Shown piece by piece: positions 1 to 48,176 of a stretch of 48,176 bases of DNA. Below the pieces are notes generated by a model. That model worked only from the letters and a program-made list of their open reading frames with translations, was not told the DNA's origin and searched no databases. Made by a program: the position numbers and the translations under genes. This DNA comes from Nitrosomonas sp. (GTDB lineage: Bacteria; Pseudomonadota; Gammaproteobacteria; Burkholderiales; Nitrosomonadaceae), in contig JAGOKN010000012.1 of the NCBI GenBank assembly GCA_017994575.1, forward strand, positions 1 to 48,176, read 5' to 3'. How positions within the stretch are numbered: position 1 is the first letter of the stretch; each line of letters opens with the position of its first letter.

Positions 1-17
1 CTTTGGTACTCCTTCAT
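1..17 (-). CDS. tnpA: IS200-type TnpA transposase, first codons only
   Basis: Only five complete codons are present, reading MKEYQ, which is the usual N-terminus of IS200-group Y1 (HUH) transposases (MKEYQSLSH...). The ATG lies at 17-15 and is preceded by GAGGAG. TnpA would be a small single-strand DNA transposase that cuts and joins the hairpin ends. Identification rests on five residues together with the hairpin-bearing leader, so the family call is reasonable, but whether the gene is intact is unknown. Confidence 0.6.
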
Positions 18-112
18 TTTTGACTCCTCGTCTCGTGGTTGGGACTAGAACGTTACGACGACTGCCGTAACGGTCAAACCTTTGGGAGTCCCCCGGCAAA
101 GCCGGGGGTTTA
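1..112 (-). mobile_element. IS200/IS605-type insertion sequence, left end (partial)
   Basis: Read on the minus strand, this edge holds the 5' end of an IS200-type element: a GC-rich hairpin (stem 90-97 with 101-108, loop AAA), a second stem-loop (51-57 with 66-72, CGTTACG/CGTAACG), and then a Shine-Dalgarno and ATG for a transposase that runs off the window. GACTCC beside the first hairpin (90-85, minus strand) is complementary to GGAGTC over the Shine-Dalgarno (27-22), so the ribosome site can be folded away. IS200 elements are known for subterminal hairpins and a structured leader that suppresses transposase translation. The exact outer boundary, near 108-120, cannot be fixed from one end. 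Confidence 0.7.
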
Positions 113-308
113 CCTATTATTAATTAGTATGTTTTCTTAGTAATTTCCTGTATTTTCTCTGGTTCTGTTACTCGCACCTTGCGCTTTCTTAGAAGATTCC
201 TCTAAAAAAATCAGTAGTTATGTCGCTATAGAAATATATTTTTTAATAGCAATACGTTTGATCTTACTGAAAAACTAAATTTGTGTAATTGAGAGGGAGC
301 ATCAGAAT
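113..308. other. Intergenic region, IS end to response regulator
   Basis: AT-rich spacer of about 200 bases. No coding frame or repeat was recognised. It must hold the promoter of the gene at 309, but no -35/-10 pair stands out. A GGGAG Shine-Dalgarno lies 11 bases before the ATG at 309. Confidence 0.5.
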
Positions 309-1601
309 ATGGAAGGACTCATTGTTGAACCATCCAGAACTTACCAGAAACTTCTATCTTCAGCGATTGAATCGGGTGGATTTGGAACCAAGCAGGTCTC
401 AACAGGAAGTGAAGCTCTGATGCTGTTGAAAGAGCAATCTTTCGATCTGATATTTATTGCAATGCACTTGCAAGATATGGATGTGCATAAATTTTCGTCA
501 CAGCTAAGAGCGGATTTGCGTACCCGCCAAATCCCTGTGGTTATGGTCACGTCCAATGAGGATAAGAAATTATTGGATGAAGCATTTTCAGCCGGTGTGA
601 CGGAAATATTTGCTAAGCATGAATTAGATAAAATTACCAGTTATGCAGCGCAGTTTTTTAGGAAGAAATCTAATAAAGCCATGTCTGGCAATATTCTTTA
701 TATAGAAGATAATGCAGCAATTGCAAATCCGACAGCTACCATTCTTAGAGAAAGTGGATATACGGTCGATCATTTCGTAAACGGTGAAGAAGGTATCGAA
801 GCTTTCAGAAAAAATTCCTATGATTTAGTGCTGACGGATATATTGCTTAAAGGAAAGCTTAATGGCTATGGAACCGTCAAGGCAATACGTCATCTTGAAG
901 ATGAGAATAAAAAAGATATTCCTTTATTGGTATTTTCAGTTTTGGATGATGCCGCGCACAAAATAGAGTTATTGCGCTTAGGTGCCAATGATTACGTCAC
1001 CAAACCGTTGGTTCAGGAAGAATTGCTTGCAAGAGTCAGCAATTTGATTATTAACAAGAAATTATTAGACAAGATGCGTATGCAGAGATGTAGCACAAGT
1101 GAATCAGTCATTTCTGCCATGAAAGATCCGGTAACGGGTTTGTACAATTATGATTTTCTGATGGAAACCGCACTATCCAGGCTGCGTGAAGCAACACGAC
1201 ACAACATATCCTACAGTCTAATTAACGTTAGTATTGATCAACTCAAACAAATTAGTGAAACATATGGCCAATCAACGGGCGATTGCGTATTGAAAGAAAT
1301 CGCTTCTATACTTTCTCAATCTATTCGAAAAGAGGATGTCGCTGCTCGCCATGAAGAAGAGGAATTTGTGTTGCTATTGTCACACTGCGATATTTCAAAT
1401 GCAGCGATCATTGCAGAAAAGATTCGTAAATCGATTGAAAATCTAAAGCCTGCTAATTTGAGTATAACCGCAAGCTTTGGTGTCGCTGAAATAAGCCAAG
1501 ATTCAATGGAAGATTTTACCGAGCTATCCAAAGCAGCCAATCAAGCCGTGTGTCAAGCAAAAGCATGTGGCGGCAATACAGTGGTTGCACACGATTGCTG
1601 A
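309..1601 (+). CDS. Double-receiver / degenerate GGDEF response regulator
   Basis: Cytoplasmic signalling protein of 430 aa with two receiver domains (about 1-115 and 127-250) and a GGDEF domain (about 270-430). In the first receiver the phospho-acceptor position is alanine (A51 in FIAMHLQDMD), so it probably cannot be phosphorylated. The second keeps the acid pair (E133, D134), D177 and K232. The GGDEF signature is EEEEF (349-353): both catalytic glycines are replaced by glutamate, so diguanylate cyclase activity is unlikely. The inhibitory site RKED (340-343) sits exactly five residues upstream, as in functional I-sites, which suggests a c-di-GMP-binding effector rather than a synthase. It stands alone, and no cognate histidine kinase is adjacent. 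The ATG at 309 is the first in frame and has GGGAG upstream. Confidence 0.85.
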   Translation: MEGLIVEPSRTYQKLLSSAIESGGFGTKQVSTGSEALMLLKEQSFDLIFIAMHLQDMDVHKFSSQLRADLRTRQIPVVMVTSNEDKKLLDEAFSAGVTEIFAKHELDKITSYAAQFFRKKSNKAMSGNILYIEDNAAIANPTATILRESGYTVDHFVNGEEGIEAFRKNSYDLVLTDILLKGKLNGYGTVKAIRHLEDENKKDIPLLVFSVLDDAAHKIELLRLGANDYVTKPLVQEELLARVSNLIINKKLLDKMRMQRCSTSESVISAMKDPVTGLYNYDFLMETALSRLREATRHNISYSLINVSIDQLKQISETYGQSTGDCVLKEIASILSQSIRKEDVAARHEEEEFVLLLSHCDISNAAIIAEKIRKSIENLKPANLSITASFGVAEISQDSMEDFTELSKAANQAVCQAKACGGNTVVAHDC

Positions 1602-1671
1602 GATTTCCTGTAGTAATTCAGACAGCCTGTTGAAAAACCCCTGATACTACGTTGAATTGATAATAAAATAG

Positions 1672-1794
1672 AGGCTTCACCTTCGACCACTGGTAAGCTT
1701 TGAGCTGCATTTAAAAGAATCCGAATGGCGTTGGAAAAAACAACCTGATGAACTTGATAGTGAACTATCAAAACTCATCAGCTATTATCAATAG
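1672..1794 (+). pseudogene. Transposase C-terminal remnant (IS1595-like)
   Basis: A stop-bounded stretch of 40 codons without a start reads ...FELHLKESEWRWKK... and ends ...LISYYQ-stop. The HLKE-x-E-W-R pattern followed by a short charged tail resembles the C-termini of IS1595-group transposases as I remember them. No upstream part of the gene remains. Just upstream (about 1628-1640) is CTGTTGAAAAACCCC, similar to common IS ends. Most likely a scar of an old insertion. The family assignment is uncertain. Confidence 0.4.
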
Positions 1795-1997
1795 CTGCTA
1801 GTTTAGTGCTTTATAAAAAGTATAGGTTAGTAAACTAATTATCACAAGAAGGTACAAATATGCCACCAGGTAACAAAAGTGTTTCCAAGATAAAATAGAC
1901 CTCTACACAACCGTAAGAATTTTGCTGTAGTGACAGAAAAAATTTCCAAATGACAGTTGTTGCACGTCATTTTGATAGAAAGCGCCCTCTCCTCTTT

Positions 1998-2052
1998 TTA
2001 ATAAACATTTCATGAATATTTAACAAATACTTCAACGTAGCTTCATAAACCC
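1998..2052 (+). promoter_or_regulatory. Five 11-bp-phased TTMA repeats, Pho-box-like array
   Basis: Hexamers TTAATA (1998), TTCATG (2009), TTAACA (2020), TTCAAC (2031) and TTCATA (2042) begin exactly 11 bases apart. Direct repeats at 11-bp spacing are the hallmark of PhoB/PhoP-family (OmpR-type winged helix) binding sites. The TTCAT core resembles the weak half of a Pho box, although the canonical CTGTCAT is not present. The array ends 18 bases before the first ATG of the phosphoesterase gene. An operator role is inferred from phasing and position only. Confidence 0.45.
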
Positions 2053-2070
2053 TCTTTAAGCTGTGATGCC

Positions 2071-2907
2071 ATGAATAACCCAATTAAAAAGGCATTTATG
2101 GTGAAAAATACAGCTCCTATCAAAGTCAGAAGTGTTTGGATCTCAGATGTTCATCTCGGATTTCGCGGTTGCCAAGCCGATGCGCTCTTGCATTTTCTGC
2201 ATTCTGTCGAAACGGATTATCTTTTCCTAGTCGGCGACATTGTCGATTTTTGGAGCATCAAAAAGAATCCTTACTGGCCGCAAGAACACACTAATGTGAT
2301 TCGGTCGATTTTAGGCAAAGCTAAGCATGGCACCAAAGTCATTTATATTCCCGGCAATCATGATGAGGCATTACGGGATTGTGTCAGTCATGTATTCGGC
2401 AACATCGAGATTCATCAAGATTATGTGCACACATCAGCCGAAGGGAAAAAATTGCTGATAATGCATGGCGATGAATTTGATGTCATCGTCAAAAACAGCC
2501 GTTGGCTTGCTAAATTGGGAAATGTCGCCTACGACACTTTATTGGACCTCAATCACTATATCAATAGCTTGCGCAAATTCTTCGGTTTCTCCTACTGGTC
2601 ACTGGCTGCTTATCTAAAATTGAAGGTTAAGAATGCAGTCAGTTACATCAGCAGTTTTGAAGATGCATTGGCGCATCTGGCGCACGAACGCGGTGTCGAT
2701 GGTGTTGTCTGTGGGCATATACATCATGCCGAATTAAGAGAAATTAATTCAATTTTGTATTGCAATGATGGCGATTGGGTGGAGAGCTGCTCGACTCTGC
2801 TGGAACACACCGACGGATCACTGGAGTTGGTTTTCTGGTCTGAACGCTTTGAGCAATACAAAAATCATATTCAGGAAGAGTTACTTGCCAGTAAGAAAGC
2901 AGCTTGA
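2071..2907 (+). CDS. PlcP/LpxH-type metallophosphoesterase (COG2908)
   Basis: Calcineurin-like phosphoesterase of 278 aa. Metal-binding motifs are DVH (26-28), GDIVD (55-59), GNHDE (95-99), HGDEFD (132-137) and GHIH (215-218). The sequence also has the RGC, YWPQ and GDWVES features of the PlcP branch of COG2908, usually annotated as UDP-2,3-diacylglucosamine diphosphatase. PlcP of rhizobia and marine bacteria removes phospho-headgroups from phospholipids during phosphate starvation, giving diacylglycerol. That role fits the next two genes, a glycosyltransferase and a diacylglycerol kinase. An LpxH-like role in lipid A synthesis remains possible. Start: the ATG at 2071 has no Shine-Dalgarno; the ATG at 2098 follows AAAAAGG by five bases and is probably the true start, which also leaves room for a promoter after the repeat array. 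Confidence 0.75.
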   Translation: MNNPIKKAFMVKNTAPIKVRSVWISDVHLGFRGCQADALLHFLHSVETDYLFLVGDIVDFWSIKKNPYWPQEHTNVIRSILGKAKHGTKVIYIPGNHDEALRDCVSHVFGNIEIHQDYVHTSAEGKKLLIMHGDEFDVIVKNSRWLAKLGNVAYDTLLDLNHYINSLRKFFGFSYWSLAAYLKLKVKNAVSYISSFEDALAHLAHERGVDGVVCGHIHHAELREINSILYCNDGDWVESCSTLLEHTDGSLELVFWSERFEQYKNHIQEELLASKKAA

Positions 2908-2909
2908 AT

Positions 2910-2970
2910 ATGAAACCAAGAAATAATCACTGCTCTGTCCCAGCAGATTATTACCCTTCGCAGGTTTCAT
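2910..2970 (+). other. Intercistronic nested hairpin
   Basis: Directly after the phosphoesterase stop, three nested arms pair: ATGAAACC (2910-2917) with GGTTTCAT (2963-2970), AATAAT (2922-2927) with ATTATT (2947-2952), and CTGCT (2930-2934) with AGCAG (2942-2946). There is no U-tract, so it is more likely an mRNA-stabilising or processing structure within the three-gene unit than a strong terminator. Confidence 0.5.
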
Positions 2971-3072
2971 GCAAATCAATTTCCAATAACACATCAAAAG
3001 CTTTGCTGAACGGTATCAGGTCATTGTACTCATGTATGCATGTCGCTTTCAGAAGCTTAGGAACACATTGAA

Positions 3073-4110
3073 ATGAAAATATTTTATGGCATCCAAGGAA
3101 CCGGTAATGGTCATATCACTCGCGGTCGCATCATGGCCAGAGAACTACAAGCTGCTAATCTTGAAGTCACTTATCAATTTACTGGCAGACCGCAAGATAA
3201 ATTCTTTGATATGGAAGTGTTTAACGGCTATCAATGGCGCAATGGCCTGACGTTCAGCACTCAGAATGGCAAAATCAATCATCTGCAAACAGTATTGCAA
3301 TCCAAACCACTACGTTTTATAAAAGATATCAAACAGTTGGATTTGAGTAGTTACGATGTGGTGATTTGTGATTACGAACCAATAACTGCTTGGGCGGCGC
3401 GTCAACAGAACAAAAAAACCATAGGTATCAGTCATCAATATGCATTCCAATATCACATTCCCCGCGCAGGCACTGATCCGGTTTCTGAAGCGGTTATGAG
3501 AAATTTTGCTCCGGTTGATATTGGCATCGGTTTGCATTGGCATCATTTCGATCAACCTATTTTGCCGCCTGTGATTGAAACTCCGATCATTACTCAGCAG
3601 GTACAAAGAAACAAGGTAGTTATCTATCTGCCCTTTGAAGATCAGCAGCATGTGATGAAACTGTTATCGCCCTTCAAGGAATTTGAATTCTTTATTTATT
3701 CTCCAGAGAATGTGGCTTCGCCTTATGCGCATATTCATTGCAAACCATTGTCTCTGCATGGGTTCCAAAAAGATTTGTCAGATTGTGCCGGCATCATTTG
3801 CAACGCTGGTTTTGAGCTGGCCAGTGAATCGTTGCAACTGGGCAAGAAAATCCTGGTAAAACCCGTGCATGCACAAATGGAACAAACTTCCAATGCAGCG
3901 GCTCTTCAACTATTAGGATACGGAAAAATGATGCATAGCGTCGATGCGAAAATAATTGAGCAATGGCTGTATGAATCCAAGGCTATTCAAGTAACTTACC
4001 CCAACACGGCCAAATATTTGGTGCAATGGATCAAGGACGGCATGCCGCCCATTGATCCATCCTGGTGTCGTCAGATATGGTCAGATGTTAAGGTGATCCC
4101 GGTTGATTGA
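3073..4110 (+). CDS. GT28-like glycosyltransferase (MJ1255/VC2487 family)
   Basis: 345 aa, GT-B fold. The N-terminal glycine-rich loop GTGNGHITRG (9-18) matches the MurG/MGD-type start of GT28 enzymes. Near 245-290, CNAGFELASESLQLG...KPVHAQMEQTSNA resembles the MurG donor-sugar region. Family members are generally named MJ1255/VC2487 glycosyltransferases with undefined substrate. GT28 includes diacylglycerol glycosyltransferases, and the flanking phosphoesterase and diacylglycerol kinase make diacylglycerol the likely acceptor, giving a glycolipid at the cytoplasmic membrane (inference). AGGA lies about 11 bases before the ATG. The gap to the upstream gene is 165 bases, with a hairpin, and to the downstream gene 88 bases. 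Confidence 0.75.
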   Translation: MKIFYGIQGTGNGHITRGRIMARELQAANLEVTYQFTGRPQDKFFDMEVFNGYQWRNGLTFSTQNGKINHLQTVLQSKPLRFIKDIKQLDLSSYDVVICDYEPITAWAARQQNKKTIGISHQYAFQYHIPRAGTDPVSEAVMRNFAPVDIGIGLHWHHFDQPILPPVIETPIITQQVQRNKVVIYLPFEDQQHVMKLLSPFKEFEFFIYSPENVASPYAHIHCKPLSLHGFQKDLSDCAGIICNAGFELASESLQLGKKILVKPVHAQMEQTSNAAALQLLGYGKMMHSVDAKIIEQWLYESKAIQVTYPNTAKYLVQWIKDGMPPIDPSWCRQIWSDVKVIPVD

Positions 4111-4198
4111 AATTGTCGCTAAAGTACTATCAATAGCACTATCATTTTGATTCATTTATGATTTATTCTAACAATTAGAGAAATTTTTAAACTCAGAT

Positions 4199-5200
4199 AT
4201 GAAAGACAATCTTTTATTTCAACACAACCCGATGGTCATCAAAATCCCCTCTCCACAAAAGATTCTGATTATTTACAATCCAATATCCAGCGCAGGAAAC
4301 ACTGAAGCCATGGCTTGCAAACTGGAAACGGAGTTGATGTTCCATGGTAAGACCGTTGAAGTGCGCACATCTGAGAAAAAAATGAAAGGTTACATGCGTA
4401 TCGCTGATGACATCGCTGCCAGCGACCTGGTTGTGGTAGTCGGTGGCGATGGAACAATACGCAAGCTTTTAGATATCATCAATAAAACCGCCACGCCCAT
4501 TTATGCGATTCCAGGCGGAAATGAGTCTCTATTTGCACGGTTTTATGAAATGAGTGCCAGCGCGGAAGATCTGCTGCAATCAATCACTGCGGGTACTTGT
4601 CTGCAACAATTTTACGGTTTGATCAGTGGTAAAGGTATTCAAGGGGAAAAACCATTTTTCAATATGGCATCAATGGGCCTAGATTCGCTCACGGTTAAAA
4701 ATATTGGTAAAAGAAAAGGCCCTTTGAATGATTCAATCTATGTCTGGCATGGACTCAAGGCTTTGTGTGCATTGCATCATCCAACGGTATCCGTCAGTAT
4801 TGACGGCGAACCAGTGATCGATCATGGTTCCGGATATATCATCATCGCCAACAATTCAGCTTATGCCAGAAACTTGCAACTCGTGCCTGCGGCTAATCCC
4901 TCCAAAAACGAACTGGTACTGGGATTCTTACCCGGTGCACGACATCAACACGAACTGATCAAAGCCATGAAAATCTTGCAACGCAAGCCCGCAAACCTGC
5001 CTATGCAGTTTTTCTCAGGAAAAAACATCGCTTGTACCCTGCATGAAAAATCTTATCCATTGCAGGTTGATGGTGATTACTTCCGCAATCGCGATATCGA
5101 AGCTGAAAGTACAGTCGAATTTAGCATCAGTCCGCGACCCATTCGGGTACTGATTCCACCGTATTTGAATACCTCTGTATTGCAGGCAGCCAATCATTAA
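4199..5200 (+). CDS. Diacylglycerol kinase-type lipid kinase (DagK/YegS family)
   Basis: 333 aa, about the length of soluble bacterial lipid kinases (DgkB, YegS). The DAGKc domain starts near residue 21 with the nucleotide-loop IYNPISSAG (25-33) and carries GGDGT (82-86). The usual P-x-GT-x-NDFAR loop is altered to PGGNESLFAR (105-114), so the asparagine-aspartate pair is shifted or replaced, which may change lipid specificity. The C-terminal beta-rich domain includes NMASMGLDS and the IIANN stretch. It would phosphorylate diacylglycerol, or a related lipid, to phosphatidate and so return diacylglycerol from the upstream phosphoesterase to phospholipid synthesis. The Shine-Dalgarno is weak. 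An in-frame ATG at 4232 is an alternative start. Confidence 0.75.
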   Translation: MKDNLLFQHNPMVIKIPSPQKILIIYNPISSAGNTEAMACKLETELMFHGKTVEVRTSEKKMKGYMRIADDIAASDLVVVVGGDGTIRKLLDIINKTATPIYAIPGGNESLFARFYEMSASAEDLLQSITAGTCLQQFYGLISGKGIQGEKPFFNMASMGLDSLTVKNIGKRKGPLNDSIYVWHGLKALCALHHPTVSVSIDGEPVIDHGSGYIIIANNSAYARNLQLVPAANPSKNELVLGFLPGARHQHELIKAMKILQRKPANLPMQFFSGKNIACTLHEKSYPLQVDGDYFRNRDIEAESTVEFSISPRPIRVLIPPYLNTSVLQAANH

Positions 5201-5331
5201 ACAGCACATAAAGGCAAATCAGATTATTGGCAATTTTCACCTTTATGAGAGGCTTTTTATAGCGCTTAAAAGACCGTAAGAAAATTATCGATACCAATAA
5301 GTAAATACTCAATGTTTTGATAATTGCTAAC

Positions 5332-5358
5332 TATAGTAGCCAAACCATGGCTACTATA
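5332..5358. terminator. Hairpin after the lipid gene cluster
   Basis: A perfect 10-bp stem, TATAGTAGCC (5332-5341) with GGCTACTATA (5349-5358), has a 7-base loop. It lies 130 bases past the kinase stop, between convergent genes. Both outer ends are AT-rich. No clear U-tract, so a terminator function is tentative. Confidence 0.45.
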
Positions 5359-5422
5359 AACTGACCAATATCCGATTGAATTTGTAGATATAAGCATCCA
5401 AACCTACCCAATTCATTACAAC

Positions 5423-5447
5423 TGATCAACGAAGTTATCGTTGATCA
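5423..5447 (-). terminator. Hairpin downstream of ftsH
   Basis: A perfect 9-bp stem, TGATCAACG (5423-5431) with CGTTGATCA (5439-5447), has the loop AAGTTAT. It begins about 60 bases beyond the ftsH stop in the minus-strand direction. It probably marks the 3' end of the ftsH transcript. No long U-run follows. The rest of 5201-5508 shows nothing else recognisable. Confidence 0.45.
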
Positions 5448-5508
5448 CATTCCAGTAAAGCTAGATAAGTTTTTTCAATCGACCCTGCCCTCGATATACA
5501 GTGGTCAT

Positions 5509-7332
5509 TTAATGCGATGAATACGGAACAATCACTTGCTTGAGTTTAATGATTTCCGGTTGATTGAGTGTCTCAGTCTTTAGCAATGCCTCAGCAGTTT
5601 GATCCAACAAAGCGCGATTGGTCTGGAGAATATTGACTGCACGCTCCAGCGCCTGATCAACCAATGTGCGGACAGAGAGATCCACCTTATTGGCGGTTTC
5701 TTCACTGTAATTGCGATTTTGTGGCAATGGGACATTGGGTTGCAGAAATGCCGATTGTTCTCTGTCATAGGCTACATTGCCCAAAGTTTCGCTCATTCCG
5801 TAACGCAGCACCATGGCACGAGCAATATCAGTGGCACGCACCAGATCATCCGCTGCACCAGTGGATACCTCGTTAAATACGACTTGCTCAGCCGCACGCC
5901 CACCCAGCAACACTGCCATTTTATTTTGCAACTCCACGCGAGTCATCAGGAAACGATCTTCTGTTGGGCGTTGAATGGTGTATCCCAGCGCACCGACACC
6001 ACGTGGAATAATCGAAACTTTATGGACTTCATCAGTCCCTGGTAATGCCAGCGCTACCATAGCATGTCCCAGTTCATGAAAGGCAACCACGCGCCGTTCA
6101 TTGGGATTCAGCAGGCGATTGCGTTTTTCCAAACCGGCCACAATCCGCTCAATCGCATTGTTGATATCATCCATCGTGACGGATGTGGCATTGCGTCGTG
6201 TAGCCAGCAGAGTAGCTTCATTAATCAGGTTTGCCAGATCTGCGCCGGTAAATCCGGGGGTTAAAGCGGCAATCTGTTCGATTTTGACATCCGTATTCAA
6301 CTTTACTTTTTTCACATGTACGGCAAGGATTTGTTCACGGCCGATTTTGTCGGGACGATCTACCAACACTTGACGATCAAACCGACCGGCACGCAACAAT
6401 GCCGGATCGAGAATTTCCGGCCGATTGGTTGCTGCCAACAGTACAATCCCACTACTGGAATCGAAACCATCCAGCTCGGCCAATAATTGATTCAGCGTCT
6501 GCTCTTTTTCGTCATGCCCTCCCCCCAGGCCATAAGCACCGCGAGCGCGGCCCAGCGCATCCAATTCATCAATAAAGATAATGGCAGGTGCCATTTGCCG
6601 TGCCTGCTCGAACAAATCGCGTACTCTGGCAGCGCCCACACCAACAAACATTTCTACAAATTCCGAACCTGAAATTGAGAAAAAAGGCACTCCAGCCTCA
6701 CCTGCTACAGCACGTGCCAGTAATGTTTTGCCAGTACCGGGAGGACCAACCAGTAAAATACCTTTGGGTGCACGACCACCCAATCGGCCATAATCAACCG
6801 GATTCTTGAGAAAATTGATAATTTCCAGCAGCTCTTCTTTGGCTTCATCCACGCCCGCCACATCATCAAAGGTAACTTTGGTTTCTTTTTCCACAAATAC
6901 TTTGGCATGGCTTTTGCCAATCGACATCAATCCGCTGCCCATGTTGCTACCCATGCGACGGATGATGAATAACCAGATCCCAATGAATAGCGCCGTCGGA
7001 AGAATCCAAGACAGCAAATCTCGCAACCAAGTGCTTTGTACGACGCCGGTATAAACGACATTGTGTTTATCCAGTATTTCCGCCAATTCAGGTTCTACTC
7101 GCGTAGTAACAAAGTCTTTAAATCCATCGGCATGTTCTTCTTTGAGCGTGCCGAAGATCTGATTCTCTGTAATGGCAATTTCAGCAATGCGCCCCTCCTC
7201 CAGAAAATGCTGGAAACGACTATATGGAATGGGCTTAACCTGTGTGTATCGCACATAAAGATTTTGCACTAACAGCAAGCTCGATATCGCTATGATGACA
7301 AACCAGAAGTTGACTTTTGCTTTTTTATCCAT
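5509..7332 (-). CDS. ftsH: ATP-dependent zinc metalloprotease FtsH (second-type paralog)
   Basis: Membrane AAA+ protease of 607 aa. Two membrane segments (about 8-25 and 108-125) flank a periplasmic domain. Walker A GPPGTGKT (196-203), Walker [12 protein letters not shown], the second region of homology [20 protein letters not shown] and the zinc-binding HELGH (419-423) are all intact. FtsH degrades misfolded membrane proteins and short-lived regulators. The pore motif and the protease third ligand region ([11 protein letters not shown]) look normal. The start is the ATG at 7332, with TGAGG six bases upstream; an in-frame GTG at 7347 overlaps that Shine-Dalgarno and is less likely. It is not next to rlmE/folP, the usual partners of the housekeeping ftsH, so this may be an extra copy (inference). 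Confidence 0.92.
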
Positions 7333-7812
7333 GGATAGCCTCAACACAATTTTAATGAATCACTTTATTTAGTTTTTATTCAACTCCATTTTCTTTTTCA
7401 GCATTACTACCGATCAGAAACTCTCGCTAGAGTTCTTGAGTGGTCATTATATTGTACAACTAGCTACTGAAATCTCATTTAGCTGGTAATTGATTTTAGA
7501 CAATAGCTTACTTGCAAAGTATGTAAGCTATTTCCTACGTTAATTGCAGAAATGACTGAGTAAAGAATAAGAAGCGACCGACAAAATATAACTACGCATA
7601 TCCCGTAATGATAGTTCAATGATTCCATGAACTTATCAAATTCAAACAAAATAATGGCAATTTATCATCTATGAATAAATCATCATTTGTTTTTTTTCAT
7701 TAGATTCTATTTATAATAAAAATAATCAATTTATAATCAACGAATTACAGAATTCAATTAATATCCTTTGTTACCCGTAGCAGCTAATTTTATTAAATAG
7801 GGCGCATTAATC
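7333..7812. other. Divergent intergenic region, ftsH / cheW
   Basis: 480 AT-rich bases that must carry both promoters. On the ftsH side a TATAAT-like hexamer occurs (minus strand, near 7447-7453). On the cheW side the 9-mer ATTTATAAT occurs twice, at 7709-7717 and 7729-7737, 20 bases apart, either of which could act as a -10. No gene, long inverted repeat or clear operator was found. Confidence 0.4.
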
Positions 7813-8325
7813 ATGATACAGAAACAGGCAGTCACTTTGCCTAAAGAGGCATCAGGTTCAGTGGTTAATTACATGGCCAATGAATTTTTAACTTTTAGAT
7901 TGGGAAAGGAAGAGTATGGAATCGAAATACTAAAGGTTCAAGAGATTCGGGGATATGACTCGGTAACACAAATCGCCAATGCGCCGGATTTTATCAAAGG
8001 AGTGGTCAATCTGCGTGGCATCATTGTTCCGATTATCGACATGAGAATCAAATTCAGGTTAGGTAATACAAATTATGATCAGTTTACCGTAGTGATTATT
8101 TTAAATGTATCCGGGCGTGTCATGGGAATAGTGGTGGATGGTGTGTCCGATGTCATCAGCATTGGTGCAAACCAGATGCGCCCGACACCGGGATTTGGTT
8201 CAGTGATTGATACCGAATACATCATGGGGCTGGGAACTGTTGATCAGCGCATGCTGATCCTCATCGATATCGAGAAACTAATGAGCAGCAACGATATGGG
8301 CTTAATCGAACAGAGTATTAGTTAA
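7813..8325 (+). CDS. cheW: Chemotaxis coupling protein CheW
   Basis: 170 aa, normal CheW length. After a 20-residue unstructured lead, the SH3-like CheW domain begins at about residue 24 ([22 protein letters not shown]) with the family hallmarks [15 protein letters not shown] and [14 protein letters not shown]. CheW bridges chemoreceptors to the CheA kinase in the polar array. It is followed after 49 bases by a chemoreceptor gene, so the two are probably co-transcribed. No cheA, cheY, cheR or cheB lies in the window, so this pair must plug into a chemotaxis cluster elsewhere. No strong Shine-Dalgarno. An internal ATG at 7873 (MANEF) could be an alternative start. Confidence 0.93.
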
Positions 8326-8374
8326 CGAAAACAACTATTTCTTGAATAAGAAATCCAAAGGATAAGGGGAAACT

Positions 8375-10108
8375 TTGATGCTTCAAAATTTGACAATAAA
8401 ATCGCGATTGGTATTTGTTATTAGTTTGTTATCTCTATTACTGGTTGGTGTAGGCAGTTTAGGGGGGTATGGTCTTAATCAAATCAATAGCGCTTTTAAA
8501 AGCGTTTACGAAGATCGCACAATCCCTTTGGGTGATTTAGGTTTAATTGTAGATCGCATGCAACGTGTACGACTGAATACTGCCACATCTGCATATGGAA
8601 GAAATGCTGAACTGGTCAAGCAACAGCAAACGATGACTGATCAGCGCGATGCCGAGGTAGCTAATTTTTGGCAAAAATTTATGGCCACTAACTTGACTCC
8701 TGAAGAAGCGACTTTGGCCGAGAATTTTACTCAACACTGGAAAGCCTATACAGAATCTCGTAATCGTACAGTGTCGTTGGCTACTGCGGGCGATTATGAT
8801 GCTGCGATTGCGAACATGACTGGAGATGCCGGTGCAAAATTTACTGCAGCACATGAAATTGCTCTTAAATTACTGACATTGCAAAGAGATGAAAGCGCGA
8901 AAGAATATGCGGAAGCCCAGAAACAATACGAAGAAATCCTTCTGATATCATCGGTTGTGATAGCACTGGGGATTTTTTTAGCAATCATTATCGGATTTTT
9001 ATTGATACGCGCGATAGTTGCGCCCTTAACTGAAGCGATTACCATTGCCAATGCAGTTGCATCAGGAGATCTAACCAGTCGTATCGAAGTGAATTCAACC
9101 AATGAAACCGGTCGTTTATTGCAAGCTCTGAAAACAATGAACGATAATCTCGTTGATTTGGTGGGAAAAGTACGCATGAGTACTGATTCTATTGCAACCG
9201 CATCGAGTGAAATCGCTTCGGGCAATTCTGATTTGAGTCAGCGCACTGAGGAACAAGCATCCAGCCTTGAAGAAACCGCTTCTTCCATGGAAGAACTCAC
9301 TTCTACCGTGAAGCAGAATGCTGATAATGCTCGCCAGGCCAATCAGCTCGCATCAGGAGCTTCCGAGATTGCGGTAAAAGGTGGCACAGTCGTTGGCCAG
9401 GTAGTACAAACCATGAGCTCCATCAACGAAAGCTCCAAGAAAATTGTCGACATTATCAGTGTCATTGATGGCATTGCTTTTCAAACCAATATTCTGGCAT
9501 TGAATGCAGCTGTGGAAGCTGCTCGCGCTGGTGAACAAGGACGTGGTTTTGCGGTGGTGGCTACCGAGGTTCGCACATTGGCACAACGTTCTGCCGCTGC
9601 TGCCAAAGAGATCAAAGAGCTGATCAACGATTCCGTAAGAAAAGTGGAAGATGGCACTCGCTTGGTTGATGAAGCTGGCGCAACCATGGATGAAATAGTC
9701 AGTGCAGTTAAGCGAGTGACTGACATCATGAGTGAAATTTCAGCAGCTTCCGATGAACAAAGTTCTGGCATAGAACAAGTGAATCAAGCCGTGACACAGA
9801 TGGATGAAGTAACACAGCAAAATGCAGCGTTGGTAGAAGAAGCTGCCGCAGCCGCTGAATCCATGCAGGAACAGGCACAATCCCTAACCCAAGCAGTGAC
9901 TCTATTCAAGCTATCAGGCGGTCATGCAACAGCTCCGATTCCCGTGAAAAGAAACAATCGTCCAGCGGGTGTCATCAAGATTCCTAATCGAGGATCGGTT
10001 ACTCGCAAGCCTTCGGTCAATACCAGTACGAGCCCTGCCGTAACACCCATATCAACCCAGTCTCGCAAAGTTTCAGCCGTGGGTGGCGATGATTGGGAAG
10101 AATTTTAA
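8375..10108 (+). CDS. Methyl-accepting chemotaxis protein, Tar-like with C-terminal tether
   Basis: 577 aa transmembrane chemoreceptor. TM1 is about 10-30, then a periplasmic four-helix-bundle sensor (about 31-188), TM2 about 190-212, HAMP (about 212-264) and the cytoplasmic signalling domain with the conserved hairpin tip around [20 protein letters not shown]. The last five residues are DWEEF, a variant of the NWETF pentapeptide that tethers CheR and CheB to high-abundance receptors, at the end of a flexible Pro/Ser/Thr-rich linker. Ligand unknown: 4HB sensors bind varied small molecules. AAGG(GG) lies before the ATG (GGATAAGGGGAAACTTTGATG). It follows cheW by 49 bases. Confidence 0.92.
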
Positions 10109-10302
10109 ATTGTTAGAAAGCACATCATTAAGGTGAAAATCTCAATGGTGTCATTGATTCAAACCGGATGTAAAAGGAATAAGGGGTGGTATTGTTTGAA
10201 TAAAAAAACCATAGATCAAGCAATCAGCCCCGATATTCTTGGATATTTAATCTAACAAAGTAAATGAATTGATAAAATTCAATCTCAGTACAGTACAACT
10301 GA

Positions 10303-11604
10303 TCAGAAACGCCAATCCAGTTGCAAACCGCCGAGGTTAGTTTGCTCAGAATATTGTCCTATAAGAATGTCTGACGTCGCTCCCTTTCTATTAAGAGCCG
10401 GATCATCCATGAACAAGTGAGCATAAGCGGCGTGGATATGCATATTCTTCAACAGGGCATAAGTTAAGCCAACCGTCAGCCAATAACGGTTCGCATCAGG
10501 AATGCGTGGTGATCTGAGTTGTGCATTGGGAATCGGTGTTTGATCATAAGCAAAGCCCGATCTCAGTATCCATCGATTGAATTCGGAAGAATAATTGACC
10601 CCAAAAGCATAACGCCAAGTATCCTGCCATTTCAAATCGAGTACATCATCGCGCTGTGCGGAAGAAAAATCTGTCCTGAGTTCGCGCACAAGACTCCAAT
10701 GCGTCCATAGCGCATCGGCAGAAATTCCCCAGCGTGGACTGATGCGATGAGAAAATCCAAATAAAACATTATCAGGCAACGTGACCGATGTACGAGAATG
10801 GGTGTCGATAAAAGCTCCTCCTCGTGTCAACGCACTGGCATGACTAGGCAAAGAAAAATTGGCATCACCCTGCACATCATGAGTGATCCGCGATCGGTAA
10901 CTGACACCTAGACGGGTATCCTGAGTGGGCGCATAGAAGGCACCAAAATTGTATCCGAATCCGACGCTATCCCCTTTGAGAGAAACATGTCCATCAGCTG
11001 CCTGCGGCAAGAGTCCTTGATTGGTGCAAGGCGCGGAACCTAAAGCCTGAAGACAAATTGTTCCCATGTCAATTGCGTTCGTAAGCTTGGATTGTAGATA
11101 TTGCACATTGAAGCCGGCTCCCAGTGAGAATTGCTCGTTCACTTTAAACGATAAAGACGGATTGAAGTTTAAGGTTATGATTTCTGAATCAATTGCCTGA
11201 TAGCGTCCTTTCCAATCGGAATGATAACTATTGTGTGTGCCAAAAGGAACATTGAAGCCAAAACCAAATGCTATCCGTCGTGTCAGTTCATGCACATAAT
11301 AAATATTGGGGATAAGAATTGGGCCTGCTGATTCACCGCCATTATTTCCTCTCAGCGATGCACCGCCAAGCGCGGGGCTTAATTGAGACGAATGATCTTG
11401 AAAAGTGGCTGAAGGTACTATCACATATCCCGACAACGATAATAACCGACCACGAATCTGACCCATCGCTCCCGGATTAAAATAAACCATGCTTCCATCT
11501 TCGATATTGGTTGGCGCTCCCGAAAATGCCTGCCCTAATTCTTTCACGCTCTGTTCCATCACGGCTATGCCCGCAGCCATGATTTGAGTCGAGGAAAAAA
11601 GCAT
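10303..11604 (-). CDS. OmpP1/FadL-family outer-membrane channel
   Basis: 433 aa as read from the first ATG. The mature part begins AGIAVMEQSVKELGQAFSGA, matching the FadL N-terminal plug (the NPA-like motif is seen as YFNPGAMG), and the protein ends in LDWRF, with the terminal aromatic typical of beta-barrels. FadL-type channels carry hydrophobic compounds across the outer membrane. The start is odd: from this ATG the signal peptide is short and has no basic residue, while upstream codons in the same frame encode LHKRSGFISIF, a proper n-region, yet contain no ATG, GTG or TTG back to the stop near 11711. Good Shine-Dalgarnos precede ATA (AAGGAG 11629-11624, ATA 11616-11614) and ATC (AGGAGA 11679-11674, ATC at 11670 or 11667). 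A rare start codon or a start-codon mutation is possible. Confidence 0.85.
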   Translation of the reverse strand: MLFSSTQIMAAGIAVMEQSVKELGQAFSGAPTNIEDGSMVYFNPGAMGQIRGRLLSLSGYVIVPSATFQDHSSQLSPALGGASLRGNNGGESAGPILIPNIYYVHELTRRIAFGFGFNVPFGTHNSYHSDWKGRYQAIDSEIITLNFNPSLSFKVNEQFSLGAGFNVQYLQSKLTNAIDMGTICLQALGSAPCTNQGLLPQAADGHVSLKGDSVGFGYNFGAFYAPTQDTRLGVSYRSRITHDVQGDANFSLPSHASALTRGGAFIDTHSRTSVTLPDNVLFGFSHRISPRWGISADALWTHWSLVRELRTDFSSAQRDDVLDLKWQDTWRYAFGVNYSSEFNRWILRSGFAYDQTPIPNAQLRSPRIPDANRYWLTVGLTYALLKNMHIHAAYAHLFMDDPALNRKGATSDILIGQYSEQTNLGGLQLDWRF

Positions 11605-11966
11605 AAAAATACTTATAAAACCACTCCTTTTATGCAGAGAATAACTATTGGCACGATTCAGTTCGATGATTGGTCTCCTAATAGCTTGACTATTAATAAA
11701 CAGCCGTTAATGAATATGTTATATAAGCTCTTTTCAAAATACTCTGATGACTCTGCGAATTATTCTAATAATTGGACATAAATTTTCTGATGTCAATCAG
11801 ATCTATCCGACAGTTTAATATGGGTACTTCATACACTTTCAGCTAAAATGGTTTATTAAAACCAGAAATGAAGATGCAGGTTATAGAATGCTTTTTAATC
11901 CAGTGAATTTAGCGCTAATCATTTCTATGATCCATCAGCTATGCAAAATGACAACAAGGAATAAAA
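11605..11966. other. Divergent intergenic region, fadL-like / GGDEF-EAL gene
   Basis: 360 AT-rich bases. The first 100 contain the probable extended N-terminus and two Shine-Dalgarno sequences of the FadL-like gene on the minus strand. The remainder carries the promoters of both genes, with no recognisable operator or repeat. AAGGA at 11956-11960 serves the TTG start at 11967. Confidence 0.4.
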
Positions 11967-14456
11967 TTGAATAGTCAGTCCAGAAATTCTGACTATCAGC
12001 AATCTAATTTGCCCGCAGCGATTCTGGCTGAACAGATCAAGCTGCTTTATCAGCAAGCAAACAAAGCACTTTTGGCTACTGTGATTCTTTCAACAGTACT
12101 TGCTTTCGTATTTTGGAGTTATGTTCCAAAGCAATGGCTTTTAGGCTGGCTCACAGGAATCTATCTGTTGACTGCTTGTCGATTCTTATTGGTCAGATTT
12201 TATTTGAGCAACATTCCTTCTATTGAAAGATCAATTACTTGGGGGCGATATTTTATCTTCGGTGTGCTGTTATCCGGAGTATCTTGGGGGCTAGCTGGAG
12301 GCGCTTTTTTTCTTGCTCACAGTGCAATGCATCAGTTATTTCTTGCTTATTTATTGGGAGGAATCATCGCAGGCGCAATGGCGACGTTATCTTCTTATAG
12401 AAACGCTTTTCTAGTCTTTGCTGTGCCCACAATCATTCCGTTTACCTATCAGGCCATCCTTCACGACACTGATACCAATATCGCCATAGCTTGCACCTAT
12501 CTCTTTTTCTTGCTCATGATGGGGGTTATATCGCACAGACTGCACCATACGATTACCCATTCCCTCATGCTGCGATTCGATAATTCTGATTTACTGCATC
12601 GCTTGCTGCAAGCAAAAGACCATCAGAAGGCAATTAATTTGGAATTGCAGGCGCAGATTGTAGAGAAAGACCTCACGCAAAGAGCGCTACAGAATGCCAA
12701 AGAGCAATTGGAACAACGCGTGGTCGAGCGTACTGAAGCGTTGGCCCTGGCCAATGACATTCTGCATCAGGAAAAAGAGTTGTTCCAGGTGACATTAGCC
12801 AGTATCGGTGATGCCGTTATCACCACAGATTCGCTGGGAAAAATCACTTATTTAAATCCGATCGCGGAATCATTCATTGGCTGGAAAAACGACGAGGTAA
12901 CCGGAGCTCCATTAAGGCATATCTTTCAGATTAAGAATATCCATACACAAGAATCCATCGAAGATCCACTCGCGGATTGTTTGAATCAATCGGTAAAATC
13001 GAGTCACAACCAAGAATGCTGCTTGATTCGTAGAAATAAGCAGGAAAGTATCATTGATTATTCAGTCGCGCCGATTCAGAACAACAAAAAAACTGTGATT
13101 GGCACGGTGTTAACCTTCCGCGATGTAACCGAACAAAGTAAATTGACGCAAAAACTCGTTTATCAAGCAGCGCACGATTCTTTGACCGGCTTATTAAATC
13201 GTGATGAATTCGAAGAGCGTTTGCGCAAAATTCTCGCATCAACCAGGAAAAATGACATTCATGCACTTCTATATCTTGACTTGGATCAATTCAAAATCAT
13301 CAACGATACCTGCGGACATGGCGCAGGCGATGAATTACTGCGTCAGGTGACAGCGCTCTTACACTCTAAATTGCGTGCAAGGGATACATTGGCGCGCCTT
13401 GGGGGAGACGAATTCGGGATTGTATTAGAACATTGTCCACAAAATGAAGCCATGCAGGTAGCCAATAATCTGCGTGAGTTAGTACAAAATTTTCGTTTTC
13501 AGTGGTTGGATAAAACTTTCACCATCGGCGCCAGCATTGGATTATTTCTCATTGGTCAAGATAACGAAGGACTTGCTCATGTAATGAGTGCTGCAGATAG
13601 TGCCTGTTACGCCGCCAAAAACGAAGGCCGCAACCGAGTTCACATTTACCAGGCAACCGATAGTGAATTAAAAAATAAATCGAGTGGAATGGAGTGGTTA
13701 TCGCGCATTCAGCAGGCCATCGTTGACAAACGATTATATCTATATTTTCAACCGATTATCGCATTGTCAAACAAAAACGAACTGGAAGAACATGGTGAAT
13801 TTCTTTTACGGCTCCGCGATGAGCAGAATCAATTAATTCTTCCCGGTTCATTTCTCTCTTCCGCGGAGCGCCATGATCAGATGCTGATGATTGACCGCTG
13901 GGTAGTGGAACAATCGCTCATGTTACTGAAAGAGCGTTTTCAGCAACAATCCAAAGTGGTCTACACCATCAATTTATCGGCGCATGCGTTGGAAAGCGAG
14001 GATTTTCTCGATTTTGTAGTCGACAATCTCAAAACTTATCAAAAGATTTCGTCCAATATCTGCTTTGAAATTACTGAAAACATTGCACTTACCGATCTGA
14101 CTCATGTCATGCAATTTATCGCAACCCTGAAGGAACTTGGGTGCCGCTTTTCCATAGATCGCTTTGGTAGCGGCTTGTCATCTTTTGGATATTTAAAAGA
14201 TATTCCGTTGGATTACCTTAAAATCGATGGGCGACTGATCAAAAATATGACCAAAGATCCTGTTGATCAGGCTGTGATTGAATCGATGAATCGTATCGGG
14301 CATGTATTAGGATTCAAAATGATTGCCGAATGGGTAGAGGATGCGCAAACCTTGCAATTACTCGAGAAAATAGGTATCGATTATGTGCAAGGCTTCGAAC
14401 TTGCTGAACCGCACCCCTTTCATTCAAAGGCGAAATCGTTGGAAAAAACAAATTAA
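11967..14456 (+). CDS. Membrane PAS-GGDEF-EAL protein, EAL degenerate
   Basis: 829 aa. Six hydrophobic segments (about 35-190) form a membrane sensor, followed by a coiled coil (about 215-265), PAS (about 270-390), GGDEF (about 400-560) and EAL (about 575-820). The cyclase motif GGDEF (479-483) is intact and the I-site RARD (470-473) lies five residues before it, so a feedback-inhibited diguanylate cyclase is likely. The EAL domain is altered: the signature reads EFL (611-613), and the metal-binding DDFGTG is DRFGSG, with Arg at 732 in place of the second Asp. E701, E704, the NLS asparagine (669) and LKID are kept. The phosphodiesterase is therefore probably weak or inactive. The start is TTG with AAGGA six bases upstream. 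The gene ends at a strong bidirectional hairpin. Confidence 0.88.
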   Translation: MNSQSRNSDYQQSNLPAAILAEQIKLLYQQANKALLATVILSTVLAFVFWSYVPKQWLLGWLTGIYLLTACRFLLVRFYLSNIPSIERSITWGRYFIFGVLLSGVSWGLAGGAFFLAHSAMHQLFLAYLLGGIIAGAMATLSSYRNAFLVFAVPTIIPFTYQAILHDTDTNIAIACTYLFFLLMMGVISHRLHHTITHSLMLRFDNSDLLHRLLQAKDHQKAINLELQAQIVEKDLTQRALQNAKEQLEQRVVERTEALALANDILHQEKELFQVTLASIGDAVITTDSLGKITYLNPIAESFIGWKNDEVTGAPLRHIFQIKNIHTQESIEDPLADCLNQSVKSSHNQECCLIRRNKQESIIDYSVAPIQNNKKTVIGTVLTFRDVTEQSKLTQKLVYQAAHDSLTGLLNRDEFEERLRKILASTRKNDIHALLYLDLDQFKIINDTCGHGAGDELLRQVTALLHSKLRARDTLARLGGDEFGIVLEHCPQNEAMQVANNLRELVQNFRFQWLDKTFTIGASIGLFLIGQDNEGLAHVMSAADSACYAAKNEGRNRVHIYQATDSELKNKSSGMEWLSRIQQAIVDKRLYLYFQPIIALSNKNELEEHGEFLLRLRDEQNQLILPGSFLSSAERHDQMLMIDRWVVEQSLMLLKERFQQQSKVVYTINLSAHALESEDFLDFVVDNLKTYQKISSNICFEITENIALTDLTHVMQFIATLKELGCRFSIDRFGSGLSSFGYLKDIPLDYLKIDGRLIKNMTKDPVDQAVIESMNRIGHVLGFKMIAEWVEDAQTLQLLEKIGIDYVQGFELAEPHPFHSKAKSLEKTN

Positions 14457-14552
14457 GTACGATCGTATTTGATTCGGATACGGCCAGATTGGGATTGGGT
14501 CGCTGGAAAATGATTTGATCGCTATGGAGAGTGGCAAGGTAGTCAATTCAAG

Positions 14553-14584
14553 CAAGGGATTTAAATAAAAATTTAAATCCCTTG
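14553..14584. terminator. Bidirectional intrinsic terminator-like hairpin
   Basis: A perfect 14-bp stem, CAAGGGATTTAAAT (14553-14566) with ATTTAAATCCCTTG (14571-14584), closes on an AAAA loop. It lies between the convergent GGDEF-EAL gene and the carbonic anhydrase gene and could serve both. The stem is AT-rich, with a GGG/CCC base. Confidence 0.65.
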
Positions 14585-14623
14585 GCACATCCCGATGTAT
14601 AGCTTGTTTCAAAAAATAAAATA

Positions 14624-15409
14624 TCAATACTTGGCTCTATACGAAATAGAACGGCCATTCAAATCTTGAACATGTCTCGCATTATCTGAATAGAAGCTTT
14701 TTAGTTGCGCAAGTTGAGCAGATGAGATGGTAATAGGTTCTGCCAAAATCAGCCAATTGACCCCTTCGCTGCAAGGCGGCGTCGTTAAAGAACCGGCGAG
14801 CGTATAGTGGCTCCAGCGATGTTCAGGCAACAGCTTGAGTGGATTCAGTGCAATGTTTGCATCAGTACTTTGCGCCCTTTCCTCGGATGGCATGTTATCC
14901 AGGACGGTTTGAAGGGCTGCATTGTCTTCCCCCAATTTAATCAGAATTCCTAATACAGCAATTTTTCCGTCTTCTCTGACATGCACAAAATGCAATTCTG
15001 CGGGGAATTGCCTGTTTCCAATCATATGCTCACTGGGTGCATGCAAATGAAATTGTATGAGTGGATAAATTTCCCTGCCAATTTTCAAATGACCGTCATA
15101 GTCATCAGACATATTGACCTGTATACCGTGCCCATTGTTAAAGAACACTGGACTATCAACATAATATTTGAATCTTAACTTATTGAGGCGTGATTTATGG
15201 CTTTCTTCCGACAAGTTGACAGGTGACTGATGATTGCCAAGACTGCAGGTTGCATAAGGCAATGTAAAAGGTTCAACAGTTTGCGAATGATCCCGAATCG
15301 CCCCCCATTCAGTCTGCTCATCATGACTCCAGTGCGGACCAGCCATGGCGATGGTTGCGTAGCATGTAAGAATTGCAGCGGACAGTTTTTTTAAAATTTT
15401 TATTTTCAT
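14624..15409 (-). CDS. Periplasmic alpha-carbonic anhydrase
   Basis: 261 aa. The signal peptide (1-23) ends in AMA before GPHW. The family signature QFHLHAPSEH supplies zinc ligands H121 and H123, and AELHFVH supplies H140. TTPPCSEGVNW (209-219) carries the substrate-pocket threonine and a cysteine (C213) that would form a disulfide with C55. The enzyme interconverts CO2 and bicarbonate in the periplasm. In a chemolithoautotroph this would aid inorganic-carbon supply (inference). Expression is probably coupled to the small secreted protein 32 bases upstream. It ends before a strong bidirectional hairpin. Confidence 0.93.
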   Translation of the reverse strand: MKIKILKKLSAAILTCYATIAMAGPHWSHDEQTEWGAIRDHSQTVEPFTLPYATCSLGNHQSPVNLSEESHKSRLNKLRFKYYVDSPVFFNNGHGIQVNMSDDYDGHLKIGREIYPLIQFHLHAPSEHMIGNRQFPAELHFVHVREDGKIAVLGILIKLGEDNAALQTVLDNMPSEERAQSTDANIALNPLKLLPEHRWSHYTLAGSLTTPPCSEGVNWLILAEPITISSAQLAQLKSFYSDNARHVQDLNGRSISYRAKY

Positions 15410-15441
15410 GAGTCAATTCCGATTCAAAATTAATAATCTGG

Positions 15442-15666
15442 TCAGCAAGGATGTTTTTTACAAAAATCCACCATGGATGGTTTCTTATGCGTACTTGAAT
15501 TTTGAGTCGAAGACTTGGTATTTTCTTTTGTTGCGGGGCCTGCTACTGATGAAGCTTGTGCGGGTGAATTGGAATCGGCTGGCGGTTTTGACTTATCTGC
15601 CCCTGATTCGGCAAAGCATGAAACACCTAAACTTAATACTGCGACCAAAACGATTTTTATAAGCAT
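15442..15666 (-). CDS. Small secreted protein with C-terminal cysteine motif
   Basis: 74 aa, function unknown. The start is the ATG at 15666, with GAGGAAAC just upstream; a longer reading from 15714 lacks this. A signal peptide (MLIKIVLVAVLSLGVSCFA) is followed by a low-complexity Ser/Pro/Lys/Thr linker, and the chain ends VDFCKKHPC, with two cysteines separated by four residues that could form a disulfide or bind metal in the periplasm. It lies 32 bases upstream of the alpha-carbonic anhydrase on the same strand, so the two are probably one transcript and share a compartment. Confidence 0.7.
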   Translation of the reverse strand: MLIKIVLVAVLSLGVSCFAESGADKSKPPADSNSPAQASSVAGPATKENTKSSTQNSSTHKKPSMVDFCKKHPC

Positions 15667-15812
15667 AGTTTCCTCATCGATTAAAAAAAGATTGATAGAG
15701 CCTTTCTTATTCAAACAGCTATTAGCCTAGCGGCTCGGGGATTGTAGAAAAAAATGATAAAAATCGATATAGGAATAGGACTACATCCTATTGCGAAGAA
15801 ATACGTGTTCAG

Positions 15813-16331
15813 TTAAACAATTTTCTCGAGATATTCGATTGTTAAATCAGGAACTTTAGGTACGCCGATATTCAGATGTAGGGGATAAGACTCAATCTTG
15901 CCGGTATGAACATAACCTCTGCGCTCATAAAATTGAATCAATTCGAAGCGTTGCAACACCACAAACATCACAAATTTTCGTATGTTCATGGTTTTTAGAG
16001 CATAAGCTTCAGTCTGTTCGAGTACATATTTACCCAATCCTTGCCCTTGTAAGCTGGGGTGTACTGAAAAAAAACCAATATAGGCATGCTCATTTTCTTT
16101 GACGATATATATACAAGCAGCTAGTAATTTGGGTTGATTGACTACAAAGAAAAAAGCATCCGGTTTGGATAAGGCGCTCTCAATTGCTTGCCGATTTGTT
16201 CTGTCACCCTGAATAATATCTGTTTCTCGAGTCCAACCACAATCACCACGATAGGTCAGATTTACCAGATCAGCAATGGCTTGCCATTGATCTTCATGCG
16301 CTTTTTCAAGACGGAATTGAGATACATCCAT
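15813..16331 (-). CDS. GNAT-family N-acetyltransferase
   Basis: 172 aa, standard GNAT length. The acetyl-CoA pyrophosphate loop is QGQGLG (95-100), following the beta-4 strand YIGFFSVHPS. The C-terminal part has FYERRGYVHTG, the usual beta-6/alpha-4 region. Substrate unknown: it could be a small metabolite, an antibiotic or a protein N-terminus. It starts 41 bases after the SirB2-like gene on the same strand and may share its transcript. No special regulatory sequence seen. Confidence 0.85.
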   Translation of the reverse strand: MDVSQFRLEKAHEDQWQAIADLVNLTYRGDCGWTRETDIIQGDRTNRQAIESALSKPDAFFFVVNQPKLLAACIYIVKENEHAYIGFFSVHPSLQGQGLGKYVLEQTEAYALKTMNIRKFVMFVVLQRFELIQFYERRGYVHTGKIESYPLHLNIGVPKVPDLTIEYLEKIV

Positions 16332-16372
16332 TGGTTTATGTTGTTGCCTCCGGGTTTAAAGCAGATTTGCCA

Positions 16373-16756
16373 TCAGAGCAAGCCTAATACGGGGCTTTTG
16401 GTCAAAGCCACCAGAACGATATAGATAAACACGCATTCAGCCGCAACCCAGGCGATAATTTTGGTTCGACGGGTTCTGCCAAACCGCATCGCCACCATTC
16501 CGAGGCCGATATAGATGATTAATCCAGTCACTTTGGCCGTCAACCAGGCATCGTTGAGTGGGCTTTGTTGAATGATGATCGCTAATGCGATGGCGCTGGT
16601 CAGTAGTAGCGTATCGACCACATGCGGCAGGATTTTTACCCATCGTTGATGCAGTTTCTCCGAATCTTGCATCAACCAGATACCACGCACAAAAAACAAC
16701 AGATAACTCACAACGATGCTACTAACATGTATTATTTTCAGTAAAGCGTAACTCAT
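16373..16756 (-). CDS. SirB2-like four-helix membrane protein
   Basis: 127 aa. The start chosen is the ATG at 16756 (MSYALLKIIHVSS); longer readings overlap the upstream gene. Four hydrophobic helices and the opening LLKIIHVSS...SYLLFFVRG, plus KILPHVVDT, match the SirB family of integral membrane proteins, whose function is unknown. The start is only 2 bases after the stop of the upstream CopD-like gene, indicating translational coupling. The two membrane proteins probably work together. Confidence 0.8.
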   Translation of the reverse strand: MSYALLKIIHVSSIVVSYLLFFVRGIWLMQDSEKLHQRWVKILPHVVDTLLLTSAIALAIIIQQSPLNDAWLTAKVTGLIIYIGLGMVAMRFGRTRRTKIIAWVAAECVFIYIVLVALTKSPVLGLL

Positions 16757-16758
16757 GC

Positions 16759-17238
16759 TTAATTCCCGGATATCAGCCAACCATGGCTTCCTGCCACAGC
16801 ACCCGCAATCGTCAGCAAACTCAGTAATAACAGCTTCAGATGCTTGCGCTGAATTATGGCAAAGGTATCTGCAGAAATTTTGGTCGGTATGGGTGCTTGC
16901 TGTCGGCGGCCGCGCGGTTCCATGACAAATAGCATGAAACTGAATAACAGCCAGATAAACACCATAGTGTGCATCCACCAATATTGCCACTGCGTAAAGC
17001 GTTGCCAGGCATCCAGTACGTATACCATGTAAAATCCGGTAACGCCTACAAATAGGGTGGAAATGCGCGCTTGTGCAGCAAATCGCCGCCGGAATTGTTC
17101 AAAAAAAGCCATCGCTTCAATGGCTGATGGCATACGCGCCAGAGTGGGTAGCAATACCGTAGTCACCATAGCAACGCCGCCAATCCACAACACGACACCC
17201 AGCACATGAAGTACTCTGGCAAAAACTAGTTCATCCAT
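16759..17238 (-). CDS. CopD/DUF2269-like integral membrane protein
   Basis: 159 aa with four predicted membrane helices. N-terminal FARVLHVLGVVLWIGGVAMVT and central WWMHTMVFIWLL hold the conserved histidines typical of the CopD-like superfamily, members of which are implicated in copper handling or haem biology. The exact role is unknown. It is translationally coupled to the downstream SirB2-like gene. It is separated by 107 bases from the SpoIIAA-like gene upstream, so it probably has its own promoter. Confidence 0.75.
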   Translation of the reverse strand: MDELVFARVLHVLGVVLWIGGVAMVTTVLLPTLARMPSAIEAMAFFEQFRRRFAAQARISTLFVGVTGFYMVYVLDAWQRFTQWQYWWMHTMVFIWLLFSFMLFVMEPRGRRQQAPIPTKISADTFAIIQRKHLKLLLLSLLTIAGAVAGSHGWLISGN

Positions 17239-17345
17239 AGGATTTCTTTGATTGATTAATAAAACAGGACAATGATTAAGTTGAGTGTGTAATGTTTTGG
17301 TTCATGGCACACTCTCGTCAATTATTTTTTAATGATAAAAAAGAA

Positions 17346-17705
17346 TCAATTAGCAATAACGCTATTTGCAGCCCACTCTTCCGCTTCCTCATAGTCATGG
17401 AACACCGATACATTGGCGTTGATAAATAGATTGGAAACCCAAGCCCCCCAAGCTTGCCACTCGTCGTCCGTAACCACAGCCACGCGATTAAACTCGCTGC
17501 CATGCGCGCGCATAAATTTTATCTCTTCCCAGGCAACATCCACGGTGTAATCCAGCATGTCACGCCAATCAAACAAAAGGTTTGCCTTACCATCAAAATG
17601 TGATTGATAAAGCACCTGCTGCTCAAATTCCTTATAGTCGGTTAACGTAAATTCACCAATTATTGCGACAATAACAAGATTGTCTTTCTTTTGAATAGTA
17701 ATCAT
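17346..17705 (-). CDS. SpoIIAA-like/STAS-domain protein
   Basis: 119 aa. The start is the ATG at 17705, preceded by GAGGTG at six bases; the longer reading to 17762 has no ribosome site. The sequence (GEFTLTDYKEFEQQV, NLLFDWRDML, FMRAHGSEFNRVAVVTDDEW, FHDYEEAEEWA) matches the SpoIIAA-like family (DUF3478), compact STAS-related cytoplasmic proteins thought to bind lipids or regulators. Function not established. It stands between the EamA transporter gene (87 bases upstream) and the CopD-like gene. Confidence 0.8.
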   Translation of the reverse strand: MITIQKKDNLVIVAIIGEFTLTDYKEFEQQVLYQSHFDGKANLLFDWRDMLDYTVDVAWEEIKFMRAHGSEFNRVAVVTDDEWQAWGAWVSNLFINANVSVFHDYEEAEEWAANSVIAN

Positions 17706-17791
17706 GGCTTCACCTCGAATGATAACAAGCTTCATCATAGGCAAATAAAGCAGATGGTGCAAATTTTGCTATTCAGCAATAAGCGGTAAAG

Positions 17792-18652
17792 TCATTTTTG
17801 TGCAACAGCCGTGGTCGATTTAAAACTCATAATCCCGCTGAGTGATCCGCCCAGAATGATCAACCCCATTCCCACCCACGCAAGCGGCGACAACACTTCA
17901 TTCCACAGCAAAATCCCCCAAAGACTGGCAAACAGTACATTACTATAGCCCAATGAAGTCACCACCAACGTAACCCCCCTATGATAAGCACGAGTCATCG
18001 CCAATTGTGCCAGTGTCGCCGTCATGCCAATTCCCAGCAACAGTAGCAAGCCATTTCCGGTGATAGGACTGAAGGTTGTAAACACTAACCATGCGCCGGT
18101 AATCAGAGTGCTGATTAGCGTAAAATAAAATACCACGTGCCACTCCGATTCGCCCAAATTACCCAATTGCTTGACATTGATATAAGCCAGTGCCGCAAAG
18201 AAGCCTGAAGCTATTCCTATTAAGCTGGTAATCCAATGATCTTCAGGCAGTGAGGGGCGCAACAGCAGCACAACACCGACAAAACCGAGTAATATTGCGC
18301 AGATTAGAGGCCAATGCAGATGTTCTTTCAGAATCAGAATCGAAAACAAAGCGACAAAAAGTGGCCATGTGTAATTCAATGAAATAGCGGTTGCCAGAGG
18401 CAATTGCGTCAAGCAGTAAAAAAACATCAATAGACTGACAAGTCCCGTAATCCCACGCCAGAAATGAATCCGCCAATGACGTGTGCGCACCGAGAGTCGG
18501 TAGTGCCGGATAACCCAGTAAGTCATCCATACACCAAATAATGAACGGTAAAACACCAGTTCAGTACTGGAAAAATGAGCCGCCCCCAGTTTGACCAGCA
18601 CACCCATGCAAGCAAACATAAACGCGGCCACCAGCATCCACATAGAGCGCAC
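17792..18652 (-). CDS. EamA/DMT-family transporter
   Basis: 286 aa with ten predicted membrane helices in two EamA repeats (about 5-130 and 145-275), the layout of drug/metabolite transporters such as RhaT and RarD relatives. These export or import amino acids, nucleosides or other metabolites by proton coupling; the substrate cannot be read here. The start is GTG at 18652 (AGGA ten bases upstream) or ATG at 18643. It lies 42 bases after the Rieske oxygenase gene and is probably co-transcribed with it, hinting that it moves a related compound (weak inference). Confidence 0.85.
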   Translation of the reverse strand: MRSMWMLVAAFMFACMGVLVKLGAAHFSSTELVFYRSLFGVWMTYWVIRHYRLSVRTRHWRIHFWRGITGLVSLLMFFYCLTQLPLATAISLNYTWPLFVALFSILILKEHLHWPLICAILLGFVGVVLLLRPSLPEDHWITSLIGIASGFFAALAYINVKQLGNLGESEWHVVFYFTLISTLITGAWLVFTTFSPITGNGLLLLLGIGMTATLAQLAMTRAYHRGVTLVVTSLGYSNVLFASLWGILLWNEVLSPLAWVGMGLIILGGSLSGIMSFKSTTAVAQK

Positions 18653-18694
18653 TAGCCGAATATCCTATGATAAAGAATTTTTAATTAAAGATCG

Positions 18695-19801
18695 TCAGAC
18701 ATGAGGTCCAATTTGGCGCTGCAAGAACTGATGAAAATGCTCCATTCCCGCTTCCATCGGCATTTGGTAAGGCCCTATCTCATTGCGATTTTGTTCATAC
18801 AATGCGCGTCGGCCGGCGGTCATCAATTGACAGATTTCATCATCTTCCATGGCAGTTTCTTTATAAGCAGCCTGTTCCGCTTCGACAAACTCGCGTTCAA
18901 ATAAAGCAATTTCCTCCGGATAATAAAACTCAACCACATTGGTGCAGCTTTCCACTCCGGTCGGCAACAAAGTGCTGATCACTAGCGTGTGCGGGTACCA
19001 TTCCAGCATGATATTGGGGTAGTACAGCAACCATATGGCACCATACGGCGGCATTTTGCCTTCATTTTGCTGCAAAACTTGCTCATGCCATTTGGCGTAC
19101 ACCGAACTGCCAGGGCGCCCAAAACGGGTATTATCAATCGCTACGGTTTGCACGCTATACCAATCCCCAAACTCCCATTCGAGCTTCTCAGTATTAACAA
19201 AGCGGCTTAAACCAGGATGATAGGGTTCCACATGATAATCTTCCAGATAAACCTCAATAAACGTTTTCCAGTTACAGCGGTACTGATCAATTTGAATCCG
19301 ATCCAACACGTAGTTAGAAAAATCAAAATCTTTCAGCACACTCAGTTTGGCCATATCTTCTGCAACCTTGCGACGACCATTAAACAACAATCCATTCCAG
19401 TTTTGTAGTGGTGTTTTATCCAGATTAAGGCAAGGGTTCTGCGTAAAATGAGGAGCGCCAAGCAATTTACCATCCAATGCATAGGTCCAGCGATGGATGG
19501 GACATACAATATTCTTGGTATTACTTCTACCTTTTAACAAAAGCGCTTGTCGGTGGCGGCAAACATTGGATAGTAATTCAATGCCATTCTCATTCCGCAC
19601 CAATACTTTGGCATTATTCATCCCTTCTGGTACGTAGTAATCCCCAACAGTCGGCACCATTAGTTCATGACCTATGTAACCGGGCCCTTGATCAAACAGG
19701 ATGTGTTTTTCAATCTCAAGAATCTTAGAATCCAAGTACCAGTCAACAGGAAGCTGCACTGACATCTCCGTCAGTTGTGAGATTTCAGCCATATTAGACA
19801 T
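18695..19801 (-). CDS. Rieske non-haem iron oxygenase, alpha-subunit type
   Basis: 368 aa. The Rieske [2Fe-2S] ligands are C81-x-H83 and C100-x2-H103 (CRH...CPIH). The mononuclear iron centre reads EDYHVEPYH, with H190 and H195 and an acidic residue at 187-188. The family (ring-hydroxylating dioxygenase alpha subunits and single-component demethylases) inserts oxygen using electrons from a reductase. No beta subunit, ferredoxin or reductase is adjacent, so it either borrows electron donors or belongs to the stand-alone class of betaproteobacterial proteins with unknown substrate. The start at 19801 has AAGG seven bases upstream. Downstream is an EamA transporter. Confidence 0.85.
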   Translation of the reverse strand: MSNMAEISQLTEMSVQLPVDWYLDSKILEIEKHILFDQGPGYIGHELMVPTVGDYYVPEGMNNAKVLVRNENGIELLSNVCRHRQALLLKGRSNTKNIVCPIHRWTYALDGKLLGAPHFTQNPCLNLDKTPLQNWNGLLFNGRRKVAEDMAKLSVLKDFDFSNYVLDRIQIDQYRCNWKTFIEVYLEDYHVEPYHPGLSRFVNTEKLEWEFGDWYSVQTVAIDNTRFGRPGSSVYAKWHEQVLQQNEGKMPPYGAIWLLYYPNIMLEWYPHTLVISTLLPTGVESCTNVVEFYYPEEIALFEREFVEAEQAAYKETAMEDDEICQLMTAGRRALYEQNRNEIGPYQMPMEAGMEHFHQFLQRQIGPHV

Positions 19802-20022
19802 ATAAATACCTTATATCTCCCAAATAAAAAATTAGCGGCGAAAATACACGAAAAGACAAAAATTTAAAACCCATTTAAACAAGTTAAGAACGAAAAATAG
19901 ATTGCATGGCTATAATAGCAATGTTGGTAGTAAAATATCAGTATCCATTTACGCGGTATTCATCCAAAAATGTAAATTGTACAAGATTGAATTATTTAAT
20001 TAATCAAAAAGAGAACAGCTTA

Positions 20023-21444
20023 ATGAAATCTAAACAACAGTTAAGAAAAAATTCATGGGTACATTTAATATCCACAGTCGCTATGGTTGGCCTTACTGCT
20101 TGCGACAGCGGCACAGAACAAGCATCCACAGCAACATCATCAGATTCATCATCAGCAACAACAGCCAGAAGCATGCCGACAGGCCCTGCAACCGGAATTC
20201 TGGTCGACTCCCCCGTTTCCGGCATTACCTATGCTGCTTCTTCCGGTAAATCGGGCATAACCAATGACAAAGGTAATTTTAATTTTAATCATGGCGACAA
20301 AATTGAATTCAAGCTGGGCGATTTGACACTGGGTAATATCTCAGGTTCACAAATTGTGACACCCATTGAATTAGCTGGAGATAACGCAAATAAAGCACAA
20401 AATTTATTAGTTCTGCTTCAATCACTGGATTCAGATGGCGATGCGACCAATGGGATTACCATCTCCAACGAAACAGCCGCCGCAGTGAAATCATCTATCA
20501 ATCTGGACAACAATCCTGATACTTTCGCCGAATCCGCCAATTTGAAAAGCATCATGGATGCGAGTGGAATCAGTGGCAATGTCAAAACTACAGAAGAAGC
20601 CACTACACACTTTCTTTCACAAAGCGTCGCGCTCCTCAGCGCTCAAATTTGGGTTAGTTACAATAATCAAACGGCCAGTGTTTTGCGCGTTGCTAACGAT
20701 AACAGCCACGAGTACTTGCAAGGTGATGCCAGACCCGATGATTCCTGTGACGAAAACCGTGTTTGCGGTGGCCGTACCATTTTTCAGGCAGGCGTTGAAT
20801 ATGGCGTTGCCGATGCCATTGGATTTGATTCCCGAGGATTTAATCTGATCGGAAAGCCATCGGTCGATACTAATCTGAAAGCCGGATTGTCCAATCCTGG
20901 ACCAACCCGTCGCATTCGCACCGATGGATTTGAATTGATAAACTCAGATATCGTGACGGTACAAAGAGCACGCGCAGAAAGCAGTGTTTTCGGAGAACTC
21001 TTCCACATTGCAAAACCGATCGAGCTTAGCGATGAGACTGAGGTCGCTCCGACCGAAGTGAAAGAAACGCGCTATTCAAAAATTGATAGTGATCCTTCCG
21101 GCATCGTTGGTGCATGGGCATATGATACCAATACGATCAAAACACAAACCTTGGTATTCTTTCCGAACGGCAAATTCATGGTGATTGATCCAACAGGCAC
21201 TACCCAGAGAGCCGATCAGGCAAAATGTGGTAAACCCGGCATCGAATTTTCATCGTACGCTTATAATAAAGGCGCCAGCAAACTGAATTTATCCAGTTTT
21301 ACTTACAATACCAACGGCTGTTCCGGTTTCTCAGATCTGGATAACAATACGCCGATTGGATTCAGTATCAATGCGGATGGCAATACTGCCAAGCTTGACA
21401 AACCAGGTGAAGAATCAGTAACCCTTCATCGAATTTCCCGATAA
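20023..21444 (+). CDS. Large secreted lipoprotein, function unknown
   Basis: 473 aa. The start is the ATG at 20023, where the type-II signal peptide begins (MKSKQQLRKN), ending in the lipobox LTAC with C27; the longer reading from 19906 would bury it. A Ser/Thr-rich linker follows, then a repeat-type module seen in surface proteins (ILVDSPVSGITYAAS...GITNDKGNFNF). The C-terminal domain (GIVGAWAYDT...LVFFPNGKFMVID) resembles a lipocalin-like or METCHNIKOV-type beta fold. Cysteine pairs (CDENRVCGG) suggest disulfides. It is probably anchored at the outer membrane. AGAGA is the likely ribosome site. It ends before two tight hairpins. Confidence 0.75.
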   Translation: MKSKQQLRKNSWVHLISTVAMVGLTACDSGTEQASTATSSDSSSATTARSMPTGPATGILVDSPVSGITYAASSGKSGITNDKGNFNFNHGDKIEFKLGDLTLGNISGSQIVTPIELAGDNANKAQNLLVLLQSLDSDGDATNGITISNETAAAVKSSINLDNNPDTFAESANLKSIMDASGISGNVKTTEEATTHFLSQSVALLSAQIWVSYNNQTASVLRVANDNSHEYLQGDARPDDSCDENRVCGGRTIFQAGVEYGVADAIGFDSRGFNLIGKPSVDTNLKAGLSNPGPTRRIRTDGFELINSDIVTVQRARAESSVFGELFHIAKPIELSDETEVAPTEVKETRYSKIDSDPSGIVGAWAYDTNTIKTQTLVFFPNGKFMVIDPTGTTQRADQAKCGKPGIEFSSYAYNKGASKLNLSSFTYNTNGCSGFSDLDNNTPIGFSINADGNTAKLDKPGEESVTLHRISR

Positions 21445-21469
21445 AAATAACGATTTATCAATCTCGTTA

Positions 21470-21521
21470 CTCACCGAAAGCATCGATCTTTCGGTGAGCA
21501 TTCATTGTTGACACAATGAAT
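21470..21521 (+). terminator. Tandem hairpins after the lipoprotein gene
   Basis: Two perfect stems lie back to back. CTCACCGAAAG (21470-21480) pairs with CTTTCGGTGAG (21488-21498), and ATTCATTGT (21500-21508) pairs with ACAATGAAT (21513-21521). They separate the lipoprotein gene from priA. The first is a good terminator stem, although no long U-tract follows. Confidence 0.6.
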
Positions 21522-21573
21522 TCACAGCAATAATCTTAGCTAATCAATCCAATTACCATCTCCTCTTCTACCT

Positions 21574-23760
21574 ATGCCCATCATCCGTGTCGCATTGAAT
21601 GTTCCTGTCGACACGTTATTTGATTATCAAGCCGTAGACGCTCATCCACAGGATGTTGGCTTGCGCGTAAACGTGCCTTTTGGGAAGAAATTGATGACGG
21701 GTATCATCATCGCGGTCAATTCTGATACCCGAATCGCTGTTGAGAAACTAAAAACAGCACAAATCATCTTTAGGGACATCGCGCCATTGCCAACAGCTTT
21801 GCTCGATTTATTCCAATTTTGTAGTGATTACTATCATCATCCACTCGGCATGGTAATCATGAATGGCCTGCCAGGTAAATTGCGTGGAAACAAACCTTTT
21901 AAATTGTCGGCACCTTCAAGTGATCACCAATTTCATTTAACTACAATTGGAAAACAAGTTGATCTGGCTAGTATTCCGACTCGTCAGCGCATAGCTCGCC
22001 GTTTAATGATTGAGCTCAATCAATCAGACAGACTGACCAGCGAGGCAGCCAAACTAATTTCACCAACAGCCATTAAGTTATTAAAAGCTTGGGTTGAGTT
22101 AGGGTGGGTTTCTGGCATAGCGATTCCTGCAACATCGACACTCAAGCCGAGTAATAAGCCTGCATTGACTCAAGAGCAGGAAAAAACTGTCAATGCGATT
22201 ACAAGCGAGATCAATCAATTTAATACTTGGCTGCTGCACGGCATTACCGGCAGTGGCAAAACTGAAGTATATCTGCACATCATCGAACAAGCACTGGCAC
22301 TAGACAAGCAAACACTGGTGCTCATTCCTGAAATCAATTTAACACCGCAATTGGAAGCCATTTTTCGAGCACGCTTTCCAGCTATTCATTTGGTTAGCTT
22401 GCATAGTGGTTTGAATGACACACAGCGACTCTTGGGTTGGTTACAGGCACAGCAAGGCAAAGCCAAAATCATTTTAGGTACGCGTCTCGCCGTTTTCACC
22501 CCACTGCCCAATTTAGGACTCGTTATCGTCGATGAAGAGCAGGACGGTTCCTTCAAACAGCAAGATGGATTGCGGTATTCCGCGCGTGATCTGGCCATTT
22601 TCCGTGCCCGGCAAGCGAATATACCCGTTGTACTGGGCACAGCCACTCCCTCGCTGGAGAGTTATTACAATGCCCTGAACGGGCGTTATCGAAGTTTGCG
22701 CCTACAATCGCGTGCCGTAGAAAATGCCGCATTACCATTGATTCAGTGCATCGATACTCGCACCCATAAAACTCAGGAAGGTTTGTCCGAGCCGCTCGCC
22801 CAAGCTCTGGTGCAGTGTCTTGCAAAAAAGCATCAAAGCCTCATTTTTATCAATCGCCGTGGTTATGCACCTGTGCTGCTATGCAAATCTTGTACCTGGT
22901 CTGCGGCATGTCAACGCTGCTCCAGTCGCTTGGTGGTTCATTTACGCGACAAAAAGCTATGCTGTCACCATTGCGGACATCAGGAGAATTTTCCACGAGC
23001 TTGTCCGCAATGCGGGAATCAGGATATTGCACCTTTTGGACAGGGCACGCAGCGTATCGAAGAAGCACTGGCCTCACGATTTCCAGAAGCGCGTATTCTT
23101 CGCATCGATCGTGACAGTATTCGGCGCAAAAATGCATGGCAGAATATTCTGCAGACTATCCATGCGCAAGAGGTGGATATATTAGTTGGCACACAATTGC
23201 TTGCTAAAGGGCATGATTTTCCCAACTTGTCACTGGTCGGTATCCTGAATTCGGATGCTTCGCTCTACAGTACTGATTTTCGCGCCAGTGAACGCTTGTT
23301 TGCACAATTGATGCAAGTCGCAGGCCGGGCAGGTCGGGCCGCTGTTGCCGGGCACGTGCTTATTCAAACTGAATTTCCCGATCACCCACTCTATCATGCA
23401 TTGCGACAACATAATTATGACGCACTGGCAAAGTCGCTATTGGCAGAGAGAAAAACAGCCGGATTCCCGCCTTACGTGTATCAAGCCCTTTTGCGCGCAG
23501 AGGCCCACAACATTGAGCTTGTGCTTGATTTTCTCGCACAGGCGGCAAAACTTGCTCAGTCGCTTCCAACAGTGGAAATATTTGATCCGGTACCAGCGCC
23601 AATGCTACGCTTAAAAGGTTTGGAGCGAGCACACTTGCTGGTACAATCTTATTCACGCAGGCAGTTACAGGGATTTCTCGCTCAATGGTATAAACAAATC
23701 AATTCTTTGCCCACACATAAAATTCGTTGGGTAATTGATGTGGATCCACTTGAGTTCTGA
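21574..23760 (+). CDS. priA: Primosomal helicase PriA (replication restart)
   Basis: 728 aa, normal length. An N-terminal DNA-binding domain (about 1-100) is followed by a superfamily 2 helicase. Walker A is GITGSGKT (222-230 region). Motif II reads DEEQ (about 318) where E. coli has DEEH. The zinc module (about 438-480) has the paired cysteines CKSC, CQRC, CCHHC and CPQC. Motif V/VI with GTQLLAKGHDF and QVAGRAGRA is present. PriA recognises stalled forks and loads DnaB through PriB/DnaT. The gene begins after the tandem hairpins, so it has its own promoter. It is followed by a small YdcH-like gene on the same strand. Confidence 0.95.
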   Translation: MPIIRVALNVPVDTLFDYQAVDAHPQDVGLRVNVPFGKKLMTGIIIAVNSDTRIAVEKLKTAQIIFRDIAPLPTALLDLFQFCSDYYHHPLGMVIMNGLPGKLRGNKPFKLSAPSSDHQFHLTTIGKQVDLASIPTRQRIARRLMIELNQSDRLTSEAAKLISPTAIKLLKAWVELGWVSGIAIPATSTLKPSNKPALTQEQEKTVNAITSEINQFNTWLLHGITGSGKTEVYLHIIEQALALDKQTLVLIPEINLTPQLEAIFRARFPAIHLVSLHSGLNDTQRLLGWLQAQQGKAKIILGTRLAVFTPLPNLGLVIVDEEQDGSFKQQDGLRYSARDLAIFRARQANIPVVLGTATPSLESYYNALNGRYRSLRLQSRAVENAALPLIQCIDTRTHKTQEGLSEPLAQALVQCLAKKHQSLIFINRRGYAPVLLCKSCTWSAACQRCSSRLVVHLRDKKLCCHHCGHQENFPRACPQCGNQDIAPFGQGTQRIEEALASRFPEARILRIDRDSIRRKNAWQNILQTIHAQEVDILVGTQLLAKGHDFPNLSLVGILNSDASLYSTDFRASERLFAQLMQVAGRAGRAAVAGHVLIQTEFPDHPLYHALRQHNYDALAKSLLAERKTAGFPPYVYQALLRAEAHNIELVLDFLAQAAKLAQSLPTVEIFDPVPAPMLRLKGLERAHLLVQSYSRRQLQGFLAQWYKQINSLPTHKIRWVIDVDPLEF

Positions 23761-23836
23761 TTTGAATCATCACTTATTTTTGCTGCAAGCTCAGAATAAA
23801 TTGCCTGTTCAGAAGAATAAATTAGGGAGCTGTGAA

Positions 23837-24073
23837 ATGTTAGATAAACATGATTTACACCATGAATTTCCAGAATATTACGATCGTATCCACGAGCTGA
23901 AAGCGAGCAATAATCATTTCGCTCGCCTGTTTGAAGAATATCATGACATCAATCGCGAAATACTTAGAATCGAGGAAGGTGTTGAGAATACTTCCGATGA
24001 TTATTTGGAAGAATTAAAAAAGAAGCGGCTTGCACATAAGGATAAGCTGTATGGCATGATTGTCAATTCATAA
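23837..24073 (+). CDS. YdcH/DUF465-family small protein
   Basis: 78 aa. The start is the ATG at 23837, with AGGGAG about eight bases upstream; longer in-frame readings overlap priA without a ribosome site. It begins MLDKHDLHHEFPEYYDRIHELK and has the paired-helix pattern of DUF465/YdcH, with NNHFARLFEEYHDINREI followed by a charged helix ending in LKKKRLAHKDKLYGMI. Function unknown across the family; probably a cytoplasmic helical dimer. It ends at a terminator shared with dnaJ. Confidence 0.88.
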   Translation: MLDKHDLHHEFPEYYDRIHELKASNNHFARLFEEYHDINREILRIEEGVENTSDDYLEELKKKRLAHKDKLYGMIVNS

Positions 24074-24092
24074 GCGCTCATTAACAATCGTT

Positions 24093-24112
24093 CCCCGTCG
24101 CGCATGACGGGG
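24093..24112. terminator. Terminator between ydcH-like gene and dnaJ
   Basis: CCCCGTC (24093-24099) pairs with GACGGGG (24106-24112) around a 6-base loop. It is GC-rich and lies between convergent genes, so it can stop transcription from either side. Only TT follows on the plus side. Confidence 0.65.
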
Positions 24113-24155
24113 TTATCGAATGTGATAGGTCAGTAATTTTCTTTAGGCTTTGTTG

Positions 24156-25271
24156 TTACTCTGAAAAGAATTCGCGTGCTTTATCCATCCATGATTTGGC
24201 GCGAGGGCTATGACGTGGACCATCAGTCAGGCTGATGGATTCCAATTCTTCTAGCAATTCTTTTTGACGTGCAGTCAGTTTGACCGGAGTTTCTACTACG
24301 ACATGACACAGCAAATCGCCTTTTTCTCGACTACGCACCCCTTTAACACCCTTACTTCGCAAGCGAAAAATTTTGCCAGTCTGTGTTTCTGCAGGTACCT
24401 TGATTTTGGCATGTCCTTCCAGCGTAGGAACTTCAATTTCTCCACCCAGCGCCGCCACTGTAAAACTAATTGGTATTTCACAATGCAAATGGTCACCTTC
24501 ACGACGGAAAACAGAATGCGTCGCTAAATGAATTACCACATACAGATCACCGGGCGGTCCACCATTTACCCCTGCCTCTCCCTCGCCTGAGACACGAATG
24601 CGATCACCATCATCGACTCCCATGGGAATTTTTACATTCAGTGTCTTATGTTGTTTTATTAATCCGATTCCATGGCAAGTTCCACATGGATGAGCAATCA
24701 CTTTGCCGCTGCCTTGGCATTTAGGGCAAGTTTGCTGAATTGAAAAGAAGCCCTGCTGCATCCTAACCTGCCCGTGGCCATTACAGGTCGTACAGGTTTT
24801 AGGTGCAGTCCCAGGTTTGGCGCCATCACCATGACAGGTTTCACATTTCACCATCGTAGGAATGCGGATTTTGGTTTCAGTCCCGTGTGCAGCCTGTTCC
24901 AGCGTAATTTCCAGGTTGTAGCGCAAATCAGAGCCACGATGCATATTGGAACGTCCGCCACGCCCTCCTCCGCCACCAAAAATATCTCCAAAAATATCAC
25001 TGAAAGCGTCACTAAATCCTTGTGCACCAGCACCGCCTGCATTTCCATCCACACCGGCATGGCCAAATTGATCGTAGGCAGCGCGTTTATGAGCATCCGT
25101 CAAGATTTCGTAGGCCTCTTTGGCTTCTTTAAACATCTCCTCCGATTTAATATCACCCGCATTCCGATCAGGATGATATTTCATAGCCAACTTGCGATAG
25201 GCTTTCTTGATGGTACTTTCATCGGCATCGCGGCTGACACCGAGCACTTCATAGTAATCGCGCTTACTCAT
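24156..25271 (-). CDS. dnaJ: Chaperone DnaJ (Hsp40)
   Basis: 371 aa. The J domain (1-70) holds the HPD motif (YHPDR) and is followed by a Gly/Phe-rich linker. Four CxxCxGxG zinc repeats ([32 protein letters not shown]) and the C-terminal substrate-binding domain complete it. It delivers unfolded proteins to DnaK and stimulates its ATPase. It is the last gene of grpE-dnaK-dnaJ. The 140-base gap to dnaK contains a strong hairpin that may lower its level relative to DnaK. Confidence 0.97.
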
Positions 25272-25343
25272 ATTGATTTCCTGCTACCGGGATAAAATTG
25301 ATGATGCTCTATAAAAATAGTTTTTAAGTTCAGAACACACTAA

Positions 25344-25394
25344 AACGCAGAGCCGTTGAAGAGAAGTTAGATTCTCTTCTTACGCCTCTGCGTT
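25344..25394 (-). terminator. Hairpin attenuator between dnaK and dnaJ
   Basis: Two nested arms pair: AACGCAGAG (25344-25352) with CTCTGCGTT (25386-25394), and GAAGAGAA (25358-25365) with TTCTCTTC (25372-25379). In the direction of transcription the stem ends in CTCTGCGTTTT, so a short U-run follows, as in an intrinsic terminator. It sits 18 bases after the dnaK stop and probably lets only part of the transcription continue into dnaJ, or protects the dnaK message. Confidence 0.65.
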
Positions 25395-25412
25395 CAGTGG
25401 CTCTACGAATAA

Positions 25413-27350
25413 TTATTTCTTGTTTTTGACTTCTTCAAACTCTGCATCAACAACCTCACCCTCGACTGGCTTTTCATGCTGACTGGATGAAGAGCCTGCC
25501 GCACCAGACTGCGCTTGTTGATCCGGCTGATCCTTTTGCTGATACATTTTTTCAGCCAATTTATGGGCAGCTTCCGTCAATGCCTGAGTTTTGGCATCAA
25601 TATCCTCTTTTTTATCTGTTTTGAGAATATCCTCAGCATCTTTCAAAGCAGCCTCAATCTTGGATTTTTCATCGCTATCCAACTGATCTCCATGCTCTTT
25701 CAGAGATTTTCTGACCGAATGGATCATAGCATCGCATTGATTACGGCTGGAAATTAATTCCAATGTTTTATGATCTTCTTCCGCATGCGCTTCCGCATCT
25801 TTCACCATACGGTCGACTTCTTCGTCAGACAATCCCGAACTTGCCTGGATTTTGATCTTGTTTTCCTTGCCGGTTGCTTTGTCTTTGGCTGACACATGCA
25901 AGATACCATTCGCATCAATGTCAAAGGTTACTTCAATTTGCGGCATTCCTCGTGGAGCAGGAGGAATATCGCTTAAATTAAATTGCCCAAGGCTTTTATT
26001 ACCCGATGCCATTTCACGTTCACCTTGCAACACGTGAATGGTTACCGCTGTTTGATTCTCTTCGGCAGTAGAAAATACCTGCTGCGCCTTGGTTGGAATC
26101 GTAGTATTTTTTTGAATCAGTTTGGTCATTACACCACCCAATGTTTCGATACCCAAGGACAGCGGTGTTACATCCAGCAACAGCACGTCTTTCACATCGC
26201 CTTGCAACACGCCACCTTGAATAGCTGCGCCCACTGCCACGGCTTCGTCTGGATTCACATCCTTACGTGGTTCCTTGCCGAATATCTCTTTAACTTTCTC
26301 TTGTACTTTAGGCATCCGTGTTTGTCCGCCGACCAAGATCACATCATCGATGTCAGAAGCGGTTAACCCGGCATCTTTAATCGCCGTGCGGCATGGTCCA
26401 ACCGTACGTTCAATCAATTCTTCCACCAGACTTTCCAGTTTTGCACGGGTAATCTTGACGGCCAAGTGTTTAGGTCCGGATGCATCCGCAGTGATATATG
26501 GCAAATTAACTTCTGTTTGCTGACTGGACGATAGCTCGATTTTGGTTTTTTCTGCGGCATCTTTTAAACGCTGTAGTGCCAGCATATCTTTCTTCAGATC
26601 AATACCGGTTTCTTTCTTGAATTCATCGACCAGGTATTCGATCACACGCGAGTCAAAATCCTCACCACCGAGGAAAGTGTCGCCATTGGTTGCCAGTACT
26701 TCAAATTGATGCTCGCCTTCAATCTCGGCAATTTCAATAATGGAAATATCGAAAGTTCCGCCACCTAAGTCATACACGGCTATTTTGCGATCGCCTTCTT
26801 TTTTGTCCATGCCAAAAGCCAAAGCAGCTGCCGTTGGTTCATTGATGATCCGTTTCACTTCCAACCCAGCGATTCGTCCGGCGTCTTTAGTTGCTTGACG
26901 TTGTGAATCGTTGAAATAGGCTGGCACGGTAATCACTGCTTCAGTCACGGATTCACCTAGATAATCCTCGGCTGTTTTCTTCATTTTCATCAGTACTTGT
27001 GCAGACACTTCCGGTGGGGCAATTTTCTTACCTCGCACTTCCACCCACGCATCATTGTTATCCGCCTTGATAATGCTATAGGGCACCATCTTGATATCGC
27101 GCTGCACCATGTCTTCATCGAAGCGACGCCCAATCAAGCGCTTCACTGCAAACAGGGTATTCTTGGGATTAGTGATCGCCTGGCGTTTGGCCGAAGCACC
27201 AACTAGCACTTCATTGTCCTCAGTATAAGCAACAATGGAAGGTGTCGTCCGCGTACCTTCCAAATTTTCAATGACTTTAGGTTTTCCGTTTTCCATAACG
27301 GATACGCAAGAGTTGGTGGTACCCAGATCGATACCGATAATTTTTGCCAT
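25413..27350 (-). CDS. dnaK: Chaperone DnaK (Hsp70)
   Basis: 645 aa. The N-terminal ATPase has [12 protein letters not shown], the phosphate loops DLGGGTFD and [10 protein letters not shown], and [11 protein letters not shown]. The substrate-binding domain ([14 protein letters not shown]) is followed by a helical lid, a Gln/Ser-rich linker and the acidic C-terminal tail EFEEVKNKK. It folds nascent and stress-damaged proteins together with DnaJ and GrpE and also controls sigma-32 stability. It lies 68 bases after grpE, under the same heat-shock promoter. Confidence 0.98.
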
Positions 27351-27418
27351 ATTTAGATCCTTTTAATGATTAATTCTGTCAATCAACTAAGCTGAAAATG
27401 GAGATACTTAGGAAAAAT

Positions 27419-28012
27419 TCAAGTGCCCTGTGCTTTCGAGACCGACACCAGTGCCGGACGAATAACGCGGTCATGCAATTTGTAGCCTTTTTGCATCACT
27501 TGCACCACCGTGTTCGGAGTCTGTTCAGAATCGACCATGCACATTGCTTGATGTTGGTGCGGATCGAACTTCTCTCCTTTCGGATCAATCGCCTTAACAC
27601 CAAATTTATCAAATACATTAAGCAGTTGCTTTTGTGTTAATTCCATGCCATTTTTAAAATTCTCTACACTGGCATTTTCAACCGCCAACGCTGCATCCAA
27701 ACTGTCGATTACGGTTAATAATTCACTAGAAAAATTTTCAATGGCATATTTATGTGCATTTGCAATATCCATCTGCGCACGCTTTCGAATATTCTCGGTT
27801 TCAGCTTTAGCCCGAATCCAGGCATCATGATGTTCAGCTGCTTTTATTTCAGCTTCTTTCAATAAATATTCCAGGCTAGGTTGTGGATCTATTTTTCCTT
27901 CTGTTTGAATGGTCGCATCGCTGCTGATTCCCGGTATTTTGGCATCATCGTTAGCAACCGCGACTTCTGATTCATTAATTTCAGGATTTTTTGGATTTTC
28001 TGGACTCTGCAT
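27419..28012 (-). CDS. grpE: Nucleotide exchange factor GrpE
   Basis: 197 aa. A disordered acidic N-terminus (about 1-45) is followed by the long dimerisation helix (EYLLKEAEIKAAEHHDAWIRAKAETENIRKR region) and the C-terminal beta domain with VKAIDPKGEKFDPHQHQAM and LHDRVIRPALVSVSK. It releases ADP from DnaK. A strong Shine-Dalgarno, AGGAGG, stands four bases before the ATG. It is the first gene of the heat-shock operon, with a near-consensus sigma-32 promoter just upstream. Confidence 0.97.
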   Translation of the reverse strand: MQSPENPKNPEINESEVAVANDDAKIPGISSDATIQTEGKIDPQPSLEYLLKEAEIKAAEHHDAWIRAKAETENIRKRAQMDIANAHKYAIENFSSELLTVIDSLDAALAVENASVENFKNGMELTQKQLLNVFDKFGVKAIDPKGEKFDPHQHQAMCMVDSEQTPNTVVQVMQKGYKLHDRVIRPALVSVSKAQGT

Positions 28013-28039
28013 CGTACCTCCTAATAACTATTGGGCTTT

Positions 28040-28067
28040 TATTGGGGTTGCCTATTTAAATTTCAAG
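28040..28067 (-). promoter_or_regulatory. Sigma-32 heat-shock promoter of grpE-dnaK-dnaJ
   Basis: On the minus strand CTTGAAA (28067-28061) is followed after 13 bases by CCCCAATA (28047-28040), against the E. coli RpoH consensus CTTGAAA-N12-15-CCCCATnT. It lies about 30 bases upstream of the grpE ATG. The -35 is perfect and the -10 nearly so. Confidence 0.85.
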
Positions 28068-28152
28068 CACTTTACTAAAAGAAATTTTTACCGTTGACTC
28101 AAATCAGATCTAGTAATCATTTAAATCAGTCGGTTATGACTTGGCTGTTTGA

Positions 28153-29931
<1,779 letters not shown>

Positions 29932-30291
29932 ATGAAATTAGAATGCTTACCTACCTTCGCAGAAGACGATGGATCGTGTGTTGATTTTGTTGCTACACCT
30001 GAAACACAAAGTAATATTTTAATACTCGCTCAGAAAAACAACCTTAGAGTGCGTGAAATCGGTCAATTAAGGCGTGCAAAAATGCACATCTCCTGTTTAA
30101 TCGATGATCTGAACATCAAAAGTGCATTGACTCCCGCCCTGCGCGAGCTGCTGGAAGCGAGCCTCACCTTGCAGACAACCAGTACCAAAGTGCTTGCCAA
30201 CTATTTGAAACGCTCTCCGGCCACTATTCGCACCGAATTTCTTAAAATCCTCAGCATATTGGGCGAACGTGGCAGCCATTTTAGTGTCTGA
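29932..30291 (+). CDS. Small protein with LuxR-like helix-turn-helix C-terminus
   Basis: 119 aa, not assigned to a named family. The N-terminal half (1-60) has no recognisable domain. The C-terminal half, ALTPALRELLEASLTLQTTSTKVLANYLKRSPATIRTEF (written in part), has the spacing of a GerE/sigma-70 region 4-like helix-turn-helix, with the recognition helix near SPATIRTEFLKIL. It probably binds DNA as a transcription regulator. It has no sensory domain and no obvious target except perhaps its own upstream region, where an inverted pair lies. Good Shine-Dalgarno (GAGGA). Confidence 0.6.
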   Translation: MKLECLPTFAEDDGSCVDFVATPETQSNILILAQKNNLRVREIGQLRRAKMHISCLIDDLNIKSALTPALRELLEASLTLQTTSTKVLANYLKRSPATIRTEFLKILSILGERGSHFSV

Positions 30292-30440
30292 ATCCATTTA
30301 ATTTCTTAGCAGCGGAACACCAGCATAAGACATAAAGGCTCGTGTTACATCTCCAGTTTGTTTTTTGATCGAATTATCGGATGCCGATTCAGGCGTTCTG
30401 TGAATCAGATACATCACTTCATCAATCACCACTGAAAGGA

Positions 30441-30986
30441 TTACCGCGGAGGGGGTGGCGGTGGATTGCCTGGAGGGGGTGGCGGTGGAATAAAGCCGGG
30501 TGCAGGTGCCGAATTTCTCCGAATGTTGTTGCTATTATATGCGGGATCACTGGTGATTCTCCCATCGATAGGAACACGATGACCTTTGGCATACATGCAT
30601 TGAATATAGCTCATGTCAAAGCGTTGTTGAACAGCATATCCTGATGAAGTAGCTGTGCCGGATCCAATCAATCCACCCATTAACAAACCTGTACCGGCGC
30701 CTATCGCAGCGCCACGCCCCCCGCCCAAAGCAGCTCCTGCAGCAGCGCCCAGTCCTGCTGCGATAGCAGCACTTTCTACACCACTGGTCCGGGAAGCTTG
30801 TTGCGGCGTGCTTCCATCCACTTGCTCATAAGCATAACGTCTGCATTCATAATCGTCCGAACGAAATTGATCAAAGCTTTTGCCAGAACCAGGCAGCGTC
30901 ATGACACTAGGACCTGACGGAATATGCACACAAGCCGTTGTCAAACAGACAATTAGTATCATAGAGAGATTTCTTGTGATTTGCAT
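30441..30986 (-). CDS. Glycine-zipper lipoprotein with poly-proline tail
   Basis: 181 aa. The lipobox LTTAC gives a lipidated C19. The central segment AAIAAGLGAAAGAALGGG... (about 73-110) is a glycine-zipper, two short Gly/Ala helices that can insert in membranes. The end is PPPPPPGNPPPPPPR, unusual for this family and perhaps a spacer reaching the cell wall. It probably sits in the outer membrane or periplasm. Function unknown. It is 15 bases downstream of a secreted tyrosine-rich protein gene and probably co-transcribed with it. Confidence 0.78.
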   Translation of the reverse strand: MQITRNLSMILIVCLTTACVHIPSGPSVMTLPGSGKSFDQFRSDDYECRRYAYEQVDGSTPQQASRTSGVESAAIAAGLGAAAGAALGGGRGAAIGAGTGLLMGGLIGSGTATSSGYAVQQRFDMSYIQCMYAKGHRVPIDGRITSDPAYNSNNIRRNSAPAPGFIPPPPPPGNPPPPPPR

Positions 30987-31001
30987 GTTTATCTCGTTGC
31001 G

Positions 31002-31412
31002 TTATTGAACAAGTGGTTGAGGAGCAACTTGCAGCCATCCACCTGGGCATTCTTTGACATATGGATAATAACCATCCGGTTTCTGGCAGTAATACCAATA
31101 ATTGGTTTGTTTTTGAACCGATCCAGGTTGTTCCTGTTGAATATACACAGGCGGGGTTGCAGGAACGATCACAGTGGGTGGATAGTTATAAATAGGCGCG
31201 TTGAAGTAAGGACCAGGATACCCATAGGAACGATACCCATAATAATCAGGGCCATAAAACCCTGAACCATAAAAACCGGGATTATAATATCCACCTACAC
31301 CGATCCCTAGGTTTAAGCGACTATGACTATGACCACGGCTACCATGCGCCCAGGCGAGGTTGCATGTGAGTGCCATTAAAACGATCGTGGACATCCATTT
31401 GATATATTTCAT
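31002..31412 (-). CDS. Secreted Tyr/Gly/Pro-rich envelope protein
   Basis: 136 aa. The start is the ATG at 31412, where a signal peptide (MKYIKWMSTIVLMALTCNLAWA) begins; the longer reading from 31469 adds an implausible lead. The mature chain opens HGSRGHSHSR, then has a Tyr/Gly-rich part (GFYGSGFYGPDYYGYRSYGYPG), and ends with WYYCQKPDGYYPYVKECPGGW, a cysteine-paired motif common in small proteobacterial envelope proteins. Function unknown. It is the first gene of a pair with the glycine-zipper lipoprotein. Confidence 0.75.
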   Translation of the reverse strand: MKYIKWMSTIVLMALTCNLAWAHGSRGHSHSRLNLGIGVGGYYNPGFYGSGFYGPDYYGYRSYGYPGPYFNAPIYNYPPTVIVPATPPVYIQQEQPGSVQKQTNYWYYCQKPDGYYPYVKECPGGWLQVAPQPLVQ

Positions 31413-31626
31413 GTGAGGTTCATTCCGTATCAGAAATGTAATACAAGATCTATAATTTCCCTTGCTCATTCTTTTGACAGTCCAGAATCCAAATTAGTTA
31501 CTTTGTCGAGATACCTTTCTTGTCAGATCAAAAGTACGGAAACTTCATCAACACAAAATATTGTACAGTTTCAAGCTGAATGAAAGCTGAATGCTAAAAC
31601 AACGTCAGAAATTCTTATCGATATGA

Positions 31627-34600
31627 TCACTGTTTTTCTTCGCTGGAAGAGCTATCCTGCGTTTCTATCGGTTGTTCCGGTTCTGCTCGACGCTGAGTGC
31701 GCTGCGCAATTTTGCCAACCAGCACAAAAAAGAGCGGCACAAAAAAGATAGCCAAAAATGTAGCCGCCAGCATCCCTCCAAATACACCGGTCCCAATGGA
31801 ATTCCGGCTCGCTGCTCCTGCTCCAGAAGCCACCACCAAAGGTAACACACCCAAAATAAAGGCCAATGATGTCATGATGATAGGTCGGAAACGCAGGCGT
31901 GCTGCATCCAGTGCCGCATCGGCTAGCGACATACCTGCTGCCAATCGTTGATTGGCAAATTCAACGATCAAAATCGCATTCTTGGCAGCCAATCCAATCA
32001 ATGTCACCAATCCAATCTGGAAATAAATATCATTGGTCATATCGCGCGTCCAAATGGCCAAGAGAGCACCCAGAATTCCAAAAGGAATTGCCAGAATCAC
32101 TGCGAAAGGTATCGACCAGCTTTCATACAGGGCAGCCAGCACCAAAAACACCATCAATAATGCAAACGCAAATACCAGCGAAGATTTCCCGCTTGCTTTA
32201 CGCTCTTGCAAGGATATTCCACTCCAGTCAATGGTATAGCCTTTCGGAACCAAGATTTCATCAGCGACTTGCTGTAATGCTTCCAGTGCTTGCCCTGAAC
32301 TATAACCTGGCGCGGCGCCACCCAGTATCAACGCCGAATTGAATCCGTTGAAATGCGTCACTGGATCAGGTCCACTGTTAAATTCGGTGGTTACGACAGA
32401 ATCCAATGGAATCATGGTTTGCGTCGTACCGGACTGCGCACGCACATAGATTTTGCTGATATCTTCCGGATTGGATCGATATTCGGGTAAGGCTTCAGTT
32501 TGCACTCGATAAATGCGGCCAAATTTGACGAAATCATTCACATACAGGTTCCCGAAATAAGCCTGCATGGTATCAAAAACCTCAGAAATGGGCACCCCCA
32601 GAGCCTTGGCTCGCTCCCGGTCGACCTGCGCAAATAACCTGGGAGCGCTGATGCGAAAATTAGTGTTAGCCACAGCAATTGCCGGATGTTCCGTTGCTTT
32701 GGCGACAAATTGCTGAGCTACTGCGGCAAACTCGGCAAAATCGCCTCCACTGGGATCCTGCAAGTGTGCTGAAAATCCTCCGGTAGAACCTAGTCCACTG
32801 ATCGAAGGCGCATTAAAGGCCAAAATCAACGCTTCAGGGATTTTAGCGAACTCTTGAAACGCTGCCGCAATCAGACCTTGAACTTGTTCATTGGCATTCG
32901 GACGGGTGTCCCAATGATTCAATGGAATGAACATGGTCGCCTGATTCGTCCCGCGCGTGCCGAACACAAAATTCTGACCAGCCAGCGTATCGGTTGAATG
33001 CACAGCCGGAATCGATTGAAAATAACTTTCCACCTTATTCAATACGTCAATGGTACGTGTCATCGAAGCACCATCAGGCAATTGAATGATGGTAATAAAA
33101 TAACCTTGATCCTCTTCCGGCAGGAAACTGCCCGGAATGGTTCTGAATAAGCCCAGGATAGTGACTATCAATATCAAGAAAATAGCCATCGCCATGAAGG
33201 AACGTTTAATAATGACACCCACTGTTCCGACATAACGTGCTTGCATCCAATCAAACGATTGATTGAACATTCTCCAAAATCCTTTCGGAGTGCCATGCCC
33301 GGGCTTAAGCACCAGCGCACAGAGAGCAGGGCTGAGCGTCAATGCCACGAATCCGGAAATCGCTACCGACAGTGCAATGGTAATGGCAAACTGTTTATAC
33401 AATTCGCCAGTAATTCCTCCCAAGAAGGCAACCGGCACAAACACGGCGGCCAACACTAGAACAATGGCAATAACTGGCCCGGTTACCTCGTCCATCGCTT
33501 TCTTGGCGGCATCTCTGGGCGATAATCCTCCCTGAGTCATGTGCCGTTCCACATTTTCCACCACCACAATCGCGTCATCCACTACGATTCCGATAGCCAA
33601 CACCATACCAAAGAGAGTTAATGTATTAATCGAAAACCCTAGCGCTTCCATACCCGCCAAGGTACCTATCAGGGAAATAGGCACAGCAATCGCCGGAATG
33701 AGCGTTGCACGCCAGCTCTGCAAAAACAAGAAAACAACCAGTATCACCAGCAATGTGGCTTCGCCGAGAGTTTTGACCACTTCACGGATGGAAACATCAA
33801 TGAATGTGGTGGTGTCGTAAGGAATGTCGGCAGATACGCCAGCTGGAAAGCTTTTAGACAATTGATCCATTTCTTCACGCACGCGCCGAACCGTATCCAG
33901 CGCATTTGCACCCGGTGCCAAAAAAGTCAGCAGAAACGTATTCGGCTTTCCATTCCATCGCCCTTGCAGATCATACGATTGAGCACCCAATTCCACCCGC
34001 GCAACATCACGCAACCGCACCATGGAGCCATCCGGATAGGCACGCACAATCATATCTTCAAATTCTTTGACTTCGCTCATGCGACCACGAGTAATCACCG
34101 GAATAGTCATCTCTGTGCCGTTCGGCGTGGGTTCCCGACCGATTCTGCCGGATGGAAAATCCCGGTTCTGTTCGCGAACCACTGTGGCAATTTCAGTCGG
34201 CGTCAGATTGAGTTGCGCCATACGCACAGGATCAAGGATCAATCGCATGGAATAATTCTGCCCGCCAAAAATGATCGCATCACCAACGCCAGGAAGCCGT
34301 TTGATGCTATCGAGAATTCGTAGCAGCGCATAGTTGGAAAGAAAGACCGTGTCATGCTTGGGATCGGTGGAGCTTAATGCAACCACAGCCAGCAAATCCG
34401 GCGAAGTCTTCTTGACCGTAATACCTTGTCGAATCACCTCATCAGGCAACTGTGGCTCTGCAAGCCGCTGCCGGTTCTGTGTTTGAACTTGCGCAATATC
34501 CACATCAGTGCCAATTTCGAACGTAAGCTTCATGGTCATATGCCCGTCGTTCGTGCTGGTCGATTCGTAGTACATCAAGTTATCGATACCCGGAAGCTGT

Positions 34601-34803
34601 ACTTCGATGGGACGTGCAATCGCTTCCGCCACTATTTCCGCGCTAGCCCCTGGATAATCAGCATCAATCTGTATCATGGGCGGAGTAATTTGCGGAAACT
34701 GCGCCACCGGCAGCTTCTGTAAAGCCACCAATCCGATCACTACGATGATGATGGACAGGACTGATGCAAAAATAGGTCGATCAATAAAGAAATGGGATTT
34801 CAT
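31627..34803 (-). CDS. RND multidrug efflux pump, HAE1 type (AcrB/MexF-like)
   Basis: 1058 aa, full length for inner-membrane RND pumps, with twelve membrane helices and two large periplasmic loops. The proton-relay aspartates are in GIVVDDAIVVVENV (TM4), and the partner lysine is in LAAKNAILIVEFA (TM10). It exports hydrophobic drugs, solvents or metabolites with proton inflow. The ATG overlaps the adaptor stop by four bases (ATGA). With the two upstream genes it forms a complete tripartite pump. No TetR or LysR regulator gene adjoins the operon. Confidence 0.93.
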   Translation of the reverse strand: MKSHFFIDRPIFASVLSIIIVVIGLVALQKLPVAQFPQITPPMIQIDADYPGASAEIVAEAIARPIEVQLPGIDNLMYYESTSTNDGHMTMKLTFEIGTDVDIAQVQTQNRQRLAEPQLPDEVIRQGITVKKTSPDLLAVVALSSTDPKHDTVFLSNYALLRILDSIKRLPGVGDAIIFGGQNYSMRLILDPVRMAQLNLTPTEIATVVREQNRDFPSGRIGREPTPNGTEMTIPVITRGRMSEVKEFEDMIVRAYPDGSMVRLRDVARVELGAQSYDLQGRWNGKPNTFLLTFLAPGANALDTVRRVREEMDQLSKSFPAGVSADIPYDTTTFIDVSIREVVKTLGEATLLVILVVFLFLQSWRATLIPAIAVPISLIGTLAGMEALGFSINTLTLFGMVLAIGIVVDDAIVVVENVERHMTQGGLSPRDAAKKAMDEVTGPVIAIVLVLAAVFVPVAFLGGITGELYKQFAITIALSVAISGFVALTLSPALCALVLKPGHGTPKGFWRMFNQSFDWMQARYVGTVGVIIKRSFMAMAIFLILIVTILGLFRTIPGSFLPEEDQGYFITIIQLPDGASMTRTIDVLNKVESYFQSIPAVHSTDTLAGQNFVFGTRGTNQATMFIPLNHWDTRPNANEQVQGLIAAAFQEFAKIPEALILAFNAPSISGLGSTGGFSAHLQDPSGGDFAEFAAVAQQFVAKATEHPAIAVANTNFRISAPRLFAQVDRERAKALGVPISEVFDTMQAYFGNLYVNDFVKFGRIYRVQTEALPEYRSNPEDISKIYVRAQSGTTQTMIPLDSVVTTEFNSGPDPVTHFNGFNSALILGGAAPGYSSGQALEALQQVADEILVPKGYTIDWSGISLQERKASGKSSLVFAFALLMVFLVLAALYESWSIPFAVILAIPFGILGALLAIWTRDMTNDIYFQIGLVTLIGLAAKNAILIVEFANQRLAAGMSLADAALDAARLRFRPIIMTSLAFILGVLPLVVASGAGAASRNSIGTGVFGGMLAATFLAIFFVPLFFVLVGKIAQRTQRRAEPEQPIETQDSSSSEEKQ

Positions 34804-36119
34804 GGCGTATTCCGTGCAACTGGTCCCTCAGCAGCATTCACCGCAGAAGTTTTTTCTTTCTGATATGGAACGGCGTTGACTTGAATACCGGGTAAAACTC
34901 GGAAGAATCCTTCCACCACCACACGCTCGCCTGGATTGAGTCCTTCCTCGATCAACCATTCTTTTCCGCGCCACGAACTGGCTTGAATCGAGCGAAGCTC
35001 GGCCTTTTCTTCCTGATCAATGACAAACACAAATGAACCACTGGGGCTTTGTTGAACCGCACGCTGAGGTATCAATATTGCACCGGTGCGGGTATATCCT
35101 TTGATGCGAATCTTGACGAATTGTCCGGGATAGAAATAGGATTGCCCGGGCGACAATCCTCCTTCAGGGTTGGGAAATACAAAACGCCCTTGCAGCGTAC
35201 CGGTTTCAGGTCGCAAAGCCACATCGGCAAAATCCAATACCCCCTCCTGCGGATACACGCTGCCATCCGAGAAAGTCATCACACCCCGTAACTGAAAAAT
35301 ATCCGGTCTCTGAACTTTTTGATCGGCAAGCTCACGGCGACGGCGAAGCAGATAACTTTCAGGTACGCTCACGTTGACATACATCGGATCCAATTGATCA
35401 ATGGTAGACAACAGGCTTGTCTGCGCAGAAATTAATCGGCCTTCATAGAAATGGCTGCGACCGATGCGACCATTCACAGGCGCAGTGATTAATGTGTTAT
35501 CGAGATCAAATTTGGCTTTGATCAAATCATTCTGCGCAGCTTCCAAAGTTGCTTTTGTTCCCAGCATCTCGGACACGGCATCATCCACGTTCTTTTTACT
35601 GACCGCTTGCTGTTCCAACAACGGTTGCACGCGCGCCAAATCTTGCTTGGCCTGGTCAAGCCGAGCCTGAGCCTGGGCTACCTTCGCTTTATTGCTCTGA
35701 TAGATCGCTTTAAAAGGCACAGGATCAATCAGATATAACTTATCGCCCTTTTTAATGTTGCGCCCTTCCGTAAAATAGATCTTCTTAATAATACCACTTA
35801 CCTGCGAGCGAATTTCTACCGGACGAAAAGCCTCTGTTTGGCCAATGAATTCCGGCTCGTCCTGAATGGTTTGGGTCGTTACCGTGATCACCTCGACCTG
35901 AGGAGGCGGTGGCAGCGGCGCGGTCGGTGGCTCACCGGAACAACCCGCTAGCAACAATAGCAAAAAGGCGAGAATACTGGTAGTCATGACGGTGACCATT
36001 CGATCGTTAGAAGCGGTAGTCCATTGGATAATTGGAATTGGGTGCATAATTCGACTCTCGGTCATCCTAAAAAGACGCAAACAGTGTAAAAAGAAATCAT
36101 AGCGAAATGTTAATCTCAT
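34800..36119 (-). CDS. RND periplasmic adaptor (membrane fusion protein)
   Basis: 439 aa from the ATG at 36119, which overlaps the upstream stop (ATGA) and has AGGAGGG upstream. The lipobox LAGC (C60) follows an unusually long N-terminus of about 45 residues, so a downstream Met (near 36047 or 35999) may be used instead. Then come barrel-sandwich (VEIRSQVSGIIKKIYFTEGRNIKKGDKLYLID), alpha-hairpin and beta-barrel domains (FVFPNPEGGLSPGQFV region) of the HlyD/AcrA type. It links the pump to the outer-membrane channel. Overlaps on both sides show tight co-expression. Confidence 0.9.
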   Translation of the reverse strand: MRLTFRYDFFLHCLRLFRMTESRIMHPIPIIQWTTASNDRMVTVMTTSILAFLLLLLAGCSGEPPTAPLPPPPQVEVITVTTQTIQDEPEFIGQTEAFRPVEIRSQVSGIIKKIYFTEGRNIKKGDKLYLIDPVPFKAIYQSNKAKVAQAQARLDQAKQDLARVQPLLEQQAVSKKNVDDAVSEMLGTKATLEAAQNDLIKAKFDLDNTLITAPVNGRIGRSHFYEGRLISAQTSLLSTIDQLDPMYVNVSVPESYLLRRRRELADQKVQRPDIFQLRGVMTFSDGSVYPQEGVLDFADVALRPETGTLQGRFVFPNPEGGLSPGQSYFYPGQFVKIRIKGYTRTGAILIPQRAVQQSPSGSFVFVIDQEEKAELRSIQASSWRGKEWLIEEGLNPGERVVVEGFFRVLPGIQVNAVPYQKEKTSAVNAAEGPVARNTP

Positions 36120-37639
36120 GGCACCCACCCTCCTCCCAAAGCTTTGTAGAGTTGGACAACCGATACCAGATGCAAACGCTGCGTTGCGCTCAGAGCAGAT
36201 TCAACATCAAACAGATTGCGCTTGGCAAGCAGCACATCGACATAGCTGGTAATCCCACCCTGGTACCGCAGGTTAGCGACACGCAGTGCTGAATGCAGCG
36301 CCTCGACTTGTTTTTGCTGCGCTGTCAACTGATCATTAACAGTACGGATAGCTATTAGCGCATCTTCCACTTCCTTGAAGGCAACCAGAATGGTCTGTTC
36401 GTATTGCGCCTGTGCCTGCCTTGCTTGCGCTTCTGCTGCGCGTTGTTCAAACCCAAGACTTTTTGCATTCAGCAAAGGCCCCGCCAAGCCGAGTCCACCT
36501 ACGCCGAATTCACTACCTGATGTCAGCAGATTGGATAAAGCCGGACTGGCTACACCCAGAAATCCCGTCAGAGTGAGCTTAGGAAACCGTGCCGCTTTGG
36601 TGGCACCAATCCGGGCAGTCGCAGCAGCCAGTTGTTGTTCAGCCTGAAGAATATCAGGACGCCTCTGTAACAATTCGGAAGGCAGTCCTGCCGGCACTTC
36701 GGTCAAAATTAGCTGATCGGTTAACTGCCTCCCGCGTGAAATGGAAACCGGATTCTTCCCGATCAATACGCTGAGCCTATTTTCTTCCTGCACTCTTTTG
36801 CGCTCAAGCTCAGCAACCCGGGTGGCTGCATTGGCTCGCTCCGCTTCAAACTGATCCAAATCAAGACGGGAAATGACTCCTCCTTGTAATTGCGCCCGGG
36901 AAATAGTCACAGATTCATCCCAGGATGCCAATGCGCGATGAGCGATATTCAATTGCTTGTCATATTGCAAAAGATCAAAATATGACTGCGCAACTGCACT
37001 GATGAGCGTCAGAATGATCGCACGGCGATTTTCCTCGCGTGCCAACAAATCCGCCCGAGCAGCTTCATTAGAGCGGCGTAACCTGCCCCAGATGTCCAGC
37101 TCCCAATTCAAGGTTGTCTGTCCATAATAGTTAAAGGGGGTGGCAAATCCAGGTCGTAAGAAACCACCCAGCGTACCAAAAGCAGGCGCATTGGCGCTAA
37201 TGTCGATTTGGGGAAGGAAATCCATGCGCACTATATTCAGGCGAGCCTGTAGTTCTTCAACGCTGGCGATCGCCTGTTTGAGATCTTTATTTTCCACCAA
37301 AGCTTGATTAATCAATCGTTGCAGCTCTTCATCATGCAGCAATTCCCACCAACGTAGATTAGCAATAGACTGACCTTCCGCGTGGCTGATGCGGAACCGC
37401 TCAGCGGTTTCGATTTGCGGTCGCAAATAATCAGGCCCCATGGCACAACCGGCTATTAGCATAATGGGCAGCACCGATGAACCACGAATCCAGCATCGAT
37501 AACGCTTGCTGGCAAATAATTGAATAAGCACTATCACGGCAGCAATTCTAGCCAATAACAGCTTCATGGTATCAAACCAATGCATGGTAAAGTTCGATCC
37601 AGTGGCAGCACTCCGGTGAGCAAGTTTAAAATGTAACAA
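36116..37639 (-). CDS. NodT/OprM-type outer-membrane efflux factor
   Basis: 507 aa. The start is TTG at 37639, with AAGGA nine bases upstream. Two hydrophobic stretches (about 25-42 and 54-64) precede the lipobox LIAGC (C65), then MGPDYLRP, the standard N-terminus of the NodT/OprM lipoprotein family. Duplicated TolC-type domains (about 90-300 and 310-500) follow, with FDLLQYDKQL and LVSVVQLYKALGGGW at the end. It forms the trimeric exit duct of the RND pump. Here the gene comes first in the operon, whereas adaptor-pump-channel is the commoner order. Confidence 0.9.
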   Translation of the reverse strand: MLHFKLAHRSAATGSNFTMHWFDTMKLLLARIAAVIVLIQLFASKRYRCWIRGSSVLPIMLIAGCAMGPDYLRPQIETAERFRISHAEGQSIANLRWWELLHDEELQRLINQALVENKDLKQAIASVEELQARLNIVRMDFLPQIDISANAPAFGTLGGFLRPGFATPFNYYGQTTLNWELDIWGRLRRSNEAARADLLAREENRRAIILTLISAVAQSYFDLLQYDKQLNIAHRALASWDESVTISRAQLQGGVISRLDLDQFEAERANAATRVAELERKRVQEENRLSVLIGKNPVSISRGRQLTDQLILTEVPAGLPSELLQRRPDILQAEQQLAAATARIGATKAARFPKLTLTGFLGVASPALSNLLTSGSEFGVGGLGLAGPLLNAKSLGFEQRAAEAQARQAQAQYEQTILVAFKEVEDALIAIRTVNDQLTAQQKQVEALHSALRVANLRYQGGITSYVDVLLAKRNLFDVESALSATQRLHLVSVVQLYKALGGGWVP

Positions 37640-37843
37640 CAGTTAATTTCCTTCTCAATCACATAAACACAATGTGTAAAACATCGGGAAACCGAGCATA
37701 GCATACGTATGAATCATTAATTGATGAAAAGCTGATGGCATAGAATTTAATGAAGTATGTGTTCCGAAAATTGGACAAACAAACTCAGTGATAATTACAG
37801 TAACATTGGATCAATTTTTTAACGATCATATTTAAAACCAATC

Positions 37844-38839
37844 ATGAAAGCAGTCTATTTTGAAGCCGGTGGAGCGATTGATGTGTTGCAATATGGTGAT
37901 ATGGAAGCACCCGATAAGTGCCGCAGCACACAGGTCCTAGTGCGTGTCAAAGCTATCGGCATCAATCCGATTGACACCAAAATTAGAGCAGCCCCCGAGC
38001 GATTTCCTGTCTCTTTTTCGGTCATACCGGGCTGTGACGGAGCTGGTATTGTGCAAGCTGTTGGCAATCAGGTAAAAAACTTCAAACCCGGAGACGCGGT
38101 TTATTTTTCACAACCTGGATTTAATCAGCGCCAAGGCACTTATGCAGAATATGTCATGGTAGATGCCAGTTTGCTGGCGTTAAAACCACATTCCTTATCT
38201 TTTGAACAAGCTGCCGCAGCCCCATTGGTGCTGATTACTGCTTGGGAGGCTTTACATGACCGTGCGCGTATTACTGGCGGTCAAACAGTATTGATTCACG
38301 CCGGCGCGGGCGGCGTCGGACATGTCGCCATTCAATTAGCAAAACTGGCCGGTGCCAGAGTAATCACAACGGTGAGTAATGCGGAAAAAGCCGGTTTTGT
38401 AAAACGGCTGGGAGCTGACCAAATCATCCATTACCCAACACAGGACGTGATTGCGGAAGTATTGCAATATACAGACGACAAGGGGGTGGATATTGCGTTC
38501 GATACAGTTGGTGCGAATGTTCTGCAAAGCTGCTTCAGTTGCGTCAAGCCTTATGGTGATGTCGTGACGATTTTACAACCTACCAAAGATACTGACTGGG
38601 GCGAAGCACGTAAACGCAATGTGCGTTTCAGCTTTGAATTGATGCTATCGCCGGTATTGATGGAGTTGGACGATGCAAAATGCCATCAAGCTGACATATT
38701 GCGGCAATGCGCGGCACTCTTTGAGCAGGGTCGTTTGACTGTGGAAATCGCGCAAACTTTTGACCTGTCCAATGCCGCCGAGGCACAGCATTATCTTGAA
38801 CAAAACCATCCTACTGGCAAGCTAGTGATGACGCTATAG
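37844..38839 (+). CDS. NADPH:quinone oxidoreductase-like MDR protein
   Basis: 331 aa, medium-chain dehydrogenase/reductase without the structural or catalytic zinc cysteines. The N-terminal GroES-like domain (IDTKIRAAPERFPV, PGCDGAGIV) is followed by a Rossmann fold with HAGAGGVGHVAIQLAKLAGARVI (151-173, the NADPH loop). It is related to zeta-crystallin/QorA. It would reduce quinones or enones in the cytoplasm. It is divergent from the RND operon across a 204-base promoter region and could be co-regulated with it against toxic compounds (inference). Confidence 0.9.
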   Translation: MKAVYFEAGGAIDVLQYGDMEAPDKCRSTQVLVRVKAIGINPIDTKIRAAPERFPVSFSVIPGCDGAGIVQAVGNQVKNFKPGDAVYFSQPGFNQRQGTYAEYVMVDASLLALKPHSLSFEQAAAAPLVLITAWEALHDRARITGGQTVLIHAGAGGVGHVAIQLAKLAGARVITTVSNAEKAGFVKRLGADQIIHYPTQDVIAEVLQYTDDKGVDIAFDTVGANVLQSCFSCVKPYGDVVTILQPTKDTDWGEARKRNVRFSFELMLSPVLMELDDAKCHQADILRQCAALFEQGRLTVEIAQTFDLSNAAEAQHYLEQNHPTGKLVMTL

Positions 38840-38857
38840 ATTTTTTAAGTCAACTCA

Positions 38858-41737
38858 TCAACTTGCACTGGATTGCTTCAGCAGATAGGAGTCGATCGGG
38901 ATAGCGCAGTACGCTGCAGCATGATTACTTTTCACATACACGGCAAGTTCATCAGCAGGTAATGGGTGGCTGAAAAAATAACCTTGGATCAGTTCGCAAT
39001 CACATTTTGTCAGAAAATCCAATTGCGATTGCACTTCGACCCCTTCAGCTACAATTCTCTTATTCAAGGAATGTGCCATGGCAGCAATTGTCGCAGCAAT
39101 AGTACCGCCCTCGCCATTGCTCTGGATTTTGCGCACAAAGGATATATCGATCTTTATCGTGTCAAACGGTAATTGTTCCAGATACGACATGGAAGAATAA
39201 CCAGTACCAAAATCATCGATGGATAATTGAATGCCCAGATTCTTTAGTTTCTTGAGCATTACCATCACCACATCCATATCATCCATCAGCACACTCTCAG
39301 TAATTTCGAGCTCTAAACAATGAGGATGTAAATTATTAATTTTCAGCACGTTTTCCACCATCTGAAAAAAATCAGGCTGACGAAATTGTTTGGCGGAAAC
39401 ATTGACCGCAACGTACTCCAGATTAATGCCCTGATCAGTCCACTGACGGTATTGGGCGCATGCCTCATGCAGGACAATGCGCCCAATGTCGATAATCAAT
39501 CCAGTATCTTCCGCAATGGGTATAAAAGTACCCGGTGAAATACAACCCAGTTCAGGATGATTCCAGCGCACCAGGGTTTCAACGCCACGCACCATGCCGG
39601 ATTTGGGATCAACTTGCGGTTGGTAATGCAGAACAAATTGTTGTTCGGTAATAGCTTCGCGCAATCCCCGTTCGAGGTTTGCTCGCTTGCTGATTTCAGC
39701 ATTCATACTTTCTTCAAAGAAAATACACTGATTACCGCCCTTCTCCTTGGCGCGATACATGGCGATATCCGAATTTCTCATTAGATCAGAAATATTAGTG
39801 CCATCGTGCGGGTATATGGCGATGCCGATACTGGCCGCGATGATATTTTTGTCGCTCTGGATGATAAAAGGCTTGGATAATGCATCAATGATTTTCTCAG
39901 CAACCAATTTGGCATCATTTTCAGATTCCAGCTCACTAATGATGACTGCGAACTCATCTCCTCCCAATCGCGCCACAGTATCTCCTGCATAAACACAGGC
40001 CTGTAAGCGCTGCCCTGCTTCGCGTAATAATTCATCGCCCATGGAATGGCCATAACTGTCATTGACTAGTTTGAATCGATCCAGATCGATATACAGCACG
40101 GCTAATTTACGCTCATTGCGCTGATTCTGGGCAATTTCCTTATGCAACTGTTCCATAAAAAGAAAGCGATTGGGCAATTCGGTCAGCGTATCGATGCGTG
40201 CTTGTCGCAACAGTAATTCTTCACGATTTTTAGTAAATAGCGCGACGGCTATCCTGTCAGCGTAATCTTGAATGCGTTGTGTGTTTTCTGAACTCCAAAG
40301 GATTGAGTGTCTGAAACCCAGAGAGATATACCCCACCATTTGATCTTTCCAGTTGAGTGGCAGCAGGTATAAAAGTGTTAAGTGCGGTGGTGATAATTCA
40401 GTCTGCTCAGCTTGAACCCATTGAAGCGTCAGTGGATCGTCTATCCAAATTCCTGTGGAATTTTTTCCCAATAATGCCTGAATGCGCTGAGAAACCTCAT
40501 AATCCTGAACCAGAAGCTGCTGCCCTTTGATGTCCAGTATATGGATTGATGCCTTTTCTGGTGCATCATGATCAAGCACGACAATGCTGACAAGCTCGGC
40601 CTCGATCATTTTATGCATATGAATTAATGCATTCTGGGTGATTTTATTGATATCTAATCCAGATAATATTTCCTGGTCGATACGTGAGAGTGCGATCAGT
40701 GTTTCAAACTGATCGCCTAATTTAGCCATCATTTCATTGAAGGAAATCGCCAATTCGCCAAATTCATCGGCGCTGATGACATCTACCTGAGTAGTGAAAT
40801 CATGTTTGCCGAGTCGACGTGTACCATCGATCAGTTTCTCCAAAGGCACCAGAACACGCCGGATCTGTATCATGCTGAATAACATGATCAGAAGCACCGA
40901 CAAAATCGCGCTACCCCAAAAAATGATATTGAAATTGGACAGATTACCCAGTGCTTCAGCTTCGGACTGCATGGCAACCACCAGCCAACGAGAAGTGAGG
41001 AATTGAGGTTGCAAAAAGATTTCGTGATAATTGGCAATATAAGCGATGTCATTGCTTTGCCAGTTCAATTCACCCTTAATTTGCCGAGCGTGTTGATGCA
41101 AGGATTGCTGCATCGCATCATCTTGCGGCTGATGCGAGCAAAATAGCGCCACATGATTTTCGTTTAAGATACAGTGTTCTAAATCAAGAGAAAACGTGCT
41201 GGGATCTCCCCACAGATATTCCGGCATGATTTCAGCAATTAGCAGGCCTTTTTCCAGCGCATTGGCATCCAGTGCGCGCAGGATCAGAATCTTGGTTCCT
41301 GTTTCCTGAACCTGCGTCTTTAACAAACTGCGTTTTAATGACAAATGTCTGAATTCTGCAGGACTGAGATCACCAATTTCAAAGGTTCGACCATAAACAG
41401 GAACTGCTCCCTGGTTCGATTGGTAAAGCGTCAGATGACGTATTCTTTGACCTATTTGATTATCCAGTTGTTGAAGGTCATTCTTACTGACCAGCCGTGA
41501 TACCGCATCATCGAGCAGTTGATCCACAAATAACAAACGATCATAGATCGTCTTATTATAGTTATCGCTGGTCGCATCCAATTGATGGCGTGCTTTTTTA
41601 AGAAGCATCTCATTGGATTCCGAATATGAAAGCAGCGCCAGGAAGAAAACCGGAATGCAGGTTGATAGCACAAAAAACATCAACATCCTGCGGGCGACTT
41701 TGCTACGAAAAACTTTCGTTTCTAACTTCATATTCAA
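38858..41737 (-). CDS. Membrane HAMP-GAF-GGDEF-EAL protein
   Basis: 959 aa. TM1 (about 18-40), a periplasmic sensor (41-265), TM2 (about 268-290) and HAMP are followed by a GAF-like domain (about 365-520), GGDEF (about 530-690) and EAL (about 700-945). The GGDEF motif is intact (592-596), but the I-site position reads YAGD without arginine, so product feedback is unlikely. The EAL signature is ETL. The remaining phosphodiesterase residues are kept (NVS, EITES, DDFGTG, IKID, AEGVE, QGYFFS), so c-di-GMP hydrolysis is plausible. Its start (TTG 41737 or ATG 41731) abuts the stop of the pseudopilin gene, so the pilin-like subunit and this enzyme are co-expressed. Confidence 0.9.
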   Translation of the reverse strand: MNMKLETKVFRSKVARRMLMFFVLSTCIPVFFLALLSYSESNEMLLKKARHQLDATSDNYNKTIYDRLLFVDQLLDDAVSRLVSKNDLQQLDNQIGQRIRHLTLYQSNQGAVPVYGRTFEIGDLSPAEFRHLSLKRSLLKTQVQETGTKILILRALDANALEKGLLIAEIMPEYLWGDPSTFSLDLEHCILNENHVALFCSHQPQDDAMQQSLHQHARQIKGELNWQSNDIAYIANYHEIFLQPQFLTSRWLVVAMQSEAEALGNLSNFNIIFWGSAILSVLLIMLFSMIQIRRVLVPLEKLIDGTRRLGKHDFTTQVDVISADEFGELAISFNEMMAKLGDQFETLIALSRIDQEILSGLDINKITQNALIHMHKMIEAELVSIVVLDHDAPEKASIHILDIKGQQLLVQDYEVSQRIQALLGKNSTGIWIDDPLTLQWVQAEQTELSPPHLTLLYLLPLNWKDQMVGYISLGFRHSILWSSENTQRIQDYADRIAVALFTKNREELLLRQARIDTLTELPNRFLFMEQLHKEIAQNQRNERKLAVLYIDLDRFKLVNDSYGHSMGDELLREAGQRLQACVYAGDTVARLGGDEFAVIISELESENDAKLVAEKIIDALSKPFIIQSDKNIIAASIGIAIYPHDGTNISDLMRNSDIAMYRAKEKGGNQCIFFEESMNAEISKRANLERGLREAITEQQFVLHYQPQVDPKSGMVRGVETLVRWNHPELGCISPGTFIPIAEDTGLIIDIGRIVLHEACAQYRQWTDQGINLEYVAVNVSAKQFRQPDFFQMVENVLKINNLHPHCLELEITESVLMDDMDVVMVMLKKLKNLGIQLSIDDFGTGYSSMSYLEQLPFDTIKIDISFVRKIQSNGEGGTIAATIAAMAHSLNKRIVAEGVEVQSQLDFLTKCDCELIQGYFFSHPLPADELAVYVKSNHAAAYCAIPIDSYLLKQSSAS

Positions 41738-42226
41738 TCAATATTTCGATGCCAAACCAACAAAACGACCATTGTTGGCCCGCACAATATCATCGCGACT
41801 TGCATTCGAGGTTAAGGGAGGCTGACTATTGCCATCTTTACCCGTGCTATACAAATCATAATCTGAATTGATCGGCACCAAGCTATGATCCTTGCGCGCT
41901 TGTCCTTGAGCAGCGAGCACATTGCCATCTGTAAGATTCAAATATCGATAAGGATTTCCCCACGGATCACGCATATTGTCCCTGCCAATATCTGCAAGCG
42001 ATGCCGGATACAAATTCGCGCTACCAACAGGAGGATTGTAACTTTCAATGCGCATGGCGATCTGATTGATATCCATTATCGCCTGCGCTGTTCTAACACG
42101 TTCCATATAATCACTGTAAGCAGGTACAGCGATGACTGCAGAAACTCCAACAATGGCAATGGCTACCATAAGTTCGATTAAAGAAAAAGCATGTTGTTGC
42201 TGTACGTTAATCGGCTTAATTATCAT
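41738..42226 (-). CDS. GspG-like type II pseudopilin
   Basis: 162 aa from the ATG at 42226; the frame runs on to 42313. The prepilin leader MIIKPINVQQQHA is followed by FSLIELMVAIAIVGVSAVIAV, with glutamate at mature position 5. The residue before the cut is Ala13, not the usual Gly. The C-terminal part DPWGNPYRYLN...YDLYSTGKDG is the calcium-binding GspG signature. No other type II secretion or type IV pilus gene is nearby, so it would have to use machinery encoded elsewhere. It stands directly upstream of, and touches, a GGDEF-EAL gene. Confidence 0.85.
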   Translation of the reverse strand: MIIKPINVQQQHAFSLIELMVAIAIVGVSAVIAVPAYSDYMERVRTAQAIMDINQIAMRIESYNPPVGSANLYPASLADIGRDNMRDPWGNPYRYLNLTDGNVLAAQGQARKDHSLVPINSDYDLYSTGKDGNSQPPLTSNASRDDIVRANNGRFVGLASKY

Positions 42227-42706
42227 GATAGTTAAAGACTCTTCTGACAGTGTTTTTATTGCACGATTATGATTCATGTTTGAATTAATACCATTATTAA
42301 ACGGTTGATCCATGAAATTCTATAATGATTTTATATGTCAATGATTATTTCCAGTGTAAGTTACTGATCTATATGATTTAGTATTTCCTACAAACCAATT
42401 TTCACAAATTGAATGAGAAAACAGTGTGCGAGAAAAATATCAATCGCGTAAAAAAAGATTATCTTAATCAAAACGCTAGATGCTGAGAAGAAATTACAAT
42501 GTAGGAAAAACCAGGCAGAGAGTGAAAATTACATGACGCAATCAACGAGCAGTGGAACTATTCTTGAGAATATTACTTATTATCTTTAGACAGATTTTCT
42601 TTTAAATTGAACTATTTGAATATCAAATTCAAGATGATCATAGGCACAAACAAAAAACAATCATTGCTTGTGCCTTATTCTTTACTCAGCTAGCCATTAA
42701 TCAGGC
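42227..42706. other. Intergenic region upstream of the pseudopilin
   Basis: About 480 AT-rich bases between two minus-strand genes. The first 87 are open in frame with the pseudopilin but look non-coding. No operator, repeat or RNA gene recognised. It must hold the promoter of the pseudopilin/GGDEF-EAL pair and the 3' end of the upstream lipoprotein gene. Confidence 0.35.
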
Positions 42707-43282
42707 TCAGCGCATGCCCAATGCGGATTGCAAAAGATCAGCAGTTGCCTGGCCACCGGTTTGTCTAACGTAATTAGTGACAACCGGAATGAATTGACTC
42801 ACCATGTTAGGAGAGAGATTTAATTGCTGAAATGAACCGGTCAGTGCGGCCACACTACCAAGCGAACTACCTGAATTTCCCATCAAGGAAGTCAGACCGC
42901 CAGCTGCTGGCATAGCGGGAGCGGCACCCAGCATCGTGCTCATTCCGGGAACGGATTGTGATAATGAGTTAAATGCTTGCGGATTCATATTTCCTTGCGC
43001 CACCTGAAAAATAGCGCCAGCACCGCCCATTGCCTGCTGAGGAGACACACCCAGTTGACGCACCAAAATATCGACCAAGCCAATTTGCTGAGTAGCCGCA
43101 GGATTTGCAATAGCTACACCAGAATTCAGAATTTGCTGTCCACTTTGCGCAGCTCCGCCCACCGCTGCCAAGCTGCTATCGGCTGTAGCTAAAGGATTAT
43201 TACCCGCATTATTGGCTGCACAGCCTGCCAACGATAACGTAACCAACAAAATGCCTGATTGAATATAATTGATTTTTCTCAT
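42707..43282 (-). CDS. DUF2780-like lipoprotein
   Basis: 191 aa. The lipobox LAGC gives lipidated C21. The body has VDILVRQLGVSPQQAMGGAGAIFQVAQGNM (about 70-99), then a Gly/Ala/Pro linker and MSTMLGAAP...VAALTGSFQQLNLSPNMVSQFIPVV, the layout of the DUF2780 (VcgC/VcgE) family, whose function is unknown. It is likely an outer-membrane lipoprotein. It stands alone, with long AT-rich flanks on both sides. Confidence 0.8.
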   Translation of the reverse strand: MRKINYIQSGILLVTLSLAGCAANNAGNNPLATADSSLAAVGGAAQSGQQILNSGVAIANPAATQQIGLVDILVRQLGVSPQQAMGGAGAIFQVAQGNMNPQAFNSLSQSVPGMSTMLGAAPAMPAAGGLTSLMGNSGSSLGSVAALTGSFQQLNLSPNMVSQFIPVVTNYVRQTGGQATADLLQSALGMR

Positions 43283-43811
43283 AACGATTCCTTCAAAGAA
43301 TTGAAAAGCTTAACAATAAGTTCATACAAAAAACTGTGATTCAATCGATACAACGTATCAGTAAGCAATTAGTATTACATAGAACCTGGTATGCAAAAAA
43401 TAAAAAAGAAAAGCCCATTAATCGGATAGTTAAAACTGCCATCTAAATAAAACCACATAGTAAAAATAGCTTATTTTTTACAATCTATTAGGTCTGCATC
43501 ACCATATTGATGATTTTGCTCTTTAATTGACATGCTCAAGCCACGCAGAATTACCATGCGTCAATTTGTCACATTCCCATCACTGTCAGTTTCATTTAAA
43601 TTTAACTATAAATAACTGATTTTCATTGCGCAAAAATATATTTTTTGCATGAAGCGTTTTTAGAAAATCTAAGGTTTTCAGAGCGTTTCTGGCAAAAAAT
43701 ATATTATCAATTGAGGCATATCAATTATTCATCATCCTGTTTTTACAAAGTTAATAAGATGAGTTTCATTTGCCAATTAGTAATCTTTTAATCATTAGGA
43801 GATCAGGAATT
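43283..43811. other. Divergent AT-rich intergenic region with repeated A-tracts
   Basis: About 530 bases. GCAAAAATATATTTTTTGC (43630-43648) is nearly palindromic, and its left half recurs as GCAAAAAATATATTA (43692-43706). AGCGTTTT and AGCGTTTC lie beside the two copies, so a 60-base unit is loosely duplicated. It may be a promoter or a bent A-tract site. AGGAG at 43799-43803 serves the ATG at 43812. No gene seen. Confidence 0.4.
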
Positions 43812-44255
43812 ATGCTGACAATACATACTAGACTAATCGATGCATTGATCACTCAAGCACTGAACGATCACCCTGTTGAAACCTGTGGAATCATTGCTGG
43901 CCCTATGGGCTCCAATCTTCCTCTGCGCCTTATTCCGATGAAAAATGTGGCGCAGTCGGAAACATTTTTCATGTTTGATCCGCAACAACAAATGCAAGTT
44001 TGGAAAGAAATGGATGCGCGCAGGGAGGAACCCATCGTCATTTATCACTCACATACGAATAGTCAAGCCTATCCGAGTCGCACTGATGTTGAATTTGCCA
44101 CTGAACCGCAATCGCATTACGTGATTATTCCAACCACACATGTTTATCCTGAGGAGATCCGTAGCTTTCGCATTGTCGATCAGCTGGTAATTGAGGAAAG
44201 AGTGCGCATAGTCCATCAATATCAACCTGAGTTGGAGTTACAAATGGTCGCTTAA
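43812..44255 (+). CDS. JAMM/MPN metallopeptidase, M67 family
   Basis: 147 aa. The start is the ATG at 43812, with AGGAG upstream; the longer reading from 43770 lacks one. The zinc-protease signature is complete: E23, then H79-x-H81-x7-S89-x2-D92 (HSHTNSQAYPSRTD). The length and form match bacterial Mec/RadC-unlike M67 enzymes that cleave isopeptide-like or C-terminal extensions of ubiquitin-like sulfur-carrier proteins. The partners such enzymes often have (a ThiS/MoaD-like carrier, CysM, an E1-like ThiF) are not next to it here. The neighbour is an acyl-CoA dehydrogenase 271 bases away. Its substrate cannot be read. Confidence 0.85.
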   Translation: MLTIHTRLIDALITQALNDHPVETCGIIAGPMGSNLPLRLIPMKNVAQSETFFMFDPQQQMQVWKEMDARREEPIVIYHSHTNSQAYPSRTDVEFATEPQSHYVIIPTTHVYPEEIRSFRIVDQLVIEERVRIVHQYQPELELQMVA

Positions 44256-44526
44256 TACTTATGCCTTAGGCTCCCAACAAGCTAACCGGATAACGATCAA
44301 CTAACCATTTTACCTGCTGTGACTGAAGGTTAGGCTCATTCAATTTTTGATTCGCACATAACAACAATAACCATGAATCAACCATTCGATGATTTTGTCA
44401 TGGCAGGCCCTAAGACATTGAAAAAAATTGAAAAATGAATAAGCAGAAATTAACAACCGAACTAGAAATTCATAGATTGCAATGGCAATTCTCTTGTTCA
44501 GTTGCGCACTTTTAAAGGATTCATTC

Positions 44527-45732
44527 ATGCACCCATTTAATAGAAAACTTAGTCCTCCAGAAATAGCACGATCGCTTGCAATTCAGGTGAATACATTCGT
44601 CGATCAACTGATTATCCCGAACGAATCGCTACTAGCCCAGGAAGGTGATTTATCACTGCGCTTACAATCCGATCTAGCGAAGAAGGCGCGTTTAGTTGGG
44701 TTATATGGTTTGTATTATCCGCTCTCACAGGGTGGAAAAATAGCCTCGCTCGAAGATTATTTGGTCATTGCTGAACAAGAAGGACGCACAGAATTTGCTC
44801 AAGCCATCTTTGGCAGTCACATGACACTGGATGCCCATATGCTAGTAACGTATGGTAATGATCAAATCTACCGGCAGTTTCTCCAACCGATGATCAATGG
44901 GCATGCCATTCCAAGTTATGGCATGACGGAACCTGGTCAGAACGGATCGATTCCAAACTTCATCAAAGCATCGGCACGCCTTTCCAATGGAAAATGGCAC
45001 ATCAATGGAAAAAAATGGTTTGTTTCCAACACGGACCGAGCGACTTTTATGACGATTCTGGTGCGCACAGCTGGAGAAAGCGTACCCATTGATAAAGCGC
45101 TATCGATGATTATTGTTCCAACCAACGCTCCAGGACTCAAGATTGAGCGTCAACTAACGGTAACAAGACATTCTTCCAGTCAAGGAGAAATTTCTCTGAA
45201 TGAAGTGCAAGTGCCCGAACAAAATTTACTCGGAACTTGCGGTAGCGGTACCCAATTAGTCAAAAACCGGCTCAATTTGGATCACTTATTACGTGCGATG
45301 AATTGGATTGGGCTCGCTCAAAGATGCCTGGATTTAATGGTAGCTCAGACAAACTTATTAAGTGATGCAGCAAATCGATTGACGAGTAAACAACGAATAC
45401 ATCGCCATATCCTCAATGCTTATCAGGAAATCCTCAGTGCACGTGAATTAATTCGCATCGCGGCAAAGACCATTGATGCACAAAATCCGAATACGATTGC
45501 GACCAGTGTCGCCAAAATGGCGGCTTCCAGAGCCTTATGCATCTCTTCCGATTCAATCATGCAGCTTTATGGCACTGAAGATCTCAGCGACACGTCCCCT
45601 TTGTTCAGAATCAATCGAACTGCGCGCACATGCCGTATTCTGGACGATAACGACGAAATCCTGATGAGTTCAATAGAGCGCCGAACCATCAATGTTATCT
45701 ATAACGAAGTGCCTATCCCTTTGAATAATTGA
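44527..45732 (+). CDS. Acyl-CoA dehydrogenase (ACAD10/11-like)
   Basis: 401 aa. The start is the ATG at 44527, with AAAGGA eight bases upstream. FAD-binding and middle-domain motifs YGMTEPGQNGS and INGKKWFVSNTDRA (about 130-170) are clear, and the C-terminal helical domain holds LYGTEDLSDTSPLFRINRTAR. The catalytic-base segment reads DDNDEIL, like the DGPDE of the ACAD10/11 group rather than the EGT of short-chain enzymes. It would oxidise an acyl-CoA using FAD. No beta-oxidation or electron-transfer flavoprotein genes are nearby, so the substrate is unknown. The acidic first base may alter specificity. Confidence 0.88.
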   Translation: MHPFNRKLSPPEIARSLAIQVNTFVDQLIIPNESLLAQEGDLSLRLQSDLAKKARLVGLYGLYYPLSQGGKIASLEDYLVIAEQEGRTEFAQAIFGSHMTLDAHMLVTYGNDQIYRQFLQPMINGHAIPSYGMTEPGQNGSIPNFIKASARLSNGKWHINGKKWFVSNTDRATFMTILVRTAGESVPIDKALSMIIVPTNAPGLKIERQLTVTRHSSSQGEISLNEVQVPEQNLLGTCGSGTQLVKNRLNLDHLLRAMNWIGLAQRCLDLMVAQTNLLSDAANRLTSKQRIHRHILNAYQEILSARELIRIAAKTIDAQNPNTIATSVAKMAASRALCISSDSIMQLYGTEDLSDTSPLFRINRTARTCRILDDNDEILMSSIERRTINVIYNEVPIPLNN

Positions 45733-45901
45733 CTGTATAAATTTACAAAACTTTCGGAGTTCAACTCGCTATATCTTAGCTGGAGCACACTGATCAATGT
45801 ACTGTACATTACTTACATGATGGTTATCGCACTGGCATCGGCGCGTCTTCGAAATAAAAGAATTTGATCATCTGAACAATATCGAAGGCAGACCTTTTTT
45901 T

Positions 45902-46013
45902 AGAGATCTCTGCATAACTGTGTTTTTGAGCTTTTCTGTTCATTTTCATCATAATTAAATCAAATGTTTACAGAGCTCACGCATTCGATAAAGCCGGTTA
46001 TGCAGAGGTCTCT
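45902..46013. repeat. MITE-like element with 19-bp inverted repeats (IS5-like ends)
   Basis: AGAGATCTCTGCATAACTG (45902-45920) is matched, with two mismatches, by the complement of CGGTTATGCAGAGGTCTCT (45995-46013). The GAGACCTCTGC-type end resembles IS5-family (IS1031 group) termini. The 75-base interior has no coding capacity, so a transposase-less derivative is likely. TTT on both sides could be a short target duplication, but it lies in a T-run. Confidence 0.55.
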
Positions 46014-46045
46014 TTTATCAATACGAAGAATAGATACAAACTTAG

Positions 46046-46188
46046 GGAAGCGCTGATTAATTGACTGCACGAGCGAATTGCTTCGTTGCGCGGTACTCAC
46101 TCCCTCGCCTGTCAGATTGATATGTCTCGGTTGTTGCGTTCCGTGCACCTCGCTCTTCATCACGTTCGTTGAATTAATCAGCGCTTCC
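46046..46188. mobile_element. MITE, 143 bp, perfect 17-bp terminal inverted repeats
   Basis: GGAAGCGCTGATTAATT (46046-46062) and AATTAATCAGCGCTTCC (46172-46188) are perfect inverted repeats. Flanking bases are TTAG (46042-46045) and CTAG (46189-46192), both fitting the YTAR target of IS5-group elements, with one substitution. The interior is distinctly more GC-rich than its surroundings and encodes no transposase. It is therefore a non-autonomous element mobilised by an IS elsewhere. Confidence 0.7.
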
Positions 46189-46261
46189 CTAGGTTTCTGT
46201 CATAAATTCTTCACATTAAGCCGTTAAGATTTCTCATGTAAATTCTTATAAGGAGAAATCA

Positions 46262-46459
46262 ATGTATTGCTTGATAAAAGAATGGCCGAATAAAATGGCA
46301 ACTCTGATGACCGAAGATGGCGTAGTACTCTGGACATTCAATAATGTAGAAGAAGCCCGTGAAGTCTGGCATGCCTGGTCTTCGCTACATAATAACAAAG
46401 CATCTAATCAAACTGACTATCTCGATCAGTCAAGTATGTCTGAATGCAATATCTTCTAG
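46262..46459 (+). CDS. Small cytoplasmic protein, unknown family
   Basis: 65 aa, MYCLIKEWPNKMATLMTEDGVVLWTF... A strong Shine-Dalgarno (AAGGAG) lies six bases before the ATG, and a long hairpin begins inside the last codons, so this is a genuine short gene. The fold may be a beta-hairpin followed by a helix (VEEAREVWHAWSSLHNN). I do not recognise the family. The stop codon lies within the terminator stem. It sits between the two MITE-like elements and corA. Confidence 0.7.
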   Translation: MYCLIKEWPNKMATLMTEDGVVLWTFNNVEEAREVWHAWSSLHNNKASNQTDYLDQSSMSECNIF

Positions 46460-46482
46460 AAATTATTAGAAGATATTGCATT
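46443..46482 (+). terminator. Long terminator overlapping the small gene's stop codon
   Basis: AATGCAATATCTTCTA (46443-46458) pairs perfectly over 16 bp with TAGAAGATATTGCATT (46467-46482), with an 8-base loop. The TAG stop is at 46457-46459. It is AT-rich but very long. A TTATT run follows. Confidence 0.7.
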
Positions 46483-46538
46483 ATTGGCATAGATCCCGAA
46501 TATGTCAGCACATTATATATCTAGATATCAATAGGCCT

Positions 46539-47651
46539 CTACATCCACTTCTTTTTCTTAAAGAAAACCAACAAACCTACACCAATTGAAATAAAAATCA
46601 CCCATAGCGTTGGATATGCCCAACGCCATTTAAGTTCTGGCATATATTCAAAATTCATTCCGTAAATACCAGCAATAAAAGTCAATGGAATAAAAATGGA
46701 TGCAAAAATAGTCAGAATCTTCATCGTTTCGTTCATTTTGTTGCTAATGCTGGAGAGATAGATATCATGCATAGCAGAAATTCTCTCTCGATATGACTCC
46801 AGTGCATCCGTAACGCGTAGCACATGATCATAAACATCTCCATAGTAGCGCAGTGTTTTTTCCTTTAATAAAGGTGTATCCGCACGCTGAATAGTTGCCA
46901 ATAACTCGCGCAAAGGGGAAATATTGCGTTTCATAGAAATCAAACCACGTCGTATTTGCTGAACAGTTTGTAGCATTTCTTTGTTTGAGTTGAATAATAT
47001 ATTGTCTTCCAATGGATCAATGATCTCATCCAGACTGTCTTCTACAATGAAATATTCATCGACAATCGTATCGAGAATGACATAGGCCAGGTAATCGCTG
47101 CCCAGCTGTCTCAATCGGCCATTGTGGTTCTGCAAGTGGCTATAGATAGGATCAAATGTATCATCAGTCTTCTCCTTAAAAGTAATGACATGATGGGCTA
47201 ATAACAGGATACTAATTTGCTCATATTGCAAACTAAAATCTTGTTCCTCATTGATGCTGATGCCTTTGATGACCAGATAAAGAAAATCCTCATATTCCTC
47301 CAATTTAGGACGCTGATGGGTACTTAAAATATCTTCCAGTACCAGCGGGTGAATATTTAATTCCTGACCGATTCCTTCCACGATATGTACATCGCTTAAC
47401 CCATCCACGTTAACCCAGGTAATCAGCTCATTATTTTGCAATTGCTTCAATTCCGAAATCGAAGTAATTTCATGCTTAACCAGAGTATCTGCATTGTATT
47501 GAGTCACTGTAATTTTACATTCCGATTCGTGCTTTTCTCCAATGTGTATCAAGGTGCCAGGAGGAAGTCCCGACTTATCCGCAGCGCTGCTTAGGCTGGT
47601 TTTGTTGGTTTGTGAATGCGGTTGTCGCCATGTTGGAATCGAAAAGCTCAT
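46539..47651 (-). CDS. corA: CorA-type magnesium/cobalt channel
   Basis: 370 aa. A cytoplasmic N-domain (1-290) and two C-terminal helices surround the essential GMN motif, seen in IYGMNFEYMPELKW (about 327-340), and the chain ends in a lysine-rich tail (FFKKKKWM). It forms a pentameric channel for Mg2+, Co2+ or Ni2+ uptake, gated by cytoplasmic magnesium. It is monocistronic. The gene converges with the small orphan gene. The ATG at 47651 lies after a weak ribosome site. Confidence 0.93.
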   Translation of the reverse strand: MSFSIPTWRQPHSQTNKTSLSSAADKSGLPPGTLIHIGEKHESECKITVTQYNADTLVKHEITSISELKQLQNNELITWVNVDGLSDVHIVEGIGQELNIHPLVLEDILSTHQRPKLEEYEDFLYLVIKGISINEEQDFSLQYEQISILLLAHHVITFKEKTDDTFDPIYSHLQNHNGRLRQLGSDYLAYVILDTIVDEYFIVEDSLDEIIDPLEDNILFNSNKEMLQTVQQIRRGLISMKRNISPLRELLATIQRADTPLLKEKTLRYYGDVYDHVLRVTDALESYRERISAMHDIYLSSISNKMNETMKILTIFASIFIPLTFIAGIYGMNFEYMPELKWRWAYPTLWVIFISIGVGLLVFFKKKKWM

Positions 47652-47976
47652 AGGTCAATTTACTCGTGATTTATAAGGTGCTTATTCTAGTGGTTTCTTC
47701 TGTTATTAGGATAATACGTACATTTTTGATGTGCATGCACAATGAGTAAGGTTAGATCGTGATCGCGAAGCGAGCCACGATCTAAACCGTTTGTTGGACG
47801 AGCTCGGAGGTGCTGCTGTGAATCTTGTTATGGAAATATCTCTCTGACTGTGGCGGTCCTACCGGGGCGTGCTCCTCGCTACGCTCCGAAGTCCACCGCT
47901 ACAAGTTGCCATTGCAGCAACCGCTTCCGCCAAATCTGCCGTTTCCAGCGAATTTTGATCTGATGCACTCTGGAGT
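47652..47976. other. Intergenic region, corA to IS3 element
   Basis: It starts with the corA promoter region and then holds a GC-richer patch from 47750 unlike its surroundings. That patch contains a near-perfect hairpin (47750-47788) and a second (CGGGGCGT with ACGCTCCG, one G-T pair, about 47868-47895). No open frame is convincing. It may be the remains of another mobile element. Confidence 0.4.
47750..47788. repeat. REP-like inverted repeat
   Basis: GGTTAGATCGTG (47750-47761) pairs with CACGATCTAAACC (47776-47788) with one unpaired A, and the loop holds a smaller stem, TCGC-GAA-GCGA. The form fits a repetitive extragenic palindrome. Its copy number in the genome cannot be told from this window. 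Confidence 0.5.
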
Positions 47977-48176
47977 TGGAGTTGTCCCAATTTGACGGAC
48001 ATTCTTTCATGGAGTCGAGTGAGTCTCGACCTGTGAAAGCGGATTGCAGTTTATCGCGATTTTATTTTTCTCATTCAGTTTTCTCTCAAAATTGTTTGGT
48101 GATAAGTATCCCAGCCCGGAATGCCTGCGAGTTGGGTTGTACCATGACTCGATCCAGGTGAATATGGCTAACCTTG
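47977..48176 (-). mobile_element. IS3-family insertion sequence, right end (partial)
   Basis: The 3' end of a transposase gene is followed by TGTCCGTCAAATTGGGACAA and a terminal TCCA. IS3-family ends finish in CA. TGGAGT occurs twice in tandem at 47971-47982, so the true boundary is 47971 or 47977. The left part of the element lies outside the window. Confidence 0.75.
48007..48176 (-). CDS. IS3-family transposase OrfB, C-terminal 55 codons
   Basis: The visible end reads IFTWIESWYNPTRRHSGLGY then LSPNNFERK, which is the conserved C-terminus of IS3-family OrfB (rve) transposases (YIE-x-WYN-x-x-RRHS-x-LGY-x-SP-x-x-FE). It carries the last part of the DDE integrase fold and then a divergent tail to the stop at 48007. 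The gene extends beyond the window, so intactness is unknown. Confidence 0.85.
   Translation of the reverse strand, partial: RLAIFTWIESWYNPTRRHSGLGYLSPNNFERKLNEKNKIAINCNPLSQVETHSTP

Follow-up and report, generated by a model that had tools for sequence, protein, structure and literature searches.

Lipid remodelling by PlcP and Agt has been described for Pseudomonas aeruginosa (PA3219-PA3218), Methylosinus, SAR11 and roseobacters, in PMC8528852, PMC4796936 and PMC9239053. With these systems, the locus described here, which lies in a 48,176-nucleotide stretch of Nitrosomonas DNA (the window), shares a PlcP-type phosphoesterase gene with a GT-B glycosyltransferase gene behind it, as well as the logic of a response to phosphate starvation. 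Pho boxes are likewise part of the PlcP-Agt systems as presented there; in the present case a strict box is found in relatives, and the window carries a candidate degenerate array upstream of plcP. The glycosyltransferase (GT), however, belongs to TIGR00661 rather than to the GT4 Agt enzymes and has no meaningful similarity to P. aeruginosa GT4; in addition, a lipid kinase is present, with patatin phospholipase and PAP2 phosphatase genes in relatives. PMC9239053 mentions, for the type Ia methanotrophs Methylobacter and Crenothrix, 'another putative DAG glycosyltransferase' adjoining plcP, and likens the methanotroph enzyme to the Bacillus subtilis DAG glycosyltransferase; its main text contains neither 'PAP2' nor 'diacylglycerol kinase'. 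Type Ia methanotrophs are also the source of the nearest non-Nitrosomonas GTs among the loci compared, some of them with a plcP-PAP2-GT arrangement. As with OlsF/OlsBA ornithine-lipid synthesis, the predicted product is a phosphorus-free lipid, and olsF lies in the same cluster, with Pho-box-like sites, in several relatives; in this genome, by contrast, olsF is located apart from the module on a separate contig (C41), together with a plcP remnant and an intact patatin gene. Among the matches listed for the open-licence literature, none concerned lipid remodelling in bacterial ammonia oxidisers, Nitrosomonas included. The description of this organism as an ammonia oxidiser follows from its genus.

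Three intact ORFs (2071-2907, 3073-4110 and 4199-5200) are encoded on the + strand, in the common orientation given by the sequence-only reading. For the first, the mechanical ORF starts at 2071; the ATG at 2098 is the likely start of plcP (2098..2907, +), as it is preceded by AAAAAGG and, in several relatives, an in-frame stop lies upstream of it. The gene encodes a PlcP-type metallophosphoesterase, predicted to be a phospholipase C, with Pfam matches to the calcineurin-like phosphoesterases (PF12850/PF00149). It is followed by the GT gene (3073..4110, +; PF13528, Glyco_trans_1_3), a member of the MJ1255/VC2487 family (TIGR00661) and a proposed diacylglycerol (DAG) glycosyltransferase, and by a gene for a DAG-kinase-like lipid kinase (4199..5200, +; PF00781, DAGK_cat). 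All three are under strong purifying selection, with dN/dS values of 0.013 (plcP), 0.044 (GT) and 0.014 (kinase) against the nearest relative (G070), and are therefore genes rather than chance ORFs.

We consider it reasonably likely that the locus is a phosphate-starvation lipid-remodelling module operating through DAG, and that its GT represents a new family of DAG glycosyltransferases. PlcP would remove phospholipid head groups to yield DAG, to which the TIGR00661 GT would add a sugar, giving a phosphorus-free glycolipid. The kinase would turn surplus DAG back into phosphatidate, which would make the switch reversible. In relatives, patatin phospholipase, PAP2 (converting phosphatidate to DAG), OlsF and sometimes GDPD would probably take part in the same PhoB response. 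We infer all substrates and products in this scheme, as well as PhoB binding. That DAG released by PlcP is either glycosylated or rephosphorylated had already been proposed; the placement of PlcP, gene co-occurrence, the Pho boxes of relatives and the PAP2 and DgkA neighbours argue for it, while the GT28 premise has fallen away and the window GT has no Pho box before it.

The idea of a three-gene module holds for the genes present in the window, but the cluster is larger in relatives, where it comprises plcP, patatin phospholipase, in some cases PAP2 phosphatase, GT and kinase, and sometimes adjoins olsF. All three genes were looked for in 25 genomes of the genus: GT is present in 11 of the 12 that carry window-type plcP and in none of the 13 others, and the kinase is found in 14 of the 15 that have a plcP of whatever type, against 1 of the 10 that have none (both counts uncorrected for kinship). 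The kinase gene lies immediately downstream of GT in all 35 GT-bearing genomes, two of which were judged from GT fragments. A further arrangement, counted in favour of the module, is seen in one genome (G018), where kinase, an OlsB-like gene, plcP and GT4 are consecutive. At the position of the spacer between plcP and GT (2908..3072, no strand assigned), relatives carry a gene for a patatin-like phospholipase together with a Pho box, and gene order suggests that the patatin gene was lost here. Alignment of this 165-bp spacer, which aligns well with G070 alone among the six relatives tried, yielded no deletion junction. Outside Nitrosomonas, the gene immediately before GT is PAP2 in 58 of 66 loci, as it is for the methanotroph GTs, a few of which precede DgkA. 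This unrelated DAG kinase is present at 9 of 80 loci, four of which have it no more than 125 bp behind GT. plcP was found within only 10 of the 66 non-Nitrosomonas GT loci, which was counted against the module reading.

The GT scores 227.6 bits on TIGR00661 (cut-off 195.9). The GT28 Pfam model gave no match, and PF13528 was the sole Pfam family at E ≤ 0.001. A structure model of a 62%-identical homologue (from G325, pLDDT 88), used in place of the window protein, gave 309 matches at E ≤ 0.001, of which the best 50 were examined. These are glycosyltransferases of the GT-B type; the top fold matches are plant, macrolide and antibiotic glycosyltransferases, and neither MurG nor MGD structures appear among the 50. 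The GT-B fold proposed from the sequence is thus supported by the homologue model, and the MurG/MGD-like GT28 assignment is to be replaced by TIGR00661: the Pfam result and the best 50 structural matches exclude GT28 membership. No characterised TIGR00661 member was found in the open-licence literature; the family occurs in both archaea and bacteria.

The top fold matches would also suit a GT that acts, together with PAP2, on a polyprenyl-phosphate carrier in the making of a Pho-controlled surface polymer, its linkage to plcP reflecting shared regulation only. The best matches of the PAP2 neighbour, the undecaprenyl-diphosphatase SepP models (51.1 and 50.6 bits, far below the cut-off of 250), point the same way and were counted against the module reading. 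However, no polymer-assembly genes were recognised by eye among the ORFs adjoining GT, and with the exception of an M14/hydrolase pair the typed neighbours act on phospholipid, DAG or ornithine lipid, so that we regard a polyprenyl role as unlikely.

Control by phosphate was assessed from the upstream regions. A Pho box with at most 2 mismatches precedes GT in 24 of 36 distinct regions, always on the coding strand, compared with 1/36 for the kinase, 0/6 for ftsH and 0.5% of shuffles. The window is among the regions examined, and neither it nor G070 has a box before GT; 12 of the 36 regions lack one at this threshold. Upstream of olsF, the box is found in 16 of 30 regions at ≤2 mismatches (0.3% expected) and in 29 of 30 at ≤3 (3.2% expected), and in this genome the motif precedes pstS-pstC and phoB. 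For plcP, the strict consensus was found in none of 25 promoter regions, and the window region held nothing convincing (109 of 300 shuffles were equally good). Instead, five 7-bp half-sites with an exact 11-bp spacing (TTTTAAT, ATTTCAT, ATTTAAC, ACTTCAA and GCTTCAT; 1996..2046, +) form a candidate degenerate Pho-box array. Approximately 10 bp after it, the alignment position suggests a candidate -10 element, TAAGCT (2057..2062, +; genus consensus TATGCT). The array block is alignable in every one of the 24 regions upstream of plcP, that of the window among them, in contrast to the diverging flank. In a scan with five units the array ranks 2nd of 96,252 positions, the highest-scoring site lying inside the GT gene; with two units its rank is weak (47th of 96,318). 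The 12 regions without a box, the missing window box, the weak two-unit rank and the 0 of 25 plcP promoters with a strict box were all counted against the module reading. Since the patatin gene and the GT Pho box are gone from the window, GT and kinase follow plcP, and, having no Pho box of their own, they probably depend on the plcP promoter for their transcription.

Phospholipid turnover or repair could alternatively be constitutive, with PlcP and the kinase cycling DAG and the GT making a minor glycolipid regardless of phosphate. The window and G070 fit such a scheme, as both lack a box before GT, yet their mutual dN/dS values are as low as given above. The boxes before GT and olsF and the phased array before plcP speak against it, and we judge it quite improbable.

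That the first gene belongs to the PlcP branch of COG2908, as originally suggested, was upheld by its phylogenetic placement against PlcP and LpxH. In a tree of 41 rows, six LpxH rows split from 35 PlcP-side rows with 100/100 support, and the window protein falls on the PlcP side. One row there, from P. aeruginosa, represents a verified enzyme, identified as such by its gene context; a Roseomonas row (20 aa) was left out. Aligned with the P. aeruginosa protein whose gene directly precedes a GT4, the window protein shows 57% identity across 236 aa; with E. coli LpxH the figure is 26% across 117 aa. All five metallophosphoesterase blocks are present (SDVH, GDIVD, GNHDE, HGDE and GHIH), and the third reads GNHD, not GNRD; according to PMC3087551, His in the GNH(E/D) block marks the PlcP ('LpxH2') side and Arg is typical of LpxH. 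Its best NCBIfam matches are nevertheless LpxH models, both below cut-off (PRK05340, 38.1 of 134 bits; TIGR01854, 33 of 190.35 bits), and public records annotate such genes as UDP-2,3-diacylglucosamine diphosphatase. A search for a second lpxH found no better candidate elsewhere in this 86%-complete genome, leaving plcP as the sole LpxH-like gene found, but one outside the LpxH clade. Sampling of 61 genomes of the genus found neither LpxI nor LpxB nor an LpxH over cut-off, a phosphoesterase gene of this kind is missing from 10 of 25, and PMC3087551 lists N. europaea with lpxK alone out of nine lipid A genes. The reading as LpxH, the UDP-diacylglucosamine hydrolase of the lipid A pathway, with incidental neighbours is therefore rejected as very improbable, and the sequence evidence identifies the gene product as a PlcP-type enzyme, a predicted phospholipase C.

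The third gene had been described as a DagK-type kinase. PF00781 (53.4 bits, cut-off 23.6) and a GGDGT motif invariant in 10 aligned rows agree with this, but the protein misses the curated TIGR00147 (YegS/Rv2252/BmrU) cut-off (51.5 vs 118.65 bits). By sequence it is a divergent lipid kinase of a Nitrosomonas-specific subfamily, with a poor structure model (pLDDT 48). This divergence, too, was counted against the module reading.

A tree of the GTs with 45 chosen non-Nitrosomonas loci, from which two distant GTs without a full-length match (L155 and L139) were left out, suggests that the GT is of methanotroph origin. More speculatively, and with only a small chance of holding in full, TIGR00661 would comprise new Pho-controlled DAG glycosyltransferases, which Nitrosomonas would have acquired, together with PAP2, from type I methanotrophs. 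As the genus apparently has no lipid A pathway, their glycolipid could, with OlsF lipids, form part of an LPS-free outer leaflet (or of the ammonia-oxidising internal membranes). A phosphorus-free glycolipid in a lineage seemingly without lipid A genes would bear on outer membrane composition. If the module reading is correct, phosphate-sparing membranes would extend to bacterial ammonia oxidisers, the TIGR00661 family would gain a testable function, and methanotrophs and nitrifiers would be linked via a common set of membrane-lipid genes.

The three genes lie on the plus strand, with open reading frames found by ORF scan at 2071-2907 (plcP), 3073-4110 (glycosyltransferase, GT) and 4199-5200 (kinase). 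The actual start of plcP is probably 2098, since several relatives carry in-frame stops upstream of it and a ribosome-binding-like AAAAAGG precedes it. Comparison with the nearest relative, G070, gives dN/dS ratios of 0.013, 0.044 and 0.014 for plcP, GT and kinase respectively, and all three genes are therefore maintained. A double receiver-GGDEF response regulator is encoded upstream of plcP at 309-1601; it adjoins plcP in G070, and in G016, G020 and G022 it lies upstream at a distance of ~5-6 kb.

The sequence-only reading had assigned the phosphoesterase to the PlcP branch, and phylogenetic placement against LpxH bears this out. In a 41-row tree, six LpxH rows split from 35 PlcP-side rows, gene 1 among the latter, with support of 100/100. 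The gene 1 product scores far under the LpxH cut-offs in an NCBIfam profile search and shares 26% identity over 117 residues with E. coli LpxH, and 57% over 236 residues with the P. aeruginosa protein encoded directly 5' of a GT4 gene. We take this P. aeruginosa plcP-GT4 pair to be PA3219-PA3218, judging from the genes around it and from the plcP-agt1 order. That order is described in an excerpt of PMC8528852. The third metal block of gene 1 reads GNHD; according to extracts of PMC3087551, His at this block marks LpxH2 and Arg marks LpxH, P. aeruginosa LpxH2 failed to replace E. coli LpxH, and lpxK is the only one of nine lipid A genes present in N. europaea. Judged by sequence, gene 1 is a PlcP. 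Across 61 sampled Nitrosomonas genomes, profile searches found no LpxH above cut-off, no LpxI and no LpxB at E<=1e-20 (0/61 each). Sub-threshold LpxH matches occur in seven genomes (best 45.7 bits), six being plcP genes and the seventh lying in G066. Given the PlcP placement, the GNHD block and these searches, it is therefore most unlikely that gene 1 is kept for lipid A. The same searches suggest that the Nitrosomonas outer membrane may be without lipid A.

Gene 2 scores above the NCBIfam cut-off for MJ1255/VC2487 (TIGR00661), and its only Pfam match is PF13528. A structure model (pLDDT 88) of the homologue in G325, 62% identical, matches GT-B-kind glycosyltransferases, the best 50 listed being plant, macrolide and antibiotic enzymes. 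A name search of the open-licence literature found VC2487 in one paper and MJ1255 in none. The kinase passes the PF00781 cut-off and falls under that of the NCBIfam YegS/BmrU model; at E<=1e-20 its subfamily was found in 2 of 369 genomes of the class, both Nitrosomonas.

Among 25 genus genomes searched for plcP, GT and kinase, the GT is present in 11/12 with window-type plcP vs 0/13 without (p = 2.7e-6), and the kinase in 14/15 with any plcP vs 1/10 without (p = 4.6e-5), both p values ignoring kinship. The kinase is the next gene downstream of the GT, at a gap of 29-219 bp, in 35/35 GT-bearing genomes, a count that includes G073 and G041, where it is adjoined by a GT fragment only. Three genomes (G009, G011 and G018) carry a different plcP, a GT4 and an OlsB-like gene in place of the window-type GT, with the kinase inside this row in G018 and on another contig in G009 and G011. 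This second plcP type with OlsB-like acyltransferase and GT4 is seen in some Nitrosomonas lacking the window-type GT at L046 (G018, 8290-12463), L045 and L047.

The best 80 of at least 585 confirmed GT loci are mostly from Methylococcales. Among these 80, PAP2 lies directly upstream of the GT in 58 of the 66 non-Nitrosomonas loci and plcP within the locus in 10/66; DgkA, an unrelated diacylglycerol (DAG) kinase, occurs in nine of the 80, four times just 3' of the GT. Enzymes that produce DAG (PlcP and PAP2) and one or the other of two unrelated types of DAG kinase are encoded alongside a single kind of GT. On this convergence of partner genes we propose DAG as the molecule they share; it argues for the assignment and falls short of proof. 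PlcP would produce DAG, the GT would glycosylate it and the kinase would turn it back into phosphatidate. PlcP-Agt remodelling is established in other bacteria, as excerpts of PMC4796936, PMC8528852 and PMC9239053 describe, and another putative DAG glycosyltransferase is placed near plcP in type Ia methanotrophs in the excerpt of PMC9239053; the latter enzyme possibly belongs to TIGR00661, like the window GT. As far as the open-licence literature searched shows, the plcP-GT-kinase module in Nitrosomonas, the link of TIGR00661 to lipid remodelling, the PAP2 and kinase partners, and the Pho boxes are new.

In a 74-row tree, 24 Nitrosomonas GTs form a single clade (100/100), nested in methanotroph GTs at 99/97 and 99/92 under midpoint rooting only. 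The simplest reading is that Nitrosomonas acquired the GT horizontally from a lineage of type I methanotrophs. A plcP-like gene also adjoins a related GT (34% identity) on plasmid pAT3 of Aureibacter tunicatorum (Bacteroidota; L155, 7765-9314).

In the window the cluster consists of plcP, GT and kinase and lacks the patatin and PAP2 genes. Relatives carry a gene for a patatin-like phospholipase between plcP and GT; Nitrosomonas isolate slu-bin5 (L223) has the order GDPD-plcP-patatin-PAP2-GT-kinase, and G015 has PAP2-GT-kinase. The patatin of relative L034 resembles a CBASS lipase model (129 bits, under the cut-off of 200). The 165-bp plcP-GT spacer of the window aligns well with G070 only, of six relatives tried. 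At L033 (G024), two ORFs resembling by eye an IS transposase pair (10567-11813) occupy the place of the patatin gene.

In methanotrophs and in Nitrosomonas, an M14-peptidase-like gene and a second one for an alpha/beta hydrolase accompany plcP clusters, with counts of 12 and 13 among the best 80 of at least 585 loci; examples are L221 (2562-4404) and L048 (7611-9388). Within the same 80, the pair is divergent from plcP in 6/14 Nitrosomonas loci, with olsF beyond it in four of those six. Contig C41 of the window's own genome (L048) carries olsF (791 bits, cut-off 620), the M14/hydrolase pair, GDPD and, at 9588-10688, a second plcP reduced to a remnant that corresponds to the final ~50 codons, 5' of an intact patatin gene.

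Phosphate control was assessed with the Pho box pattern CTGTCA(T/C)N4CTGTCA(T/C), counting mismatches. The GT upstream set comprised 36 distinct regions, from the window, a single Methylomonas and otherwise Nitrosomonas-type loci. A box at <=2 mismatches occurs in 24 of them, in all 24 on the coding strand and in seven as a perfect match; controls gave 1/36 for kinase upstream regions, 0/6 for ftsH and 0.5% for mononucleotide shuffles. Upstream of olsF (loci from 30 of 35 olsF-bearing genomes), boxes at -42 to -47 are found in 16/30 regions at two mismatches (0.3% expected), own genome included, and in 29/30 at three (3.2% expected). PAP2 promoters, nearly all methanotroph, have a box in 12/55 at two and 39/55 at three mismatches; in a dinucleotide-shuffle test of 19 PAP2 loci, 12 reach three mismatches vs 2.6% expected. 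The window genome holds 35 sites at two mismatches vs 17 for the reversed pattern. Twelve of these regions were opened: four sites precede pstS-pstC, phoB, a second pstS-like gene and an OprO/P-type porin, and no Pho-type gene was recognised by eye in the remaining eight. An additional site lies 5' of olsF on C41.

No Pho box precedes the GT in the window (best match four mismatches) or in G070 (five), and plcP is preceded by a box at <=2 mismatches in 0/25 regions. The plcP promoter carries five half-sites at 11-bp spacing (1996-2046, plus strand), a block that aligns in 24/24 regions and is a likely but unproven candidate PhoB array. Ranked with weights derived from the Pho boxes found here, the array is second of 96,252 positions with five units, fourth with four, 13th with three and 47th with two, the top five-unit site lying inside the GT gene.
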